Part shown: positions 1-64,000 of the stretch, one piece after another
Layout: every line of letters starts with the position of its first letter
Numbering within the stretch: the first letter of the stretch is position 1
Source: Sialis fuliginosa
Taxonomy: Eukaryota; Arthropoda; Insecta; Megaloptera; Sialidae
Length of the DNA stretch: 64,000 nt
Reading direction: 5' to 3'
NCBI GenBank assembly: GCA_961205875.1
Contig: OY540811.1
Location: forward strand, 34,999,340-35,063,339
The notes under the pieces: generated by a model
Told to the model about the DNA's origin: nothing
The model's input: only the letters and a program-made list of their open reading frames with translations
Database searches by the model: none
Position numbers and translations under genes: made by a program

Positions 1-236
1 AATCTAAAATACCGAATGAAAATTTCTGCCGCGCAGTGTATACCTTTGTTATGAACTATAAAATAGATATATAACCGTGGCAGAAGTTTTTATTTATGCT
101 ATTCCCCAACAGTCCCGCCCAAGAGGAAGTTTTAATTTTAATTTTTTAGTTTTTTTAATTTTTCATTTTATGATTAATGTAATGTTTGGGGGGGCTGTGG
201 AGAATGGCATGGATAAAAACTTCTGCCATGGGTATA

Positions 237-1454
237 CAGGGTGTCTAAATACCAGGGTACAGTATGGGGATCTCGGAAACTATAAGAGATAGAGATTCGG
301 TTAAATGAGAGAAAAGTTACCTTTAAGAGGGGACAGTTTAATGGTGTATTTACATTTCATAAAAATTTCATAGTCTACTAGATATTAGCCAAAAACGATT
401 TTAGTCCGAATTTTTCCATCGTGAATATTTCTTAAGCGACTTTAAATTTTAAAAAATGTTTCAAATAAATGCTGTAGGGTTTAGTATTGCCTATTTAGAC
501 ATATTTTTTTAATTTTCAGAACTCTCGTAGTTTTTGAGATATGAGACAAACTTATGTTTTCTTAAATAGAAACAATATAAAATTTTGTAATTTTTCAACA
601 GAAGATTTTATTACCTTTTCAATGATATGCAATTTGATGAACTTACTTTTCAAAATATCTCAAAAAATGATTAAAAAGTATTTTTAATTTATTTAATACC
701 CTGTATGATCCAAAGATGGCTATGACAATCAACAATAAGATTTTAAAACAACTGAAAATTTACTTATAAGCTAACATTTAACAATTAACTATTGTATTAA
801 TAAAAAAAGACATATTTTATTTATTTAATACACAATAGCAGCCAATGATGGCTATGGCTATCAACAATAAGATATTAAATTAACTTATAAAAAATTTGAT
901 TAGTAATTAATTGTATTCATAAAAATAATTAAAATTTCAGTTGTTTTTAAATCTTATTGTTGATTGTCATAACCATCTTTGATCATACAGGATGTTAAAT
1001 AAATAAAAAATACTTTTTGATCATTTTTTGAGATATTTTGAAAAGTAAGTACATCAAGTTGCATATCATTGAAAAGATAATAAAATCATCTGTTCAAAAA
1101 TTACAAAATTTCATATTGCTTCTATTTAAGAAAACATAAGTTAGTCTCATATCTCAAAAACTACGAGAGTTCTGAAAATTAAAAAAATGTTTCTAAATAG
1201 GCAATACTAAACCCGACAGCATCTATTTGAAACATTTTTTTAAATTTAAAGTCGCTTAAGAAATATTTACAATGGAAAAATTCGAACTAAAATGGTTTTT
1301 GGCTAATATCTAGTAGACTATGAAATTTTTATGAAATGTAAATACACCATTAAACTGTCCCCTCTTAAAGGTAACTTTTCTCTCATTTAACCGAATCTCT
1401 ATCTCTTATAGTTTCCGAGATCCCCATACTGTACCCTGGTATTTAGACACCCTG
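237..1454. mobile_element. Palindromic TA-flanked element (1218 bp)
   Basis: The ends are CAGGGTGTCTAAATACCAGG and its inverse, followed by arms of about 500 bp that pair with few mismatches. TA is present on both sides (235-236, 1455-1456). The centre lies around 760-930 and has weaker symmetry. There is no coding capacity. The arms contain TTTTTGAGATATGAGACAAA, a motif style shared by other hairpins in this window. Its TA flanks and CAGGGTG ends suggest a Tc1/mariner-mobilised MITE; the family name is unknown to me. Confidence 0.85.
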
Positions 1455-1460
1455 TATATA

Positions 1461-2979
1461 CAGGGTAGTTAAATAGTGCGTCCGGCTTTCCTAGCGCACT
1501 TCCCGTTGGATGAAGAAAAAAAAGTTTGGTACATAATATTATTGGTTTGAAAAGATCAACGTCATAAAATTATTTTCAACAATACTTTTTTTGCGCTATA
1601 ACAAAAACAAAGATTTTTTTAAATAGAATACCCTGTAACGTTTTATGTCTTCCGATGTCCTTTCTTAACCTCTACATTAACGTCTGTTCATTTTTTAATT
1701 TAGTGACAGTGTTGCCAAATTAGAATTTTTTTTCCGAAAAATAATCCATATTCAGGCTCAACTATAAAAAATCGTAGCGACCTAATTTTTTTTGAAGTAA
1801 TGAATTTTTTTAGCAACAATGTTAGCCCAGATAAAGAGTAACATTTTGATAACAAACAATTTTAATTTAGTTCTACAGGGTGTTAATAAAAAAATGTCAA
1901 AGTTTGCAATCTTCAAAATGATAAAACTCATTTTTTTCAAATGTGACTACACTTTTTTTATTTTACTATTCGATGGGTTTTTTTTTCCTTTTCAATTTGT
2001 ATAAGGGATATCTTATGTTTAAACCCCATACTTTCTAAGATATTCAATAATTTTCACAAAAGTAACCATTTCACCATGTTTTTATGCACCGAAGTAGGCT
2101 GTGCTGATGCAAAAGAAATTTCAAAATGTAAGTACTTAAGTATCAATGTAACATTTAATTAAAATTTATAATTAAAACGGATAATACTTATGTAATAAAA
2201 TTATTTATTTTATACAAAAAACTATGATAAGTAACAAAATTGAAAATACATATAAAAGATAACAGTCTACAATAAATGTTCGAAATGTCTTCCATTTTCA
2301 TCCAGGCACAAATCAATTCACCGGCATTTGTTTTGTAATTGTTTCGCATTTATTTTGCATTTGTTTGGCCTACTTCGGTTCATAAAAATGTGGTGAAATG
2401 GTTACTTTTTGAAAATTATTAAATATCTTAGAAAGTATGGGGTTTAGACATAAGATATTCCCTATACAAATTGAAAAGGAGAAAAAAACCCATCGAATAG
2501 AGAAATAAAAAAAGGATAGTCACATTTGAAAAAAATGAGTTTTATCATTTTGAAGATTGCAAACTTTGACATTTTTTTTATTAACACCCTGTAGAACTAA
2601 ATTAAAATTGTTTGTTATCAAAATGTTACTCTTTATCTGGGCTAACATTGTTGCTAAAAAACTTTATCACTTCAAAAAAAAATTAGGTCGCTACGATTTT
2701 TTTTTCGGAAAAAAAATTCTAATTTGGCAACACTGTCACTAAATTAAAAAATGAACAGATGTTAATGTAAACGACATCGGAAGACATAAAACGTTACAGG
2801 GTATTCCATTTTAAAAATCTTTGTTTTTGTTATAGCGCAAAAATGGGACATCCTGTATTGTTGAAAATAATTTTACGACGTTGATCTTTTCAAACCAATA
2901 ATATTATGTTCCAAACTTTTATTTCTATCTCCTATGGGAAGTGCGCTAGGAAAGCCGGACGCACTATTGAACTATCCTG
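1461..2979. mobile_element. Palindromic TA-flanked element (1519 bp)
   Basis: The ends are CAGGGTAGTTAAATAGTGCG on the left and CAGGATAGTTCAATAGTGCG on the inverted right, with TA on both sides (1459-1460, 2980-2981). The arms are about 650-700 bp. The left arm includes ACATTAACGTCTGTTC and the right arm its inverse. It follows the previous palindrome after only TATATA. Non-coding; short ORFs here are palindrome translations. Confidence 0.85.
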
Positions 2980-3052
2980 TATATCTATTTTATAGTTCAT
3001 AACAAAGGTATACACTGCGCGGCAGAAATTTTCATTCGGTATTTTAGATTTT

Positions 3053-4183
3053 ACAGCATTTTTAAGATTAGGGCCCAATTCTGGCCATTTGTAAACCTTA
3101 TAGCACCGAAGTCCCTACATAAAAAATTCTGCCATTATGTTTTTATGTAAGTATACGTCCTAATAAACATTTTGCACCAGGTCCGGTCCGGTAATCTGTT
3201 TTTTTTGGGTTTAAATTTTGAGGGGCTCCTGTAATTAAACCTTTACGCAAAAATTTCTACCGTATATCCAAAACATCTTTAATTGGGGGCTACTATAAGC
3301 AACCGTCTCATTCAAACGGTTGTTACGTGATTTTTTTGTGCGTATTTTTCGTGGGCCCTATCTATTAAATCCCTACAAGCTGGTGGACCGGACTCATCGT
3401 CCGAGCTTTATCTGAGTGAGTACTTCAAAAAACCACAACGGCAGACGGTTGTTAAATCTACACCAATTTTGCAGCTGGCTCCTATACTATATTATTCTAA
3501 ACCTTTTTTTGTAACAAATCCTCTAACAATAAGTAGCAAAACTGTACCTAAAAATTCCTATTTTTGGTACTTTTTAGCCTAGACAGTTTGGACTGTATTC
3601 CCGGGTGCTTTATTTTAGTTAAAAAAACAACTTTAATTCAAAGAAAAACTAACATCAAAAATTGTCGGTGTTCGATTGTAACGAATAATTAAAAAAAGGA
3701 AGCTATTCGGGTTTTGAACACGGGACGCCTGGATGAGAGTCCTGAGCTTGACCACTCGCCCATTTGTATCGTTGTTTCAATGCAGCATTTTGAATTATTA
3801 CCTATCTCAACTATAACCACGCGGAGTCTCCACCCATAACTCGATGCACTTCTGTGACCGTCCCGTTATCAGTTTATATTTTTTTGTAAAACTTTTTATT
3901 TGTGTATTTCGTACTTATTTAATTAAAGTGATAAATAAAATTTTATATTAATTAAATTCACAATCACCTGTAAGACCCCAAGATTACAAACATGTAGTAA
4001 TTTAATAATTAAAAATCTTTTTGATTAAACAGTTTATTAATGATAAATACACTTTTATTTTATATTATATATTTTTTATATAAAATCTATTTATAATATT
4101 TATGTACCTATATAAAAAAGTATAATAGCAAAATATCAAATTGACTCAATCACTTAATAATATCAATTTTTTTAATACGTAGT
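3053..4183. other. Non-coding A+T-rich stretch
   Basis: No gene is recognised. It contains a diverged copy (about 3490-3600) of the module also present at 27225-27330 and 46585-46700, the tRNA-like segment at 3707-3773, and from 3880 to 4180 a plain A+T-rich run. It may belong to the carrier's last intron or to downstream flank. Confidence 0.5.
3707..3773 (-). other. tRNA-like segment (SINE head or tRNA pseudogene)
   Basis: The minus strand contains an A-box-like GGGCGAGTGGTCAAGC and, 30 bp on, a B-box-like GTGTTCAAAACCC, the order and spacing of an RNA polymerase III tRNA promoter. A clean acceptor stem and an unambiguous anticodon loop are not seen, so I favour a tRNA-derived SINE head or an old pseudogene over a functional tRNA. 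Confidence 0.4.
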
Positions 4184-4303
4184 TTAAAATTTTTCATGTC
4201 CACTTTGGTTTTCCTTGTATTCCAGAATAGGTACTGGGAAGGTGCCCAATAAACTTAGAATTTGGGATGGTCCTGATTCTAATCTTCCAAAGGCTGAATC
4301 CAT
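4184..4303 (-). other. Unrecognised 39-codon open frame
   Basis: The minus strand reads MDSAFGRLESGPSQILSLLG, then TFPVPILEYKEN and a stop at 4184-4186. Base composition is clearly less A+T-rich than the surroundings, and an acceptor-like AAGCAG lies directly before the ATG. I considered it as the carrier's missing last exon because of a faint likeness to GPHTILSL, but the neighbouring family residues (YKGF, FFWD) are absent and the phase does not fit convincingly. It may be a captured exon fragment or an old TE piece. Confidence 0.25.
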
Positions 4304-4863
<560 letters not shown>

Positions 4864-6019
4864 CACTGCTTGTCACAATTAGTGGGACACTTTTTCAATG
4901 TAACACAGTTTTGGTAAAAATTGTTATATTAAAATGAAAATTCATAAAAATCATTAGTATGGTGTTGTTTCAAAGCCCAAAGAGTAAAAACTTTGTGCGT
5001 GCATCGATAGCGGGTGAACAACCCTTGGAGGGGTGAAAAATGGAAAGTGACAATTTCAAGTATTGAAAAAAAAGTTTAAAAACTGTTTATTCCAATATAA
5101 TGATAAAATTCACATTAATTTTTATACGTAGAACTTATTTGAACCCTAAAGGTATAAACTATTTTTTAAATCAATATTTAATTCTATTTGCCACCTGTTA
5201 TCATCCCCTAAATTTAGGTTATTAGAAATATAGGAAAATATGAAAGAAATTTTAAAAATCTTCAAGGGTTTTTAGAAATAATCACAATAAATATAAATTT
5301 ACAATTTCAATAAAATCCAGTAATTTTCAACCACTTTTCTACCCTTTAATATTCAACCCCCTGTGTATTACAACTAATTCGAACAACGTAGGCAAAGATA
5401 AATTTTTGAAATTTACAAAATAGGTAGTAAACTGTATATACAACGGTACTGTATGTTAAAAAATACAAATAAATTATAAGGGTAGGCATCAACCCTTAAA
5501 TACTAAACCGCCCCAAATAGTAGGGTAGAATATTAAAGGGTAGAAAAGTGGTTGAAAATTACTGGATTTTATTGAAATTGTAAATTTATATTTATTGTGA
5601 TTATTTCTAAAAACCCTTGAAGATTTTTAAAATTTCTTTCATATTTTCCTATATTTCTAATAACCTAAATTTAGGGGATGATAACAGGTGGCAAATAGAA
5701 TTAAATATTGATTTAAAAAAATAGTTTATACCTTTAGGGTTCAAATAAGATCTACGTATAAAAATTAATGTGAATTTTATCATTATCTTGGAATAAACAG
5801 TTTTTAAACTTTTTTTTCAATACTTGAAATTGTCACTTTCCATTTTTCACCCCTCCAAGGGTTGTACACCCGCTATCGATGCACGCACAAAGTTTTTACT
5901 CTTTGGGCTTTGAAACAACACCATACTAATGATTTTTATGAATTTTCATTTTAATATGACAAGTTTTACCAAAACTATGTTACATTGAAAAAGTGTCCCA
6001 CTAATTGTGACAAGCAGTG
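4864..6019. mobile_element. Palindromic TA-flanked element (1156 bp)
   Basis: The ends are CACTGCTTGTCACAATTAGT and its inverse, with TA on both sides (4862-4863, 6020-6021). Arms of about 500 bp are nearly identical by eye (for example ACCCGCTATCGATGCACGC against its inverse near 4990-5020), indicating recent origin or arm-to-arm gene conversion. The loop near 5350-5520 is short. Non-coding. Confidence 0.88.
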
Positions 6020-6439
6020 TATAATAACTTCGTGCTACGCTCTGCAGTAATACGTCTGTACTCTACATTGATATAGCAAGAAGGAATTTTCCGTATATAA
6101 CTTATTTAAAGTTATTTGCTAAACTATACGACCAAATTGGATACTTCAAAGGGCAAATTATATCTAAATTAAGTACTTATGATGATGAAGGCATTTATTT
6201 CGACAAGGATTAATGTTTTGCAGGCCATAAAGTTTATAATAACTAATTCTAAAAATAAATTCACATAAACAGAACCCAAACATTTTTAATTTTCTTTGTA
6301 ACATAAGAGCAAGCACTGTGGCTTAAATATAAAAGTTAGATATATGGTATCGCAGACTTTATTTGAAATCTTTTGATTCTACACAATTCTTTACTACATT
6401 ATTTTGTCCAATATTGAACGGTTTAGGCAGCGTATTGCA

Positions 6440-6665
6440 AAAGAGCGCGCTGGCGGCAAACTTTTTCCGACTTAATTTACTATTATCGTCACTGCTTATT
6501 CTTTATGTTACCTAACGTAACAAAATATGGCCTATATTGATAGCCTATATACATACTATATAGGCTATCATTATATGTTTTCTTTTTAATTCATATGAAT
6601 TTAAAAAAAACACGTAAATCGGATTAGTAGTTCTCGAGTTATAAGCGCACTAACGGACAGACAGA
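6440..6665. repeat. Dispersed repeat, copy also at 24135-24312
   Basis: The two copies share GCAAACTTTTTCCGACTT, TTTACTATTATCGTCACTGC, ACCTAACGTAACAAAATAT and TCTCGAGTTATAAGCGCACT, followed by the start of a GACA/GACG run. The bases between differ in length. It looks like a piece of a dispersed insect repeat; no coding content. The interval 6022-6440 before it holds nothing I recognise. Confidence 0.65.
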
Positions 6666-6681
6666 CAGACGTTGAGCCTTA

Positions 6682-6765
6682 TACAAGGTGGGGCATTTAA
6701 AGTCTTACAGATTATTATAATAAATAAAATTATTATAATAATCTGTAACACTTTAAATGCCCCAC
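6682..6765. mobile_element. 84-bp TA-flanked hairpin
   Basis: A near-perfect hairpin built from GGTGGGGCATTTAAAG and its inverse around an A+T core (TTATTATAATAA), with TA on each side (6680-6681 and 6766-6767). Its arm, AATCTGTAACACTTTAAATG, is also the right end of the palindrome ending at 61544 in YEATS4 intron 2, so it is a minimal member of that family. Confidence 0.7.
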
Positions 6766-6771
6766 TGTATG

Positions 6772-8929
6772 TACAGAATGATTTACAATAAGTGTAAAAA
6801 AATTTACAGTTTTTTGAGGATGTAATGCCGTGTTTAGACCAAAGAAAACAAAACAGCAACACATTGTATTTAACAATACAGAGGGTTTATTTCACTTTTG
6901 TCAAAAAGACACAATGCTGCTGTATTTTATTTCGATTTGTTATCGATTTTCAGTATCAAACAATAATAATTACAATCAGGTGTGTATGGGGCCAGTGGGC
7001 CCGCCGATTTTTATAAAGTATTTATTTATCCCGAGTTGAGTTCTTGTAGAAGATTACATGTATATAATTTATACTTAATACCGATGCTTCAAATTATATT
7101 TATACTAAATAAGTTGATATTCTTGTTCTATAATTAAAAACAAGCCTTGGGTTGGGGTGAGACCCTTTAAGTCCACACAATCAACTTCCCAACATGGTAT
7201 TATTATAAATACTCGAATACTGATTATTTATTGTTTCCTTAATATAGTTTATGTGAATATTTTTTTAATATGTTTATGAAAAATTTTAATGGTATTGGTC
7301 AGAAATAAAACTCATCTTTGTATTATGAATATTAGTTTTCTAATATCCTAATGTCAATAATATAACACACATTTTTGGAATAACTAATTTGACAGTTAGA
7401 TCAAATTGCATTTGTTTTATAAAACGTAACTAGTCTGACAATTTAAATTTAATTGTATTGGTTTCCAAGGCAATATGAATTGTAGACTTTAATGGCTGTT
7501 TAGGCACGTATAACAAAAAAAAATACTAAACTACATTTTTCATCATTTGTATTGTAGAATATTTATGCTAAGTTTCAAGTAAATCCGACCGAAAAAAAAG
7601 TTTACACCTCTTTTTACCCCTTTAGAGGTTGAATTTCGAAAAATGCTTTCTTTCAGATCATATTTACGTCAAGACGCTTCGATTGGCACCCCAACGAAGT
7701 CAATAGCTTTTTTCATTTGCGAGATTTCGTGCACGTAAAAAATGACACACACATACGTACGTACACACACACACAAACATCTTTCTGAAAACAGTGTAAA
7801 TATCAGGGCTTCGAACCGGAATTGAACCGAAAACCGGAAAAACGTTATTTTTTGCCGGAACGAAACCCGGAACAGAACCGAAATTAAAATATCGGTTTTT
7901 ACGGTTCAATACAACATGTTAAAATACGCGCGTTAACATGATCTTATTTCCCACTTCAATTGTCGTTCGGACTATCATACAAGTACCATAAAAATTTTAA
8001 ATTATGGTAGAAAAAAAAATTTTAATACAAATAATTTTTTTTTAATTAATCACTCGGAGCTGAACCGAAAACCGAAAAAACCGGAAAACCGTCATTTTTT
8101 GCGGAACGAAAACCGGAACCGAACCGAAATATATTTTTTTACTCGAACCGGAACGAAAACCGAAACGAAAAAAATAACGGTTCGAAGCCCTGGTAAATAT
8201 ACTATAGTGACCTTTAAACATATAAATTGTTGAAATTTTTTATTTTGATTTTCGGACCGATTACAATAACTTCCAGCTGGGAAGTTAATAACATAAAAAG
8301 TTAATATATATAAATATACATCCTAATACTTATCATCATAAAGTTATAGCCAGTTGTATGACTGTTACACATACTTTACTAACATGGCTAAAAAAGAAAC
8401 TATGAATGGCTATTTGTTGTTAAAAATGCAGTTTTGGAGGTATATTTATATTAACTTTTTATCTTTTTTTCAACTATAGAATAAGAATATAAACTTATTT
8501 TGTATAATATGAAGCATCCGTATTATATAAAATTCTGCAATACTTTTTTCCAATATTTATCGGAAACGGTTGATCCTATGACAAATGAATAAAATATTTT
8601 TTTGTGTATTTTTTGTCAATGATCTTTTACAAGTATCCAAATTTGGAAAAAATTTAACAACAAAAAAATACTTGATAAAAATCGGCGGGCTCAATGGCCC
8701 CATACATCCCTGGTCTAAATTATTATTGTTTGATACTAGATACTAGATAACACTTATTAATACCAAACCCTGTATCGAATTTCATAACTGTACCACATTG
8801 GGTTTTCTAGATATTAAATGTGCTCTCTCATGAAGAATTTCCGGACACAAAGATTCACATAAAGTTTTTTGCTTTAAAATACATCCTCAATCCACTGTTA
8901 ATTTTTGTACACTAGTTGTAAATCACCTG
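6772..8929. mobile_element. Palindromic TA-flanked element with a central insertion
   Basis: The ends are CAGAATGATTTACAATAAG on the left and CAGGTGATTTACAACTAG on the inverted right, TA on both sides (6770-6771, 8930-8931). Arms of about 370-470 bp include GGGGCCAGTGGGCCCGCCG and CGGATGCTTCAAATT-type blocks shared with the elements at 30167-32614 and 40773-41813. The centre (about 7150-8340) is occupied by other sequence, including the hAT MITE 7804-8192 and AAGTTTCAAGTAAATCCGAC. Confidence 0.75.
7804..8192. mobile_element. hAT-type MITE (389 bp), 8-bp TSD GTAAATAT
   Basis: The inverted ends are CAGGGCTTCGAACCGGAA and CGGTTCGAAGCCCTG. The flanking direct repeat GTAAATAT at 7796-7803 and 8193-8200 is an exact 8-bp duplication. 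The interior is made of repeated ACCGGAA/GAACCGAAA motifs. The terminal CAGGG and 8-bp duplication place it with hAT. Non-coding. Confidence 0.9.
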
Positions 8930-9063
8930 TATAATATATTATGGATTATTGTTATTATCATTTAGTTTACATATAAAAATACAAATAAAATATTGGTATA
9001 AAAAAATACATACGCACTAACTGCAATGAATTCATTCATTTGTAATATATTTAGGACAAACGA

Positions 9064-9310
9064 CAGGGCCGTAACTACCACCGGGACAGTGTCCCGGGGC
9101 CTCCGAATGTAGGGGGCCCCGCAGCAGCGTAAAAATTAAAAATTAGGGTCGGTTAGAGGAACAAAAAAGGTAATTAAAATTAGTAACAAGCGTAAAATTA
9201 TGGATTGAGGTAGCAACGAAAAAAAAGGTCTTTAATTTTTTTATTTTGCATATGAGTGCCCCTCGGTCACTTACTACCCCGGGGCCCCAGAGCCTTTAGT
9301 TACGGCCCTT
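9064..9310. mobile_element. hAT-type MITE (247 bp), 8-bp TSD ACAAACGA
   Basis: The ends CAGGGCCGTAACTACC and TAGTTACGGCCCTT are inverted repeats. ACAAACGA precedes (9056-9063) and follows (9311-9318) exactly. The subterminal parts carry matching CCGGGG-type blocks (GGGGCCCCGCAG, CCCCGGGGCCCC). Non-coding. Confidence 0.88.
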
Positions 9311-9575
9311 ACAAACGAGCTGAGCTGTTGAAGAAATCGTCATAATTCTAGGAAGGATATCAACGGGAATGACATCCAAAAGTAACAATGAATATTTTTT
9401 TCGTAATAATAAAAATTATTTTACGTATTTTTCTTCGGTACAAATGAATAACATATTTTTGATATAACTTACAATCATCATTGATAGATTTATGTAAACA
9501 AAATAGCAAAAAAAACCGCGCGAAGTTGTATTTGTACTGGCTTTACCCGTATGGCGATACTCATACTCTACCTCA

Positions 9576-9665
9576 GGGGTCACCAAACTTTTCGAGAAAC
9601 GGGCCGGATTAAATTTTTGTTAAATATGGTGGGCCGGACGAAAAATATTCTAGTTGGAATTCTAT
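9576..9665. repeat. One end of a hAT-type element
   Basis: CAGGGGTCACCAAACTTTTC followed by ACGGGCCGGATT and GGTGGGCCGGACG resembles the common hAT end with a gggccgga subterminal motif. No partner end was found nearby, so it is a truncated copy or one split by the sequence that follows. Confidence 0.45.
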
Positions 9666-9719
9666 TAGTTAATTTATTTACATGTGCATATGTAAATCAA
9701 TGTAGAATTTATGAAAATG

Positions 9720-10560
9720 ACCATTTTTAATAAAATTTTTATTTTTGTTTTCGAGGTTTAAGGTCATTGGTTAAATAAAAAAATAGTTATATAAGATATA
9801 ACATTTTTTATTATTTATAGACGTTTTGTCTCATTAAAATAAGTATTACGTTTGGTCAGGCCAGAATAGGAATTTTGTTTGTTTTGAATACAGAATTTTA
9901 TTTTTATTTGATAACGCGGACAAGTTAGGACTGACTTGCGGCACGCGCCGATGCATGTCGAGTCAGTATGCAAAGATATATATACGCAACGCTTCGCTCG
10001 CTAATAGTTTAAAGTTAACAATATTTGTATTTGTTTGTGAATCTGTAATTGTTAGTGTGTGTGATTGGTTATATATTATTAATTAGTAAAGAACAGTGCA
10101 GTGGTGCCGACGAAAGTTACGACCGACGTGAAGAAGAAATAATCCCTTTCCTTTCCTTACCCTTTAATTACCCCCTCAAGGACGGACGGACGAAAAGCAT
10201 CACGTCGATCGGACAAGGTAGGTGGCTTGATTACATTGTTTTTTATACCGCCAACACAGTCCACTTATTTAACATTTTTTATCGAACGCGCGAACAACGT
10301 TAACTAACGTAATACTTATTTTAAAACATTGTTAAAAAATATTTTAACATTTTATACTTTTCAAAATTGTTATTTAGTTTATTTAAGTTTTTACTAAATT
10401 ATATATTTGAATGTGTTTTTTAGATAGATACTGAAGAAGTCTTAATAAGACGAAACGTCTATAAATAATAAAAAATGATATCTTATATAACTATTTTTTT
10501 ATTTAACCAATTAAACCTCGAAAACAAAAATAAAAATTTTATGTTAATAAATAGAGTTTA
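9720..10560. mobile_element. Penelope-like retroelement fragment with inverted ends
   Basis: About 115 bp at 9731-9850 recurs inverted at about 10440-10545 (shared blocks AACCTCGAAAACAAAAATAA and GACGTTTTGTCTCATT versus AATAAGACGAAACGTCTAT). An AGACGAAACGTCT block inside inverted or direct terminal repeats is characteristic of Penelope-like elements. The core (9850-10430) contains GGACGGACGGACG and short open frames but nothing resembling reverse transcriptase or GIY-YIG. I therefore call it a truncated copy; family assignment is by motif only. Confidence 0.45.
10431..10459 (+). ncRNA. Hammerhead-ribozyme-like core
   Basis: CTGAAGA (fits the CUGANGA box) is followed by GTCTT-AAT-AAGAC, a perfect 5-bp stem, then GAAAC and GTC. 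This is the order of a type I hammerhead: box 1, stem II, GAAA box, then the cleavage triplet after a minimal stem III. Penelope-like elements are known to carry hammerheads in their terminal repeats. The inverted copy at 9810-9850 has AAAAC instead of GAAAC, so it would be dead. Stem I pairing is weak by eye. Confidence 0.4.
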
Positions 10561-10927
10561 TATTAGAATTTATAATGGAAAATATCTATTAAAATGTACA
10601 TGTATAATACATATTATCATATATTAATATACTAATATGTTCCATGAGAAGTTTCAAAACGCACGAGCACTAGATTGCGACACGGTAACGGTCATGGTAA
10701 ACCCGGGTTCACCATAATTCCAATTTATCGACAAGCTTATACATCCACCCCCTAGATGGCAACACGTTTTTTTTTAGTCTGTGTTTTATTCTGTTATAGA
10801 GCGGCTTTTGTCTATTGTAAGCATAAACACACAGAATAATAAATATACAGAAGCGACACTCAACGTTATTTTACTGGAAACATAGTTTGACATTACGAGG
10901 TGGGATGGGACGGATCTGATTGGTATT

Positions 10928-12584
10928 TTCAACCCCCTAAACTTTCCCTTGTGGGTAGTTTTAGGTCACACGTTAGTGTCTCACGCGACATATCAAAAAT
11001 GCAAAACTTCAATTGGGGATAATTCAAAAACTTTAAATGAAATGATATATCAATTAGTACTTATTTTAAAAAATATGTTTAAATTTAAAAGTTTTGATAA
11101 GAAAATTTTAAATTTAAAATTATTATTTTTTTTATTTTTTTTTAATAAAATTTTTAATTTTCTTAACAAAAGTTGTTAATTTGAATATATTTTTTAAGAT
11201 AAAGTACTAATTGATATATCATTCCATTTAAAAATTTTGAATTATTGTTGCTCGCCCACCCTGTATTTATATGGTAGCGTAAAAAGTTGGAAAATATACA
11301 GGGTGGGGTCGCTTGTTTTGGGTCCATTCAGCAATTACGAGCCTAATAGTCGTACAACTGAACCCGGCATATAGCCGTCCAGTTGGAATACTACATTGTA
11401 GGAATGTTCAGGGGAAACTGGGATACGTACGATGTGGATTTCAACAATGACAACCAAATTAACAAATTGTTAAATTATATTAAATTTAATAACAGAAACA
11501 AAACAATTTATAAATTAACTAAACAAAACTAAAATATATTTAAATTGACTCAACCACTATTTAAACAGTTATATTTGAATCCCTACTTATGAAAATTAAC
11601 AATAAAAAATTTACTCCAGAATAATAAAATATACTCAATACGAAATTCAACTAAGATAAAAATAAAAACCCCAAAACAATTATAATAATAGACTTAAGTT
11701 TGCTGACGAAAGGTACATGCATAGCGATATTGAATTACATAACATTTACTGAACTTGATACTCTAGAATAAAATATTATTTTCACATATAATTAAAATAA
11801 TAAAGCAATTACAAACTTACATGTCCTAGCTCGGCAGCACACTTAAACTATAAATTTAGAATTTGACCATTACCCCCCCCCCCCCCCCCCTATTGCGCGT
11901 TATTTTACATTGCACTTACGTCGCAGGAGTATCTCATTGTTACACGCCCAAAACCCGGCTTAAAGTCTCCCCCGTGAATCAAACTTAAAATCTGTCTCCC
12001 CCCTTTTAATATTATACGCGTTTACTTTATATAGTTGTCTCGTTGGCCCCAATTGAACTGCAAATCATCACAACCAAGCAAAAATGCACATTTTCTACAT
12101 TCTTAAGATGACTTAAAACATTTAATTATTACGTTAGTTACTTGAGTAGGTAATTTTAAAGAATGTGGTATTTTTGCTGAGCTGTGATTTTACTTCCGTT
12201 CGCTCGATACTTTACATTATCCCCAATTGAAATTTAGCATTTTTGATATGTCGCGTATGACACTTTAAATTATCCAAATCTCGAATAATCATACATCATT
12301 AGAAAGTTCATTATTTCTACTTTCAAATAAAAATTTAAAAATAAAATTTCATTAACATTTAACGAAACTAGAGCACTTTAAGTAAACCCCGAAAATTTGG
12401 AAACAAGTCGCCATATTTTCTAAACAATTGAATGTATGAAAAAATTTTTTCACAAAAGTTTCTTACTTTTTTATGATCTTTAAAATTATCTACTTTTGGA
12501 TATACTATTCCATTTGATTTTGCTGAGAAACGGGCATGTACCCCTAAAACTACCCCCCAAGGTAAAGTTTTAGGGGGTTGAAAA
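10928..12584. repeat. Large imperfect inverted repeat
   Basis: TTTTCAACCCCCTAAACTTT at the left pairs with AAAGTTTTAGGGGGTTGAAA near 12564-12584, and ATATCAAAAATGCAAAACTT near 10990 pairs with the sequence around 12230-12255. The right side (12300-12690) is itself a copy, inverted, of the block at 40691-40770 plus 41816-42060. The middle contains the poly(C) tract and unrecognised A+T-rich sequence. Ends were not resolved. Confidence 0.5.
11873..11890 (+). repeat. Homopolymer C tract
   Basis: Eighteen consecutive C in an otherwise A+T-rich context. It is likely length-unstable and prone to sequencing error. No motif suggests a function. Confidence 0.9.
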
Positions 12585-12737
12585 TATTTTCCTGAAATTC
12601 TTTAGGGTCGATATATGTAGTAATTTTTTTATCATAAAACTCTATCTTCAATAGTTTGGGCGTAAAACATAGTCTGGAACACCCGGTATTTAAATACTAA
12701 AATTCGGAATATCATTGCCACAAAATGTATGTATATG

Positions 12738-13640
12738 TTGCGGCTAAAACCCGAAGTGCGGCTAGAACTACATAGGTGTGAAATCTCGATATCAGTTTTT
12801 GGTTTGATGTTTATGTAAATAATTATACATCTGCTTGTAGATATGCTGAAATGCATGCTCGAATATTGATGTTCTTTTGTATGGATATCTTTAATGTGGG
12901 GCTTATAAACTATAGTTTAAAAAATATGCGTTACTTTTTATTATTTCAAATTAAAACATTTTCGCGTCAATGAAAATGTAGTATTGTTATGTACTATTTT
13001 ATTATGTTATAAATTTTATGTATATCACTTGTTTTATTTATTTAATATTATTCTACAAAACACCGTTTTTCTGTTTGAAGAGAAGTTTGCTGACTGTCCC
13101 AGTGGCGTAGTAAGAAAAATTTTCAGGGGGGGGGGGTAAATACATGAGTTAAATTTTTTGAAGGTATTTTGAACTAATGTTTTTTCAAAACATACGTTTT
13201 TTTAGGAACACTGAATATTTAGGAGGGGGGGGGGGGTCGTCTCCATTTTTCTTACTACGCCAGTCAGCAAAAAAAAACGCAGAAATTTTTTAATTTGATA
13301 TAATAAAAAGTAACGCATATTTTTTAAACTACAGTTTATAAGCCCCACATTCAATAAATCCATACAAAAAAACATATATTCAAGCATATCTACCATCAAA
13401 TGTATACTATTCATAAACATCAACCCAAAAACTGATATCGAGATTCCACACCTAGTTCTAGCCGATAACAGTTGGCTACAGCTTGTTCTAGCCGATAACA
13501 GTTGGCTACACCTTGTTCTAGCCGAATACAATCGGCTACACCTAGTTTTAGCCGAATATAATCGGCTACACCTAGTTCTAGCCAACTGTTATCGGCTAGA
13601 ACTAGGTGTAGCCGCACTTTGGGTTTTAGCCGTAACATAT
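12738..13640. mobile_element. Inverted-repeat element with CTAGAACTAGG modules
   Basis: The left end GCGGCTAAAACCCGAAGTGC and the right end GCACTTTGGGTTTTAGCCG are inverse. Next to the right end are five to six modules built from TAGTTCTAGCCGATAACAG and GGCTACACCTAGTT, each itself nearly palindromic. The outer arms also share GATATCAGTTTTTGG and ATTGATGTTCTTTTG-type blocks. A second member lies at 62838-63130. The minus-strand open frame here simply translates these modules. No recognised transposase. Confidence 0.65.
13099..13266. mobile_element. Short TIR element with CAGTGGCGTAGTAAG end
   Basis: CAGTGGCGTAGTAAGAAAAA on the left and TTTTTCTTACTACGCCA on the right are inverted. G-runs (10 and 11 Gs) lie just inside. 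The same end occurs at 52435 and in the 81-bp element at 57189-57269, which has a clean 8-bp duplication; here no duplication is visible. hAT-like by comparison. It is nested in the element 12738-13640. Confidence 0.65.
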
Positions 13641-13892
13641 ACAATTTTCAATAGATTACATAATAATTTAATTGCGCAAATTTATATGAGTACTATAAAC
13701 GAAGAGTACCTCTTTATCTAGCAAATGAATTTCAAAATATATGTCTTTGTTTGATACATAGAGAAATGATTTAAATATTATAATAATCAAATGGGAGAAG
13801 TCTACTAGGTTTGTGATAAACGAAAATGAATGCAAACTGGAAGACCAGTTCTGTACATATATATAGTAAAACACGTGAAAGTTTATAAAAAT

Positions 13893-14685
13893 AAAACGGC
13901 CAAGTGCGTGTTGGGCACGCACATGATAGGTTTCCGTAGTCATTACGATTTATAAACAAGAGTTATTTCAACGGACGCTCTGATAACGACATTTAAATGC
14001 AAATATATCGTGACTGAAGGGTTAAAATCAAAAGATCATTTAACATTTTTTGTTGCATTTTAGGAGACCTATCCAATGACATCACACTCAATGGGATATG
14101 TAAAAAAAAGGTGAGTTCATTTTTCAGTCTATGGGAGGGGGGCCAAAATAATTTTGACAGTGTTCGTTATAATTTTCAGTGGGAGTACTAATTAAAGGCT
14201 ACATTCATGAATTTTTTCAAATTTTTTAAATTAATAGTTTAGAAATTAGGGTGGGGGGACGCTTTTATCACGACTTTGAACGCAAATATATCATGACTGA
14301 AGGGTCAAAATCAAAATGTCATATTGCAATTTTTATTGCAATTTAGGAGACTTATCTAAAGACAGCCCACTTAATGGATTAAGTGAAATTTTTTTTTTGA
14401 AAATACTTTTTAGTCTATGGGGGTCCAAAAAAAATTTTTTTTTCAAAAATATTATCATTTCTGTTTTTGGGTTATCAGTTTTCGTCCGTATACCAAATTT
14501 CATCTTAATCGGCTTACAATTTTTGAGGACGGACGGACGGACGGACATGGTAAAACTTTAAGCTTATCAGTCTTCGTCCGTATACCAAATTTCATCTTAA
14601 TCGGCTTAAAATTTTTGAGGACGGACGGACGGACATGCCGAAACTATAAGATTTCCTAGTTTTCTACGGAAACTTAAAAAGAACA
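13893..14685 (+). repeat. Dispersed repeat with GGAC microsatellites
   Basis: It starts AAACGGCCAAGTGCGTGTTG and GGCACGCACATGATAGG, a module repeated inverted at 49045-49087. It includes TATCATGACTGAAGGGTCA-like blocks (also near 48100-48130, inverted) and ends with a duplicated segment: TTCGTCCGTATACCAAATTT plus a GGAC run occurs at about 14480-14545 and again at 14572-14635. The same segment is inverted at 47930-47990. No protein coding seen. Confidence 0.65.
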
Positions 14686-14689
14686 TACA

Positions 14690-15090
14690 TTTTTTACATT
14701 TTCGTTCATAACAAATCAAAGAATGCAGTATTTGATTTTGATGATAAATAAATTTTTAGAGTATTTTTGATTATTTCACATTTTTTTTTTAATTCGAGCG
14801 TCTCTCCCGTCTAAACTACAATAATTAGAAAGTATGCCCAAGTTAAATTTTGTGGCGGTATTTCAAAATACACCAATGACACATTGTTAAATTCGATCAA
14901 CACTTCAAATTGTCCCTATGTTAAATTTCCTATGGCTTAATCAACTTGGAATACACTGTATAATTAAACTATCAAAAAACAACTAGATATACTTAAATTC
15001 AAGTTATTAAACGTGAAATAAAAATGGTAAACATTTTTTTTTATATTTATGATCAATTCAAAGACGAAATTTCAGACGGAAAAAGCAACA
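14690..15090. other. Non-coding stretch
   Basis: A+T-rich sequence with no recognised gene or repeat end. The same holds for 13641-13890 and 15871-16337, where only an unassigned GC-richer patch (16195-16260, around CGTACCGGTACTGCC) stands out. Confidence 0.5.
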
Positions 15091-15094
15091 GAAA

Positions 15095-15870
15095 AAAACA
15101 CATCTGCCAAGTAAATGCACAGTGCTTCCTCGTGCTTAATTCACCAAAGGTAGGTAATAAACAATTTAAATAAATACCGATAAAGTGTTCAGATAAATTG
15201 CTTAGCATTGATTAACCATTTAATTTTTATACAATTTTACTAAAAAATATTAGTTCGAAATTGTTCTTAAGACGCACTTGTTTATTTTTTTGTATTTTTT
15301 TTAATTTTTAGAGAATTTCAATCTAAATCCAAATTTATGCAAACGTCAAAATGATATTAAATATGTCAAAGTAAATATCAATTAAAAAAAAACACGATTT
15401 TTAAAAGTAAATTGAGATAAATCTTTGTAAGGGAATATTTTACAACAGACGTTGTAGACCTATGCTATAGGAAATTGAATGCACTACAAAAAAGATCCTG
15501 CAAAATTTTCACATTTCTTGAGATATCTTGGAAAATAAATATTTTGGGATGTCACCCCTCCCCCTTACACACGATTTTGATGATTTTAAAATGGGACCGA
15601 TCTCAAGCCAGATCCAACCATTCAACCAAGTTTCATGAATATCGGTTCACTAGTTCATGAGTTATGCGTGTGACAAGGGTTCAGGGGACAGACACAGACG
15701 GACGGACAGACAGACAGACACGGAACGAAAAGTGTTTGTCTTGTCGTGAAACGGAAAGATCAATTTAATATTTTGAAATCGGACAACAATGTTTTTGTCT
15801 CATTCTAAAACGATCACAAATAGAAGATTTTGTCGAAAGCTTCTCGTACCTTCGATATTGCGAGGAAACA
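15095..15870 (+). mobile_element. GCTTCCTCG-ended dispersed element, copy 1
   Basis: It begins CATCTGCCAAGTAAATGCAC and AGTGCTTCCTCGTGC and ends in a diverged ATCTTCGATATTGCGAGG-type block. The two ends share TGCTTCCTCG in inverted orientation, a short terminal inverted repeat. The body has the recognisable ACACGATTTTGATGATTTT block and a GACA/GACG run. Other copies: 49738-50560, 51177-51995, an inverted pair at 47225-48990, and a truncated inverted copy at 55815-56165. Non-coding; flanks are A-rich. Confidence 0.7.
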
Positions 15871-16337
15871 AAACAAAATAAATTAACAATATAGTTTGCG
15901 TTTAATGTTAACCGTATTTACATAGATATATACTGGACGCACACATAAATTGAACGCTTACCAATGGTAAAACAATTAAAATAAATATATGACCTCGAAG
16001 GTTTGTTTTGTTAGCTAAATATAATATTCTGTGCTACTAGTGCCTACATTTGTCTTATTGTTAGTTAAGCAAAAAATTCTGGATGGGTTATATTAGTAGA
16101 TTATATATGATATTATTATTATGCACATAAAATCATTAAATTTTATAAACTTCGTATATCTTATAAATAAAATAATTTTATAAAAAAATCGTGCGCCGGA
16201 TGAAAATCTTTGGAGGGCCATAGAGTCTTGCCGTACCGGTACTGCCATACCTCTCAAAGGGCTAATAAGCATATTATTTTTAATTTTTGTTATTGTCATG
16301 TGTTTTTTATTGAATTTTTTCAGTTATATATTTATAC

Positions 16338-16556
16338 CTTGATTAAATAATCTTGTAGAAATAAGGTCGAGTGGTGTCATAACAAGACTGACGGCAATCC
16401 CTCCGATCATAGAAGCGGTAAAAGACTGTGCTAATGGATGTTTATCCAAAATATTATGTGTTATTATCCATTCTTTACTCATCGTAAAAGAAGTCAATTG
16501 TGTAGAGCCTCCAACTGTTGTCCTATAAATATTTGCCACCATTCCTCTCCATAATC
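16338..16556 (-). CDS. SLC25A34/35-like mitochondrial carrier, exon 3
   Basis: Third coding exon of the carrier, residues 164-236. The acceptor is AAAATAG|GA (16558-16557) and the donor CAAG|GTATAA (16337-16336), phase 1 on both sides. It reads GLWRGMVANIYR, then GGSTQLTSFTMSKEW, and the third signature PLDLISTRLFNQ (residues 225-236), whose final Ser in place of Lys/Arg is typical of the A34/A35 group. About 60 residues, including the last helix, remain for one more exon. I did not find it between 1 and 16337, so it is probably left of this window. A palindromic TE ends only about 36 bp upstream of the acceptor. Confidence 0.9.
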
Positions 16557-16593
16557 CTATTTTCAAGATAAAAAACAGATTTGCAAGAATATA

Positions 16594-17636
16594 GGTCACG
16601 ATGCTCTGGAAGACAACTTTTAATAAAAAAATTGATTACCTCTGATTTTTTTGTACAATTCCATTCTTTAGTATTTAAGGAACATTTTAAGACCAAAAAG
16701 AAAAAAATCGCCTTGGCGCTTTTTTTAATAATTCATAAAATAAGAAATCGTATGCAGAATTATAACGCAAATTTTAAACAAATAAAAATAAAAAAATAAA
16801 AAATATTGGGATTCGAACTTGAGACCCTTAGTTTACAAGAAAAAAAATAAAAAAAAATAAACATATATTGGGATTCGAACTCGGGACTCTTAGTTTACTA
16901 GATTTGTTGTAATTTTTTGTAAATTTCAAAATAACAACCAAACGGTACTTTATATCGAAAAATCACAAGAGATACAATAATTTGGTTTTATTGAGAGAAT
17001 TCTAAAACATATTTGATATTATCGATCCAATAATATAATTAGTACTCGAGATATTAACTATTTTCAATTTTATTATAAGACCTTTTTCTTGCGGACTCTA
17101 GCCTTTCAGGTATTCTTCCGATCTTTTTGAAACTTGTTAGAAAAATCGATTTTGTAAATATCTCAGTTAAGTTAGTTAGTTAGCGGAATTCCTTTATGAA
17201 TTTCAAAATGGCGGCCGTTCAAAATTGAAAATAATTCATATTAATTATCGGATTGGTAATATAAAATATGTTTTGGAATCCCCTTAATAAAAAAAAATTA
17301 TTGTGCCTCTTGTGATTTTTCGATATAAAATACCGTTTGGTTTATATTTCAAAATTTGGGTCCCGAATTCGAATCCCAATAATTTTATATTTTATTTATT
17401 TTTTGTTTATTTTGTAGAGTAAAAAATTAATAAACAATAAATAATACAAAAAATCGCGTTCTGACCTGTACACGATTTATGTATTTTTTTTGTTTTAAGA
17501 AATTATTAAAAAAGCGCCAAGGCGACTTTTTTATTTTGGTCTTTAATGTTCCTTAAATACTAAATAATTGAATTGTACAAAAAAATCAGAGGTAATCAAT
17601 TTTTTTATTTAAGTTGGTTTCCAGAGCACCATGAGG
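16594..17636. mobile_element. Palindromic TA-flanked element beside carrier exon 3
   Basis: Ends GGTCACGATGCTCTGG and, inverted from the right, CCTCATGGTGCTCTGG; TA at 16592-16593 and 17637-17638. Arms of about 350 bp carry ATTTAAGGAACATTTTAAG and GCCTTGGCGCTTTTTT with their inverses. The left edge lies 36 bp upstream of the acceptor of carrier exon 3, leaving only a short polypyrimidine tract. The arms include GATTCGAACTCGGGAC, twice in the left arm and once in the right, whose inverse resembles a tRNA B box, so a tRNA-derived piece has been copied into both arms. Confidence 0.8.
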
Positions 17637-17714
17637 TATAAATAAAAATTAAGAAAACATATTTTTCACGCTCAACAATAACCCTTGAAAAAGGGTATAT
17701 TTTATATTATGATA

Positions 17715-19329
17715 AGGGGTGTACCGGAACTGAAATTTTGAGTTCCGGCCAGAACCGATTTTTTTTCAAAAAAATTCTGTATGAAATATTAACAAATAAA
17801 GAATATAAATAAAAATGTTTTATACATAGGTTACGTTTTATATCAATACAATTAATTATTTTAAATAGTAAAGGAATGAGGTACCTACATTACATTCTAC
17901 AAAATTGTTGTTTCTAATAAAATGTTTATCATACGTTATTTTCGATTATAAATTATAAAAGGATAAAATCGAAGGTGGTAAATCAGATATTTAGAAATAA
18001 TTAAATATATCTAAAATGTTACTCATAAATGGGGAACATCTATTATTTTTCCAAAAAAGATCAATAATTAAATATCATTTTTATTACATACATATCTTGT
18101 ATTACTAAAAATTTATTTTATGATTTATGGTTAATTAATGTAATCGTTACAGTTAAATATATCTAAAATGTTACCCAAAAATGGGGAACAACTATTATTT
18201 TTTCACCACAATATTCCAAAATTTAAGATTAATAATTAAATGTTATTTTTTTAATTAATGTAATCATTTTAATTAAATATATCTAAAATATAAAGTAAAA
18301 AAATTGTTTTTGTGTTATGAAGTTTTTATTTCCATTAAAAATAAAATATAAAATTATATTAATGTTTTTTTTTTACAAAAATACCGTTATTAGAGAATTT
18401 CATATGCCCGGTCTCACCGCTCAAACTTATTTCTGTTCCTTTATCTAAGTGTTCCTTAGTCTTAAATAACAAAATTCTGGGGAATTTTGATTTTTAGTAT
18501 GATCCAATTTTATAATTTGTTTATATCCAAGGTAATTAATCCTTGGTTTATGTCAATATAATTAATTTTGGATTTTTTTTTTTCATGGTTTTAATTATAC
18601 ATATGCAGCCAGCTATTTGTATAATTGACGTCACGGCCTACACCAAACATGGATGACTGGTGGGATTGGGATATGCCCCGGGGCGATCAGGGCAGGATAC
18701 ATTCACTAAGCCCAGAGGACCACAGGTTCTTTCCTAGGGGCTATACAATTTTGGATATAAATTGTGCATTTGATTTATGCTGTGATTGTCATCCAAAAAA
18801 TATTCAGTAATACACGGATATGTCACAAGCGATAAAAAAGAGGAGCAAGTTACACGCAGGAAGATAAATTATTAATACCTACATATATTTAATATATGAA
18901 ATTTCAAAGTATTATAATTTTTATTCTTATTTATATTAGTTTAAAAAAATACTACTAACATGACATATAAATATTCGAGTCTATTTTTTAAACGAAACAG
19001 TTTTAAAGAGGTTAATTTTGATTTGAAAATGGTTATATTATAATAAACTTGGCTTGAAATGCCATAAACTATTATACCTATGATATCTGCATCATTGCCA
19101 TCAATAATTTTATCAAAAATGTTTACAATATTCATTTTTGTGTACAGTTTTCAGGTTAAGTGGAACTAAAGTATCACTTTGACTAGGACTTAAATTTAGG
19201 TAATACTTAACGACTTAAGGAACACACAAATAGAATGTAGAAATAAAATAAATTCCGGCGGGGTCCGGCCAGAATTTTCTAGGTCCGGCCGGAACCAGAA
19301 TAAAATCGTAAATTCCGGTACACCCCTAA
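17715..19329. mobile_element. hAT-type element (1.6 kb), TSD TTATGATA
   Basis: The left end AGGGGTGTACCGGAACTGA and right end AATTCCGGTACACCCCT are inverted; subterminal CCGGCC blocks (GTTCCGGCCAGAACC, GTCCGGCCAGAATT) also match. TTATGATA stands at 17707-17714 and 19330-19337; the two end bases AA at the right make the border uncertain by 1-2 bp. The interior shows repeats around AAATATATCTAAAATGTTAC (three times, 17995-18300). A GC-richer patch of different character sits at 18610-18800. Confidence 0.8.
18610..18800 (+). other. GC-richer patch of unknown origin
   Basis: A sharp compositional island inside the hAT element, with an open frame including MDDWWDWDMPRGDQGRIHS and SPEDHRFFPRGY. 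I do not recognise the peptide. It could be the 3' end of a non-LTR retrotransposon or a captured host fragment. No splice signals stand out. Confidence 0.3.
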
Positions 19330-19470
19330 TTATGATATTAATTGCAGAAACACAATTTTAAAATAAAACCGAATAATATATCATTGCTAACTTTGGCGAA
19401 ACTTTAGTTTAGCACGTACACAGATTTCATATTTTTGTTAGTTGATACCAAGGCAAGGTATAATATAATA

Positions 19471-22185
19471 GACCGAGCTCTGATAACAAAAAATGGTACG
19501 TCATCGAACACCTCAAATTTAAAATGTGAAAATGGTTGGAAATCATGTAAACAACATATTAGACCCGGCAGACTATTAAAAATATGTTAATTGCTATGCT
19601 TAATGAATTTTTAAAATGAGTTAAAAAAACAATGAATATACCTTACAAAACACCTGCATGAAATTTACACAGTTGTGCAGTAATGTGCAATTTTTGAAAA
19701 AAAAATGCTGCTTAGCAATTTTTGTTAATTACCTTGTCTGCCTTAAATGTTTATAAGTTATAATTTTCAACAAAAGTACGTCACATAACACCTTTTTTTA
19801 TTTATAAAAAAATGAAGTTTGAGATCTCCCCTATCTGTTAAAACTTTGCTGACTGGAAATTTTCGTTAATTACCTTGTCTGCCTTAATTTTGAATATGCA
19901 GCATCCATGCATGAGATGGATGTCCGGCTCCACCGTTGGCATGACATAACACCTTTTTTTTTTAAATAAAGTTTGAGACCTCCTCTATGCTTATAAATTT
20001 GTGTGCCATCGAAAAAATGTTTTTTACTATGTCAGTCTTAATTTTTAAGCGCCGTGCCATTGATTTTTTTTCGTTTAAATAGTTTATACGCAGGCCGTGA
20101 AAAAACACCATCTTAATTTTTTTTCTAAGATTAACTTTGAGACTTCTTATTGCATTAAAATTTTGCTGCCAGCAAAAAAAACGTTTTTTACTTTGTCAGT
20201 CTTAATTTTTTAAGCGCTACGACCACATTTTTTTGTTAAAAAAAATGTAATATAACCGTTGACAACTTTTTTTTTTTTTTTTAATTATCAATCGAGGTTT
20301 TAGATCTCTTTTATATATTAAGAGAGTTTTTTTATCGAAAAAATATTTTTTACCAAGTCAGTCTTAAGGGGGAAAGCCACTGTGATGTGATTGTCAATGT
20401 TTGAGAATTTTTTATAGGTATACCATATTATTTTGCGATTACATATATATTCAACTTATTGAATACCAATTTTTATTGAAAAATATTAAAAATTAAAAAA
20501 GTTATGGGCCTCGATGTGACGACCAAAAAAATAAATTCCTCTCCATTGTCACATCGAAATTTTGGTGAAGGGTTATCGAAATTTTGAAAAAGAATATACC
20601 TTCCCTGAATCTATTCTGATTATTTTTGCTATGATGTCTGTGTGTCTGTCTGTTTGTAAGCGCAGTAACTCAAATACGACAAATCGTCGAAGGGTGAAAT
20701 TTTATATTTAAGATTAATTTTTGTCTGGGAAGAAAACCTCCTATTTTGAAAACAACCTTTCAAAAAAAAAATGACAAGAGTAAACATCCGTTCCCGGTTT
20801 AATAATTACGTTTAAAAAAATTAATTTGAGACATCCTGCAGAGAATATTATTATCTATACATAATTTATGTCTTTTAAATAATATTCTATTTTTTATTAT
20901 TTTTTTAAATCAATAAATTATATCGAATTTATCAGATATTTGGTTGAGCTTATAAAATATTTCATTGCAACGATTTAAATAAATAATTTGCTAGATTCAA
21001 TCAATTATTTATTGGAACTATAGTAATTTTTTAATGTATCAGGATAGTTAAAAATAATAATAAACATTCATAATTATTTCAAATAAAACAAATAGGGTTT
21101 ACCCTAGAGTCTAGACCCTAGACCAGCGATCACCAAAATAGGACCTGCGCGCCCGCGCTTCAAAGATTTTCCGGCTCCCGATGAATATATAATATATAGA
21201 AATATTAATTTTATAAAATTTAATGATTTGATTGTTAATTCAGGACAATTATTTATTTAAAATTTAAATAAATCATGTGAATTCCAAAATCCTAATAGAT
21301 GAATATCTTGCCTGGAGTACGCGTACTCTCAGGGGTACGCGAAAAAAAATTTATAATGGCGAAAAAAGATACAGTGGCACACTCCCTCCTCCCAACAAAA
21401 AACATAAGCTGTGTGAAAAGTTAATTAAACACCGAGCACTTGAAAACTGATCTCCACAAATAAATAAAATGAAAGTTGGGAACCGCTGATCTATTGGGAT
21501 TTGAGATAAGACTTGCAGGTAGTAGACCTGGGGTGAAGGAAGTTCTAAAGTGTATTGTTTGAGACGACCAAATGTTTCTTTGCTCGGAAATTTCTTGAAT
21601 ATTACCATTTATCGAAATTCTATGAAAATAGTGCAGGCAAAATAAAAGTTTGCAGGTATTAATTAATAAAAATTGTTAGGCAGACAAGTTATAATAGATA
21701 GAGGTGATCTCAAACTTTATTTTTAAAAAAAGAAAAAAAGGTGTTATGTGACGTACTTTTGTTAAAAATTATAGCTTATAAAAATTTAAAAAAATTTCCA
21801 GTCAGCATAGTTTTAACATATAGGGGGGATCTCAAACTTCATTTTTTTATAAATAAAAAAAAGGTGTTATGTGACGTACTTTTGTTGAAAATTATAACTT
21901 GTAAAAATTTAAGGCAGACAAGGTAATTAACAAAAATTGCTAAGCAGCATTTTTTTTTTCAAAAATTGCACATTATTTACTATAAACTGTGCAAATTTCA
22001 TGCAGGTGTTTTGTAAGGTATATTCATTGTTTTTTTAACTCATTTCAAAAATTCATTAAGCATAGCAATTAACATATTTTTAATAGTCTGCCGGGTCTAA
22101 CATGTTTACATTATTTCCAACCATTTTCACTTTTTAAATTTGAGGTGTTCGATGACGTATCATTTTTTGTTATCAGAGCTCGGTC
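19471..22185. mobile_element. Palindromic TA-flanked element (2.7 kb)
   Basis: The ends GACCGAGCTCTGATAAC and GTTATCAGAGCTCGGTC have TA at 19469-19470 and 22186-22187. Arms of about 500 bp include AAGGCAGACAAGGTAATTAA and its inverse. Inside each arm a unit around GGTGTTATGTGACGTACTTT repeats twice or more (right arm at 21740 and 21862). The centre holds foreign sequence, including a hAT-like piece at about 21300-21500. Non-coding. Confidence 0.8.
21120..21497. repeat. hAT-like end sequences within the palindrome
   Basis: On the minus strand CAGCGGTTCCCAACTTTCAT begins at about 21495 and CGCGTACCCCTGAGAGTACG follows near 21340-21310, a common hAT subterminal arrangement. A second CAGCGATCACCAAA end lies at about 21124. 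I saw no matching target duplication. Confidence 0.4.
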
Positions 22186-22274
22186 TATAAAGACATTATC
22201 TTATTATCTCCTTGACCAATCAGCGGCCGCGCGGGAATTGACGTCACTTGGGGGATGTATTTAAATGTTAGAAA

Positions 22275-23558
22275 TGAGGCGTTTATTTTGACAGTGGCCT
22301 AAGTCCACTTATGTTTAAACTAAGATATTTAAGGGTTTGCGGTTTCAATAAAATTAAAAATATATGTACGTGTAAGATATCAATGTAACCACATTGATTA
22401 AGTGTTTCTAAGAGAGTTAAATTTACAATTACTATTAAAATAACCCCAAATATTAAATGAATAATATGTGTTTTTTTACCACAAATGGACTTAAGCCACT
22501 TTCAAAATTAACAATTACATTTGGTATAAATTGAAAAGAACTCAAGTTCATTTGTTGTATCATAAAATGCTTCAAATTGAAAAAAAACACTCACTTTAAT
22601 TTATATTATTTCTTTATAACAAATTTATACAATTCAGGAAATCTAAGTAAGTATACAGGATGATTTTTTAATCTTGAGATTATTAATATATGGAAAACTA
22701 TGAGATTGCTAAGTATATAGGGAAAACTATGGATTTTTAGGGAAAATATTTGGTACAAAAGTTTCAGGATTTAGAGGGACAAAATCAATGGAGGTAACAA
22801 TTTTGACCTTGAGTGGAGGTTTGAAGGTCATTTTGGGGTCAGCAAATTTTTTTCAAACGAAACCTATTTTTTTTAATTCGTATTTTGCAGAAAAAAAGAA
22901 ACAACTTTTGTCCGAAAAATTTTATAAAAATTTTAATTTTAACATTTTTTATTTATTTTACATTTAAAAAATTATGAAATTATAAAAAAAATTATTTTTT
23001 TAAACTGCATTTTTTCTCAAACATCTAAGATAATAATTTCAAATATTTTGGTTACAAAAAAAATTTTTTCATGTAAAAAAAAAAATTACGTTAAAATTAG
23101 TTTTTTTAAATAATTTCAGACAAAAATTATTTCTAATTTTCTGCAAAATACAAATCTGCAAAAAAATAACTAAGTTTCCATTATAAAAAAAAAAATTTGA
23201 CCCCAAAATGACCTTAAAACCTCCACTCAAGGTCAAAATTATTACCTTCATTAGGTTTGCCCCGCTAAATCCTAAAACTTTTGTACCCAACATTTTCCGT
23301 AAAAAGGTTTAGTTTTCCAGCCATTGTGATAAATTAACAACATTATCAATACTGAAGTGGACTTCGGCCACTTTCAAAATAAAGTTTTTAACTTTAAATT
23401 AAGTGTGAAAATTGATGTGTTCAAAAAAAATTTTTCCTTTGAATATATTTAACCAAAAATTATTTTTTATGATAGATTACTTCTAATTATACACGTTACT
23501 ACAGTCAACTAAAAAAAGTGGAAAATGGACATAGGTCACTTTCAAAATTAACGTCTCA
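22275..23558. mobile_element. GAGGCGTTT-ended TIR element, copy 1
   Basis: The ends TGAGGCGTTTATTTTGACAG and, inverted from the right, TGAGACGTTAATTTTGAAAG are shared with copy 2 at 54021-55149 (in opposite orientation). An inner palindrome carries GACCTTGAGTGGAGG and its inverse, AAAGTTTCAGGATTTAG, and long A/T runs. It also contains TACAGGATGATTTTTTAATC near 22656, an end-like sequence without partner. Non-coding. Confidence 0.75.
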
Positions 23559-23562
23559 AATG

Positions 23563-23890
23563 TATAATAGAATATCAATTACAAAAATTCCTTTATTTAT
23601 TAATGTTTTCGTGTTTTTTGATATTTTAACAACACATACAATCAAATAAGTACAAATTCGACATTGCAAAATCATAATAAGCTGTTAGAATCACATAACG
23701 TATTACCCACTTAAGAATAGTAAAAATGACGCTTCCCGAATAGACCAAATTGTCTGTGACAGCTTTTTTATGATTTTGCAATGTCGAATTTGTACTTATA
23801 TGATTGTATGTGTTGTTAAAATATCAAAAAATACGAAAACAAGAATAAATAAAGGAATTTTTTTGTAATTGATATTCTATTATACATTTA
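23563..23890. repeat. Short palindrome (about 330 bp)
   Basis: AATAGAATATCAATTACAAA and the following block to 23690 pair almost perfectly with 23760-23890. The loop of about 70 bp contains TTCCCGAATAGACCAAATTG. It lies immediately right of the GAGGCGTTT element. Non-coding. Confidence 0.75.
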
Positions 23891-24134
23891 TAGCATTTGA
23901 ATACATCTCCCAAGTAACGTCAATTCCCGCGCCAACGGTGATATAAAATATACATCAGTAACAATCCCACCAAATAATTTTTCTGGCAAATTCGCAGATC
24001 TAAAATTGAGTAAAATTGTTCATTTAAATGTTAAATAGGGGGGATCTCGCGACTCCTTGTGCAATACTATCAACCAATTGTGTAGCTACGGTGCAGCTAT
24101 AACGCCGACTTCAAGAAGTCCGGCGAATTCCAAC

Positions 24135-24312
24135 ATTCGCAACAGGCAAACTTTTTTCCGACTTGATTTACTATTATCGTCACTGCTTATTCATTATGTT
24201 ACCTAACGTAACAAAATATATTCTATAACCTGGCCAGAGAACATATCTTTGAATTAAAAAAAAACACGTAAATCGGATAAATGGTTCTCGAGTTTTAAGC
24301 GCACTAACGGAC
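24135..24312. repeat. Dispersed repeat, second copy of 6440-6665
   Basis: It carries the same ordered blocks as the 6440-6665 copy (TTTTTTCCGACTTGATT, ACCTAACGTAACAAAATAT, TCTCGAGTTTTAAGCGCACT) and stops after ACGGACAG. The internal A+T segment is shorter here. Confidence 0.65.
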
Positions 24313-24439
24313 AGATTTACCAAATAATAATTTCTTACCAAGCTATAATAAAATTACATGATATTAACCCGAGTGAATTTAATAATCAGAAAGTAGGTAA
24401 GGTACTGACACCAGTCTTGGCCCCTTTAAGAACTAGGTG

Positions 24440-24768
24440 CAGTGGCTTCGCTAAGGGGGGTGACCGCCTCGGGTGTCACCCTCAAAGGGGTGACACTCAT
24501 GTAATATGTTAAAAATAAAGCCTATTTACCTTGGTTACTTTAAAATTCCAGGGAGTAAAATATGTAAAAAAAAATTTTTTAGTCATTGAAAGTCTATAAT
24601 ATGGTGATAATCATCCAATTTATTTTAAAAATGAATTTTTTTCTGTTGTTAAAAAATCACGGGGTTACACCTGTCTAATGTGTAAAAAAAATCTATTGAT
24701 TTTTATGGCGGGGGGAGTGACACTCCCGATTTCCGCCCCGGGTGTCACCCCCCCTAGCGACGTCACTG
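24440..24768. mobile_element. hAT-type MITE (329 bp), near-perfect 8-bp TSD
   Basis: Inverted ends CAGTGGCTTCGCTAAGGGGG and GGGGGTGACGTCGCTA-type (right end CCCCCTAGCGACGTCACTG). ACTAGGTG precedes (24432-24439) and ACAAGGTG follows (24769-24776), one mismatch. The interior GGGTGTCACCC blocks are shared with 57115-57180. It lies in carrier intron 2. Confidence 0.8.
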
Positions 24769-25009
24769 ACAAGGTGTACTGTTTGTTGGGATTGATGGGC
24801 TTCTTTTTGTAATCATCATTAACTCATGTTACTAATAAAACAGGCACCTCTTTATAAAATCAATTTAACTACCAAAATCCGCAAATATAGTTTGTTTTTT
24901 AAATTATAGCTTTTTATTTTGATTCTGTTTTTTTTCTTCAGTAATGGATAAAGTAAAGTCATAACCCTGTATATATACATTACAAATATATAGATTACAA
25001 TTTACAAAC

Positions 25010-25260
25010 CTTTAATTCCAAACATTTGGTAAATATTCTTTAAGGCACTCCAAGTTCCAGTATGGCTATGTTGATATCCTACTGCTATACTTTCAGCTGC
25101 TCTAGATTGTAAATGTGTCTTTATAAGGAAAAAAGGACTGGAAACTACACAACCAACCACAGCCCCTGCTGTACCGGCAATTATACTCTTGAAAAATATT
25201 GTTTTCTTATTTTTATCCAATGTCCAGCCATAATTTTCACTGATTTGGTATATGCCTAAT
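25010..25260 (-). CDS. SLC25A34/35-like mitochondrial carrier, exon 2
   Basis: Second coding exon, residues 80-163. The acceptor is TTTTTAG|A (25262-25261), preceded by a T-rich tract; the donor is AAAG|GTTTGT (25009-25008). It covers the end of the first carrier repeat and most of the second: LGIYQISENYGW, a GxxxG-containing helix (AGTAGAVVGC) and the second signature PFFLIKTHLQSRA (residues 122-127). This signature lacks the usual acidic third position, which is expected for the A34/A35 group. The exon ends IYQMFGIK plus one base. The 251-bp length keeps frame with both neighbours (phase 2 in, phase 1 out). Confidence 0.92.
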
Positions 25261-26120
25261 CTAAAAAGTACAAATTAAATTCTATAGATATATAATTTGA
25301 TTGGTTCCATTTTTCAATTATTTCTCACCCCCTGAATAGTTTTATTGAATTAAAAAAATTAATTTCCCGTTGGGTAGTTCATATAATCATACAAATAACA
25401 AATATTTAAACGTTACGATAAGCTCATAAAGTGCAAAATTTCGTTTTTATGTATTAAATTGTAATAAATTTTTTTGTTAGGATTCATACATAAAAAAAAA
25501 ACAGGTTAGAATACACCATATAAGTTAAAAAATTATGAAAAAAATTAATAATACCTTTTAAAAAAGGCGTTTTTTGCCGACAACCACTGAAACTTTTGAA
25601 AATGTACAGGGTAATTCAGGTTTGTCGTGTGCCAAACATTGACAATGAATAAAGTAAAACCAGTAATGAACATGCAGTGATGGACAATTGCTAATGATTA
25701 CAAAATAATAAGTACTGCGACACAAAAGATATAAAAGAAATAATCGTATTTGAAAATGTATACTTTAAAACTAATGTTTTCATATTATATAATTTTTTTA
25801 TAATCTTCAAATGAATGTTAATTTTATGATATACTTCAATTTCAAAATTCTTACCGGCAACCACCTTTATTTTAATTAACAACCTAGCGCATTTTTCTAT
25901 TCTGCGCGTTCTTATTGCCCTCTTACTCACACTCCTACGCAGAACCGGCTTTTGCGATTCTGACGCCTCAGGCGAGATTTTTTTTGACGCACCCCCCCCC
26001 CCCCCCCACCGCATCAGTGACGATCATTAAAAATTATCCGCACTAAAAAAAAAAAATAATAATATAATATATAATAATAGATAATATATAATTGATAAAT
26101 AATATATATATAATATAACT
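25261..26120. other. Carrier intron 1 sequence with a repeat fragment
   Basis: 25261-25690 is A+T-rich with no recognised element. 25735-25960 is an inverted relative of the module at 32620-32830 and 44590-44820 (shared TACTTCAATTTC, TAATTAACAAC and TCTGCGCG blocks). A 16-base C run (25990-26006) and CATCAGTGACG follow, resembling a hAT terminus that could be the 3' end of the transposase relic. Confidence 0.45.
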
Positions 26121-28415
26121 AAAATTATATAAAAGATTTCTTCCTAGCTTTCATGTCTGCAAAATTTTCGATTGCTGTCTCAAGATTGAAGTTTACTACA
26201 ACTTTATTTTCAATTGAAAGAATAGCCAAATTATTCAACCTATCTTCTATCATAATAAGTTTTTATCAATTTTAATTTACTAAAACTTCTTTCACCACTA
26301 GCTACACTAACCGGAATTGTTACAAGAATCCGCAAAGCCACCCACAGATTTGGCACTGTGCTATTCAAGTTATTGTCATTTATAAAGTTCAAACATTTTA
26401 AAGGGTTATTTGCATCATATGGTATTAACTGCTTCAATGATTCGATTTCCTCGCACAACTCGATTCCATTTATATCACTGCTTGCCTCATCAGTTAATCT
26501 TATGTGTAAGTCTTTGCAATTCTTCAGCAGCTCATTACGATTTGTATTATTTTTAATATTGAACAAAAAGCCCCACGACTCTTCTAAATCTTTCATTTGT
26601 TGAAACCTTTCGGATATAGACACCAACGACTGATCCAGCCTAACATTAAAACAGTGATTTTTGTAATATTTTTCTGGATCATTTGCATCAGGAACTTCAT
26701 CATCACACTCATATGTAAATTGTTTCTTTCGTCGTCTGGTCCTTATAGTTTTAAATTGTGTCGATTATATAAGTCTTTGAGAACACATACAAACTGTTGT
26801 ACAAAAATTAAGGTTTTACAAATACTTTTATTGTTAATCAAAGACAAGCATGATTCCATTATTAACAATTTAATAAAACAAAAACAGTTGATGATATCAG
26901 ATCCTAATTTTCAGTGAATGTTCTGTAACTACAGAATGTTTATTTTCCAGAGGTATCAACTTTAAAAACATTAAACTTTATTAGTTATTACAGCTTAAAA
27001 AAGTGTGATTTCAGTCATTTTAATCAGCGTAGCGGATAAACAAATGAATTTTTTTATTTAAAAAAAAAATGGAGGTTGTAGGGAATTTTGTAGCGTATAA
27101 CGTTTATTAAAATCTTTTTTTTTGTATAATACTTATTTAGACCGCTATTTAGCAAAACTCAGAAAATCTGAAGAATTTTGCAATTGAACCATGGATAACT
27201 CCTGTCGCGGACAACCAAAATCGGAGCAAACTTAGGGTATTATTCTACACCACTTTTGTAACATATCCTGTAAGTATTAAAACTGTACGCAAAAAGAATT
27301 GGTTTTAGCCTCCACAGCCTGGACTATTTTGCATAGATTTGCCGACAATATTAAATTTTGACAAAAGGCTGTGCCAAACAAATAATGTTACTAAAAACTC
27401 AAAATTTTCGATTTTTTCAGCCAAAGAACTTGCTTCCGAAACAACTGCACTAACTGCAGCATCTAATTTTTGGTCCTCCAACTCATTTAATGCATTTCTA
27501 ATTTCAGTTCTTTCAAACATTATTGTTTTAATACATTCGATTCTACATTCCCACCTTGTTTCACTTAATGGTTTTGGATTTAATGATTTAACATGCTTTT
27601 TTAATATACTCCATCTTCCAACAGATGCAGCAAATAAAGTATAAATTCGTTGAACAATCCCGAAAAAATTGATAAACATAATTGAAGAAGAAACGCTATC
27701 ACCAATTAGTAAATTAATTTAATGACATCCGCAAGGCATAAAAAACGCGCGTGGATTTTCTTTTAAGATCCTAGCTTGCACACCTTTATTTTTACCTTTC
27801 ATATTAGCGCCGTTATCATAGCCTTGGCCTCTACAATTTGCTATTTCCAAATTAAATTCTTTTAAATTTGCCATAATAATATCATATAATCCTTTTCCAG
27901 TAGAATCAAAAACTGGTTTTAATGACAAAAAATGTTCTTTTATCTCCATATCCTGAACATCATAAAATCTTTAAGTTATGGAAAGCTGTTCTATATGGCT
28001 TATATCAGGTGTGCAGTCTAAATAATAGAGAAATACTTCGATTTACGAGCACAATCCAAAATATGGCTTCTTGTCATATCTCCAAATGTAGTTATTAATT
28101 CGTTTTGAATAGTTTTTCCACAGTAATGAATATGAATTTCTTGTGAGACTACCTTGCGCAAATGCTCATTTAATGTTAAATCAAATTTTCCTAAAAGTTC
28201 AACAAGACCGAGAAAATTCCCATTATGTGGAACAAATAATTTATCACAAGACCCACGAAATACCAAATTATTTTTTGCTAGAAATAATGTTATATTTATT
28301 AATATTTCTAGCACATTTTTCCAATTGTGTTTTTCTTGGGAAATCAAAGATTGTAAATTTTTATCAATTGTAGTTTTATTTTTATTATATCTTAATCTTG
28401 TCTCTATTCAATTTT
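26120..28415 (-). pseudogene. ZMYM1/DUF4371-type hAT transposase relic
   Basis: Broken hAT transposase read on the minus strand. From 28415 down: a segment with IDKNLQSLISQEKHNW and FRGSCDKLF (DUF4371 start), GLYDIIMANLKEF with CRGQGYDNGANMKG and FFMPCGCH, then AASVGRWSILKKHVK and LSETRWECRIE with the start of the RNase-H-like C part. Coding resumes at about 26760 (RTRRRKKQFTYECDDE), continues to the hAT dimerisation region (NLWVALRILVTIPVSVAS, GERSFSKLKLIK) and, after a frameshift near 26245, RLNNLAILSIE. The DNA-binding N terminus is missing, several frame breaks occur, and 26930-27335 is an unrelated insertion. Not functional. Confidence 0.85.
26930..27335. repeat. Dispersed repeat inserted in the hAT relic
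   Basis: This block interrupts the hAT reading frame after NIVGKSMQ. It begins near TTTTAATCAGCGTAGCGGA, which recurs at 44240, and ends with a module around CAGCCTGGACTA that recurs at 46585-46700 and, more diverged, at 3490-3600. The same two modules flank a large inverted structure at 44-46.7 kb. Exact ends and a target duplication were not resolved. Confidence 0.5.
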
Positions 28416-28501
28416 TTCACATTTTAAAAACAGTTATATATAAAATTAAAGATAATACAATTCTCCTTTTTGTAGTATATATGTATTTTATTCTACATAT
28501 A

Positions 28502-29347
28502 CAGGATGAGTCATTTTAATCAACGCAGTCAAATATCTCGAAAAGTAAGCGAAATTGAGAAAAACGTTTCAAACAAAAGTTACTTGGTTTCAAAGGGGTC
28601 AAACAATGGTGACCTTGCAGTTGACCTTCAAACCATTTTCAAGGTCAAATCAAGGTCAACTTTAATTTTTTTAATGGAAACCTATATTTTTTATTGCATA
28701 TTCGTATTCTACGTAAAAAAATGAGTATCTTTAGTAGGAAATGTTTTTTTTTTAAATGCTTTCTTCTCTCGGTGGAGGGCGCTGTAAGATTTATCAACGA
28801 ACTTAAATATCTGAAAAAAAGATGCACCTAATAGCTCAAACTAATTTTAGCATTACCCAGAAACAACTACGTGGACGTAGTAGTTGTATGTTTCTTTTGG
28901 GGTGCTTTTTAAAAGTAAGAGGCAAGAGGACTCACATTAAAAAAGCATCCCAAAGGAAACATACAACTACTACGTCCACGTAGTTGTTTCTGGGTAATGC
29001 TAAAAGTAGTTTGAGCTATTAGGTGCATCTTTTTTTCAGATATTTGAGTTCGTTGATAAATCTTACAGCGCCCTCCACCAAGAGAAGAAAGCATTTTTAG
29101 AAAAACATTTCCTACTAAAGATACTCATTTTTTTACGTAGAATACGAATATGCAATAAAATATATAGGTTTCCATTAAAAAAATTAAAGTTGACCTTGAT
29201 TTGACCTTGAAAATGGTTTGAAGGTCAATCGCAAGGTCACCATTGTTTGAGCCCCTTGAAACCAAGTAACTTTTGTTTGAAACGTTTTTCTCAATTTCAC
29301 TTACTTTTCGAGATATTTGACTGCGTTGATTAAAATGACTCACCCTG
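28502..29347. mobile_element. Palindromic TA-flanked element (846 bp)
   Basis: The ends CAGGATGAGTCATTTTAATC and (inverted right) CAGGGTGAGTCATTTTAATC have TA on both sides (28500-28501, 29348-29349). Nearly perfect arms meet around 28900-28935. The arm contains CTACGTGGACGTAGTAG, itself a small palindrome, close to the centre. The two open frames seen here are the two arms read in opposite directions. Confidence 0.88.
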
Positions 29348-29567
29348 TATATAATATGTTTTATAATTTTCAACTACACAAATTGACTTTTACAACTGCA
29401 CTTTTCATTTTTAGAACTGCAGAAACAAGCTACAACTACACACTAAAATAACCCCTGCAATTCTCTACCATAATTATTATTATTCGATGAAGTATGCATC
29501 TGACGAAAAATATTTGACCTTTTTGGTAGAGAATTTAATTAAATACTCTACCAAAAAATATAGTATA

Positions 29568-30162
29568 CTCCGGGTGTACCATTTTAACCTTTAATGGAAT
29601 ATAACTCGAAAAGCAATAAATACATTGATACAATCCTATTTATAAGTGTATTTTATTTTTTGTTATGTCAGAACGTTTTTTTAGCTTTTCTTTCAGTAAA
29701 TTAAATACATTTTTTAATAAATTTTTTCTCATTTTTTCTCGATATTCTCGTGCCCCCATTTTAGTTTTATTATGTCCCCATGGAAAATTCAATTGTTTTC
29801 CTATCAAAATTACACTTTATTCTGTTTCCAACGTCAACGTTTAGAGATACCCGTGTACATATACGATTTTCCCATGAATACACGTACAAGTTCCTTTTGA
29901 CCTTGAAATGACCTCAAAACATGACATATCCTATTGTAGAATTTCCCGTTCTTTCCGAATCCGGGGTCGAAAATAGGCATTTCCATTTGAAAAATTATAG
30001 TTGGCCTTCAAATAACCCCTACGGTCAAGATCAAGGTCAAATTCAATGTCATGGTCGTATGTCCCCCTCCTTGCCCAACAACTTTTGTATAAAACTTTTT
30101 TTATTATTTCGTTTACCGGTCGAGTTATTTTCCATTAAAGGTTAAAATGGTCCACCGGGTAG
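29568..30162. mobile_element. TA-flanked TIR element (595 bp)
   Basis: The left end CTCCGGGTGTACCATTTTAA and the inverted right CTACCCGGTGGACCATTTTA extend into about 40 bp of matched sequence (CCTTTAATGGAATATAACTC). TA flanks at 29566-29567 and 30163-30164. The interior is not strongly symmetrical and includes GACCTTGAAATGACC. It abuts the next element after only TATA. Confidence 0.75.
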
Positions 30163-30682
30163 TATAGGGTGATTCAGCACTGTCGTGCCAAACTTGAACG
30201 GTACATCGAGAAAAATATTTTAAGCAAAAAACATTATATAAACATTTGTCCGGAAATTTGTCATGAGGGGGCTACAGCCCTCTAAAGATTTTACTCAAAA
30301 TTAGTTTTTATTTAATATCTTGAGAACCTATTGTGCCATAGTTATGAAATTTGATACAAGGTTTAGTATTAATGTGTTATATATATCCAGTAACAACCAA
30401 TAGTCATTTTGACCAGGGTTGTATGGGCCCAGGAGGCCCGTCGATTTTTATCCAGTATTTTTTGTTCTTCAATTTTTTCCTGAGTTAAAAATTTGAATAA
30501 GACTGTATGAGACAAAATACACAAAAATATACTTTGCTCATTTATCATAGGATAAACCGTTTACGAGCAATAACGATGCAAAAGAAAGCATGCAGAATTT
30601 TACTTAATACGGATGCTTCAAACTAAACAAAATAAATTTATATTTCTGTTCTTTGATTAAAGGTAAGAAAAAAGTTCATGTA

Positions 30683-31949
30683 CAGTGTGTTAAGTAAGAG
30701 CGTGTTCGGCAATAATCGCAGTCGGTAAGTTATATAAACCTAAATCTTATTACATCAGGTTCAGGGAACCTCCGTCTTTGGCGCTTTGATGAAAAAATTT
30801 AAATTTATGTCTATCTTCTGTCAGAGAAACACAAAAACCGCGAAGAGTGATGTGTACGCGAAATGTTTCGCAGTCGTGTTTCTTTGCACGCACCCAAAAG
30901 GGCCAAAAATGTCTCATTCAGTGGCGGCCAAGTGCATTAAAAAGTCGAAGGCATTTGTTCAGAAGTGGGTGAATCGATTTAAGGAGAAAAAATGTTGACG
31001 ACTTTCCAGATCGTGGTTCAATAGGAAAAGTGACTAAAAATGAGGAAAAACAGATCGTGACATTGTTTTTGCGTAATCCTGGCTTGTCCTTGCGTCAAGG
31101 GTAAGTGAAATTGAAGCAAAAAGGACTGGACGTATCGCACGTTACTATTCGTGAACATTTGTGTGCAAACAATTTGAAATGGCGAAGAACATTGAAGAAA
31201 CCACTACTGTTCGAAAAACGAGCTACCAAACGACTCGCCTGGGCACACGAAAATATTGATCGTGATTGGAGTAATGTAGTTTTCTCTGATGAAGCTTCTG
31301 TTTGGGGTTTTGTGATTATTCCACGAGTATGTTGTTCCTCCCTAAGCCAGTTCGTCCAACGCACCGTCAAACATCCAATTAAAGTGCATCTTTGGGGCTA
31401 ATTCTCAAAGAAGGGGTTTGGCGTTTTACACCTCTTTACCAGCGACTTCAATGCTCTCAAGATGGTCGAAATTTACAAGAAAGCCTTGTTACCGACTGCC
31501 GAACGTCAATTCATCACAAAATACGAAGAATGGATCTTGCAAGAGGACAACGATCCTAAACACAGGAGCCGACTTTGCACTGACTGAAAATGGGGCAATG
31601 GCATCATTACACTTGATTGGCCTTCACAATCACCTGATGCTAATCTCCATTGAAAATGTCTGGGCCTACATAAAGCAGAAGCTTCGAGGAAAACGTGTCT
31701 GCACTTTGCAGCAGCTTTCCCAAGAAATTCGAGCCATTTGGGAGGTACTTACCCTCGAATACGCCGAAAATTTAGTGTTTAGTATGCCTCGGAGATGACA
31801 AGCGATTATCGATGCTGGTGGTGATTGGACTCATTATTAACACAATTGCGCATTTCCTTGGAACATGTCAAATGTATGGATGTGAAAGAAAAATTTGTTA
31901 AAAAATTTTTTCGCGAATAACGCCGAACACGCTCTTACTTAACACACTG
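30683..31949 (+). mobile_element. Tc1-like element (1267 bp) with TA duplication
   Basis: The termini CAGTGTGTTAAGTAAGAGCG and the reverse complement of the right end are identical for 28 bp and similar for about ten more. TA lies on both sides (30681-30682 and 31950-31951). The element interrupts the sequence AAGTTCATG|TACATATATCACC, which is intact in the related palindrome near 41285-41305, so the empty site is directly visible. It contains a decayed transposase. The element is nested in the palindrome 30167-32614. Confidence 0.93.
30786..31850 (+). pseudogene. Decayed Tc1/mariner-type transposase
   Basis: Reading frames are broken at several points (near 30998, 31100, 31400, 31580 and 31650). 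Pieces in order: a helix-turn-helix-like N part (HSVAAKCIKKSKAFVQKW), VSHVTIREHL, WAHENIDRDWSNVVFSDEAS with the first catalytic Asp, LQEDNDPKHR with the second Asp, and SPDANL/SIENVWAYIKQKLRGKR with the catalytic Glu. The second Asp codon and the Glu codon are 100 bases apart, consistent with a DD34E-like spacing disturbed by an indel. The order of motifs is that of a Tc1-like transposase; it cannot be translated as one protein. Confidence 0.88.
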
Positions 31950-32619
31950 TACATATATCACCTAATACGTGTCCTATTAGACCTATAGCCAGTTCTATTA
32001 ATGTTGCAAGTAATTTACTAACATAACTAGATAGCGATAGGTACATAAAATGGTTATTTGTTGGTAAGGATGAATTTTTGGAGGTATATTTTTATATTAT
32101 CTTTTTGTCTTATTTTTTATCATAAAACAAGAATATAAAAATATTTTTTGAAATTTGAAGTATCCGTATTAAGTAAAATTCTGCATCCTTTCTTTTGCAT
32201 TCATATTTCTCGTAAACGGTTTATCCTATGATAAATGAGCAAAGTATATTTTTGTGTATTTTGTGCCATACAATCTTATTCAAATGTCTAATTCAGGAAA
32301 AAATTAAAGAACAAAAAAATACTAGATAAAAATCGATGGGCCCACTGGCCCCATACAGCCCTGATCTAAATTATAATTGTTCGATACTAGAAATCGATAA
32401 CACTTATTAATACTAAACCCTGTATCAAATTTCATAACTTTAGCACAATGGGGTCTCCAGATATTAAATAAAAACTAATTTTAAATAAAATCTTTGGAGG
32501 GCTGTAGCCCCCTTACGAAAAATTTCCGGTCACATGTTCATATAATGTTTTTTGCTTAAAATATGTCTCTTAATTTACTGTTCAAGTTTGGCACGACAGC
32601 ACTGAATCACCCTCTATAT

Positions 32620-33030
32620 GAGTGAGAGGTCAATATGAACGCGCAGAGCAGAGAAACGCGTTTGATTGTTAATTAAATAAAATGTGGTTTCAAAAATCTT
32701 GAAATTGAAGTATAGCATATTGTTAACATTCATTTGAAGATTAAAAAAATTATATAATATGAAAACATTAGTTTTAAGGTAAGTATACGTTTTCATGATT
32801 GAAAAAACCTATATTCAAGGTTTCATGAACTTTAAAAAATTTATAACAAATAAATGAGTAGAGTTACAGTTATGAGTGTAAGGGCCTTTTTTAAGCGGAA
32901 AGATGATACAACAAAATTTGATTTCAAAAAACATTATTTTCTTTTTGTAGGACCTTTACGCGGTTTAAATAATATCCGTCCGAGGTATCGACTGACACTT
33001 TGCACTGTTATAATCGGGCTAACCTCCCCA
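32620..33030. repeat. Dispersed module, also at 46040-46420
   Basis: Shared blocks include GAGAGGTCAATATGAACGCG, TTAATTAAATAAAATG, GTTTTCATGATTGAAAAAAC, AACAAATAAATGAGTAGAGT and GTAAGGGCCTTTTTTAAGC. At 44-46.5 kb the same module takes part in a large inverted repeat. Non-coding. Confidence 0.6.
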
Positions 33031-33096
33031 ATAACATAAAAACAAAAAATTCAATCGGAATAATTTTCCGAACAACTGTGCTATTATGTCTAATCT

Positions 33097-34075
33097 AAAG
33101 CTACGGTTTCCAAAAAAAAAAAAAACGGTGCCGTTATTTAACGGCCATAATGTAACCGTTATTTATTTGACGGTCGCCGTAGCGGTTGACAAACGTTGCC
33201 GAACGTTTTTTCACGTGTAGCGGTGAACATTTCATTAAAAAAACAATGAGTAGAAACGTGGTTTGAAATAGTAAAAATAACGAAAATTTAATTAATTTTG
33301 TCAAAAATCATAAAACATCATACAACATTAAATGCAAATAGTATAGACAAACCCAGTTAAAACAAAATATCTATGTGGAATAATATTAGAATTATACTTC
33401 AAAAATCAGAATTTGTATAATACTAAAAATAAAAAAAATAACTTAACAAATAAATATAACTTTTCTTCTGGGCATATGGGTTTTTGGTGTCTATTAAATG
33501 ATTCAATACATAATCAAACAACATTGGTGTTAAGCGACAGTATTGCTTAAATTTTTCACCATTGCATTGCAAATAGTGACGCATTCAAATTTTAAATGCA
33601 CCCTCAGTAGCACGATTTTAAACATCACACTCCTCCAAATAATAGTTCTAGTCTTTGAATGACTCTTCATCTTCCAAATATATTAATAATGCTATGTGTA
33701 AATCGTCCATTTTCCACCGCTGTACCAGTGGCGGTGCGCGAGCTATATTCATGTGAGTCCAGTGACAGTTTATGTTAAAATCAGACACATTCGACTCATT
33801 CAATACGGCAGAGAAATGCTCTTTCGGAAGACATGACAAAATCCGAATGTGTTCGATCTATGATAGCAATTCGCATGGCCTCACCTGAATACTGCTTGCG
33901 CACCGCTACTGCACTGCACTGTACTGAGTTACTACGATTGAGTACGGTCACTAGATACTAGCACCACTTTCTAGAAAATCATAACTTCGTCACCGTTAAG
34001 ACGACAGTTAAAAACGCTCGCCATATCACGGTCGTTAGATAACGGCACCGTTTTTCTAGAAAACCGTAGCTTACG
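33097..34075. mobile_element. TIR element with AGCTACGGTTT ends
   Basis: The left end reads AAGCTACGGTTTCC, then a poly(A) run and ACGGTGCCGTTATTTAACGG. The right end is its inverse, GTTAGATAACGGCACCGT then AAAACCGTAGCTT. The terminal inverted repeats are about 50 bp and imperfect. The interior is largely non-coding apart from the PIF-like relic at 33472-33839. I could not see a convincing target duplication. Confidence 0.65.
33472..33839 (-). pseudogene. PIF/Harbinger N-terminal relic with in-frame stops
   Basis: One minus-strand frame reads WKMDDLHIALLIYLEDEES, then NYYLEECDV, then FKQYCRLTPMLFDYVLNHL. The last part is the N-terminal helical region typical of PIF/Harbinger nucleases (a YxRxTPxxFxxxL pattern). 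Three in-frame stops (TAG, TAA, TGA) interrupt it and no nuclease motifs follow. It lies inside the TIR element at about 33097-34075, so it is probably an old PIF-derived insertion or the remnant of that element's own gene. It is not the missing 5' part of the nuclease at 59 kb, being on the wrong side and broken. Confidence 0.6.
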
Positions 34076-34780
34076 AGGTACATATGTTTTTTGAAATGTT
34101 TGTAGATTTCAATAATTCTATTAAGTATGAAACTGTCTAGATTAATATTTTCTATTCTTCTACTTTACCGGGTGTTTTTTTAAAGACTTTCCAGCGGATT
34201 ACATATTTCTAATATAATGAATTTTCAGAAAAAATGTTTCAGACAAAAGTTTCATGGTTTTAAGGGGGCTAAATATTGACAATATGGATAAACCTTAAAA
34301 AGATCACCTTAATGGGTTTTCAGGTTCAACTTTTCTTTTTTAAATCTAAACCTGTCTTTTTTTTATTGCAGATTCGTAATTTACGAGGAAAAATAAACAA
34401 CTTTTACTTGAAACATTTTTTCTGAAATATGATATGGAGCAAAACAAAAAGACATTTCTGGATATTCAAATTTTTTTACTCGAAAACTATACATTTTTTA
34501 GAAAAATCACAAGAGTAAAAAAGTACTTAAATTTAATCAAGAATTCTCAGAGAATTTTTTTTATACAAATTTAATATTAATTTTTTATGCAACTTTTTAA
34601 TAGGGTAAATTTTTTGTAATTTTGAAGAAAAAAATTAAAAACAAATAAAATAAAAATCTCTGAGAATCATTGTCTAAATCTAAGCACTTTTTACCTCTTA
34701 TGATTATTTTTGAAAATTAATAGTTTTCGAGTAAAAAATTATTGAAAATCCAATAATTTCTCTTCATCATAAAAAATGTT

Positions 34781-37700
34781 ACCTGTGTGAAGTTAGCACC
34801 GCAAGTTTCGAAAAATAAAAAATAAAATAGAGTTCCGGAGAGCACTCAAAGAGTTCTGGAGTTCTTTTATATTTTGAAAAAGAGTTCTGTCAATTTAATC
34901 CCCCAAAAACGTTTTTTCAAAATGGGGTGCTAACTTCACGCAGCACCGCAAACTCAAAAAATTCAATTTATTTTTAGAGTTCTAAAGAGCACTCAAAGAG
35001 TTCTGGAGTTTTCTTATATTTTTAAAAAGAGTTCTGGCAATTGAACCCCCCAAAAACGGGTTTTGAAAATACAGTTTTAAAATTACACAGAACAGCAATC
35101 ACGAACAAACAATACTTTTTTGGGATAACACTGCATGTGCTGAGGAGTTCCCGTAAGTTAAAAAATAGTTCTATCAATTTAAACACCCCCTCCCCACGAA
35201 AAAAAAATAATTTACAAAAACAGTATACTTTCGGCATTGACATAATTTCACTATTGTAATTTCTGTTTAGAGTTCTGTATAGCACTCTTGAAAATAAATA
35301 TATTTTCTCATTAACCCTTTCCTGACAAACGAACATATAAAAAAATAGTCAAATAATTAATATTTCAAAATTATTTTTTTTAAATTTCCATAAAGTTTTG
35401 AGATTTCTGTTTAGAGTTCTGAATAGCACTCAAGAGAATGAACATAAAAACTCCTTAACCCTTTCCTGACAAACGAACATATAAAAAAATATTGAAATTA
35501 TTAATATTTCAAAATTATTAAAAAAATATAACTTTAAAGTTTTGAGATTTATATTTAGAGTTCTGAATAGCACTCTTGAGAATGAACAAATTTTCCCATT
35601 AACCTTTTCCTGGCAAACGAACAAATAAATAGTTATTCAATTTATTAACATTTCAAAATTATTTAAAAAATATTTCTTTAAAGTTATGAGATTTCTGTTT
35701 AGAGTTCTGAATAGCACTCATAAAAATGAACAAATTCGCTCTTAACCCTTTCCTGGCAAACGAACAAATAAATAGTTATTCAATTTATTAATATTTCAAA
35801 ATTATTAAAAAAATATAACATTAAAGTTTTGAGATTTATATTTAGAGTTCTGAATAGCACTCTTGAGAATGAACAAATTTGCTCCTTAACCCTTTCCTGA
35901 CAAACGAACATATAAAAAATATTCAAATTATTAATATTTCAAAATTATTAAAAAAATATAACATTAAAGTTTTGAGATTTCTATTTAGAGTTCTGAATAG
36001 AACTCTTGAGAATGAACAAATTTTCTCATTAACCCTTTCCTGACAAACGAACATATAAAAAAATAGTCAAATAATTAATATTTCAAAAATATTTTTTTTT
36101 AATTTCCATAAAGTTTTGAGATTTCTGTTTAGAGTTCTGAATAGCACTCAAGAGAATGAACATAAAAATTCCTTAACCCTTTCCTGACAAACGAACATGT
36201 AAAAAAATATTCACATTATTAATATTTCAAAATTATTAAAAAAATATAACTTTAAAGTTTTGAGATTTCTATTTAGAGTTCTGAATAGCACTCTTGAGAA
36301 TGAACAAATTTTCCCATTAACCTTTTCCTGGCAAACGAACAAATAAATAGTTATTCAATTTATTAATATTTCAAAATTATTTAAAAAATATTTCTTTAAA
36401 GTTCTGAGATTTCTATTTAGAGTTCTGAATAGAACTCTTGAGAATGAACAAATTTTCTCATTAACCCTTTCCTGGCAAACGAATAGATCAAAACTTATTC
36501 AATTTATTAATAGTTCAAAATTATTAAAAAATATTTCAATAAAGTTTTGAGATTTCTGTTTAGAGTTCTGAATAGCACTCCTGAAAATGAACAAATTTTG
36601 AAATATTAATAATTTGAATAACTTTTATTTGTTCGTTTTTATTTAAAAAATATTTCTTTAAAGTTCTGAGATTTCTATTTAGAGTTCTGAATAGAACTCT
36701 TGAGAATGAACAAATTTTCTCATTAACCCTTTCCTGGCAAACGAATAGATAAAAACTTATTCAAATTATTAATATTTCAAAATTATTAAAAAATATTTCT
36801 TTAAAGTTCTGAGATTTTTGTTTAGAGTTCTGAATAGCACTCTTGAGAATAAAAAAATTCGCTCATTAACTCTTTCCTGGCAAACGAACAAATAAAAACA
36901 TATTCAATTTATTAATATTTCAAAATTATTAAAAAATATTTCAATAAAGTTTTGAGATTTCTATTTAAAGTTCTGAATAGCACTCTTGAGAATGAACAAA
37001 TTTGCTCATTAACCCTTTCCTGACAATCGAACATATAGAAAATATTCAAATTATTAATATTTCAAAATTATTAAAAAAATATAACTTTAAAGTTTTGAGA
37101 TTTCTATTTAGAGTTCTGAATAGCACTCTTGAGAATGAACAAAATTTTCCCATTATCCTTTTCCTGGCAAACGAACAAATAAATAGTTATTCAATTTATT
37201 AATATTTCAAAATTATTTAAAAAATATTTCTTTAAAGTTCTGAGATTTCTGTTTAGAGTTCTGAATAGCAATCTTGAAAATACACATAATAACTTGTTAA
37301 CTCTTTCCTTGCAAACGAATAGATAAAAACTTATTCAATTTATTAATATTTCTAAATTATTAAAAAATATTTCAATAGAGTTTTGAGATTTCTGTTTAGA
37401 GTTCTGAATAGCACTCATGAAAATACACATAATAACTTATTAACTCTTTCCTGGCAAACGAACCAATAAAAAGTTATTCAAATTATTAATATTTCAAAAT
37501 TATTTAAAAAATATTTCCTTAAAGTTTTGAGATTTCTGTTTAGAGTTCTGAATAGCACTCTTAAGAATGTCAAATTTGCTCATTAAGCCTTTCCTGGCAA
37601 ACGAATAGATAAAAACTTATTCAATTTATTAATATTTCAAAATTATTAAAAAAATATTTCAATAAAGTTTTGAGATTTCTGTTTAGAGTTCTGAATAGCA

Positions 37701-39705
37701 ATCTTGAAAATACACATAATAACTTGTTAACTCTTTCCTGGCAAACAAACAAATAAAAGTTATTCAAATTATTAATATTTCAAAATTTGTTCATTTTCAG
37801 GAGTGCTATTCAGAACTCTAAACAGAAATCTCAAAACTTTATTAAAATATTTTTAAATAATTTTGAAATATTAATAAATTGAATAAGTTTTTATTTATTC
37901 GTTTGTCAGGGAAGATTTAATGAGTAATTATGTTCATTTTCAAGAGTGCTATTCAGAACTCTAAACAGAAATCTCAGAACTTTAAAGAAATATTTTTTTA
38001 ATAACTTTGAAATATTAATAATTTGAATAAGTTTTTATTTGTTCGTTTGCCAGGAAAGGGTTAATGAGCGAATTTGTTCATTCTCATGAGTGCTATTCAG
38101 AACTCTAAACAGAAATCTCAGAACTTTAAAGAAATATTTTTTAAATAATTTTGAAATATTAATAAATTGAATAACTATTTATTTGTTTGTTTGCCAGGAA
38201 AAGGATAATGGGAAAATTTGTTCATTCTCAAGAGTGCTATTCAGAACGCTAAATAGAAATCTCAAAACTTTAAAGTTATATTTTTTTAATAATTTTGAAA
38301 TATTAATAATTTGAATATTTTCTATATGTTCGATTGTCAGGAAAGGGTTAATGTACAAATTTGTTCATTCTCAAGAGTGCTATTCAGAACTCTAAATAGA
38401 AATCTCAAAACTTTATTGAAATATTTTTTAATAATTTTGAAATATTAATAAATTGAATAAGTTTTTATTTGTTCGTTTGCCAGGAAAGAGTCAATGAGCG
38501 AATTTTTTTATTCTCAAGAGTGCTATTCAGAACTTTAAACAAAAATCTCAGAACTTTAAAGAAATATTTTTTAATAATTTTTAAATATTAATAATATGAA
38601 TAAGTTTTTATCTATTCGTTTGCCAGGAAAGGGTTAATGAGAAAATTTGTTCATTCTCAAGAGTTCTATTCAGAACTCTAAATAGAAATCTCAGAACTTT
38701 AAAGAAATATTTTTTAAATAAAAACGAACAAATAAAAGTTATTCAAATTATTAATATTTCAAAATTTGTTCATTTTCAGGAGTGCTATTCAGAACTCTAA
38801 ACAGAAATCTCAAAACTTTATTGAAATATTTTTTAATAATTTTGAACTATTAATAAATTGAATAAGTTTTGATCTATTCGTTTGCCAGGAAAGGGTTAAT
38901 GAGAAAATTTGTTCATTCTCAAGAGTTCTATTCAGAACTCTAAATAGAAATCTCAGAACTTTAAAGAAATATTTTTTAAATAATTTTGAAATATTAATAA
39001 ATTGAATAACTATTTATTTGTTCGTTTGCCAGGAAAAGGTTAAAGAGTTTTTATGTTCATTCTCTTGAGTGCTATTCAGAACTCTAAACAGAAATCTCAA
39101 AACTTTATGGAAATTATTGAAATATTAATTATTTGATTATTTTTTTATATGTTCGTTTGTCAGGAAAGGGTTAATGAGAAAATATGTTTATTTTCAAGAG
39201 TGCTATACAGAACTCTAAACAGAAATTACAATAGTGAAATTATGTCAATGCCGAAAGTATACTGTTTTTGTAAATTATTTTTTTTTTCGTGGGGAGGGGG
39301 TGTTTAAATTGATAGAACTATTTTTTAACTTACGGGAACTCCTCAGCACATGCAGTGTTATCCCAAAAAAGTATTGTTTGTTCGTGATTGCTGTTCTGTG
39401 TAATTTTAAAACTGTATTTTCAAAACCCGTTTTTGGGGGGTTCAATTGCCAGAATTCTTTTTAAAAATATAAGAGAACTCCAGAACTCTTTGAGTGCTCT
39501 TTAGAACTCTAAAAATAAATTGAATTTTTTGAGTTTGCGGTGCTGCGTGAAGTTAGCACACCATTTTGAAAAAACGTTTTTGGGGGGTTCAATTGACAGA
39601 ACTCTTTTTCAAAATATAAAAGAACTCCAGAACTCTTTGAGTGCTCTCCGGAACTCTATTTTATTTTTTATTTTTCGAAACTTGCGGTGCTAACCTCACA
39701 CAGGT
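34781..39705. mobile_element. Giant foldback element (4925 bp), 9-bp TSD AAAAATGTT
   Basis: The ends ACCTGTGTGAAGTTAGCACC and (inverted right) ACCTGTGTGAGGTTAGCACC continue into almost identical terminal segments of about 480 bp with two subterminal copies of an AGCACTCAAAGAGTTCTGGA block. Then each arm is a tandem array of about 143-bp units, left array forward, right array reversed. AAAAATGTT stands directly outside both ends (34772-34780, 39706-39714). No transposase-like frame; the longest open frames are mirror images of the terminal segment. Architecture and 9-bp duplication match Drosophila FB elements; a Mutator-type origin is also possible. It lies in carrier intron 1. Confidence 0.85.
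35265..39230. repeat. Tandem array of about 143-bp units, two opposed arms
   Basis: The marker GAGTTCTGAATAGCACTC recurs about 18 times from 35270 to 37690 at 140-150-bp steps, and its inverse about 11 times from 37800 to 39200. Other unit landmarks are TTTGAGATTTCTGTTTAGAG, TTAACCCTTTCCTGGCAAAC and TTATTAATATTTCAAAATTA. Units differ by a few bases and small indels. Orientation flips at about 37790 (centre), and a short inverted half-unit occurs at 36598-36640 and, in mirror position, at 38718-38770. Confidence 0.9.
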
Positions 39706-39913
39706 AAAAATGTTTCAGGTAAAAGTTGCTTATTTTTACTCGTACATTACAAATCTGCAACAAAAAATATAGATTTAGATTTAAAAAAGAAAAGTTGAAC
39801 CTGAAAACATATTGAGGTGACCTTTTCAAGGTCAACCCATATTGTCAGTATTGAGCCCCCTCGAAACCATGAAACATTTTCTCTAAAAAAAGTATTTAAA
39901 AAAACATCCGGTA

Positions 39914-40286
39914 TTTAGCGAACTGCCCTGACTGACTGACTGACCATCATTTTTGTGACCATACTACTTAACTTAGAACCTTGAAATTTTGTATATATAT
40001 ACCAACTAGTGGGCCTTTTATGAATAAGTTTATAAATGGGGTAACAATTTTTCAAAAAAAACACTACAATTTTTTCATTATGTTTTTTATATTCCTTGGG
40101 CGATATAATGTAAAGTTCAAACCTTAGACTTTAAAAAAAAAGTGAAGAAAAAAAAAGTTTTGATGTAAAAAACTATCAAAAGGAAAATCGATATTAAATT
40201 TATTTATTTAAAAAAAAATACTTCGGTTAATTGACAACTATGAACCCGTGTCTGATTTTTGCAAATATCGTAACTATGGATACATT
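39914..40286. other. Non-coding stretch
   Basis: No gene recognised. It includes GACTGACTGACTGACC (39927-39945) and ACTTAGAACCTTGAAATTTT, typical of a decayed insect repeat ending in short tandem GACT/GGAC, then A+T-rich sequence. Confidence 0.5.
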
Positions 40287-40677
40287 CATGGGCGCCGGCA
40301 GAATTTCTAGATACAGGGTGTCCCAAGAATGCGTCAAAGTTCAATATTTCATTTATTATATCAAATAGAAGAAAACTTTAAATATAAAAGTTGTCAGGTT
40401 AGACAAGCCGCATATTTTAAAAATAGTTACATTTATATAGGGTGTCCCATAAGTGCGTTACAAATCAAATTTGTGTTTTTTTAAATACAATGTGTATTTT
40501 TTTGATTGATAATCTTGAAGCATTAATTTTTTTGGATATACGCGACAAAAAAAAGGTCCTCACTTTTATATTTTGACCTGAATGTTAAATTAAAAATTGT
40601 ATTTCTTAATTTTTTAGTTTTTTCTTTTTTGCCAGGGGGGGTGCAAGGAGGTGCACTTGCACCTCCCGGCGCCCATG
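40287..40677. mobile_element. TIR element with CATGGGCGCCGG ends, hAT-like
   Basis: Left end CATGGGCGCCGGCAGAA and right end CACCTCCCGGCGCCCATG are inverted. Flanks GATACATT and GATGCTTT agree at 6 of 8 positions, compatible with an old 8-bp duplication. The interior contains two CAGGGTGTCCCA-type fragments (40314 and 40439) from another palindrome family. Confidence 0.6.
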
Positions 40678-40772
40678 GATGCTTTATACCGGGTGTTCCA
40701 GACCACCCGTCCACTATGTTTTACGCCCAAACTATTGAAGATAGAGTTTTATGATAAAAAATTTACTATATA

Positions 40773-41813
40773 CAGGTTGAGTCATATCAGGTGGAACAAA
40801 CTTGAACCGTGGATTGAGAAAAATATTTTAAGCAAAAAACATTATATAAACATGTGTCCGGAAATTTGCCATGAGGGGGCTACAGCCCTCCAAAAATTTT
40901 ATTCAAAATTAGTTTTTATTTAATATCTAGAGAACCCATTATGCTAAAGTTATGAAATTTGATACGGGGTTTAGTATTAATAAGTATTATTGATTTCCAG
41001 TATTGACCAATTATAATTTAGACCAGGGCTGTAAGGGGCCAGTAGGCCCATCGATTTTTATCTAGTATTTTTTTGTTCTTTAATTTTTCCCTGTGTTAGA
41101 CATTTGAATAAGAATGTATGAGACAAAATACACAAAAATATACTTTGCTCATTTATCATAGAATAAACCGTTTACGAGCAATATCGATGCAAAAGAAAGC
41201 ATGCAGAATTTTACTTAATACGGATGCTTCAAATTAAACAAAATAAATTTATATTCCTGTTCTTTGATTAAAGGTAAGAAAAAAGTTCATGTACATATAT
41301 CACCTAATAAATTTTTTATCATAGAACAAGAATATAAAAATATTTTTTGTAATTTGAAGCATCCGTATTAAGTAAAATTCAGAAACCTTTCTTTTGCATC
41401 CATATTTCTCGTAAACGGTTTATCCTATGATAAATGAGCAAAGTATATTTTTGTGTATTTTGTCTCATACATTCTTATTCAAATGTCTAACACAGGGAAA
41501 AATTAAAGAACAAAAAAATACTAGATAAAAATCGATGAGCCTACTGGTTCCTTACAGCCCTGGTCTAAATTCTAATTGGTTAATACTGGAAATCAATAAT
41601 ACTTATTAATACTAAACCCCGAATCAAATTTCATAACTTTAGCATAATGGGTTCTCTAGATATTAAATAAAAACTAATTTTGAATAAAATTTTTGGAGGG
41701 CTGTAGCCCCCTCATGACAAATTTCCGGACACATTTTTATATAATGTTTTTTGCTTAAAATATTTTTCTCAATCCACGGTTCAAGTTTGTTCCACCTGAT
41801 ATGACTCACCCTG
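40773..41813. mobile_element. Palindromic TA-flanked element (1041 bp)
   Basis: The ends CAGGTTGAGTCATATCAGGT and (inverted right) CAGGGTGAGTCATATCAGGT have TA at 40771-40772 and 41814-41815. It interrupts a sequence whose uninterrupted copy is present inverted near 12605-12640; comparing the two gives a duplication of exactly TA. Arms contain GGGGGCTACAGCCCTCC and GATAAACCGTTTACGAG. About 41285-41305 preserves the empty target of the Tc1 insertion in the related element at 30167. Confidence 0.9.
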
Positions 41814-41815
41814 TA

Positions 41816-43716
41816 TATCGACCCTAAAGAATTTCAGGAAAATATTTTCAACCTACTAAAACTCCCCCTTGGGGGGTAGTTTGAGGGGCACATGCCCGTT
41901 TCTCAGAAAAATCAAATAAAATGGTATATCTATAAGTAGATCATTTTAAAGATCATAAAAAAGTAAGAAACTTTTGTAAAAAAAAATTTTTCATACATCA
42001 ATTGTTTAGAAAATATGGCGCCTTGTTTCCAAATTTTAGGGTTTTACTGAAATAGCAATAAAATGCGTCGTTTTTGAGATATTTAAAAAAATACCGATTT
42101 TGAGATACCACCTTTGTACCCTCCACACGATTTTGATGATTTTTATATGGGATCATCTATTAGTCAGAACCAACATAGAAAGTTTAATTAAAATCGGTCC
42201 AGTGGTTCATGAGTTAAGCGTGCGATAAGAATTCAGGGAACAGGCACACATATACATAGACACACACGCAGACAACATGTATTACCATATTTTGATGATA
42301 AATTTTACTAAAAAATCCTCTTCATGTAAAATAATAGAATGCACGTTTGTGAAAAATGGGCAAAAAATCAATAATAAACGCTTGAAAAAAAAATTGTACC
42401 ACATGGATCTCATAGAGATGATTCAGTTCTACAATTCTTTTTATAATCATTTTTTACGTTAAGTCCGCCGTTATGGAAATATTTACGGTGAAAAATCATG
42501 CAATGCAGATTTTTCGCTTCGTTCTCAAAACTACTCTTCACTTTGAGCATCGACTGCGAGAGAAGGCTTGGAATTAGCAGAATAGACATTTTTTACGCAG
42601 TATTTCATTTAGAATCTTTAATTCCTGTTATATTTTTTTCTCTGAACAATGGTTTGTATGAAAAATGATAAAAACTGGGATAAATTTCATTCCGGTGGTA
42701 GTTTTTTACGTGAAAGGGAATGTTCCATCCACGATTTAGGTGGGAACTTTTCGGGATCTTATTCCGAACCTTAATAAGAGTTTGTGGACAAAGTATCAAA
42801 ACTTTATAATTTTTTTCTTCTGTTTGGCGAATTTTAATCTAATTACCGTCGACTGATTGGTACATATGTGTTTTTATACTTACACTTTAACAAACTGATG
42901 AGCAGGGGTAGTTTGGCAGGGAGTGAAAAAATGTTTTTTTTATTAATAACATCAAAACAGCTAATTTTATTAAAAAGTATTTAAAATATTTTTTGTAGTT
43001 CTTTATTAGACCTTTAATTTGTTTTTTTTTACCTTTGTGCATTGAGATTAGAGATATCATGTTGTGGCATATGAAAAATAGAGATTAATTAATGGAAAGT
43101 CATAGTTAAAATTAAAATTGTTGCAAACAAAAATTGATAATTGTAGACAGAATTTCAGTGTAAAGAATGATATTACCGATACAATATTAAATGTAAAACT
43201 GAGGAAATTTTTCATATTGAAATTTTATATACAACACAATCGTTTACATTAATGAATCTTATGATACACCAACATGTCAAGCCGAAATTCAACATTAAAT
43301 TTAAAATTATGATATTTGTTGATCTGGAAATTATTATATTCTAATATAGAAGTAAATTTTTTTTAAAGGAAATTATAATAGAAGTATATATGTTAGGCAA
43401 CATCAATAGAGAAACCATGTTTAGTTTGCGTAATAGAGATTCTAGAGTCCGAAGGGAAGCGAACGAATTTTGATTTATCAAGGTCCGACTTATAAAGGTT
43501 CTACTGTAATGTGTGTATAATTTTTTTTTCATTCAAATAATTAACTGTGTATTTTATTTTAAATTAAAATTTTTAAAATAGTCAACTTGGAAATTACTTG
43601 ATTCCAATATAGAAATAACATAACTAAAAAATATATTAGAGAATTTCTACTTTACAGATTAAATGTATAAACCCGGATAACACTGGGTCCAACGCGCTAG
43701 TTAATTATATATGTAC
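41816..43716. other. Carrier intron 1, part nearest exon 1
   Basis: 41816-42060 is the copy of the inverted 12300-12600 block. 42110-42270 is a diverged fragment of the GCTTCCTCG-ended family (CACACGATTTTGATGATTTT, GTGGTTCATGAGTTAAGCGT). From 42280 to 43716 I see no recognisable repeat or gene; it is moderately A+T-rich and may be the least invaded part of the intron. Confidence 0.5.
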
Positions 43717-43955
43717 CTAAACCCGTTCAGAAAAAACTGTGTCCACAATGCAGGAATAAGTCCCTTCTGTAATGCCAAAAGTCCATCTGCTTTAGCGATA
43801 TTATACATTGCGTGAGGTACATTTTTGTAATGCACAGCGTGTTGACCTCGTGCTTGAAGTTCCCCTTGAAGCTGCATACGGATCTTCACGACTTCAAGAG
43901 GGTTTGTAAAAAAACCTGCACCAACAGCAGCCATACCACCAAGCAATATATCCAT
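43717..43955 (-). CDS. SLC25A34/35-like mitochondrial carrier, exon 1
   Basis: First coding exon of an inner-mitochondrial-membrane solute carrier. The start ATG at 43955 opens with [16 protein letters not shown], the usual beginning of the SLC25A35 group, followed by the first carrier signature PLEVVK (residues 19-24) and [11 protein letters not shown]. Family members are six-helix transporters; A34/A35 are related to oxaloacetate/dicarboxylate carriers, but their substrate is not settled. The exon ends at AG|GTACAT (donor 43716/43715) after 79 codons plus two bases. Joining to exon 2 makes an Arg and gives NGFRLGIYQ, matching the family's NGxRLGxY. No disabling change is visible. The intron that follows is 18.5 kb and almost wholly repeats. 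Confidence 0.92.
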
Positions 43956-44978
43956 TATAACTATTTAAGTTGATATGAATTACAGATGATGATAATAATG
44001 TATCTGTAAGAAAATAAATGATTTGTAAAATATAAAGTACAGTCAAAATGGCGAAATAAAGGGCAACCGTGCACTTTGAGTAGGCAGCGATTTTATATGA
44101 GAGTCGGTCGTGAGTCTAACACTTAATACAAGTAACACTACTCAAGTACCATTCGCCGATATTCTTGAAACTTTGCACACACGTACTACACCAAAAAACA
44201 TTTAACACGTGTTTTTACTTGCTTAAAAGAAGTACCATTTTAATCAGCGTAGCGGATAAACAAATGATTTTTTTTTAAGTAGAGGTTGTAGGGAATTTTA
44301 TACAGATCAGGAACTAGAAGGAAGTGAGTGGACACAATATGACAACCGGCAACTATGTTCAGATTCGTATACCTGAGACCTCAAAGAACTTAAAAAGTCA
44401 AGGTGTCAAGTCGTTACTTGAGTGCAATTTTTTTAAAGCGCGAAAAGGCCCTACAAAAGGAAAAAAATGTTTTGTTAAATCAAAACTTTTTTTTTATAAT
44501 CATTAGGCCTTTCCGCTTAAAAAAAGACCCTTACACTCATAACTGTAACTACTCATTTATTTGTTATAATTTTTTTAAAGTTAATAAAACCTTGAATTTT
44601 GGTGTTTTCAATCATGAAAATGTACACTTTAAAACTGATATCATATTTAAAAAAATTATTATCTTCAAACGAATGTTAACAATATGGTATACTTCAATTT
44701 TAAGATTATTACCGACACCCACCTTTATTTTAATTAACAACTACATATGTGCGTTTTTCTACTCTGCGCACTCATATTGCTCTCTCTGGCCCTCTCACTA
44801 ACAGTTCTACGAAGGAAATGAGTAGAAATAATATGACAACCGAATTTTCTCAATCGATATAAGCGCACAAGAGCCCAAAGATTAATATTCTGAAAGGTGC
44901 TAACCCATTTTATAGTTCGTTTGTTTTTTACTCCCCCTCCTCTTAAAAATTAAAGAAATAGATTGAGCGTCTGCTGTG

Positions 44979-45611
44979 TAGGCGCGTATACAAGGGGGGT
45001 GGGGTCAAGGGGTTATGACCCTACCGAAGAATTCAAAAAAATATACTAGATATTATGAAGAAATCCGAAAGTTATTTACAGTATGGTCAGATGAGTTCAA
45101 ATCACTATTAATAAACACATTAATAAATTTTCAACTACAAAATCATTTGAATAAAAAAAAATTATTTTGATAATTAGCTCCTTGACACGTAATATTTTTA
45201 ATATATCTATCTAATTAGTAATTATTTTATATTAGTTGTACGAAATTGATTTGACTTCATTTCTGTGTGCATCTCTCTTTAATACCGTTTATTGCAAAAT
45301 TCGCTATTGTAAAATAAACAATTAAGTAAAGAATTTGCAGCCAAGAAATTGTTTGTTAACTAATATCTCGAAAACAACAGCTCTAAATAAATTTTGATTT
45401 ATAGTTTATAGTTAAATCAGAGAATTTTTCTGTTTTACTGTTCTGGAATTTATATTTTTTACAAAAACTAAACAATAAAAAATATTTTGAGAGTTATTAT
45501 ACGCTTATTTCAAATATATACATATATATACATATACTGCTATTAGAAAGTTAAATTTGTAATTTTTTTCCTGTATGACTCCCTCCGACAGTTAGGCTGT
45601 ATACGCGCCTG
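44979..45611. mobile_element. hAT-type MITE (633 bp), 8-bp TSD CTGCTGTG
   Basis: Ends TAGGCGCGTATACAAGGG and GGCTGTATACGCGCCTG are inverted repeats of about 14 bp. CTGCTGTG flanks both sides exactly (44971-44978, 45612-45619). The interior is A+T-rich and non-coding. Confidence 0.88.
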
Positions 45612-45674
45612 CTGCTGTGGAGTCTTAATATTTATTTTGAACGACAGTTTTTTTTTATAGAAATTAGTAATTAT

Positions 45675-45800
45675 AGGTCATTAGGGTTCCGAATAAATCC
45701 TAATAATCTAACTTTGTCGTCCGTCCGTCCGTCTTTTTCATTCAAAACGAAATATCTCGTAAACTATATAAGCTAGATACTTGAAATTTTATGAAAAATT
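45675..45800. repeat. Dispersed module with GTCC run
   Basis: Starts near AGGGTTCCGAATAAATCCT, then CTAACTTTGTCGTCCGTCCG and AAATATCTCGTAAACTATA. The same module occurs inverted at 55245-55372 (AAAGTGAGATTAATAAGG) and at 63932-64000, and a remnant at 58615-58690. It is a widespread type in insect genomes. Confidence 0.6.
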
Positions 45801-46525
45801 GAACATTTTCTTCAATTGAAGAAACATCTCGCAAGCGCCCATCACTACGCATAAGCATAGGTACTGTAACGCTACGCGCGCTATAAGGTTTTTGTAGGGG
45901 GTGGCCAGGGGGGCAAATGAACCACAAGAGCTGCCGGCACATAGCATTTTTAAGTTCTTTAAGGTCTCAGGTATACGAATCTGAACATAGTTACCAGTTG
46001 TCATATTATTTCCACTCACTTCCTTCGTAGAATTGTTAGTGAGAGGGCAATATGAGCACGCAGAGTAGAAAAACGCACTTAGTTGTTAATTAAAATAAAG
46101 GTGGGTGCCGGTAATAATCTTAAAATTGAAGTATATCATATTGTCAACATTCGTTTGAAGATTATAAATATTGTTTTAAATATAATAATATTAGTTTTAA
46201 AGTGTAGGTTTTCATGATTGAAAACACCCAAATTCAAGGTTTTATGAATAAAAAATTATAACAAATAAATGAGTAGAGTTACAGTTATGAGTGTAAGGGC
46301 CTTTTTTAAGCCGAATGTCCTAATGATTATACAAAAAATAATTTTGATTTAAAAAACCATTTTTTCCTTTTGTAAGGCTTTTTCGCGCTTTAAAAAAAAT
46401 TGCACCCAAGTACCGACTGACACCTTGACTTTTTAAGTTCTTTGAGGTCTCAGGTATACGAATCTGAACATAGTTGCCGATTGTCATATTATGTCTACTC
46501 ACTTCTTTCTAGCGCCTGATCTAAT

Positions 46526-47220
46526 GGCGAATACTTATTTAGACTGCTATTTAGCAAAAATCAGAAAATCTAAAGAATCGGAGCAAACTTAAGATTTATT
46601 CTAAACCACATTTGTAACATATCTTGTATTATAAGTAGCAAAAATGTACCTAAAAATTCTTATTTTAGGAACTTGTTAGCCTTGACAACCTGGACTACAT
46701 TAGGATATTAGAAAATTAATATTCATAATACAAAGGTGAGTTTTATTTCTGAAAAATTCCATTAAAATTTCTCATATAGGTACTATACGTATTAAAAAAA
46801 TTATTTATATTAACTACCTACGGAACAATAAATAATCAGCATTCGAATATTTATAGTCATACCATGTTGCGAAGTTGGTTGTGTGGCCGTCAAATGTTTA
46901 ATTTAATTTTTGATTGCTACCATATAAAAGAAAATTATTGAATTATTTAGGAAATGGCAGCACGTGAACTTTATACTTTAAATAATTTAAAGTTTAAGCG
47001 ATACCATTTTACAAATAATTGAATAAAAGGGTGCGTTTAGCGAACGTCAGCGGCTGAGATGCTGACCAAATCGGTTTCGCTAAACGGGCCGCTGCGCAAA
47101 CGCTGACTTCCAACTGTTGAGTAAACAGGTCAGCGCAAAAAATTAACGCTGCGTCGGTCAGCTATTAGCTGGCTCTGACTTGTTCATATTTAGACGTCAA
47201 AACTTTTTGGTCCGGTAAAT
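46526..47220. other. Non-coding with repeat fragments and a GC-richer patch
   Basis: 46585-46700 repeats the 27225-27330 module; 46705-46790 is inverted relative to 7273-7350 (AATATTCATAATACAAAGGT). At 47030-47180 a GC-richer patch begins GGGTGCGTTTAGCGAACG and has inverse TTCGCTAAACG at about 47087, a probable hairpin MITE; the outer boundary was not found. Confidence 0.45.
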
Positions 47221-47224
47221 TATT

Positions 47225-48990
47225 TTGCGTTTTCTGAGTCGTTCTTGTCGAAAAAATGAACAAACCAATTTTGCTTCCTCGCAATATCGAAGATACGAGA
47301 AGCTATGTTTCAAAATCATCAAAATCGTGTGTAAGGGGGAGGGGTGACACACCAAAATATTTATTTTTTCAAGATATCTCAAGAACAACACATGTTACGT
47401 GAAAATTTTATAGAATATTTTTTGTAGAGCATTAAATTTCCTATAATAACGTTTGTTGTAAAATATTCCCTTACAAAGACTTATCTCAATTTATTTTAAA
47501 AATTCGTGTTTTGTTTTTCTAAATTGATATTTGCTTGGATATATTAAATATCATTTTGACGTTTTAAATGTCATTTTGACATTTGCATAAATCTAGATTT
47601 AGATTGAAATTTCCAAAAAATTAAAAATATATGAAAAAATATTCAGGTGCGTTTTAAGAAAAATTACGAACTAATATTTTTTATTATATAAACCCATACA
47701 AACAGTTGTACAAAAAAAATGTTTAAACAAAAACCTTTACTATTAATTCAAGACAATGTACAGTTTAATAAAACAATAGCAATTAAAGATATGAGACCCA
47801 AACAATGAATATTATTTATTACAAAAAGGTTTTTTTCCGGGGGGTGACAACTTAACCCCATCGTGGCTTCCCGATTTAGGTGCACATGGGTATGTCACGC
47901 CCTTTTTTAGGGTTCCGTAAAAAACTAGGAACTTCCGTCCTCAAAAATTGTATACCAATTAAGATGAAATTTGGCATACGGACGAAGACTGATAACCTAA
48001 AAACATAAAAACTTTTTGGACCCCCTTTCCATAGATTGAATAGTATATTTTAAAAAATTCACTTAAGATAGATCTCCTAAAATGCAATAAAAAATGTTTT
48101 ATGACCTTTTGATTTCAACCCTTCAGTCGCGATATATTTGCGTTCAAAGTCGTTATCAGAGCGTCCCCCCTCTAATTTCTAAAAATCTAAAAAAAATTAA
48201 TGGCGAAACTTTAGTATCCGACGTACACACAGATTTCATATTTTTGTTTGTTGGTTATAATATTATTTTATTATACTATAATCTTTTAGCGGTCGCATAT
48301 ATATTCCACCGTTTGAACACCGTTCAATCACTAACATAGATCATATGCGCGCGCGCACCCAAATAATGTATTGCCAACAAACAAAAATATGAAATCTGTG
48401 TAAACGTCGGATACTAAAGTTTCGCCGAAAATGACATTTAAAACGTCAAAATGATATTTAATATATCCAAGCAAATATCAATTTAGAAAAATAAAACAGG
48501 AATTCTTAAAATAAATTGAGATAAGTCTTTGTAAGGTAATATTTTACAACAAACGTTGTAGACCAATATTATAGGAAATTTAATGCTCTACAAAAAATAT
48601 TTTATAAAATTTTTACGTAACATGTGTCGTTCTTGAGATATCTTGAAAAAATAAATATTTTGGTGTGTCACCCCTCCCCCTTACACACGATTTTGATGAT
48701 TTTGAAATGGGACCGTCCTCAAGCCAGACCCAACCATCCGACCAAGTTTCAATAATATTGGTTCAGTAGTTCATGAGTTATGCGTGTGACAAGGATTCAG
48801 GGGACAGACGGACACACGGATGGACGAATGGACAGACAGACAGACAGACACGGAACGAAAAATGTTTGCGTTGACGTGAAACGGATAAATCAATTTAAAA
48901 TTTTGAAATCGGAGAACATTTTTTTTGTCTCAATCTGAAACGATCACATAGCTTCTCGTATCTTCGATATTACGAGGAAGTAAAATAGTT
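47225..48990. repeat. Inverted pair of GCTTCCTCG-family copies
   Basis: 47270-47680 (minus) and 48440-48985 (plus) are opposed copies of the family, sharing ATCTTCGATATTGCGAGGA-type ends, CCTTACACACGATTTTGATG and TTATCTCAATTTATTTTAA. Between them lie a copy of the 13893-14685 repeat (inverted, 47895-48180) and the palindrome 48201-48429. Confidence 0.65.
48201..48429. repeat. Short palindrome (about 229 bp)
   Basis: GGCGAAACTTTAGTATCCGA followed by CGTACACACAGATTTCATAT pairs with its inverse ending CGGATACTAAAGTTTCGCC. The loop contains GCGCGCGC. A single arm of the same sequence is present at 19394-19445. Confidence 0.75.
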
Positions 48991-49737
48991 TATGAAACAT
49001 TTTGGAATTACTCTTTTATAAATCGAAGTGAGAATGACTACGGAACCCTATCATGTGCGTGCCCAACACGCACTTGGCCGTTTTATTTGTTTTCTAAAAG
49101 AGGGACTGCATCAAGATAGGTACATGAAATCCAGAATTATCTTCTACAAAATCAGATAAGGTAACGGCACCAATCTTGGCAAGCACCCCAGTGGAGGCAA
49201 ATTTTTTATTAAATGTCCTGAATTTGAAATATGTGATGATATTTGATTACTACTATTTCTTAATATTAATCTATATACATTTAACTGTCTTACAGCGTGA
49301 TTTGATGACAATCGGCCAATAGGTGTCAAAATGGTGGACATTTAAACATCGCGGATCAGTCGAAATTTACGAAGTGTGTATTTTCTTATGTAAATGATTA
49401 GTGGATCGAGTTCGATTATAATTAATATAAAATAATTCTTAGTGATTTTTATGCTGCTTTTGCTTCCTCGCAATATATTTTTTTAAAGTGAAATTAATAT
49501 GTTTCATTCTTGAATATATCTTAAAGATAAGGTCACCACCAAATTTAATTTTATTGTTCTTGGAGGGGTTTTGTGTTCAATAACCATTACTGGGTATTCA
49601 TTTTTCACTAATACCCAGTAGTGGCTGCGATGTTTTCATTACTAGGTGTGAAAAATGTTAAGCAAGCGGGTTGAAATTATTAATATACAGGCTGATTCAG
49701 TGCTGTCGTGCCAAACTTGAACAGTATATTAAGAAAA

Positions 49738-50560
49738 ACATCTGCCAAGTAAATGCACAGTGCTTCCTCGTGCTAAATTCACTAAAACCGATAGTGTTCA
49801 GATAAATTGCCTGGCATAACCATTTAATTTTTATACAAATTTTACTACAAAATCTTAGTTCGAAATTTTTCTTAAAACGCTCCTGAATATTTTTTCATAT
49901 ATTTTTAATTTTTGACAATTTCAATCTAAATCAAAATTTATGCAAATGTCAAAATGACATTTTAAACGTCAAAGTGACATTTAAAACGCCAAAGTGACAT
50001 TTAAAATGTCAAAATGACATTTAATATATCCAATCAAATATCAATTTAGAAAAACAAAACACGAATTTTAAAAATAAATTGACATAAATCTTTGTAAGGG
50101 AATATTTTACAACAAACGTAGTAGACCCATATTATAGGAAATTTAATGCTCTACAAAAAATATTCCATAAAATTTTCTCGTAACATGTGTCGTTCTTGAG
50201 ATATCTTGAAAAAAGAAATATTTTGGAGTGTCACCTCTCCCCCTTACACACGATTTTGATGATTTTGAAATGGGACCGTCCTCAAACCAAACCCAACCAT
50301 CCGACCAAGTTTCAATAATATCGGTTCAGTGGTTCATGAGTTATGCGTGTGACAAGGATTCAGGGGACAGACGGACGGACGGACGGACGGATGGACGGAC
50401 GGACACACGAACAGACAGACAGACACGGAACGAAAAGTGTTTGTCTTGACGTGAAACGGATAAATCAATTTAAAATTTTGAAATTGGAGAACTTTTTTTT
50501 TGTCTCAATCTGAAACGATCACATAGCTTCTCGTATCTTCGATATTGCGAGGAAGCAAAA
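49738..50560 (+). mobile_element. GCTTCCTCG-ended dispersed element, copy 2
   Basis: Full-length by comparison with copy 3: starts CATCTGCCAAGTAAATGCAC, ends CTTCGATATTGCGAGGAAGC, flanked by A-rich sequence. It contains the 18-20-bp tandem repeat at 49944-50030, the ACACGATTTTGATGATTTT block and a GGAC run. The open frame it carries is shared with copy 3 but ends in the GGAC run and is not protein-like. Confidence 0.75.
49944..50030 (+). repeat. 18-bp minisatellite (also 51388-51472)
   Basis: Four to five units of GTCAAAATGACATTTAAAAC type, with AAAGTGACATTTAAAACG variants. The same array occupies the equivalent position in copy 3. Copies at 15350 and 47560 have only one or two units. Confidence 0.8.
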
Positions 50561-51176
50561 ATATTAATATTATTATACTTAGATACATAATTTAATTATA
50601 ATCTTTTTAATGATCAATTTAAAATCCCAGTTATAAAACTTGAAATGACTTTTTAAAATAAATTATTTCTTTGTATTCGTAGGAAAATGTTACAAAGAAA
50701 ATTATTCTAAAGAATTTTATTTTACGTATTTTTATAAATATGTTCGGGACTTCTGTTTACTAGAAAATCATCATCAGGAACAGGACAAGAAGAAGATGTA
50801 ACGGGAAACAAGTCGCGGAAATGGTCGCGCTGTTCGCCTTTCGTTTGTTAGTTACTGGTTTGTTCTTTACGTAGTTGCTCAAGACGCGGTCAGATTCTCA
50901 AATAAAGTATACAATAAATGAACCATTCTGAGGCAAAAACAACTGAGGAGGTTAGTATCAAAACGCAATATCTGCACAAAGTTTCATTTTTCACCTAAAG
51001 GTGGAATCAGATGCATCTTTGCAGCCTCTTTTTCGTTGATAAATAATTATGGATTAAAATGCAATGCATTCCATAGTTAAGCTACTTTAAGTGTACATTT
51101 TGTTTCAAAACGCAATATCTGTGCAAAATAAATACATTAAAAATTACATATTTTAATAAATTCACGTTTAAAAAAC

Positions 51177-51995
51177 ATCTGCCAAGTAAATGCACAGTGC
51201 TTCCTCGTGCTAAATTCACTAAAACCGATTGTGTTCAGATAAATTGCCTGGCATTGGTTAACCATTTAATTTTTATACAAATTTTACTAAAAAATCTTAG
51301 TTCGAATTTTTTCTTAAAACGCACCTGAATATTTTTTCATATATTTTTAATTTTTTGACAATTTCAATCTAAATCTAAATTTATGCAAATGTCAAAATGA
51401 CATTTAAAACGTCAAAGTGACATTTAAAACGCCAAAGTGACATTTAAAACGTCAAAATGACACTTAATATATCCAATCAAATATCAATTTAGAAAAACAA
51501 AACACGAATTTTTAAAATTAATTTAGATAAATCTTTGTAAGGGAATATTTTACAACAAACGTAGTAAACCCATATTATAGGAAATTTAATTCTCTACAAA
51601 AAATATTCTATAAAATTTTCTCGTAACATGTGTCGTTCTTGAGATATCTTGAAAAAATAAATATTTTGGGGTGTCACCCCTCCCCCTTACACACGATTTT
51701 GATGATTTTGAAATGGGACCGTCCTCAAACCAAACCCAACCATCCGACCAAGTTTCAATAATATCGGTTCAGTGGTTCATGAGTTATGCGTGTGACAAGG
51801 ATTCAGGGGACAGACGGACGGACGGACGGACGGACGGACACACGGACAGACAGACAGACACGGAACGAAAAGTGTTTGTCTTGACGTGAAACGGATAAAT
51901 AAATTTAAAATTTTGAAATTGGAGAACTTTTTTTTTGACTCAATCTGAAACGATCACATAGCTTCTCGTATCTTCGATATTGCGAGGAAGCAAAA
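51177..51995 (+). mobile_element. GCTTCCTCG-ended dispersed element, copy 3
   Basis: Almost the same sequence as copy 2, in the same orientation, separated by a 615-bp spacer (50561-51176) that has no repeat I recognise. Tandem copies of one family in one insertion suggest either two insertions or one composite transfer with its spacer. Confidence 0.75.
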
Positions 51996-52744
51996 TATTT
52001 TAAGCAAAAAACATCATATGAACATGTGTTCGGAAATTTTCCATGAAAGGGCTACGGCCCTCCAAAGATTTTTCTCAAAATTAGTTTTTATTTAATATCT
52101 GGAGAACCGATTGTGCTACAGTTATGAAATTTGATACAGGGTTTAGTATTAATAAGTGTTATCGATATCCAGTATCAGCTAATAGTAATTTTGATTAGGG
52201 TTCTGTGGGCCCAGGGGGCCCATCGATTTTTATTCAGTATTTGTTAGTTCTTTAATTTTTTTCTGAGTTAGATGTTTGAATAACATTGTATGACACAAAA
52301 TACACAAAAATATACTTTACTCATTTATCATAGGATAAACCGTTTACGAAAAATAGCGATGCAAAAGAAAGCATGCAGAATTTTACTTAATACGTATGCT
52401 TCAAATTACAAAAAATAAATTTATATTCCTGTTCAGTGGCGTAGTAAGAAAAATTTTCGGGGGGGATTAAGTTTGGAAATATGTGAAATTATTATTAGAC
52501 TTTGTAATCGAATGAGTTAAAATTTTATTTTTATTTAATTTTATGACTAAAAAAAAAGGTCATTCAATTTAAAATTTTTATACTTATTAATACGGTATAA
52601 TAATTATAAGTAAATAGATTACATTTTTAATTAGGGCAGGGTCGTGTTAAGTAAAATTTATAGTTAATATTTAATAATAAATCATTAATTAAGTAATTAA
52701 ATACTAAGCAATGGAACTTTTGATATTGATGTTATTATAATGTT

Positions 52745-53500
52745 ATTGAATATTAATTATAATTAAGAAGAATTTATAATTAGTATTTTCCAATAAAAAC
52801 TGTATAAAAAAAACACCATTAAACAATGACAGTAATGACATTGATGTAGTTAAACTGAAAATGTTTATACGAATATTTTAATCAGGCACGTATTAAGAAG
52901 GGTTTATAATTAGAAAATTTTCCGATAAAAGTTCTATAAAAATGAAAAAATATTAAGTAATTGTAGTAATGCCTATGATGTAACTAAACAAAAAATGTAT
53001 ATGAATATTTAAGTCAGGAACGTATTAAGAAGAATTTACAATTAGTATTTTCTCATAAACTTTGTTTAAAAATGAAAATGTTAACCAATGGAAGTTGTTA
53101 TATCTATGTAATTAAACTAATAATGTATATTGAATATTTAAGTCAGGCACGTATTAAATAGAATTTATAATTAATTTTTTCCAATAAAAACTGTATAAAA
53201 CGAAACCATTCAGCAATAAGTTTTGGTATTAATGTAGTTAATACGAAAATGTATATATTAATATTTTAGTCAGGTACGTATTAAGAAGAATGTATAATCA
53301 GAAAATTTTCCGATAAAAATTCTATAAAAATGAAAATATTAAGTAATTTCATGTTACTAAACCACAAAAGTATATGAATATTTAAGTCAGGCACGTATTA
53401 AGGAGAATTTATAATTAATTTTTTCTCACAAAAAATGTATAAACATGAAAATGCTTACAAAAGAAGGATGATATTGATCTAAATGAACCAAATATACATA
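52745..53500. repeat. Tandem array of about 125-130-bp units
   Basis: The marker GTCAGGCACGTATTAAGAAG (with variants) occurs at about 52883, 53013, 53143, 53268 and 53386, followed each time by an AATTTATAATTA-type block and GTATATGAATATT. Five to six diverged units. 52435-52744 before it holds a CAGTGGCGTAG end and A+T-rich sequence. Confidence 0.75.
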
Positions 53501-53529
53501 TAATATTCAATTAAAATTCGGACATTCAA

Positions 53530-54010
53530 CCTTTAACGGTGGGGTAGATAGGGGTTTTATGCAATTATTAACTAAGATCCGAGATATTTACGATTTTTTA
53601 TAGGTAATGAATTAAAATAAAAACTTGTTTTTTCATCCCCTGCCACGTATGGAGGGTTGTAATTAGTTTCATTCGATCTGGCGGGAAAAATACTTCGGGG
53701 TAGAGGGTTCTAAAAAATCAATCCCCTATCTCGCATAGGAGCCGAGATATTTACGATTTTTTATAATTAATAAAAATTTAATATTTCATCCCCTGTCACG
53801 CATAGAAGGTTGTTATTAGTTTAATTCGATTCGGCGGGAAAAATACTTCAGGATGGGGGGTTCTAGGGGAAAAAACAACCCCCTATCTCGCATAGGAATC
53901 GAGATATTTACGATTTTGTATAATTAATAAAAAAAAAATATGTAATATTCCATCGCCTGTCACGCATAGAGGATTGTAATTAGTTTCATTTGATCCATGA
54001 TATTTATGAT
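53530..54010. repeat. Tandem array of about 175-bp units
   Basis: TTCATCCCCTGTCACGCATA and GGCGGGAAAAATACTTC recur at 53634, 53790 and 53950 (last partial), with CCGAGATATTTACGATTTT between. About two and a half units, unrelated to the array just to the left. Confidence 0.7.
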
Positions 54011-54020
54011 TTTGTATATA

Positions 54021-55149
54021 TGAGGCGTTTATTTTGAAAGTGGCCTAAGTCCATTTTCCACTTTTTTTTAGTTGACTGTAGTAACGTGTATAATTAGAAG
54101 TAATCTATCATAAAAAACAATTTTTGGTTAAATATATTCAAAGGGAAAATTTTTTTGAACACATTAATTTTCACACTTAATTTAAAGTTAAAAACTTTAT
54201 TTTGAAAGTCCACTTCAGTATTGATAATGTTGTTAATTTATCACAATGGTTTGAAAACTAAACTTTTTTACGGAAAATGTTGGGTACAAAAGTTTTAGGA
54301 TTTAGCGGGGCAAACCTAATGAAGGTAATAATTTTGACCTTGAGTGGAGGATTTAAGGTCATTTTGGGGTCAATAAATTTTTTTTAAATGTAAACTTAGT
54401 TCTTTTTTTGCAGATTTGTATTTTGCAGAAAATTAGAAATAATTTTTGTCTGAGATTTTTTATTAAAAAAATTTAATTTTAACGTAATTTTTTTTTTTAC
54501 ATCAAAAATTTTTTTTCTAACCAAAATTTTTGAAATTATTATCTTAGATGTTTGAGAAAAAATGCAGTTTGAAAAAAAAATTTTTTTATAATTTCATAAT
54601 TTTTTTAATCAAAAATATTTTTTTTTAATGTAACAAAATAAAATAAAAATGTTAAAATTAAAATTTTTATAAAATTTTTCAGCGTAAAGTTGTTTCTTTT
54701 TTTCTGCAAAATACGAATTCAAAAAAAAAATAGGTTTCGTTTGAAAAAAATTTGCTGACCCCAAAATGACCTTCAAACCTCCACTCAAGGTCAAAATTGT
54801 TACCTCCATTGATTTTGTCCCTCTAAATCCTGAAACTTTTGTACCAAATATTTTCCCTAAAAATCCATATTTTTCCCTATATACTTAAAGCAATCTCATA
54901 GTTTTCCATATATTAATAATTAATTTTGAAAGTGGCTTAAGTCCATTTGTGGTAAAAAAACACATATTATTCATTTAATATTTGGGGTTATTTTAATAGT
55001 AATTGTAAATTTAACTCTCTTAGAAACACTTAATCAATGTGGCACATTGATATCTTACACGTAAATTTTTAATTTTATTGAAACGCAAACCCTTAAATAT
55101 CTCAGTTTAAACTAAGTGGACTTTGGCCACTTTCAAAATAAACGCCTCA
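54021..55149. mobile_element. GAGGCGTTT-ended TIR element, copy 2 (1129 bp)
   Basis: The ends TGAGGCGTTTATTTTGAAAG (left) and CTTTCAAAATAAACGCCTCA (right) match exactly, with TA at 54019-54020 and 55150-55151. The inner palindrome carries GACCTTGAGTGGAGG and its inverse. It is the inverse-oriented relative of 22275-23558. Non-coding. Confidence 0.82.
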
Positions 55150-55814
55150 TATATATCAAAGTGATTTAAAACAAAAAAAAGAGATCTAAGAATTACGAGT
55201 AAGTTCTGTTCAGGTCGATTTTTAGCCTAATTTTCCTGTACTATTAAAGTTTCTAGCTTATATAGTTTACGTGATATTTTGCTTTGAGTGAAAAGGACAC
55301 ACGGACGCATAGACGACAGACAGACGACAAACAAAGTGAGATTAATAAGGTTTCTTCGGAACCCTAATAAGAGGAAATTAAATAAATAAGCACTGTTAAC
55401 TCATTACCTAAGTATATTATGGCTGTGTAAAAAAAGTAAAAGTAAGTTTTAACCTATTGTTAGTTTTAGTAATATGTATTTATAATAAAAAAAAACCTAC
55501 CTGTTTAATCAGCTATTTAATTTTATTATCATGGAATATATTTGTATATTGTTAAAATAGAAGATTCACTGTAAAAACATATATTTCTTAACAGCTACAA
55601 ATGAAACTGCTTTCATAATATATAAAAAAAACTTTTATGGAATAACCTAACCTAGTCTCTCAACTGTTATCTTTTAATATATATAATTAATGATATCTAG
55701 ATTTACATAGGCGCCGAATCCTGGGAAAAACGATGGGGGCAATCGTCTCCCTAGGCGTAATTCAACGGAGGCTTTACTGGGAATCTACTCTATCTAACAA
55801 AACATAACAATTTT
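55150..55814. other. Non-coding with one dispersed module
   Basis: 55245-55372 is the inverted GTCC-run module also at 45675-45800. The rest, 55373-55814, is A+T-rich with no recognised feature except GGCGCCGAATCCTGGG near 55710, a possible lone TE end. Confidence 0.45.
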
Positions 55815-56325
55815 TGCTTCCTCGCAAAATCGAAGATACGAGAAGCTTTGTGATCGTTTTAAAATGAGACAATAAAATTGTTCTCCGACTTCAAAATTTT
55901 TAATTGATCTTTCCATCCAAGACAAACACTTTTCGTTCCATGTCTCCTGCCTGTGTGTCTGCCCCTGAATTCTTGTCACAGGCATAACTCATGAACCACT
56001 GAACCGATATTAATGAAACTTAGTTGGATTGTTGGGTCTAGCTTGAGGACGGCCCCATTTCAAAATCATCAAAATCGTGTGTAAGAGGGATTGTTCAATA
56101 ATTAACTACCTTTGGTGAATTTAGCACGAGGAAGCACTGTGCATATACTGGCAGATGTTTTTCTCGATATGCTCGCGCCCCATAAGAAGGCGCGCCCCAC
56201 AGGTTGAGAATCACTAGGTTAACCAATGTCAGGCAATTTATCTAAACACTTAATCGGTTTTTATTTAAATTGTTCAATAATTAACTACCTTTGGTGAATT
56301 TAGCACGAGAAAGCACTGTGTCGTT
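55815..56325 (-). repeat. Truncated GCTTCCTCG-family copies
   Basis: 55815-56090 is the 3' part of the family, inverted. 56098-56165 and again 56272-56325 are its 5' end (GGTGAATTTAGCACGAG), with GGCAGATGTTTTT closing the first. Between them CACAGGTTGAGAATCACTAG is an inverted hAT-like end. This is a scrambled cluster. Confidence 0.6.
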
Positions 56326-57188
56326 TATTTTTTTTACTCGGGAATTTCTCTTACAAAATTTTTCTTTTCGGTCAGCAATTACAGCGCTATCTACCCCAAA
56401 TACAAAAAATGTTTGAGACAAAAGTTACGTATTTTTTTACTCAAAATCCGAATCTGCAATAAAAAATAAGGATTTCCATTTAAGATAACAAAATTGACCC
56501 TCTCGCTCAGTTTTGGGCGCTTTTGATAATCGATACCTACATTAAGAGAAAAAATAACTTTAACAAAACTAATACATATTTTCTTGATACAAGAATCAAA
56601 AATTATTTTGCATTAATCAACAATAAAGGTTGTCCAAGATAAACGTGAAATGCATGGGGATTTCCTAAACGGTTAGAGATACAGATTCGGCTATAACTTT
56701 TGATTGGTGTATTTAAAAATTTTATATCACTTTTAAATTCCGAGTTACAAATTCTGTGAGTTACAAGCCCTAACATTCAGTGCCGGATTAACAACGTAGA
56801 GTAGCAAATGCTATGGGCCTCACGTCTCTGGGGGCCCCGCGACTTTTTCGGAAAAATATCTCTTATTGGACTTACCACTTACAGTGATTAATAATTTAAA
56901 TTTAAGATTTCCGATCTCGATTCAATTTAATCGAAAAATCGATTTTTGAATCTCCGATCTTTGATTTTTTTTAATCGATTTTTCTAAATTTGCTCAAATC
57001 AAATCAAGAAAATTTTGTGTGGCAAAAGTGGTGTTTTATTATACACTCCTCAAAAAAATGAAGGAATAATTTAAAAAAAGCAAAACAAAAAATAGTAGTT
57101 AGGGGGTGGGTAGGGAGGCGGGGCGGTCTGACCCGGGTGACACCCTGAAATTATTTGTTAAAAAATAAAACCTATTTACCCATTAGAC
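56326..57188. other. Non-coding with lone hAT-type ends
   Basis: CAGTGCCGGATTAACAACG at 56779 with GGGGGCCCCGCGAC inside is a typical hAT end without partner. 57115-57180 shares GGGTGACACCCT and AAAACCTATTTACCC with the MITE at 24440-24768. The remainder is A+T-rich sequence. Confidence 0.5.
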
Positions 57189-57269
57189 CAGTGGCGTAGG
57201 AACGGGGGTGTTTTGGCGTCGAAACCCCAAGCTTATCCCCCCCCGAAAATTTTTCTTACTACGCCACTG
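57189..57269. mobile_element. 81-bp hAT-type MITE, 8-bp TSD CATTAGAC
   Basis: CAGTGGCGTAGGAACG at the left and TACTACGCCACTG at the right are inverted. CATTAGAC stands on both sides exactly (57181-57188, 57270-57277). This fixes the CAGTGGCGTAG ends at 13099 and 52435 as hAT-type too. Extremely short. Confidence 0.88.
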
Positions 57270-57277
57270 CATTAGAC

Positions 57278-58884
57278 ATAGAGAATGGACCGACCATCTG
57301 ATTCTAATACAGATCCGTGTCAAAAGAAAGAGATGGAAAATGATTTGGGATATACTTGTCTTTATTTAATTCATTCATTTATTTCATTCTTAATTCAATT
57401 GTTAATCAGATTTGACAGTTAGTATGCATCTATGTTTGTTTATTTAGTTATTATTTGATAATTAAAATAAATTACAGGTATTCGCGTGTTAAATAAGTGT
57501 ATTGTAGTTGATATACAATTGAACTTGTATGTATTTATTTATATATTTAACAAATCAATTTTATAAATTTGAATTTCGAACATCCGTTGACGCATGCGCA
57601 TAGTCAGTTTCGGTTGTTAGGAAATATTCAATTTCTGCCATCATGTCTGACTTATCATCAGTCCAGCGAGTCCAGCCATGTCAATGGCTGGTGCCGCTGG
57701 TGCACATGCGTATACATGTTTGCCAACTGTCACTCGAAACTAAATACAACATTACAAAAATAAATTTTGTACTTTGAGATTATTCTTGTATCGTATAAAA
57801 CAATTTTGTGTTATATATTTTTTTAAACTTTTTTCTATTTAAGTATATTTAACTAATTTGTAGTCTCTATTTTTATAATATAAGCTTTATTAGTGTAAGA
57901 TCATATATTAATCTAGTTGATTAATATATGATATAACCTTAATAAATGATGTGTAATTATTTATAACTTATAATTATATATATTGTAATATAATATATAG
58001 TTTTATTTTGTTCATGTACCTACATTTGTCCACTGTGATTTTAATGTTGCATTAAAGAATAGTGAAAAAAAGAATAATATATAAAATGTTCTATATAATA
58101 TTGGCCCTTTTTAGAGATGGTCATGTACGAAAGGTGGACATTTGGAGATTTCACTATATTTGTTACTAAAAATGTTTCTTTTATTTATAATTTTTTGTTA
58201 TTGTTATTAGATTAATAAAACTGTGATTTTAATTTTAGATAGGTGTTTATTTATTGAGTTTTGTATGCTGTGTTTCATCTTTGAAACGTGAGATAAAATA
58301 CTCGAGAAATTTTATTTTAACATTTTTATCAAACATCTGTTCCGCATTTGTTTAATAAATGAAATGATGATATTTAAACCAGAAAACTTATTTTATATAG
58401 ATTATGCTGGTACTAATGCAGGTTAAAAATAGACTGTGACGTTACCAGCATTTTATATAAAAATGTCTATGTTAGATATCGCTGACTTTTCAATAGAACT
58501 AATCGAACCCTATAAAACCTTGCTGGTATCACTTTTGAATTTAAAAAAATTAGGGTCGAGTAACTATCAAACTCCAAGGTATCAAAAGTTTAGATAAAAA
58601 TTCCAAATTTATAGCTTAGATCTTTTACTATGATGGACGGTTGACAAAGTGAGATTAATAGAGTTCTGGTCATAATCCTACGGAGCCCAAAAAAGAAGTG
58701 ATTTTTAGAATTTGTATTGTATTATGTGTATAATCAAAGATATGTAAGTAAAATAAATGATGTTAAATGTTTTAAATGGTGCAAGGTTTCAGGTAAGCAT
58801 ATATTGTGGTATTTGTTTAGTGCTATGTAAAACTCTTTTTTGATATAAATGCGGCTCTAATGAGCCTTGGTAGAATCAAACTCT
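57278..58884. other. Mostly repeat-free interval downstream of the HARBI1-like gene
   Basis: No TE ends are recognised except the remnant GTCC-type module at 58615-58690. At 57575-57780 the sequence is less A+T-rich, has GACGCATGCGCATAG (similar to an NRF-1 site) and a short open frame starting MSDLSSVQRVQPCQWLVP at about 57643, with AATAAA at about 57760. It may be an unannotated short transcript; I do not recognise the peptide. Confidence 0.4.
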
Positions 58885-59393
58885 TTAAAAAGAGTTAGCA
58901 ACGATATTTCTTTTTTCATTAGCTTCCTGGTTGAATTCTTCTTCTACAACATTATCTGCCTCATCAATGTTGAATTCTTCATCTTCAAAATTAACGTCAT
59001 TTTGGTTTATTATAAAATTATGCAAGATGCAACAAGCTGTTATCATCTTATTGCCTAGTTGAAAATCAGTAATATCGAGGTACTTCAGTCTACGAAATTT
59101 GACTTTCAAAAGACCAAATGCCCTTTCAATAATTGATCTAATAGAGTTGAATTTTCTATTATACAGCCTTTGTGCAGGTGTTAGATGGCCATTATCACGA
59201 AATGGTGTCAATACATTTTTCTGTAGTGGATACGCAGAGTCACCAATTATGTGCATGTTCCCCGGCAAGAGTGGAATTTCTTCATTGTTCAGTCGATGAA
59301 AAATGGGACTATTCCGAAAAACCCTTGCGTAATGCATTCGCCCTGGCATTCCAACAAAAACATCGATAAAACATGCTCGATGATCACAAACAC
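58885..59393 (-). CDS. HARBI1-like PIF/Harbinger nuclease, 3' exon
   Basis: Open last exon of a DDE_Tnp_4-type (PIF/Harbinger) nuclease; stop codon at 58885-58887. In order: VCDHRACFIDVFVGMPG, RVFRNSPIF, the catalytic-Asp block IIGDSAYPL, the catalytic-Glu block SIIERAFGLLKVKFRRL, then CCILHNFII and an acidic tail (NFEDEEFNIDEADNVVEEE). The acceptor TTGTAG|GT (59395-59394) restores a Gly codon with the exon at 59456-59516. The usual HD of PGSxHDxR is HY here (MPGRMHYARVF), so activity is doubtful, although the frame is unbroken over about 170 codons. It could be a TE copy or a domesticated gene. Confidence 0.85.
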
Positions 59394-59455
59394 CTACAAT
59401 AAAATGATTTTATTAATATGTTATACATATAAAGTTACATAAAATAATATAATAC

Positions 59456-59516
59456 CTTGTAATATAATAGAATGAAATCCTTTTCTATTATAATAATCCA
59501 CAGGATTTTCTGGTGG
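59456..59516 (-). CDS. HARBI1-like PIF/Harbinger nuclease, internal exon
   Basis: Short 61-bp exon reading PPENPVDYYNRKGFHSIILQ, the segment that precedes the VCDHRxxFxD block in Harbinger nucleases. The donor is CAAG|GTATTA (59455) and the intron is 62 bp, typical of small insect introns. The upstream acceptor is ATTTTAG at about 59518-59517 (phase 0). The preceding exon, which should carry the first catalytic Asp (IDxTHI), was not found; YEATS4's promoter starts about 80 bp away. The 5' part is therefore lost, displaced, or beyond the window. Confidence 0.75.
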
Positions 59517-59589
59517 CTAAAATATTTGTGACATAAATAACACAGTTTACCAAAAAACCATTTCAATACTCATTTTGCTAATACAAAAT

Positions 59590-59779
59590 ATCCAAAGTGA
59601 CAGTTCTCACAGCTGTTCTTCCCTATTTCCACCATTTTGGTTAACCAGAGTTGGTAGGGGTAGATTGGCTGAATGCTCCCATTGGTGTTATGCGTTATGG
59701 AGTGTTGTTCTGTGGAATTATGTGATTAATTTGTAACTATTCGTTGGTAAAATTAATATTTTAAAATCCTAAGTTTACA
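59590..59779 (+). promoter_or_regulatory. Putative YEATS4 promoter and 5' UTR
   Basis: Non-repetitive, less A+T-rich sequence immediately upstream of the YEATS4 start. It contains two ATTGG (inverted CCAAT) boxes at 59663 and 59681 and a CCATTTTGG motif near 59631, and no TATA box at a sensible distance. It also lies beside the 5'-most recognised exon of the divergent HARBI1-like gene, so the promoter could be shared. This rests on motif and position only. Confidence 0.45.
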
Positions 59780-59827
59780 ATGAGTTTACCAACAGATTTT
59801 GGACCTGATTCAGGGGGTCGAGTAAAA
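59780..59827 (+). CDS. YEATS4: YEATS domain-containing protein 4 (GAS41), exon 1
   Basis: First coding exon of a GAS41/YEATS4 homologue, a histone-acyl-lysine reader shared by the SRCAP and TIP60/p400 chromatin complexes. The ATG at 59780 begins MSLPTDFGPDSGGRVK, which aligns with the family's FGPDSGGRVKG start, so I take it as the initiator. The donor is AAA|GTAAAT at 59828 (phase 0) and intron 1 is only 72 bp. Upstream, two inverted CCAAT boxes (ATTGG) lie at 59663 and 59681, as expected for a housekeeping promoter. Confidence 0.92.
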
Positions 59828-59899
59828 GTAAATACCAAACTGTATTATAATATATTTGTAATGTTTATGAAAATTTTCTGAATACATATTTTATTTTAG

Positions 59900-60181
59900 G
59901 GTGTTTGTATTGTCAAACCTATTGTATACGGCAATGTTGCTCGATATTTTGGCAAAAAACGTGAAGAAGACGGCCACACACATAGGTGGACAGTGTATTT
60001 AAAACCTTACCACAACGAAGATATGTCTAGTTATGTAAAAAAAGTACATTTTAAACTTCACGAAAGTTATGCCAATCCAAATCGAATTGTCACAAAACCA
60101 CCTTATGAATTGACAGAAACTGGATGGGGAGAGTTTGAAATAGTTATTAAAATCTATTTCCATGATCCAAATGAAAGACCT
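59900..60181 (+). CDS. YEATS4: YEATS4/GAS41, exon 2 (YEATS domain)
   Basis: Exon of 94 codons between acceptor TTTTAG|GG (59898-59899) and donor CCT|GTGAGT (60182). It encodes residues 17-110, nearly the entire YEATS domain: [33 protein letters not shown] and [10 protein letters not shown]. The residues that line the acyl-lysine pocket in this family are present (His42/His44, His70, Tyr73, Trp92 in this numbering). No frameshift or stop is seen. Reading past the donor gives a short unrelated tail and a stop, so splicing at 60182 is clearly correct: exon 3 restores the family sequence. Confidence 0.95.
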
Positions 60182-60648
60182 GTGAGTTTTAACAAATTGG
60201 CTAATACAGAGTGTATGGTTGGCCACTGTCACAATTGTCAAAAATCACATATATAATTATTCAGAATAGATTTGATGCTCTAATAATATACATGTTAACT
60301 GTCCTTGGTTAGGGCAATCTATTGGGGCAAAATCAAGTTATTGGTTTTGGTTATGTTAAAAACGGGGATTCAATCTCCGCCGCAACAAACTGTTTTTTAA
60401 TAATTCTATCAAATAAAATAAACATAAAAATGTCTTGGTCACGCATGCGCATTCTAGTCACGCACGTGTATGAATTCTATTCTGAATACAATTCTGACAG
60501 CGGCCACCCATACACTCCGTATTAATCAACAAATTTATTGTAGCAGTGGCATAGCCGAGATTTTTTAAAAGGGAGGTACGTTATTTTAACCAAATTAAAT
60601 AATGGAATATTTTTTGATTTACAACAAACATTTATTATAATCCATTAA

Positions 60649-60752
60649 CAGGTTGACTGCCATGACGGTCGTATACGACAGCCTGTAGCCGGCCAAATTT
60701 TCTATTTGGTATCTGAACCTTTTTTTGTGATTTCATTATGGCAGTCAACCTG
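60649..60752. mobile_element. 104-bp piggyBac-type MITE with TTAA flanks
   Basis: CAGGTTGACTGCCATGA at the left and TATGGCAGTCAACCTG at the right are inverted, and TTAA stands directly outside on both sides (60645-60648, 60753-60756). TTAA duplication is the hallmark of piggyBac. It lies in YEATS4 intron 2. Confidence 0.8.
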
Positions 60753-60789
60753 TTAATTTTAAAATTGAACCTCTGACTTAATTGAGACA

Positions 60790-61544
60790 GAAATTTTTCA
60801 GACAAAAGTATTTTGAGGTTGCATTTTTCATAAAAAAAATGTTTATATTTCTAGAGGTACTGCTTTTTTGAAAAAAATCCCGTTTTAAAATAAAAAATCA
60901 TGATTTTTTAAATAGGAACCTATAGTTTTTATTTAGTAATCATATTGTACGTGAAAAACATGAATCTTTCATTGGGACTTTTATCTAACAAAATAATTTT
61001 GAGATTTTGAACATTCAAGCATTTTTTACTCAGAAATTATCAACTTCAGTAAAAAAAAAGTACACGATACAAAAAATGTTTATTATGGTCTAATAAAAGT
61101 TGGAGAATTATTCTACAAGTTTTTTTAACATTTTGATTTTTTTTTGTTTTTACTTAAATAAAATAAATAGAAAAAGTTGTGAATTTTAAAAATAATTTTC
61201 CAATTTTTATTAAACCAAAATAAACATTTTTTTGTGTCTTGGACTTTTTTTCTAAAGTTTATGGTTTCTGAGTAAAAAAATCTTGAAAGTCAAAAATCTC
61301 TAATTATTTTGTAAGATTTCTTGGAAAGACTAGGTTGTTATACATTCGTGTTTTTTTTACATACAATAAGATTACTAAATAAAAACTATAGGTTCCTATT
61401 AAAAAAAAGATGTTGGGCTTCTAAATATCCTTGAAGGCTATAAAAAAATATAAATATTACTATTCAATTCACAACCAAACATTTTTTTCAAATATGCGAT
61501 GGTTCTGAGATAAAAATCTGTAACACTTTAATTTCCCCACCCTG
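60790..61544. repeat. Palindrome in YEATS4 intron 2
   Basis: GGAACCTATAGTTTTTATTT (60923) pairs with its inverse near 61380-61400; the arms extend about 250 bp. The right end CAGGGTGGGGAAATTAAAG (read inverted) is a CAGGGTG-type terminus followed by TA. The left terminus is missing. The same arm sequence occurs in the 84-bp hairpin at 6682-6765. 61545-62019 holds no recognised feature. Confidence 0.65.
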
Positions 61545-62019
61545 TATAATATGAATTAAAAAGCGACTGTTTTTTTTAGTATTTGAGGGGTGCATTTTTC
61601 ACAAAAAAACTTATTAATTATTATTTTCAAATTACATAACAAATTGTCGATTTTTGCTACTAGCTAATTGATGTAAAACTTAAATAATCAACTGAAATTT
61701 CTCGATGGCATTACCAATTGCATTTCCTGTCAATCTGTCATGTTCCTTAAATGTGTTTTCACCCTTTTTAATGTAGAATAACGTTCAGGGGTACGTGTTG
61801 TAATTTGTATGTAGAGTTACGAACATGATGATTTTGATATAAACAAGTTATGAGGTCTGCTAAAAATTTAAATTGAGACCCATGTTTTTATTATTGCTAA
61901 ATTGTCAATTGATTTTAACACTTCACTTTTAAAATCACATCTAAACAACAAACACCCTCCTTCTTAGCTTTGCCACTGAATTGTAGTTATTCAATGCATT
62001 TATTTATGTATGATTTTAG

Positions 62020-62218
62020 ACTACAATGTATCACACACTGAAATTATTTCAAACAAATTCTGCAAACAATCCTACTGTAATAAATTCAACAGATACATCC
62101 AAAGGTTTAGTATCGGAGTCTTATGATGAAATAGTTTTTCAAGATCCTACACAGTTAATGCAACATTTATTGACGAATATTAAACAAAATTTAGGACCGT
62201 GGAAACATGAAACAGATT
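62020..62218 (+). CDS. YEATS4: YEATS4/GAS41, exon 3
   Basis: Third coding exon, residues 111-176 plus one base, after acceptor GATTTTAG|AC (62018-62019). It reads MYHTLKLFQTN, then SESYDEIVFQDPTQLMQ and GPWKHETD, matching the stretch between the YEATS domain and the C-terminal coiled coil of GAS41. The donor is GATT|GTTAGT at 62219 (phase 1). The remaining coiled-coil exon or exons, about 50 residues, are not seen before 64000 and should lie to the right. Intron 2 (60182-62019) holds a piggyBac-type MITE and a palindrome; the start of intron 3 holds a pogo-like TIR element and a hAT MITE. Confidence 0.93.
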
Positions 62219-62244
62219 GTTAGTATTTTTTTCATATTCGATAC

Positions 62245-62682
62245 ACAAGATTCTTGCTAATCCGACACTTTCTAGTCCGGCCTCTCAATAGAGTACCCCA
62301 TAGAAAAAGTCATAATATACACGAAAAAAACGGGAAAAATTGGGAGAAAAGTGGTGTTTAAAAAAACGTGAAAATTGCTATTTAAAATACATGTTAAATT
62401 TAAAGTGCATTGAGCATAGCCTAAATATTAATTGTCAATGCTGAGTTTGTGGCTACCTTATTTTTTGGTCCCAAAGAACAGTTAATATTTCAATATGATC
62501 GGACACCCTAATGTATATGTCTGTTATTAGAACGTGTAGATAATAAAATATAAAAATTTAAAAGAATTATTGGTCATGTCACATATTGATCGCCAGATTA
62601 TAGAGTGTGTTGGATTCGGCCCACTCTATAATCCTGCCATTTTTGTGCAAGGAATAGCCGGATTAGCGAGAGTCTAGTGCAT
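62245..62682. mobile_element. Pogo-like TIR element in YEATS4 intron 3
   Basis: CACAAGATTCTTGCTAATCC at the left and CGGATTAGCGAGAGTCTAGTG at the right are imperfect inverted repeats; the inverse CACTAGACTCTCGCTAATCC has the character of pogo/Tigger MITE ends. TA is present at the left but not clearly at the right. Non-coding. Confidence 0.5.
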
Positions 62683-62741
62683 TTGTGTATTTTTAAGTAC
62701 TTTAGTGTCCTAGGCAGAGAGGCGATCTTTATCTCCTAAAG

Positions 62742-63287
62742 CAGGCCTGCACAACATACAGCCACCTTGCGGTTCGTGAAGAGTTTGGTGAAAATTCATA
62801 ATATTATAAATTAAAAATAATATTCCCTAGCTTATTGTTACGGTTAAAACCCAAAATGCGGCTAGAACTAGTTCTAGCTGATAACAGTTGGCTAAAACTA
62901 GGTGTAGCCGATTATATTCGGCTAGAACTAGGTGTAGCCAATTGTTATCGGCTAGAACTAGGTGTGGAATCTCGATATCAGTTTTTGGGTTGATGTTTAT
63001 GAATAGTATACATTTGCTGGTAGATATGCCTGAATATTGATGTTCTTTTGTATGGATGTTATCGGCTAGAACTAGGTGTAACCAGCTACACCTAGTTCTA
63101 GTCGCACTTTGGGTTTTATCCTTAACATAACATATATACAGAATATAATATAAATATTTATTTAATTTTTAAATAATTAAATAATATTATTATTTTCATA
63201 ATAACTTTCCTCCCTATTTTTTTCGGCCCGCACAAGTTTTTCATTAAGTATTACGGCTGATTTTACATTTTGAGTTGTGCAGGCCTG
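62742..63287. mobile_element. hAT-type MITE (546 bp), 8-bp TSD TCCTAAAG
   Basis: CAGGCCTGCACAAC and its inverse GTTGTGCAGGCCTG are exact 14-bp terminal inverted repeats. TCCTAAAG flanks exactly (62734-62741, 63288-63295). It contains an insertion at about 62838-63130 related to the CTAGAACTAGG element. Confidence 0.92.
62838..63130. mobile_element. CTAGAACTAGG-module element, second copy
   Basis: TTACGGTTAAAACCCAAAAT at the left and CACTTTGGGTTTTATCCTTA at the right are inverted. Inside are four or more GGCTAGAACTAGGTGTAGCC-type modules alternating orientation and the GATATCAGTTTTTGGGTTG block seen at 12790 and 13420. It is nested in the hAT MITE. Confidence 0.7.
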
Positions 63288-63295
63288 TCCTAAAG

Positions 63296-64000
63296 GATTG
63301 ACTTATAGAAAATTTTACAAAGGATTAAAAGTGCTTACAATTAGAATATAAATAATTCTTTTTGGAATTTTTTTGTAATGTTTATTAATTTTATAAAAAA
63401 GTCGAAACAAAAAACTAAAAATGTCACCATTTTTTTTCTAACTCAAAAATGGTACCTTTAGGGAGCTAAAAGCAGTATTCTATTTTATCCATCCCCCCTC
63501 TAACTTTGTAACTACTGGCTCAAAAAATCTGAAAAAAAATTGGTAACGAGACTTTGGTGGGATTACCAACGACAAATACTAAAATCAACAATATAATTTT
63601 AAATTTTGGAATTATAGGGAGGGGTGTCATAGAATTTTTTATTTTATTTTCATATCTAGGCATATGGGGTGTCGAAATGTACATCACAATTAGTAGAATA
63701 TGACCATATTTTCTTTCTCCCTAACTCAAAAATACTTAATGAGGCTCCAAACACGTACTTCGGAACCCTTATGACATTCACTTGTGTATGTCTTGCCCGA
63801 ATTATTATTTTTAATTCAAAAGAGTTAATAAATGCTTAAAATAACAAAACTCGTGATCGATACATTTATGTGCTGAAAAACATTTAAAAATCACATCTGA
63901 TTAAAAAATATTTCGGACAAAGTTTCCTTTTTAGGGTTCCGAAGAAACCCTATTAATCTCACTTTGTCGTCCGTCCGTCCGTCCGTTTAAGTCAAAGCAA
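63296..64000. other. Non-coding right edge
   Basis: A+T-rich sequence without recognised genes, in the region where YEATS4 intron 3 should continue. From 63932 the GTCC-run module begins (AGGGTTCCGAAGAAACCC, then CACTTTGTCGTCCGTCCG) and is cut by the window end. Confidence 0.5.

Follow-up and report, generated by a model that had tools for sequence, protein, structure and literature searches.

Foldback transposons of the Drosophila FB and FB-NOF kind have long inverted arms of tandem repeats, a 9-bp target duplication and, in the longest form, a gene in the loop; their repeat units are short, about 10-31 bp. Published descriptions of Tetris and Rehavkus already combine arrays of long units in the inverted ends with target duplications of 8-10 bp. 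Tetris, a foldback element of Drosophila virilis, has a flanking domain, then tandem units of about 220 bp, then a middle; it makes 8-10-bp duplications, its units and flanking domain have a stretch in common, and the available part of its description records that no transposase was found (PMC4079207). Rehavkus elements are few and are described mainly in Repbase, according to the accessible sections of a paper that also gives 8-11 bp as the target duplication of the MULE superfamily (PMC6446971). Rehavkus makes 9-bp duplications and has one MULE-related transposase with a reported PHD finger, and in Rehavkus-1_TC of Tribolium castaneum the inverted termini hold a unit of 164 bp. Excerpted accounts also describe Tm1 of Meloidogyne, a Mutator/foldback family whose ends hold variable tandem repeats and whose duplications are mostly 9 bp (PMC3169594), and Galileo, of the P superfamily, with repeated binding sites in long ends that were tested by gel shift (PMC3688188).

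We confirmed that the window, a 64,000-nucleotide stretch of the Sialis fuliginosa genome, contains a real 4.9-kb transposon in which a 143-base repeat, set out in two arrays that mirror each other, makes up nearly the whole length. It is very probably a Mutator-like (MULE) foldback DNA transposon that moves by cut and paste, is non-autonomous and comes nearest to Rehavkus in its build. Because the same genome has longer relatives in which arrays of this kind enclose a transposase-like gene, we place the element in a class of foldback transposons that has been described only sparsely and do not regard it as wholly new. A sequence-only reading had called it possibly undescribed, which can hold for this family alone but not for the architecture, already in print for Tetris and Rehavkus.

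The inverted element is 4,925 bp long (34781-39705), has ACCTGTGTG at both ends, and with its duplications spans 34772-39714, exactly the extent first proposed. The 9-bp duplication AAAAATGTT, read from the sequence, borders it without mismatch at 34772..34780 and 39706..39714 (both + strand), as had been claimed. The left arm begins with a flanking domain of about 486 bp (34781..35266, +; inverted-repeat comparison, unit profile and motif scan) that has the ACCTGTGTG terminus and two diverged copies of the motif GAGTTCTGAATAGCACTC, and the right flanking domain (39220..39705, -; inverted-repeat comparison and unit profile) is its inverse. The terminal repeats had been called near-identical, and the opposed stretches 34771-35220 and 39266-39715 are 97% complementary. 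Searching the window with a unit profile gave 18 units of 143-144 bp in the left array (35267..37787, +), its partial last unit counted, and 11 in the right array (37784..39219, -), its partial first unit counted; these are the numbers of the sequence-only reading, and Tandem Repeats Finder reported the identical two arrays. The arrays meet head to head at a central junction (37784..37787; unit profile and junction alignment). One left unit is a 117-bp hybrid (36560..36676, +) with an inverted stretch, read by eye, that resembles the central junction; its mirror copy lies in the right arm (38684..38800, -), and each scores 37.7 bits against the unit profile. GC content of the window is 23-39% per 2-kb step.

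The opposed arrays and inverted ends bear out the proposed foldback anatomy. Tandem-repeat arms facing each other and a 9-bp duplication are features of Drosophila FB as well, but the 143-144-bp unit is far longer than the short units of that system. Tm1 differs in its 13-15-bp units and in its Phantom-type transposase with a FLYWCH domain, as given in the available part of its description (PMC3169594).

The genome searched comprises 392 Mb in 20 contigs, and genome-wide counts are lower bounds, as the searches score best candidates only. The expected further copies with the same termini were found. Among ten two-ended copies examined, the window element included, eight have an exact 9-bp duplication, one matches at 8/9 positions and one has none; thus ACCTGTGTG termini with exact duplications recur at seven places besides the window, and the 8/9 match is at an eighth. 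Opposed arrays with differing unit numbers were detected by the unit profile at nine loci besides the window. A search with the 143-bp unit found 210 matches, part of which were listed, and every listed match checked by position falls at a place with such termini or the gene (C3:19567789 was left out). D. virilis has free satellite arrays of the Tetris unit, whereas none was noticed here among the matches listed.

An alignment of central junctions, which left out copy L041, showed one junction common to the window element, L038 and L039 and another common to L034, L036 and L037; with the distinct single junctions of L035 and L040, these led us to drop a single origin for all gene-less copies. 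We also sought a clean signal of concerted evolution in a tree of the arms and found it only in part. Correction between arms is partial at best, because the two arms of the same element are sisters in only 5/10 elements, one of these being the long-branched L040 pair.

As predicted, a longer copy that bears a transposase-like gene exists: it is a family-1 copy of 22,906 bp on C3, with 99+26 units around the gene. The reading frame of this gene, the only long family-1 gene found, is broken; the copy has no target duplication, and each flank matches a different repeat. Because the duplication is absent and the flanks lie in different repeats, the locus may be rearranged or composite, and we did not accept that it is one simple insertion. 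Family 1 has another copy with the gene, on C13, but it is decayed.

A second family in the same genome follows the same plan, with different termini and a unit of 164-165 bp. All five pairs with both termini have exact 9-bp duplications, and two of these five are the gene-bearing elements of 14.7 and 16.8 kb. The open frames are 1,174 and 1,190 codons long; the former lies between opposed arrays of the 164-165-bp unit at C8:4638804-4655618. In both families the opposed arrays enclose a gene at the corresponding position; the genes are homologous, with 32-42% protein identity. The suggestion that the window element is mobilised by a transposase encoded elsewhere thus gains from the existence of gene-bearing relatives, but the long family-1 copy is frame-broken and has no duplication; a helper for family 1 would be expected from the parallel of family 2, whose gene-bearing copies have duplications.

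Compared by description only, these elements resemble Rehavkus in their 9-bp duplications and in the satellite-like repeats next to or in their inverted ends, and the family-2 unit resembles, again by description only, the 164-bp unit of Rehavkus-1_TC. They differ from Rehavkus in that some arms are far longer (99+26 units, in elements of 14.7-22.9 kb) and in the gene-less copies with head-to-head arms. Gene-bearing relatives also set them apart from Tetris. The 9-bp duplications fall within the 8-11-bp range that the available sections give for the MULE superfamily (PMC6446971).

The proteins encoded between the arrays can be aligned at D, D and E motifs. Whole proteins gave no Pfam matches and aligned parts alone gave sub-threshold ones: the MULE family PF10551 matched 2/5 aligned relatives at E<=10, the best being the C6 relative (6.3e-4, 20.6 bits, below the curated cut-off of 27.6). 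No Pfam family matched the family-2 DDE part alone or the halves of the family-1 protein, and none matched the whole family-2 protein (1,181 residues) at E<=5, in a scan insensitive to the whole protein. A search of solved structures with the DDE region returned only two irrelevant matches (E 0.1 and 2.9), and a scan of viral contigs for relatives gave 11 pattern matches, 0 confirmed. These comparisons suggest a weak, below-cut-off similarity of the transposase-like protein to MULE transposases, contributed by diverged relatives.

Towards its C-terminus the protein shows a likeness to USP deubiquitinases that again stays below cut-off. Pfam UCH (PF00443) matches 2/4 members, drawn from families 1 and 2 (E 1.5e-4 at 21.9 bits and E 0.001 at 19.2 bits, against a cut-off of 23.9); the remaining two members are short pieces. 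When this C-terminal part was searched against PDB sequences at E<=10, 13/13 matches were deubiquitinases, the best USP15 (E 0.0017); the His/Asp region aligns, and a Cys box, TCAFD, was read by eye. The USP-like part would distinguish the protein from that of Rehavkus, whose PHD finger was not detected in the 1,181-residue protein (Pfam, E<=5; scan insensitive to the whole protein). The listings searched contained no transposase joined to a USP-like domain, and the deubiquitinase-like domain may not yet be in print.

An improbable reading is that the enclosed genes ride along as passengers while another locus encodes the actual transposase. In its favour, the Pfam similarity is below cut-off and confined to relatives, and the family-1 gene is broken; against this, two families with different termini and proteins only 32-42% identical keep a homologous gene at the same position, with the D, D and E positions conserved.

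We consider it very unlikely that the element is a P-superfamily foldback like Galileo, with long internally repeated ends and a THAP-domain transposase. Target duplications are 7 bp in Galileo and 8 bp in P elements. The 9-bp duplications here, the D, D and E motifs and the weak MULE similarity in relatives point instead to another transposase superfamily. The searches gave no match to a THAP domain, but blank whole-protein scans, which returned no Pfam family at all, would be compatible with a diverged one, and Galileo ends likewise have tandem repeats with transposase-binding sites, as the accessible part of that work describes (PMC3688188).

The insertion site of the window element is an abundant palindromic repeat, uninterrupted copies of which are present elsewhere in the genome. 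The left arm of this host palindrome (about 34230..34435, +) contains the uninterrupted partner target at ~34400-34430, where an intact target had been predicted, and its right arm (about 39706..39890, -) is broken by the insertion; both arms, with approximate limits, were placed from the sequence and a joined-flank search. The query joined the flanks around one target copy; 40 of 1,533 candidates were scored and 71 rows listed. At least 59 of the 71 span the junction at 73-89% identity, as judged from coordinates, with small gaps at the junction possible in single rows; 58 of these lie outside the window and one is the element's own partner arm. As a chance control, random pairs drawn from the window gave identical 9-mers in 11/200,000 cases. 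Although the element is nearly all tandem units, the idea that it is no transposon but a satellite or inverted-repeat array, grown in place when a tandem repeat at the site was duplicated in inverted orientation, is refuted by the target duplications plus the uninterrupted host copies and is scarcely credible: identical termini with exact 9-bp duplications occur at eight loci, the window among them, and the listed unit matches checked (C3:19567789 left out) fall at places with termini or the gene. Collapse or false mirroring of a tandem array in the assembly, which the further palindromes in the window might suggest, is just as hard to credit, because the same termini recur with exact duplications at seven other places and an 8/9 match at an eighth, and it is also opposed by the nine other loci with opposed arrays of differing unit numbers and by the second family at C8 with the same plan.

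Every unit in the window contains GAGTTCTGAATAGCACTC with at most one mismatch. The motif is found close to each terminus as well, and the family-2 unit has a diverged version of it. A motif scan allowing up to 3 mismatches located 20 forward copies (34830..37703, +) and 13 reverse copies (37801..39656, -), all putative transposase-binding sites; the 33/33 matches in the window lie inside the element, mirrored, where 0.04 were expected. When the family-1 unit is compared with the terminal domain, the best ungapped match is the GAGTTCTGAATAGCACTC stretch, which beats 200/200 shuffles, and the sharing of a motif by unit and flanking domain recalls Tetris. Compared with the family-2 unit, the motif at its best scores above 395/400 shuffles; 5/400 match that unit equally well, and the best shuffle exceeds the motif (33.2 vs 23.9). 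Conservation is slightly higher in TTATTAATATTTCAAAATTA, a different part of the unit, than in GAGTTCTGAATAGCACTC. From sequence comparison, we infer that GAGTTCTGAATAGCACTC is a transposase-binding site, and GAGTTCTGAACAGTTCTC and the 165-bp unit of family 2 are candidate transposase-binding sequences. The element would then work like Galileo, with putative repeated binding sites in long ends; it probably differs in transposase superfamily, and it differs in its 9-bp duplication, where Galileo and its relatives have 7-8 bp.

For a MULE-type foldback element, we propose that a transposase made elsewhere would bind the many copies of GAGTTCTGAATAGCACTC in the left and right arms, bring the element's ends together and cut at ACCTGTGTG. 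Insertion at a 9-bp staggered cut, followed by repair, would give the target duplication. In gene-bearing relatives the transposase-like gene lies in a loop between opposed arrays; the short copies would have lost this loop, their arrays being joined head to head. Unit number would have been altered later through unequal exchange or slippage, and the arms may partly have corrected one another.

A single genome here offers relatives that bear the gene, target duplications without mismatch and host copies free of the insertion, spread over no fewer than two families. This allows tests of whether transposase binding is the reason why end repeats multiply, and of whether arrays of this kind give rise to satellites. 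A survey of 4,268 arthropod genomes gives, in its available part, a maximum element length of 10.0 kb (PMC13359780), which the family-2 elements of 14.7 and 16.8 kb with gene and 9-bp duplication exceed. Elements of such build may be passed over in surveys, because that survey, in the same available part, screened conservatively and included Rehavkus as an outgroup only (PMC13359780). We tentatively raise the possibility of an animal MULE foldback lineage in which transposase and USP-type deubiquitinase form one fusion protein, and in which the ends are expandable satellites of a transposase-binding site, with about 100 units in one arm. If so, the lineage would provide the sort of transposase that has been lacking for Tetris and other long-unit foldbacks, and the deubiquitinase would protect the transposition complex. 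The transposon would also be a direct source of satellite DNA, selected for the number of binding sites.

The window element is 4,925 bp long (34781-39705) and is flanked by two copies of AAAAATGTT, a 9-bp target duplication lying directly outside it (34772-34780 and 39706-39714). On the outside of both arms lies a flanking domain of about 486 bp that starts ACCTGTGTGAAGTTAGCACCGC, the right one differing from the left by one change in this 22-base start. A search with a unit profile made from left-array units of the window itself counted 18 forward and 11 reverse units, mostly 143-144 bp long, and the arms are joined head to head, without a loop, at 37784-37787. The outer domains pair across 450 nt (97%), and the longest mirrored stretch within the arrays is 898 nt (98%). 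A hybrid unit, by eye containing an inverted piece that resembles the central junction, lies at 36560-36676 in the left arm and 38684-38800 in the right (37.7 bits each against the unit profile); its presence in both arms suggests copying between them.

The host of this insertion is one of the genome's many palindromic repeats. We searched with 380 bases consisting of the joined flanks and a single target copy, scoring 40 of 1,533 candidates. At least 71 rows matched among the matches listed; counted from coordinates, 59 of these span the junction at 73-89% identity, and since they include both palindrome arms they do not equal 59 separate loci. One of the 59 is the window's own partner arm. 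The matches of the window's own two halves end at the junction, and 10 more of the 71 rows are partial pieces. The junction-spanning rows, together with the intact partner arm inside the window, show that the element inserted here and that 9 bp of target were duplicated.

Other repeats and transposon remnants occur in the window. A hAT transposase remnant at 26240-26764 (- strand) matches the PF05699 dimerisation region (5.4e-8), and ORFs beside it at 27305-27718 and 28018-28407 (- strand) had no Pfam match. A transposase fragment at 58885-59409 (- strand), which we take to be Harbinger-like, matches DDE_Tnp_4 (3.6e-27). Like 30-bp tandem repeats (CTAGTTCTAGCCGA...) lie far apart and in opposite orientation at 13448-13614 and 62859-62965. 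At 49944-50404 a 20-bp array leads into a GGAC microsatellite, and a second copy of this pair lies 1,443 bp away at 51387-51859, probably through a local tandem duplication. Neighbouring arrays of 129-bp units (52762-53452, 5.4 copies) and 153-bp units (53616-53996, 2.4 copies) appear by eye unrelated to the foldback element.

Element bases 2-152, used as a query against the same genome, gave 71 matches in about 29 places, of which 19 (the window and 18 others) were inspected closely and ten were assessed from search rows, with a short locus for L025, L027 and L030. Both ends are present in ten elements, which we call family 1. Forward/reverse unit counts for loci L034 to L041, in order, are 10/7, 9/8, 14/5, 9/8, 7/2, 12/13, 1/3 and 3/4, and the copy on contig C3 has 99/26. 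An exact 9-bp duplication flanks eight of the ten (the window element and L034-L040), that of L041 matches at 8 of 9 bp, and the 22,906-bp C3 element has no target duplication at its ends. Each flank of the latter (L031/L033, C3:35824788-35848193) matches a different repeat, and of 81 listed matches to the joined-flank site not one extends more than 2 bases across it, a sign that this locus has been rearranged. The remaining inspected places comprise single ends, a pair of right ends on C13 whose flanks are nearly identical, and at least four copies on C14 without a right end (L042-L045, C14:3112000-3181800). The C14 copies have a common left flank and are about 97% alike across at least 9.7 kb, and so are carried by a segmental duplication.

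Over their first 470 bases, the left and right arms of the same element are 98.1-99.8% identical in eight of the ten, with lower values in L040 (85.2%) and L041 (89.3%). Between elements the mean is 94.5% (180 arm pairs, the diverged L040 and L041 included), and some of these pairs are 100% identical. In a tree, arms are sisters only in the window element, L035, L038, the C3 copy and, on long branches, L040. A comparison of central junctions, leaving out L041, found one common to L034, L036 and L037, another common to the window element, L038 and L039, and separate ones in L035 and L040. With several distinct junctions, the gene-less copies appear to have more than one origin, unit number drifting later.

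Between the C3 arrays lie open frames of 379 and 731 codons that overlap and are the two halves of a transposase-like gene whose frame is broken within a TTTATTTG-like stretch. A genome search with these halves turned up another copy, decayed, on C13, along with several diverged relatives. Two of the relatives are open from stop to stop, at C1:7589253-7592822 (1,190 codons) and C8:4641358-4644879 (1,174 codons), and their proteins share 32-42% identity with family 1. The C8 gene is enclosed by arrays in opposed orientation whose unit is 164-165 bp, and an array is seen beside the C1 gene on the only side covered. The outer terminus of this second family, ACGTCTGTGAACTTAGCATC, is similar to the window's ACCTGTGTGAAGTTAGCACC. 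Searching with 184 bases of this terminus produced 25 matches, among them five two-ended pairs, all five having an exact 9-bp duplication, a count that leaves out three opposed pairs (C11, C14, C7) lacking at least one terminus. The five are C8:4638804-4655618 (GTTGAACGA), C1:7586216-7600942 (CGCTTCAAC) and, covered at their ends, C12:1517237-1524384 (TATGGTTTC), C6:439809-446977 (ATGATTTCT) and C1:21529933-21538348 (TTATACTTC). In a third lineage (C14:3352110-3353039), 145- and 283-bp tandem repeats adjoin the gene on the one side covered; no such array was found in the stretches covered at L053, L059 and L060.

The central part was aligned for five relatives. V-x-D-F/Y and R-x-D-x-x-H stretches are kept in all five, D-A/S-T-G in all four rows reaching that region, and an E (VEAE or SEAY) in all three relatives long enough to include it; family 1 has DASGG, located in its other open half. 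Scanned singly at E<=10, two of the five match Pfam MULE, the best being the C6 relative (6.3e-4; 20.6 bits, below the cut-off of 27.6), and the family-2 member has no MULE match. In their C-terminal parts, families 1 and 2 match UCH at 1.5e-4 and 0.001 (21.9 and 19.2 bits, both below the cut-off of 23.9); the other two C-terminal members are short and do not include the His region. Against solved structures (E<=10), the four-member C-terminal profile matched 13 sequences, all deubiquitinases, the best being USP15 (0.0017), and the alignment runs from C-x-x-C to the HYxAY...W..xDD box. TCAFD, kept in all four members, appears by eye to be the Cys box. The C-terminal part is likely a USP-like domain, putative as to activity.

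Among 233 units, up to 125 of C3 origin, two stretches are conserved most, TTTAGAGTTCTGAATAGCACTC and, slightly ahead of it, TTATTAATATTTCAAAATTA. Allowing up to 3 mismatches, GAGTTCTGAATAGCACTC occurs at 33 sites of the window, against 0.04 expected in shuffled sequence. All 33 fall within the element: the left half holds 20, all forward, and the right half 13, all reverse. Every one of the 29 units carries one site, and each outer domain has two more, 50 and 197 bp from the element end. Because sites inside one array share descent and are not independent, matches of the unit to the outer domain and to the family-2 unit are more telling than these counts. The best match to the outer domain includes the motif and was equalled by none of 200 shuffles; the best match to the family-2 unit is the motif, equalled by 5 of 400 shuffles, the top shuffle being better. 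Since repeated sites in the ends of Galileo are bound by transposase (PMC3688188, in the text available), we infer that the motif is a candidate transposase-binding site.

Under the mechanism we propose, transposase would bind the repeated motif sites and bring both ends together, and the element would move by a cut-and-paste route, the target being cut with a 9-bp stagger. Gene-less copies would come from loss of the gene loop, and unequal exchange may enlarge the arrays, the identity of the helper transposase being likewise putative. The ends, duplications, uninterrupted host copies and gene-bearing relatives are directly observed. Because both family-1 gene copies found are broken, the helper of this family may be extinct or unseen.

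In the text available from the sources cited, Rehavkus has 9-bp duplications and a minisatellite ahead of its 3' inverted end (PMC6446971), Rehavkus-1_TC, 9.5 kb long, carries in its inverted termini a 164-bp unit, mostly as five and eight monomers (PMC10218199), and Tetris has units of about 220 bp and 8-10-bp duplications without a known transposase (PMC4079207). Across 4,268 arthropod genomes, a survey from 2026 that included Rehavkus solely as outgroup reports MULEs 1.4-10.0 kb long, with inverted ends of at most 1,193 bp and transposases of at most 1,136 aa (PMC13359780); the gene-bearing family-2 elements, at 14.7 and 16.8 kb, exceed that size range. For Helitrons, VTD and OTU domains are already published (PMC9741609), and the literature searched, Repbase reports (the home of Rehavkus descriptions) excepted, yielded no account of such a transposase with a USP domain. 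Given these published descriptions, the plan of the element is already known and the window element belongs to that kind, as a new member; what is unusual here is the extreme lengths, the presence of several families in one genome, and the USP-like part.
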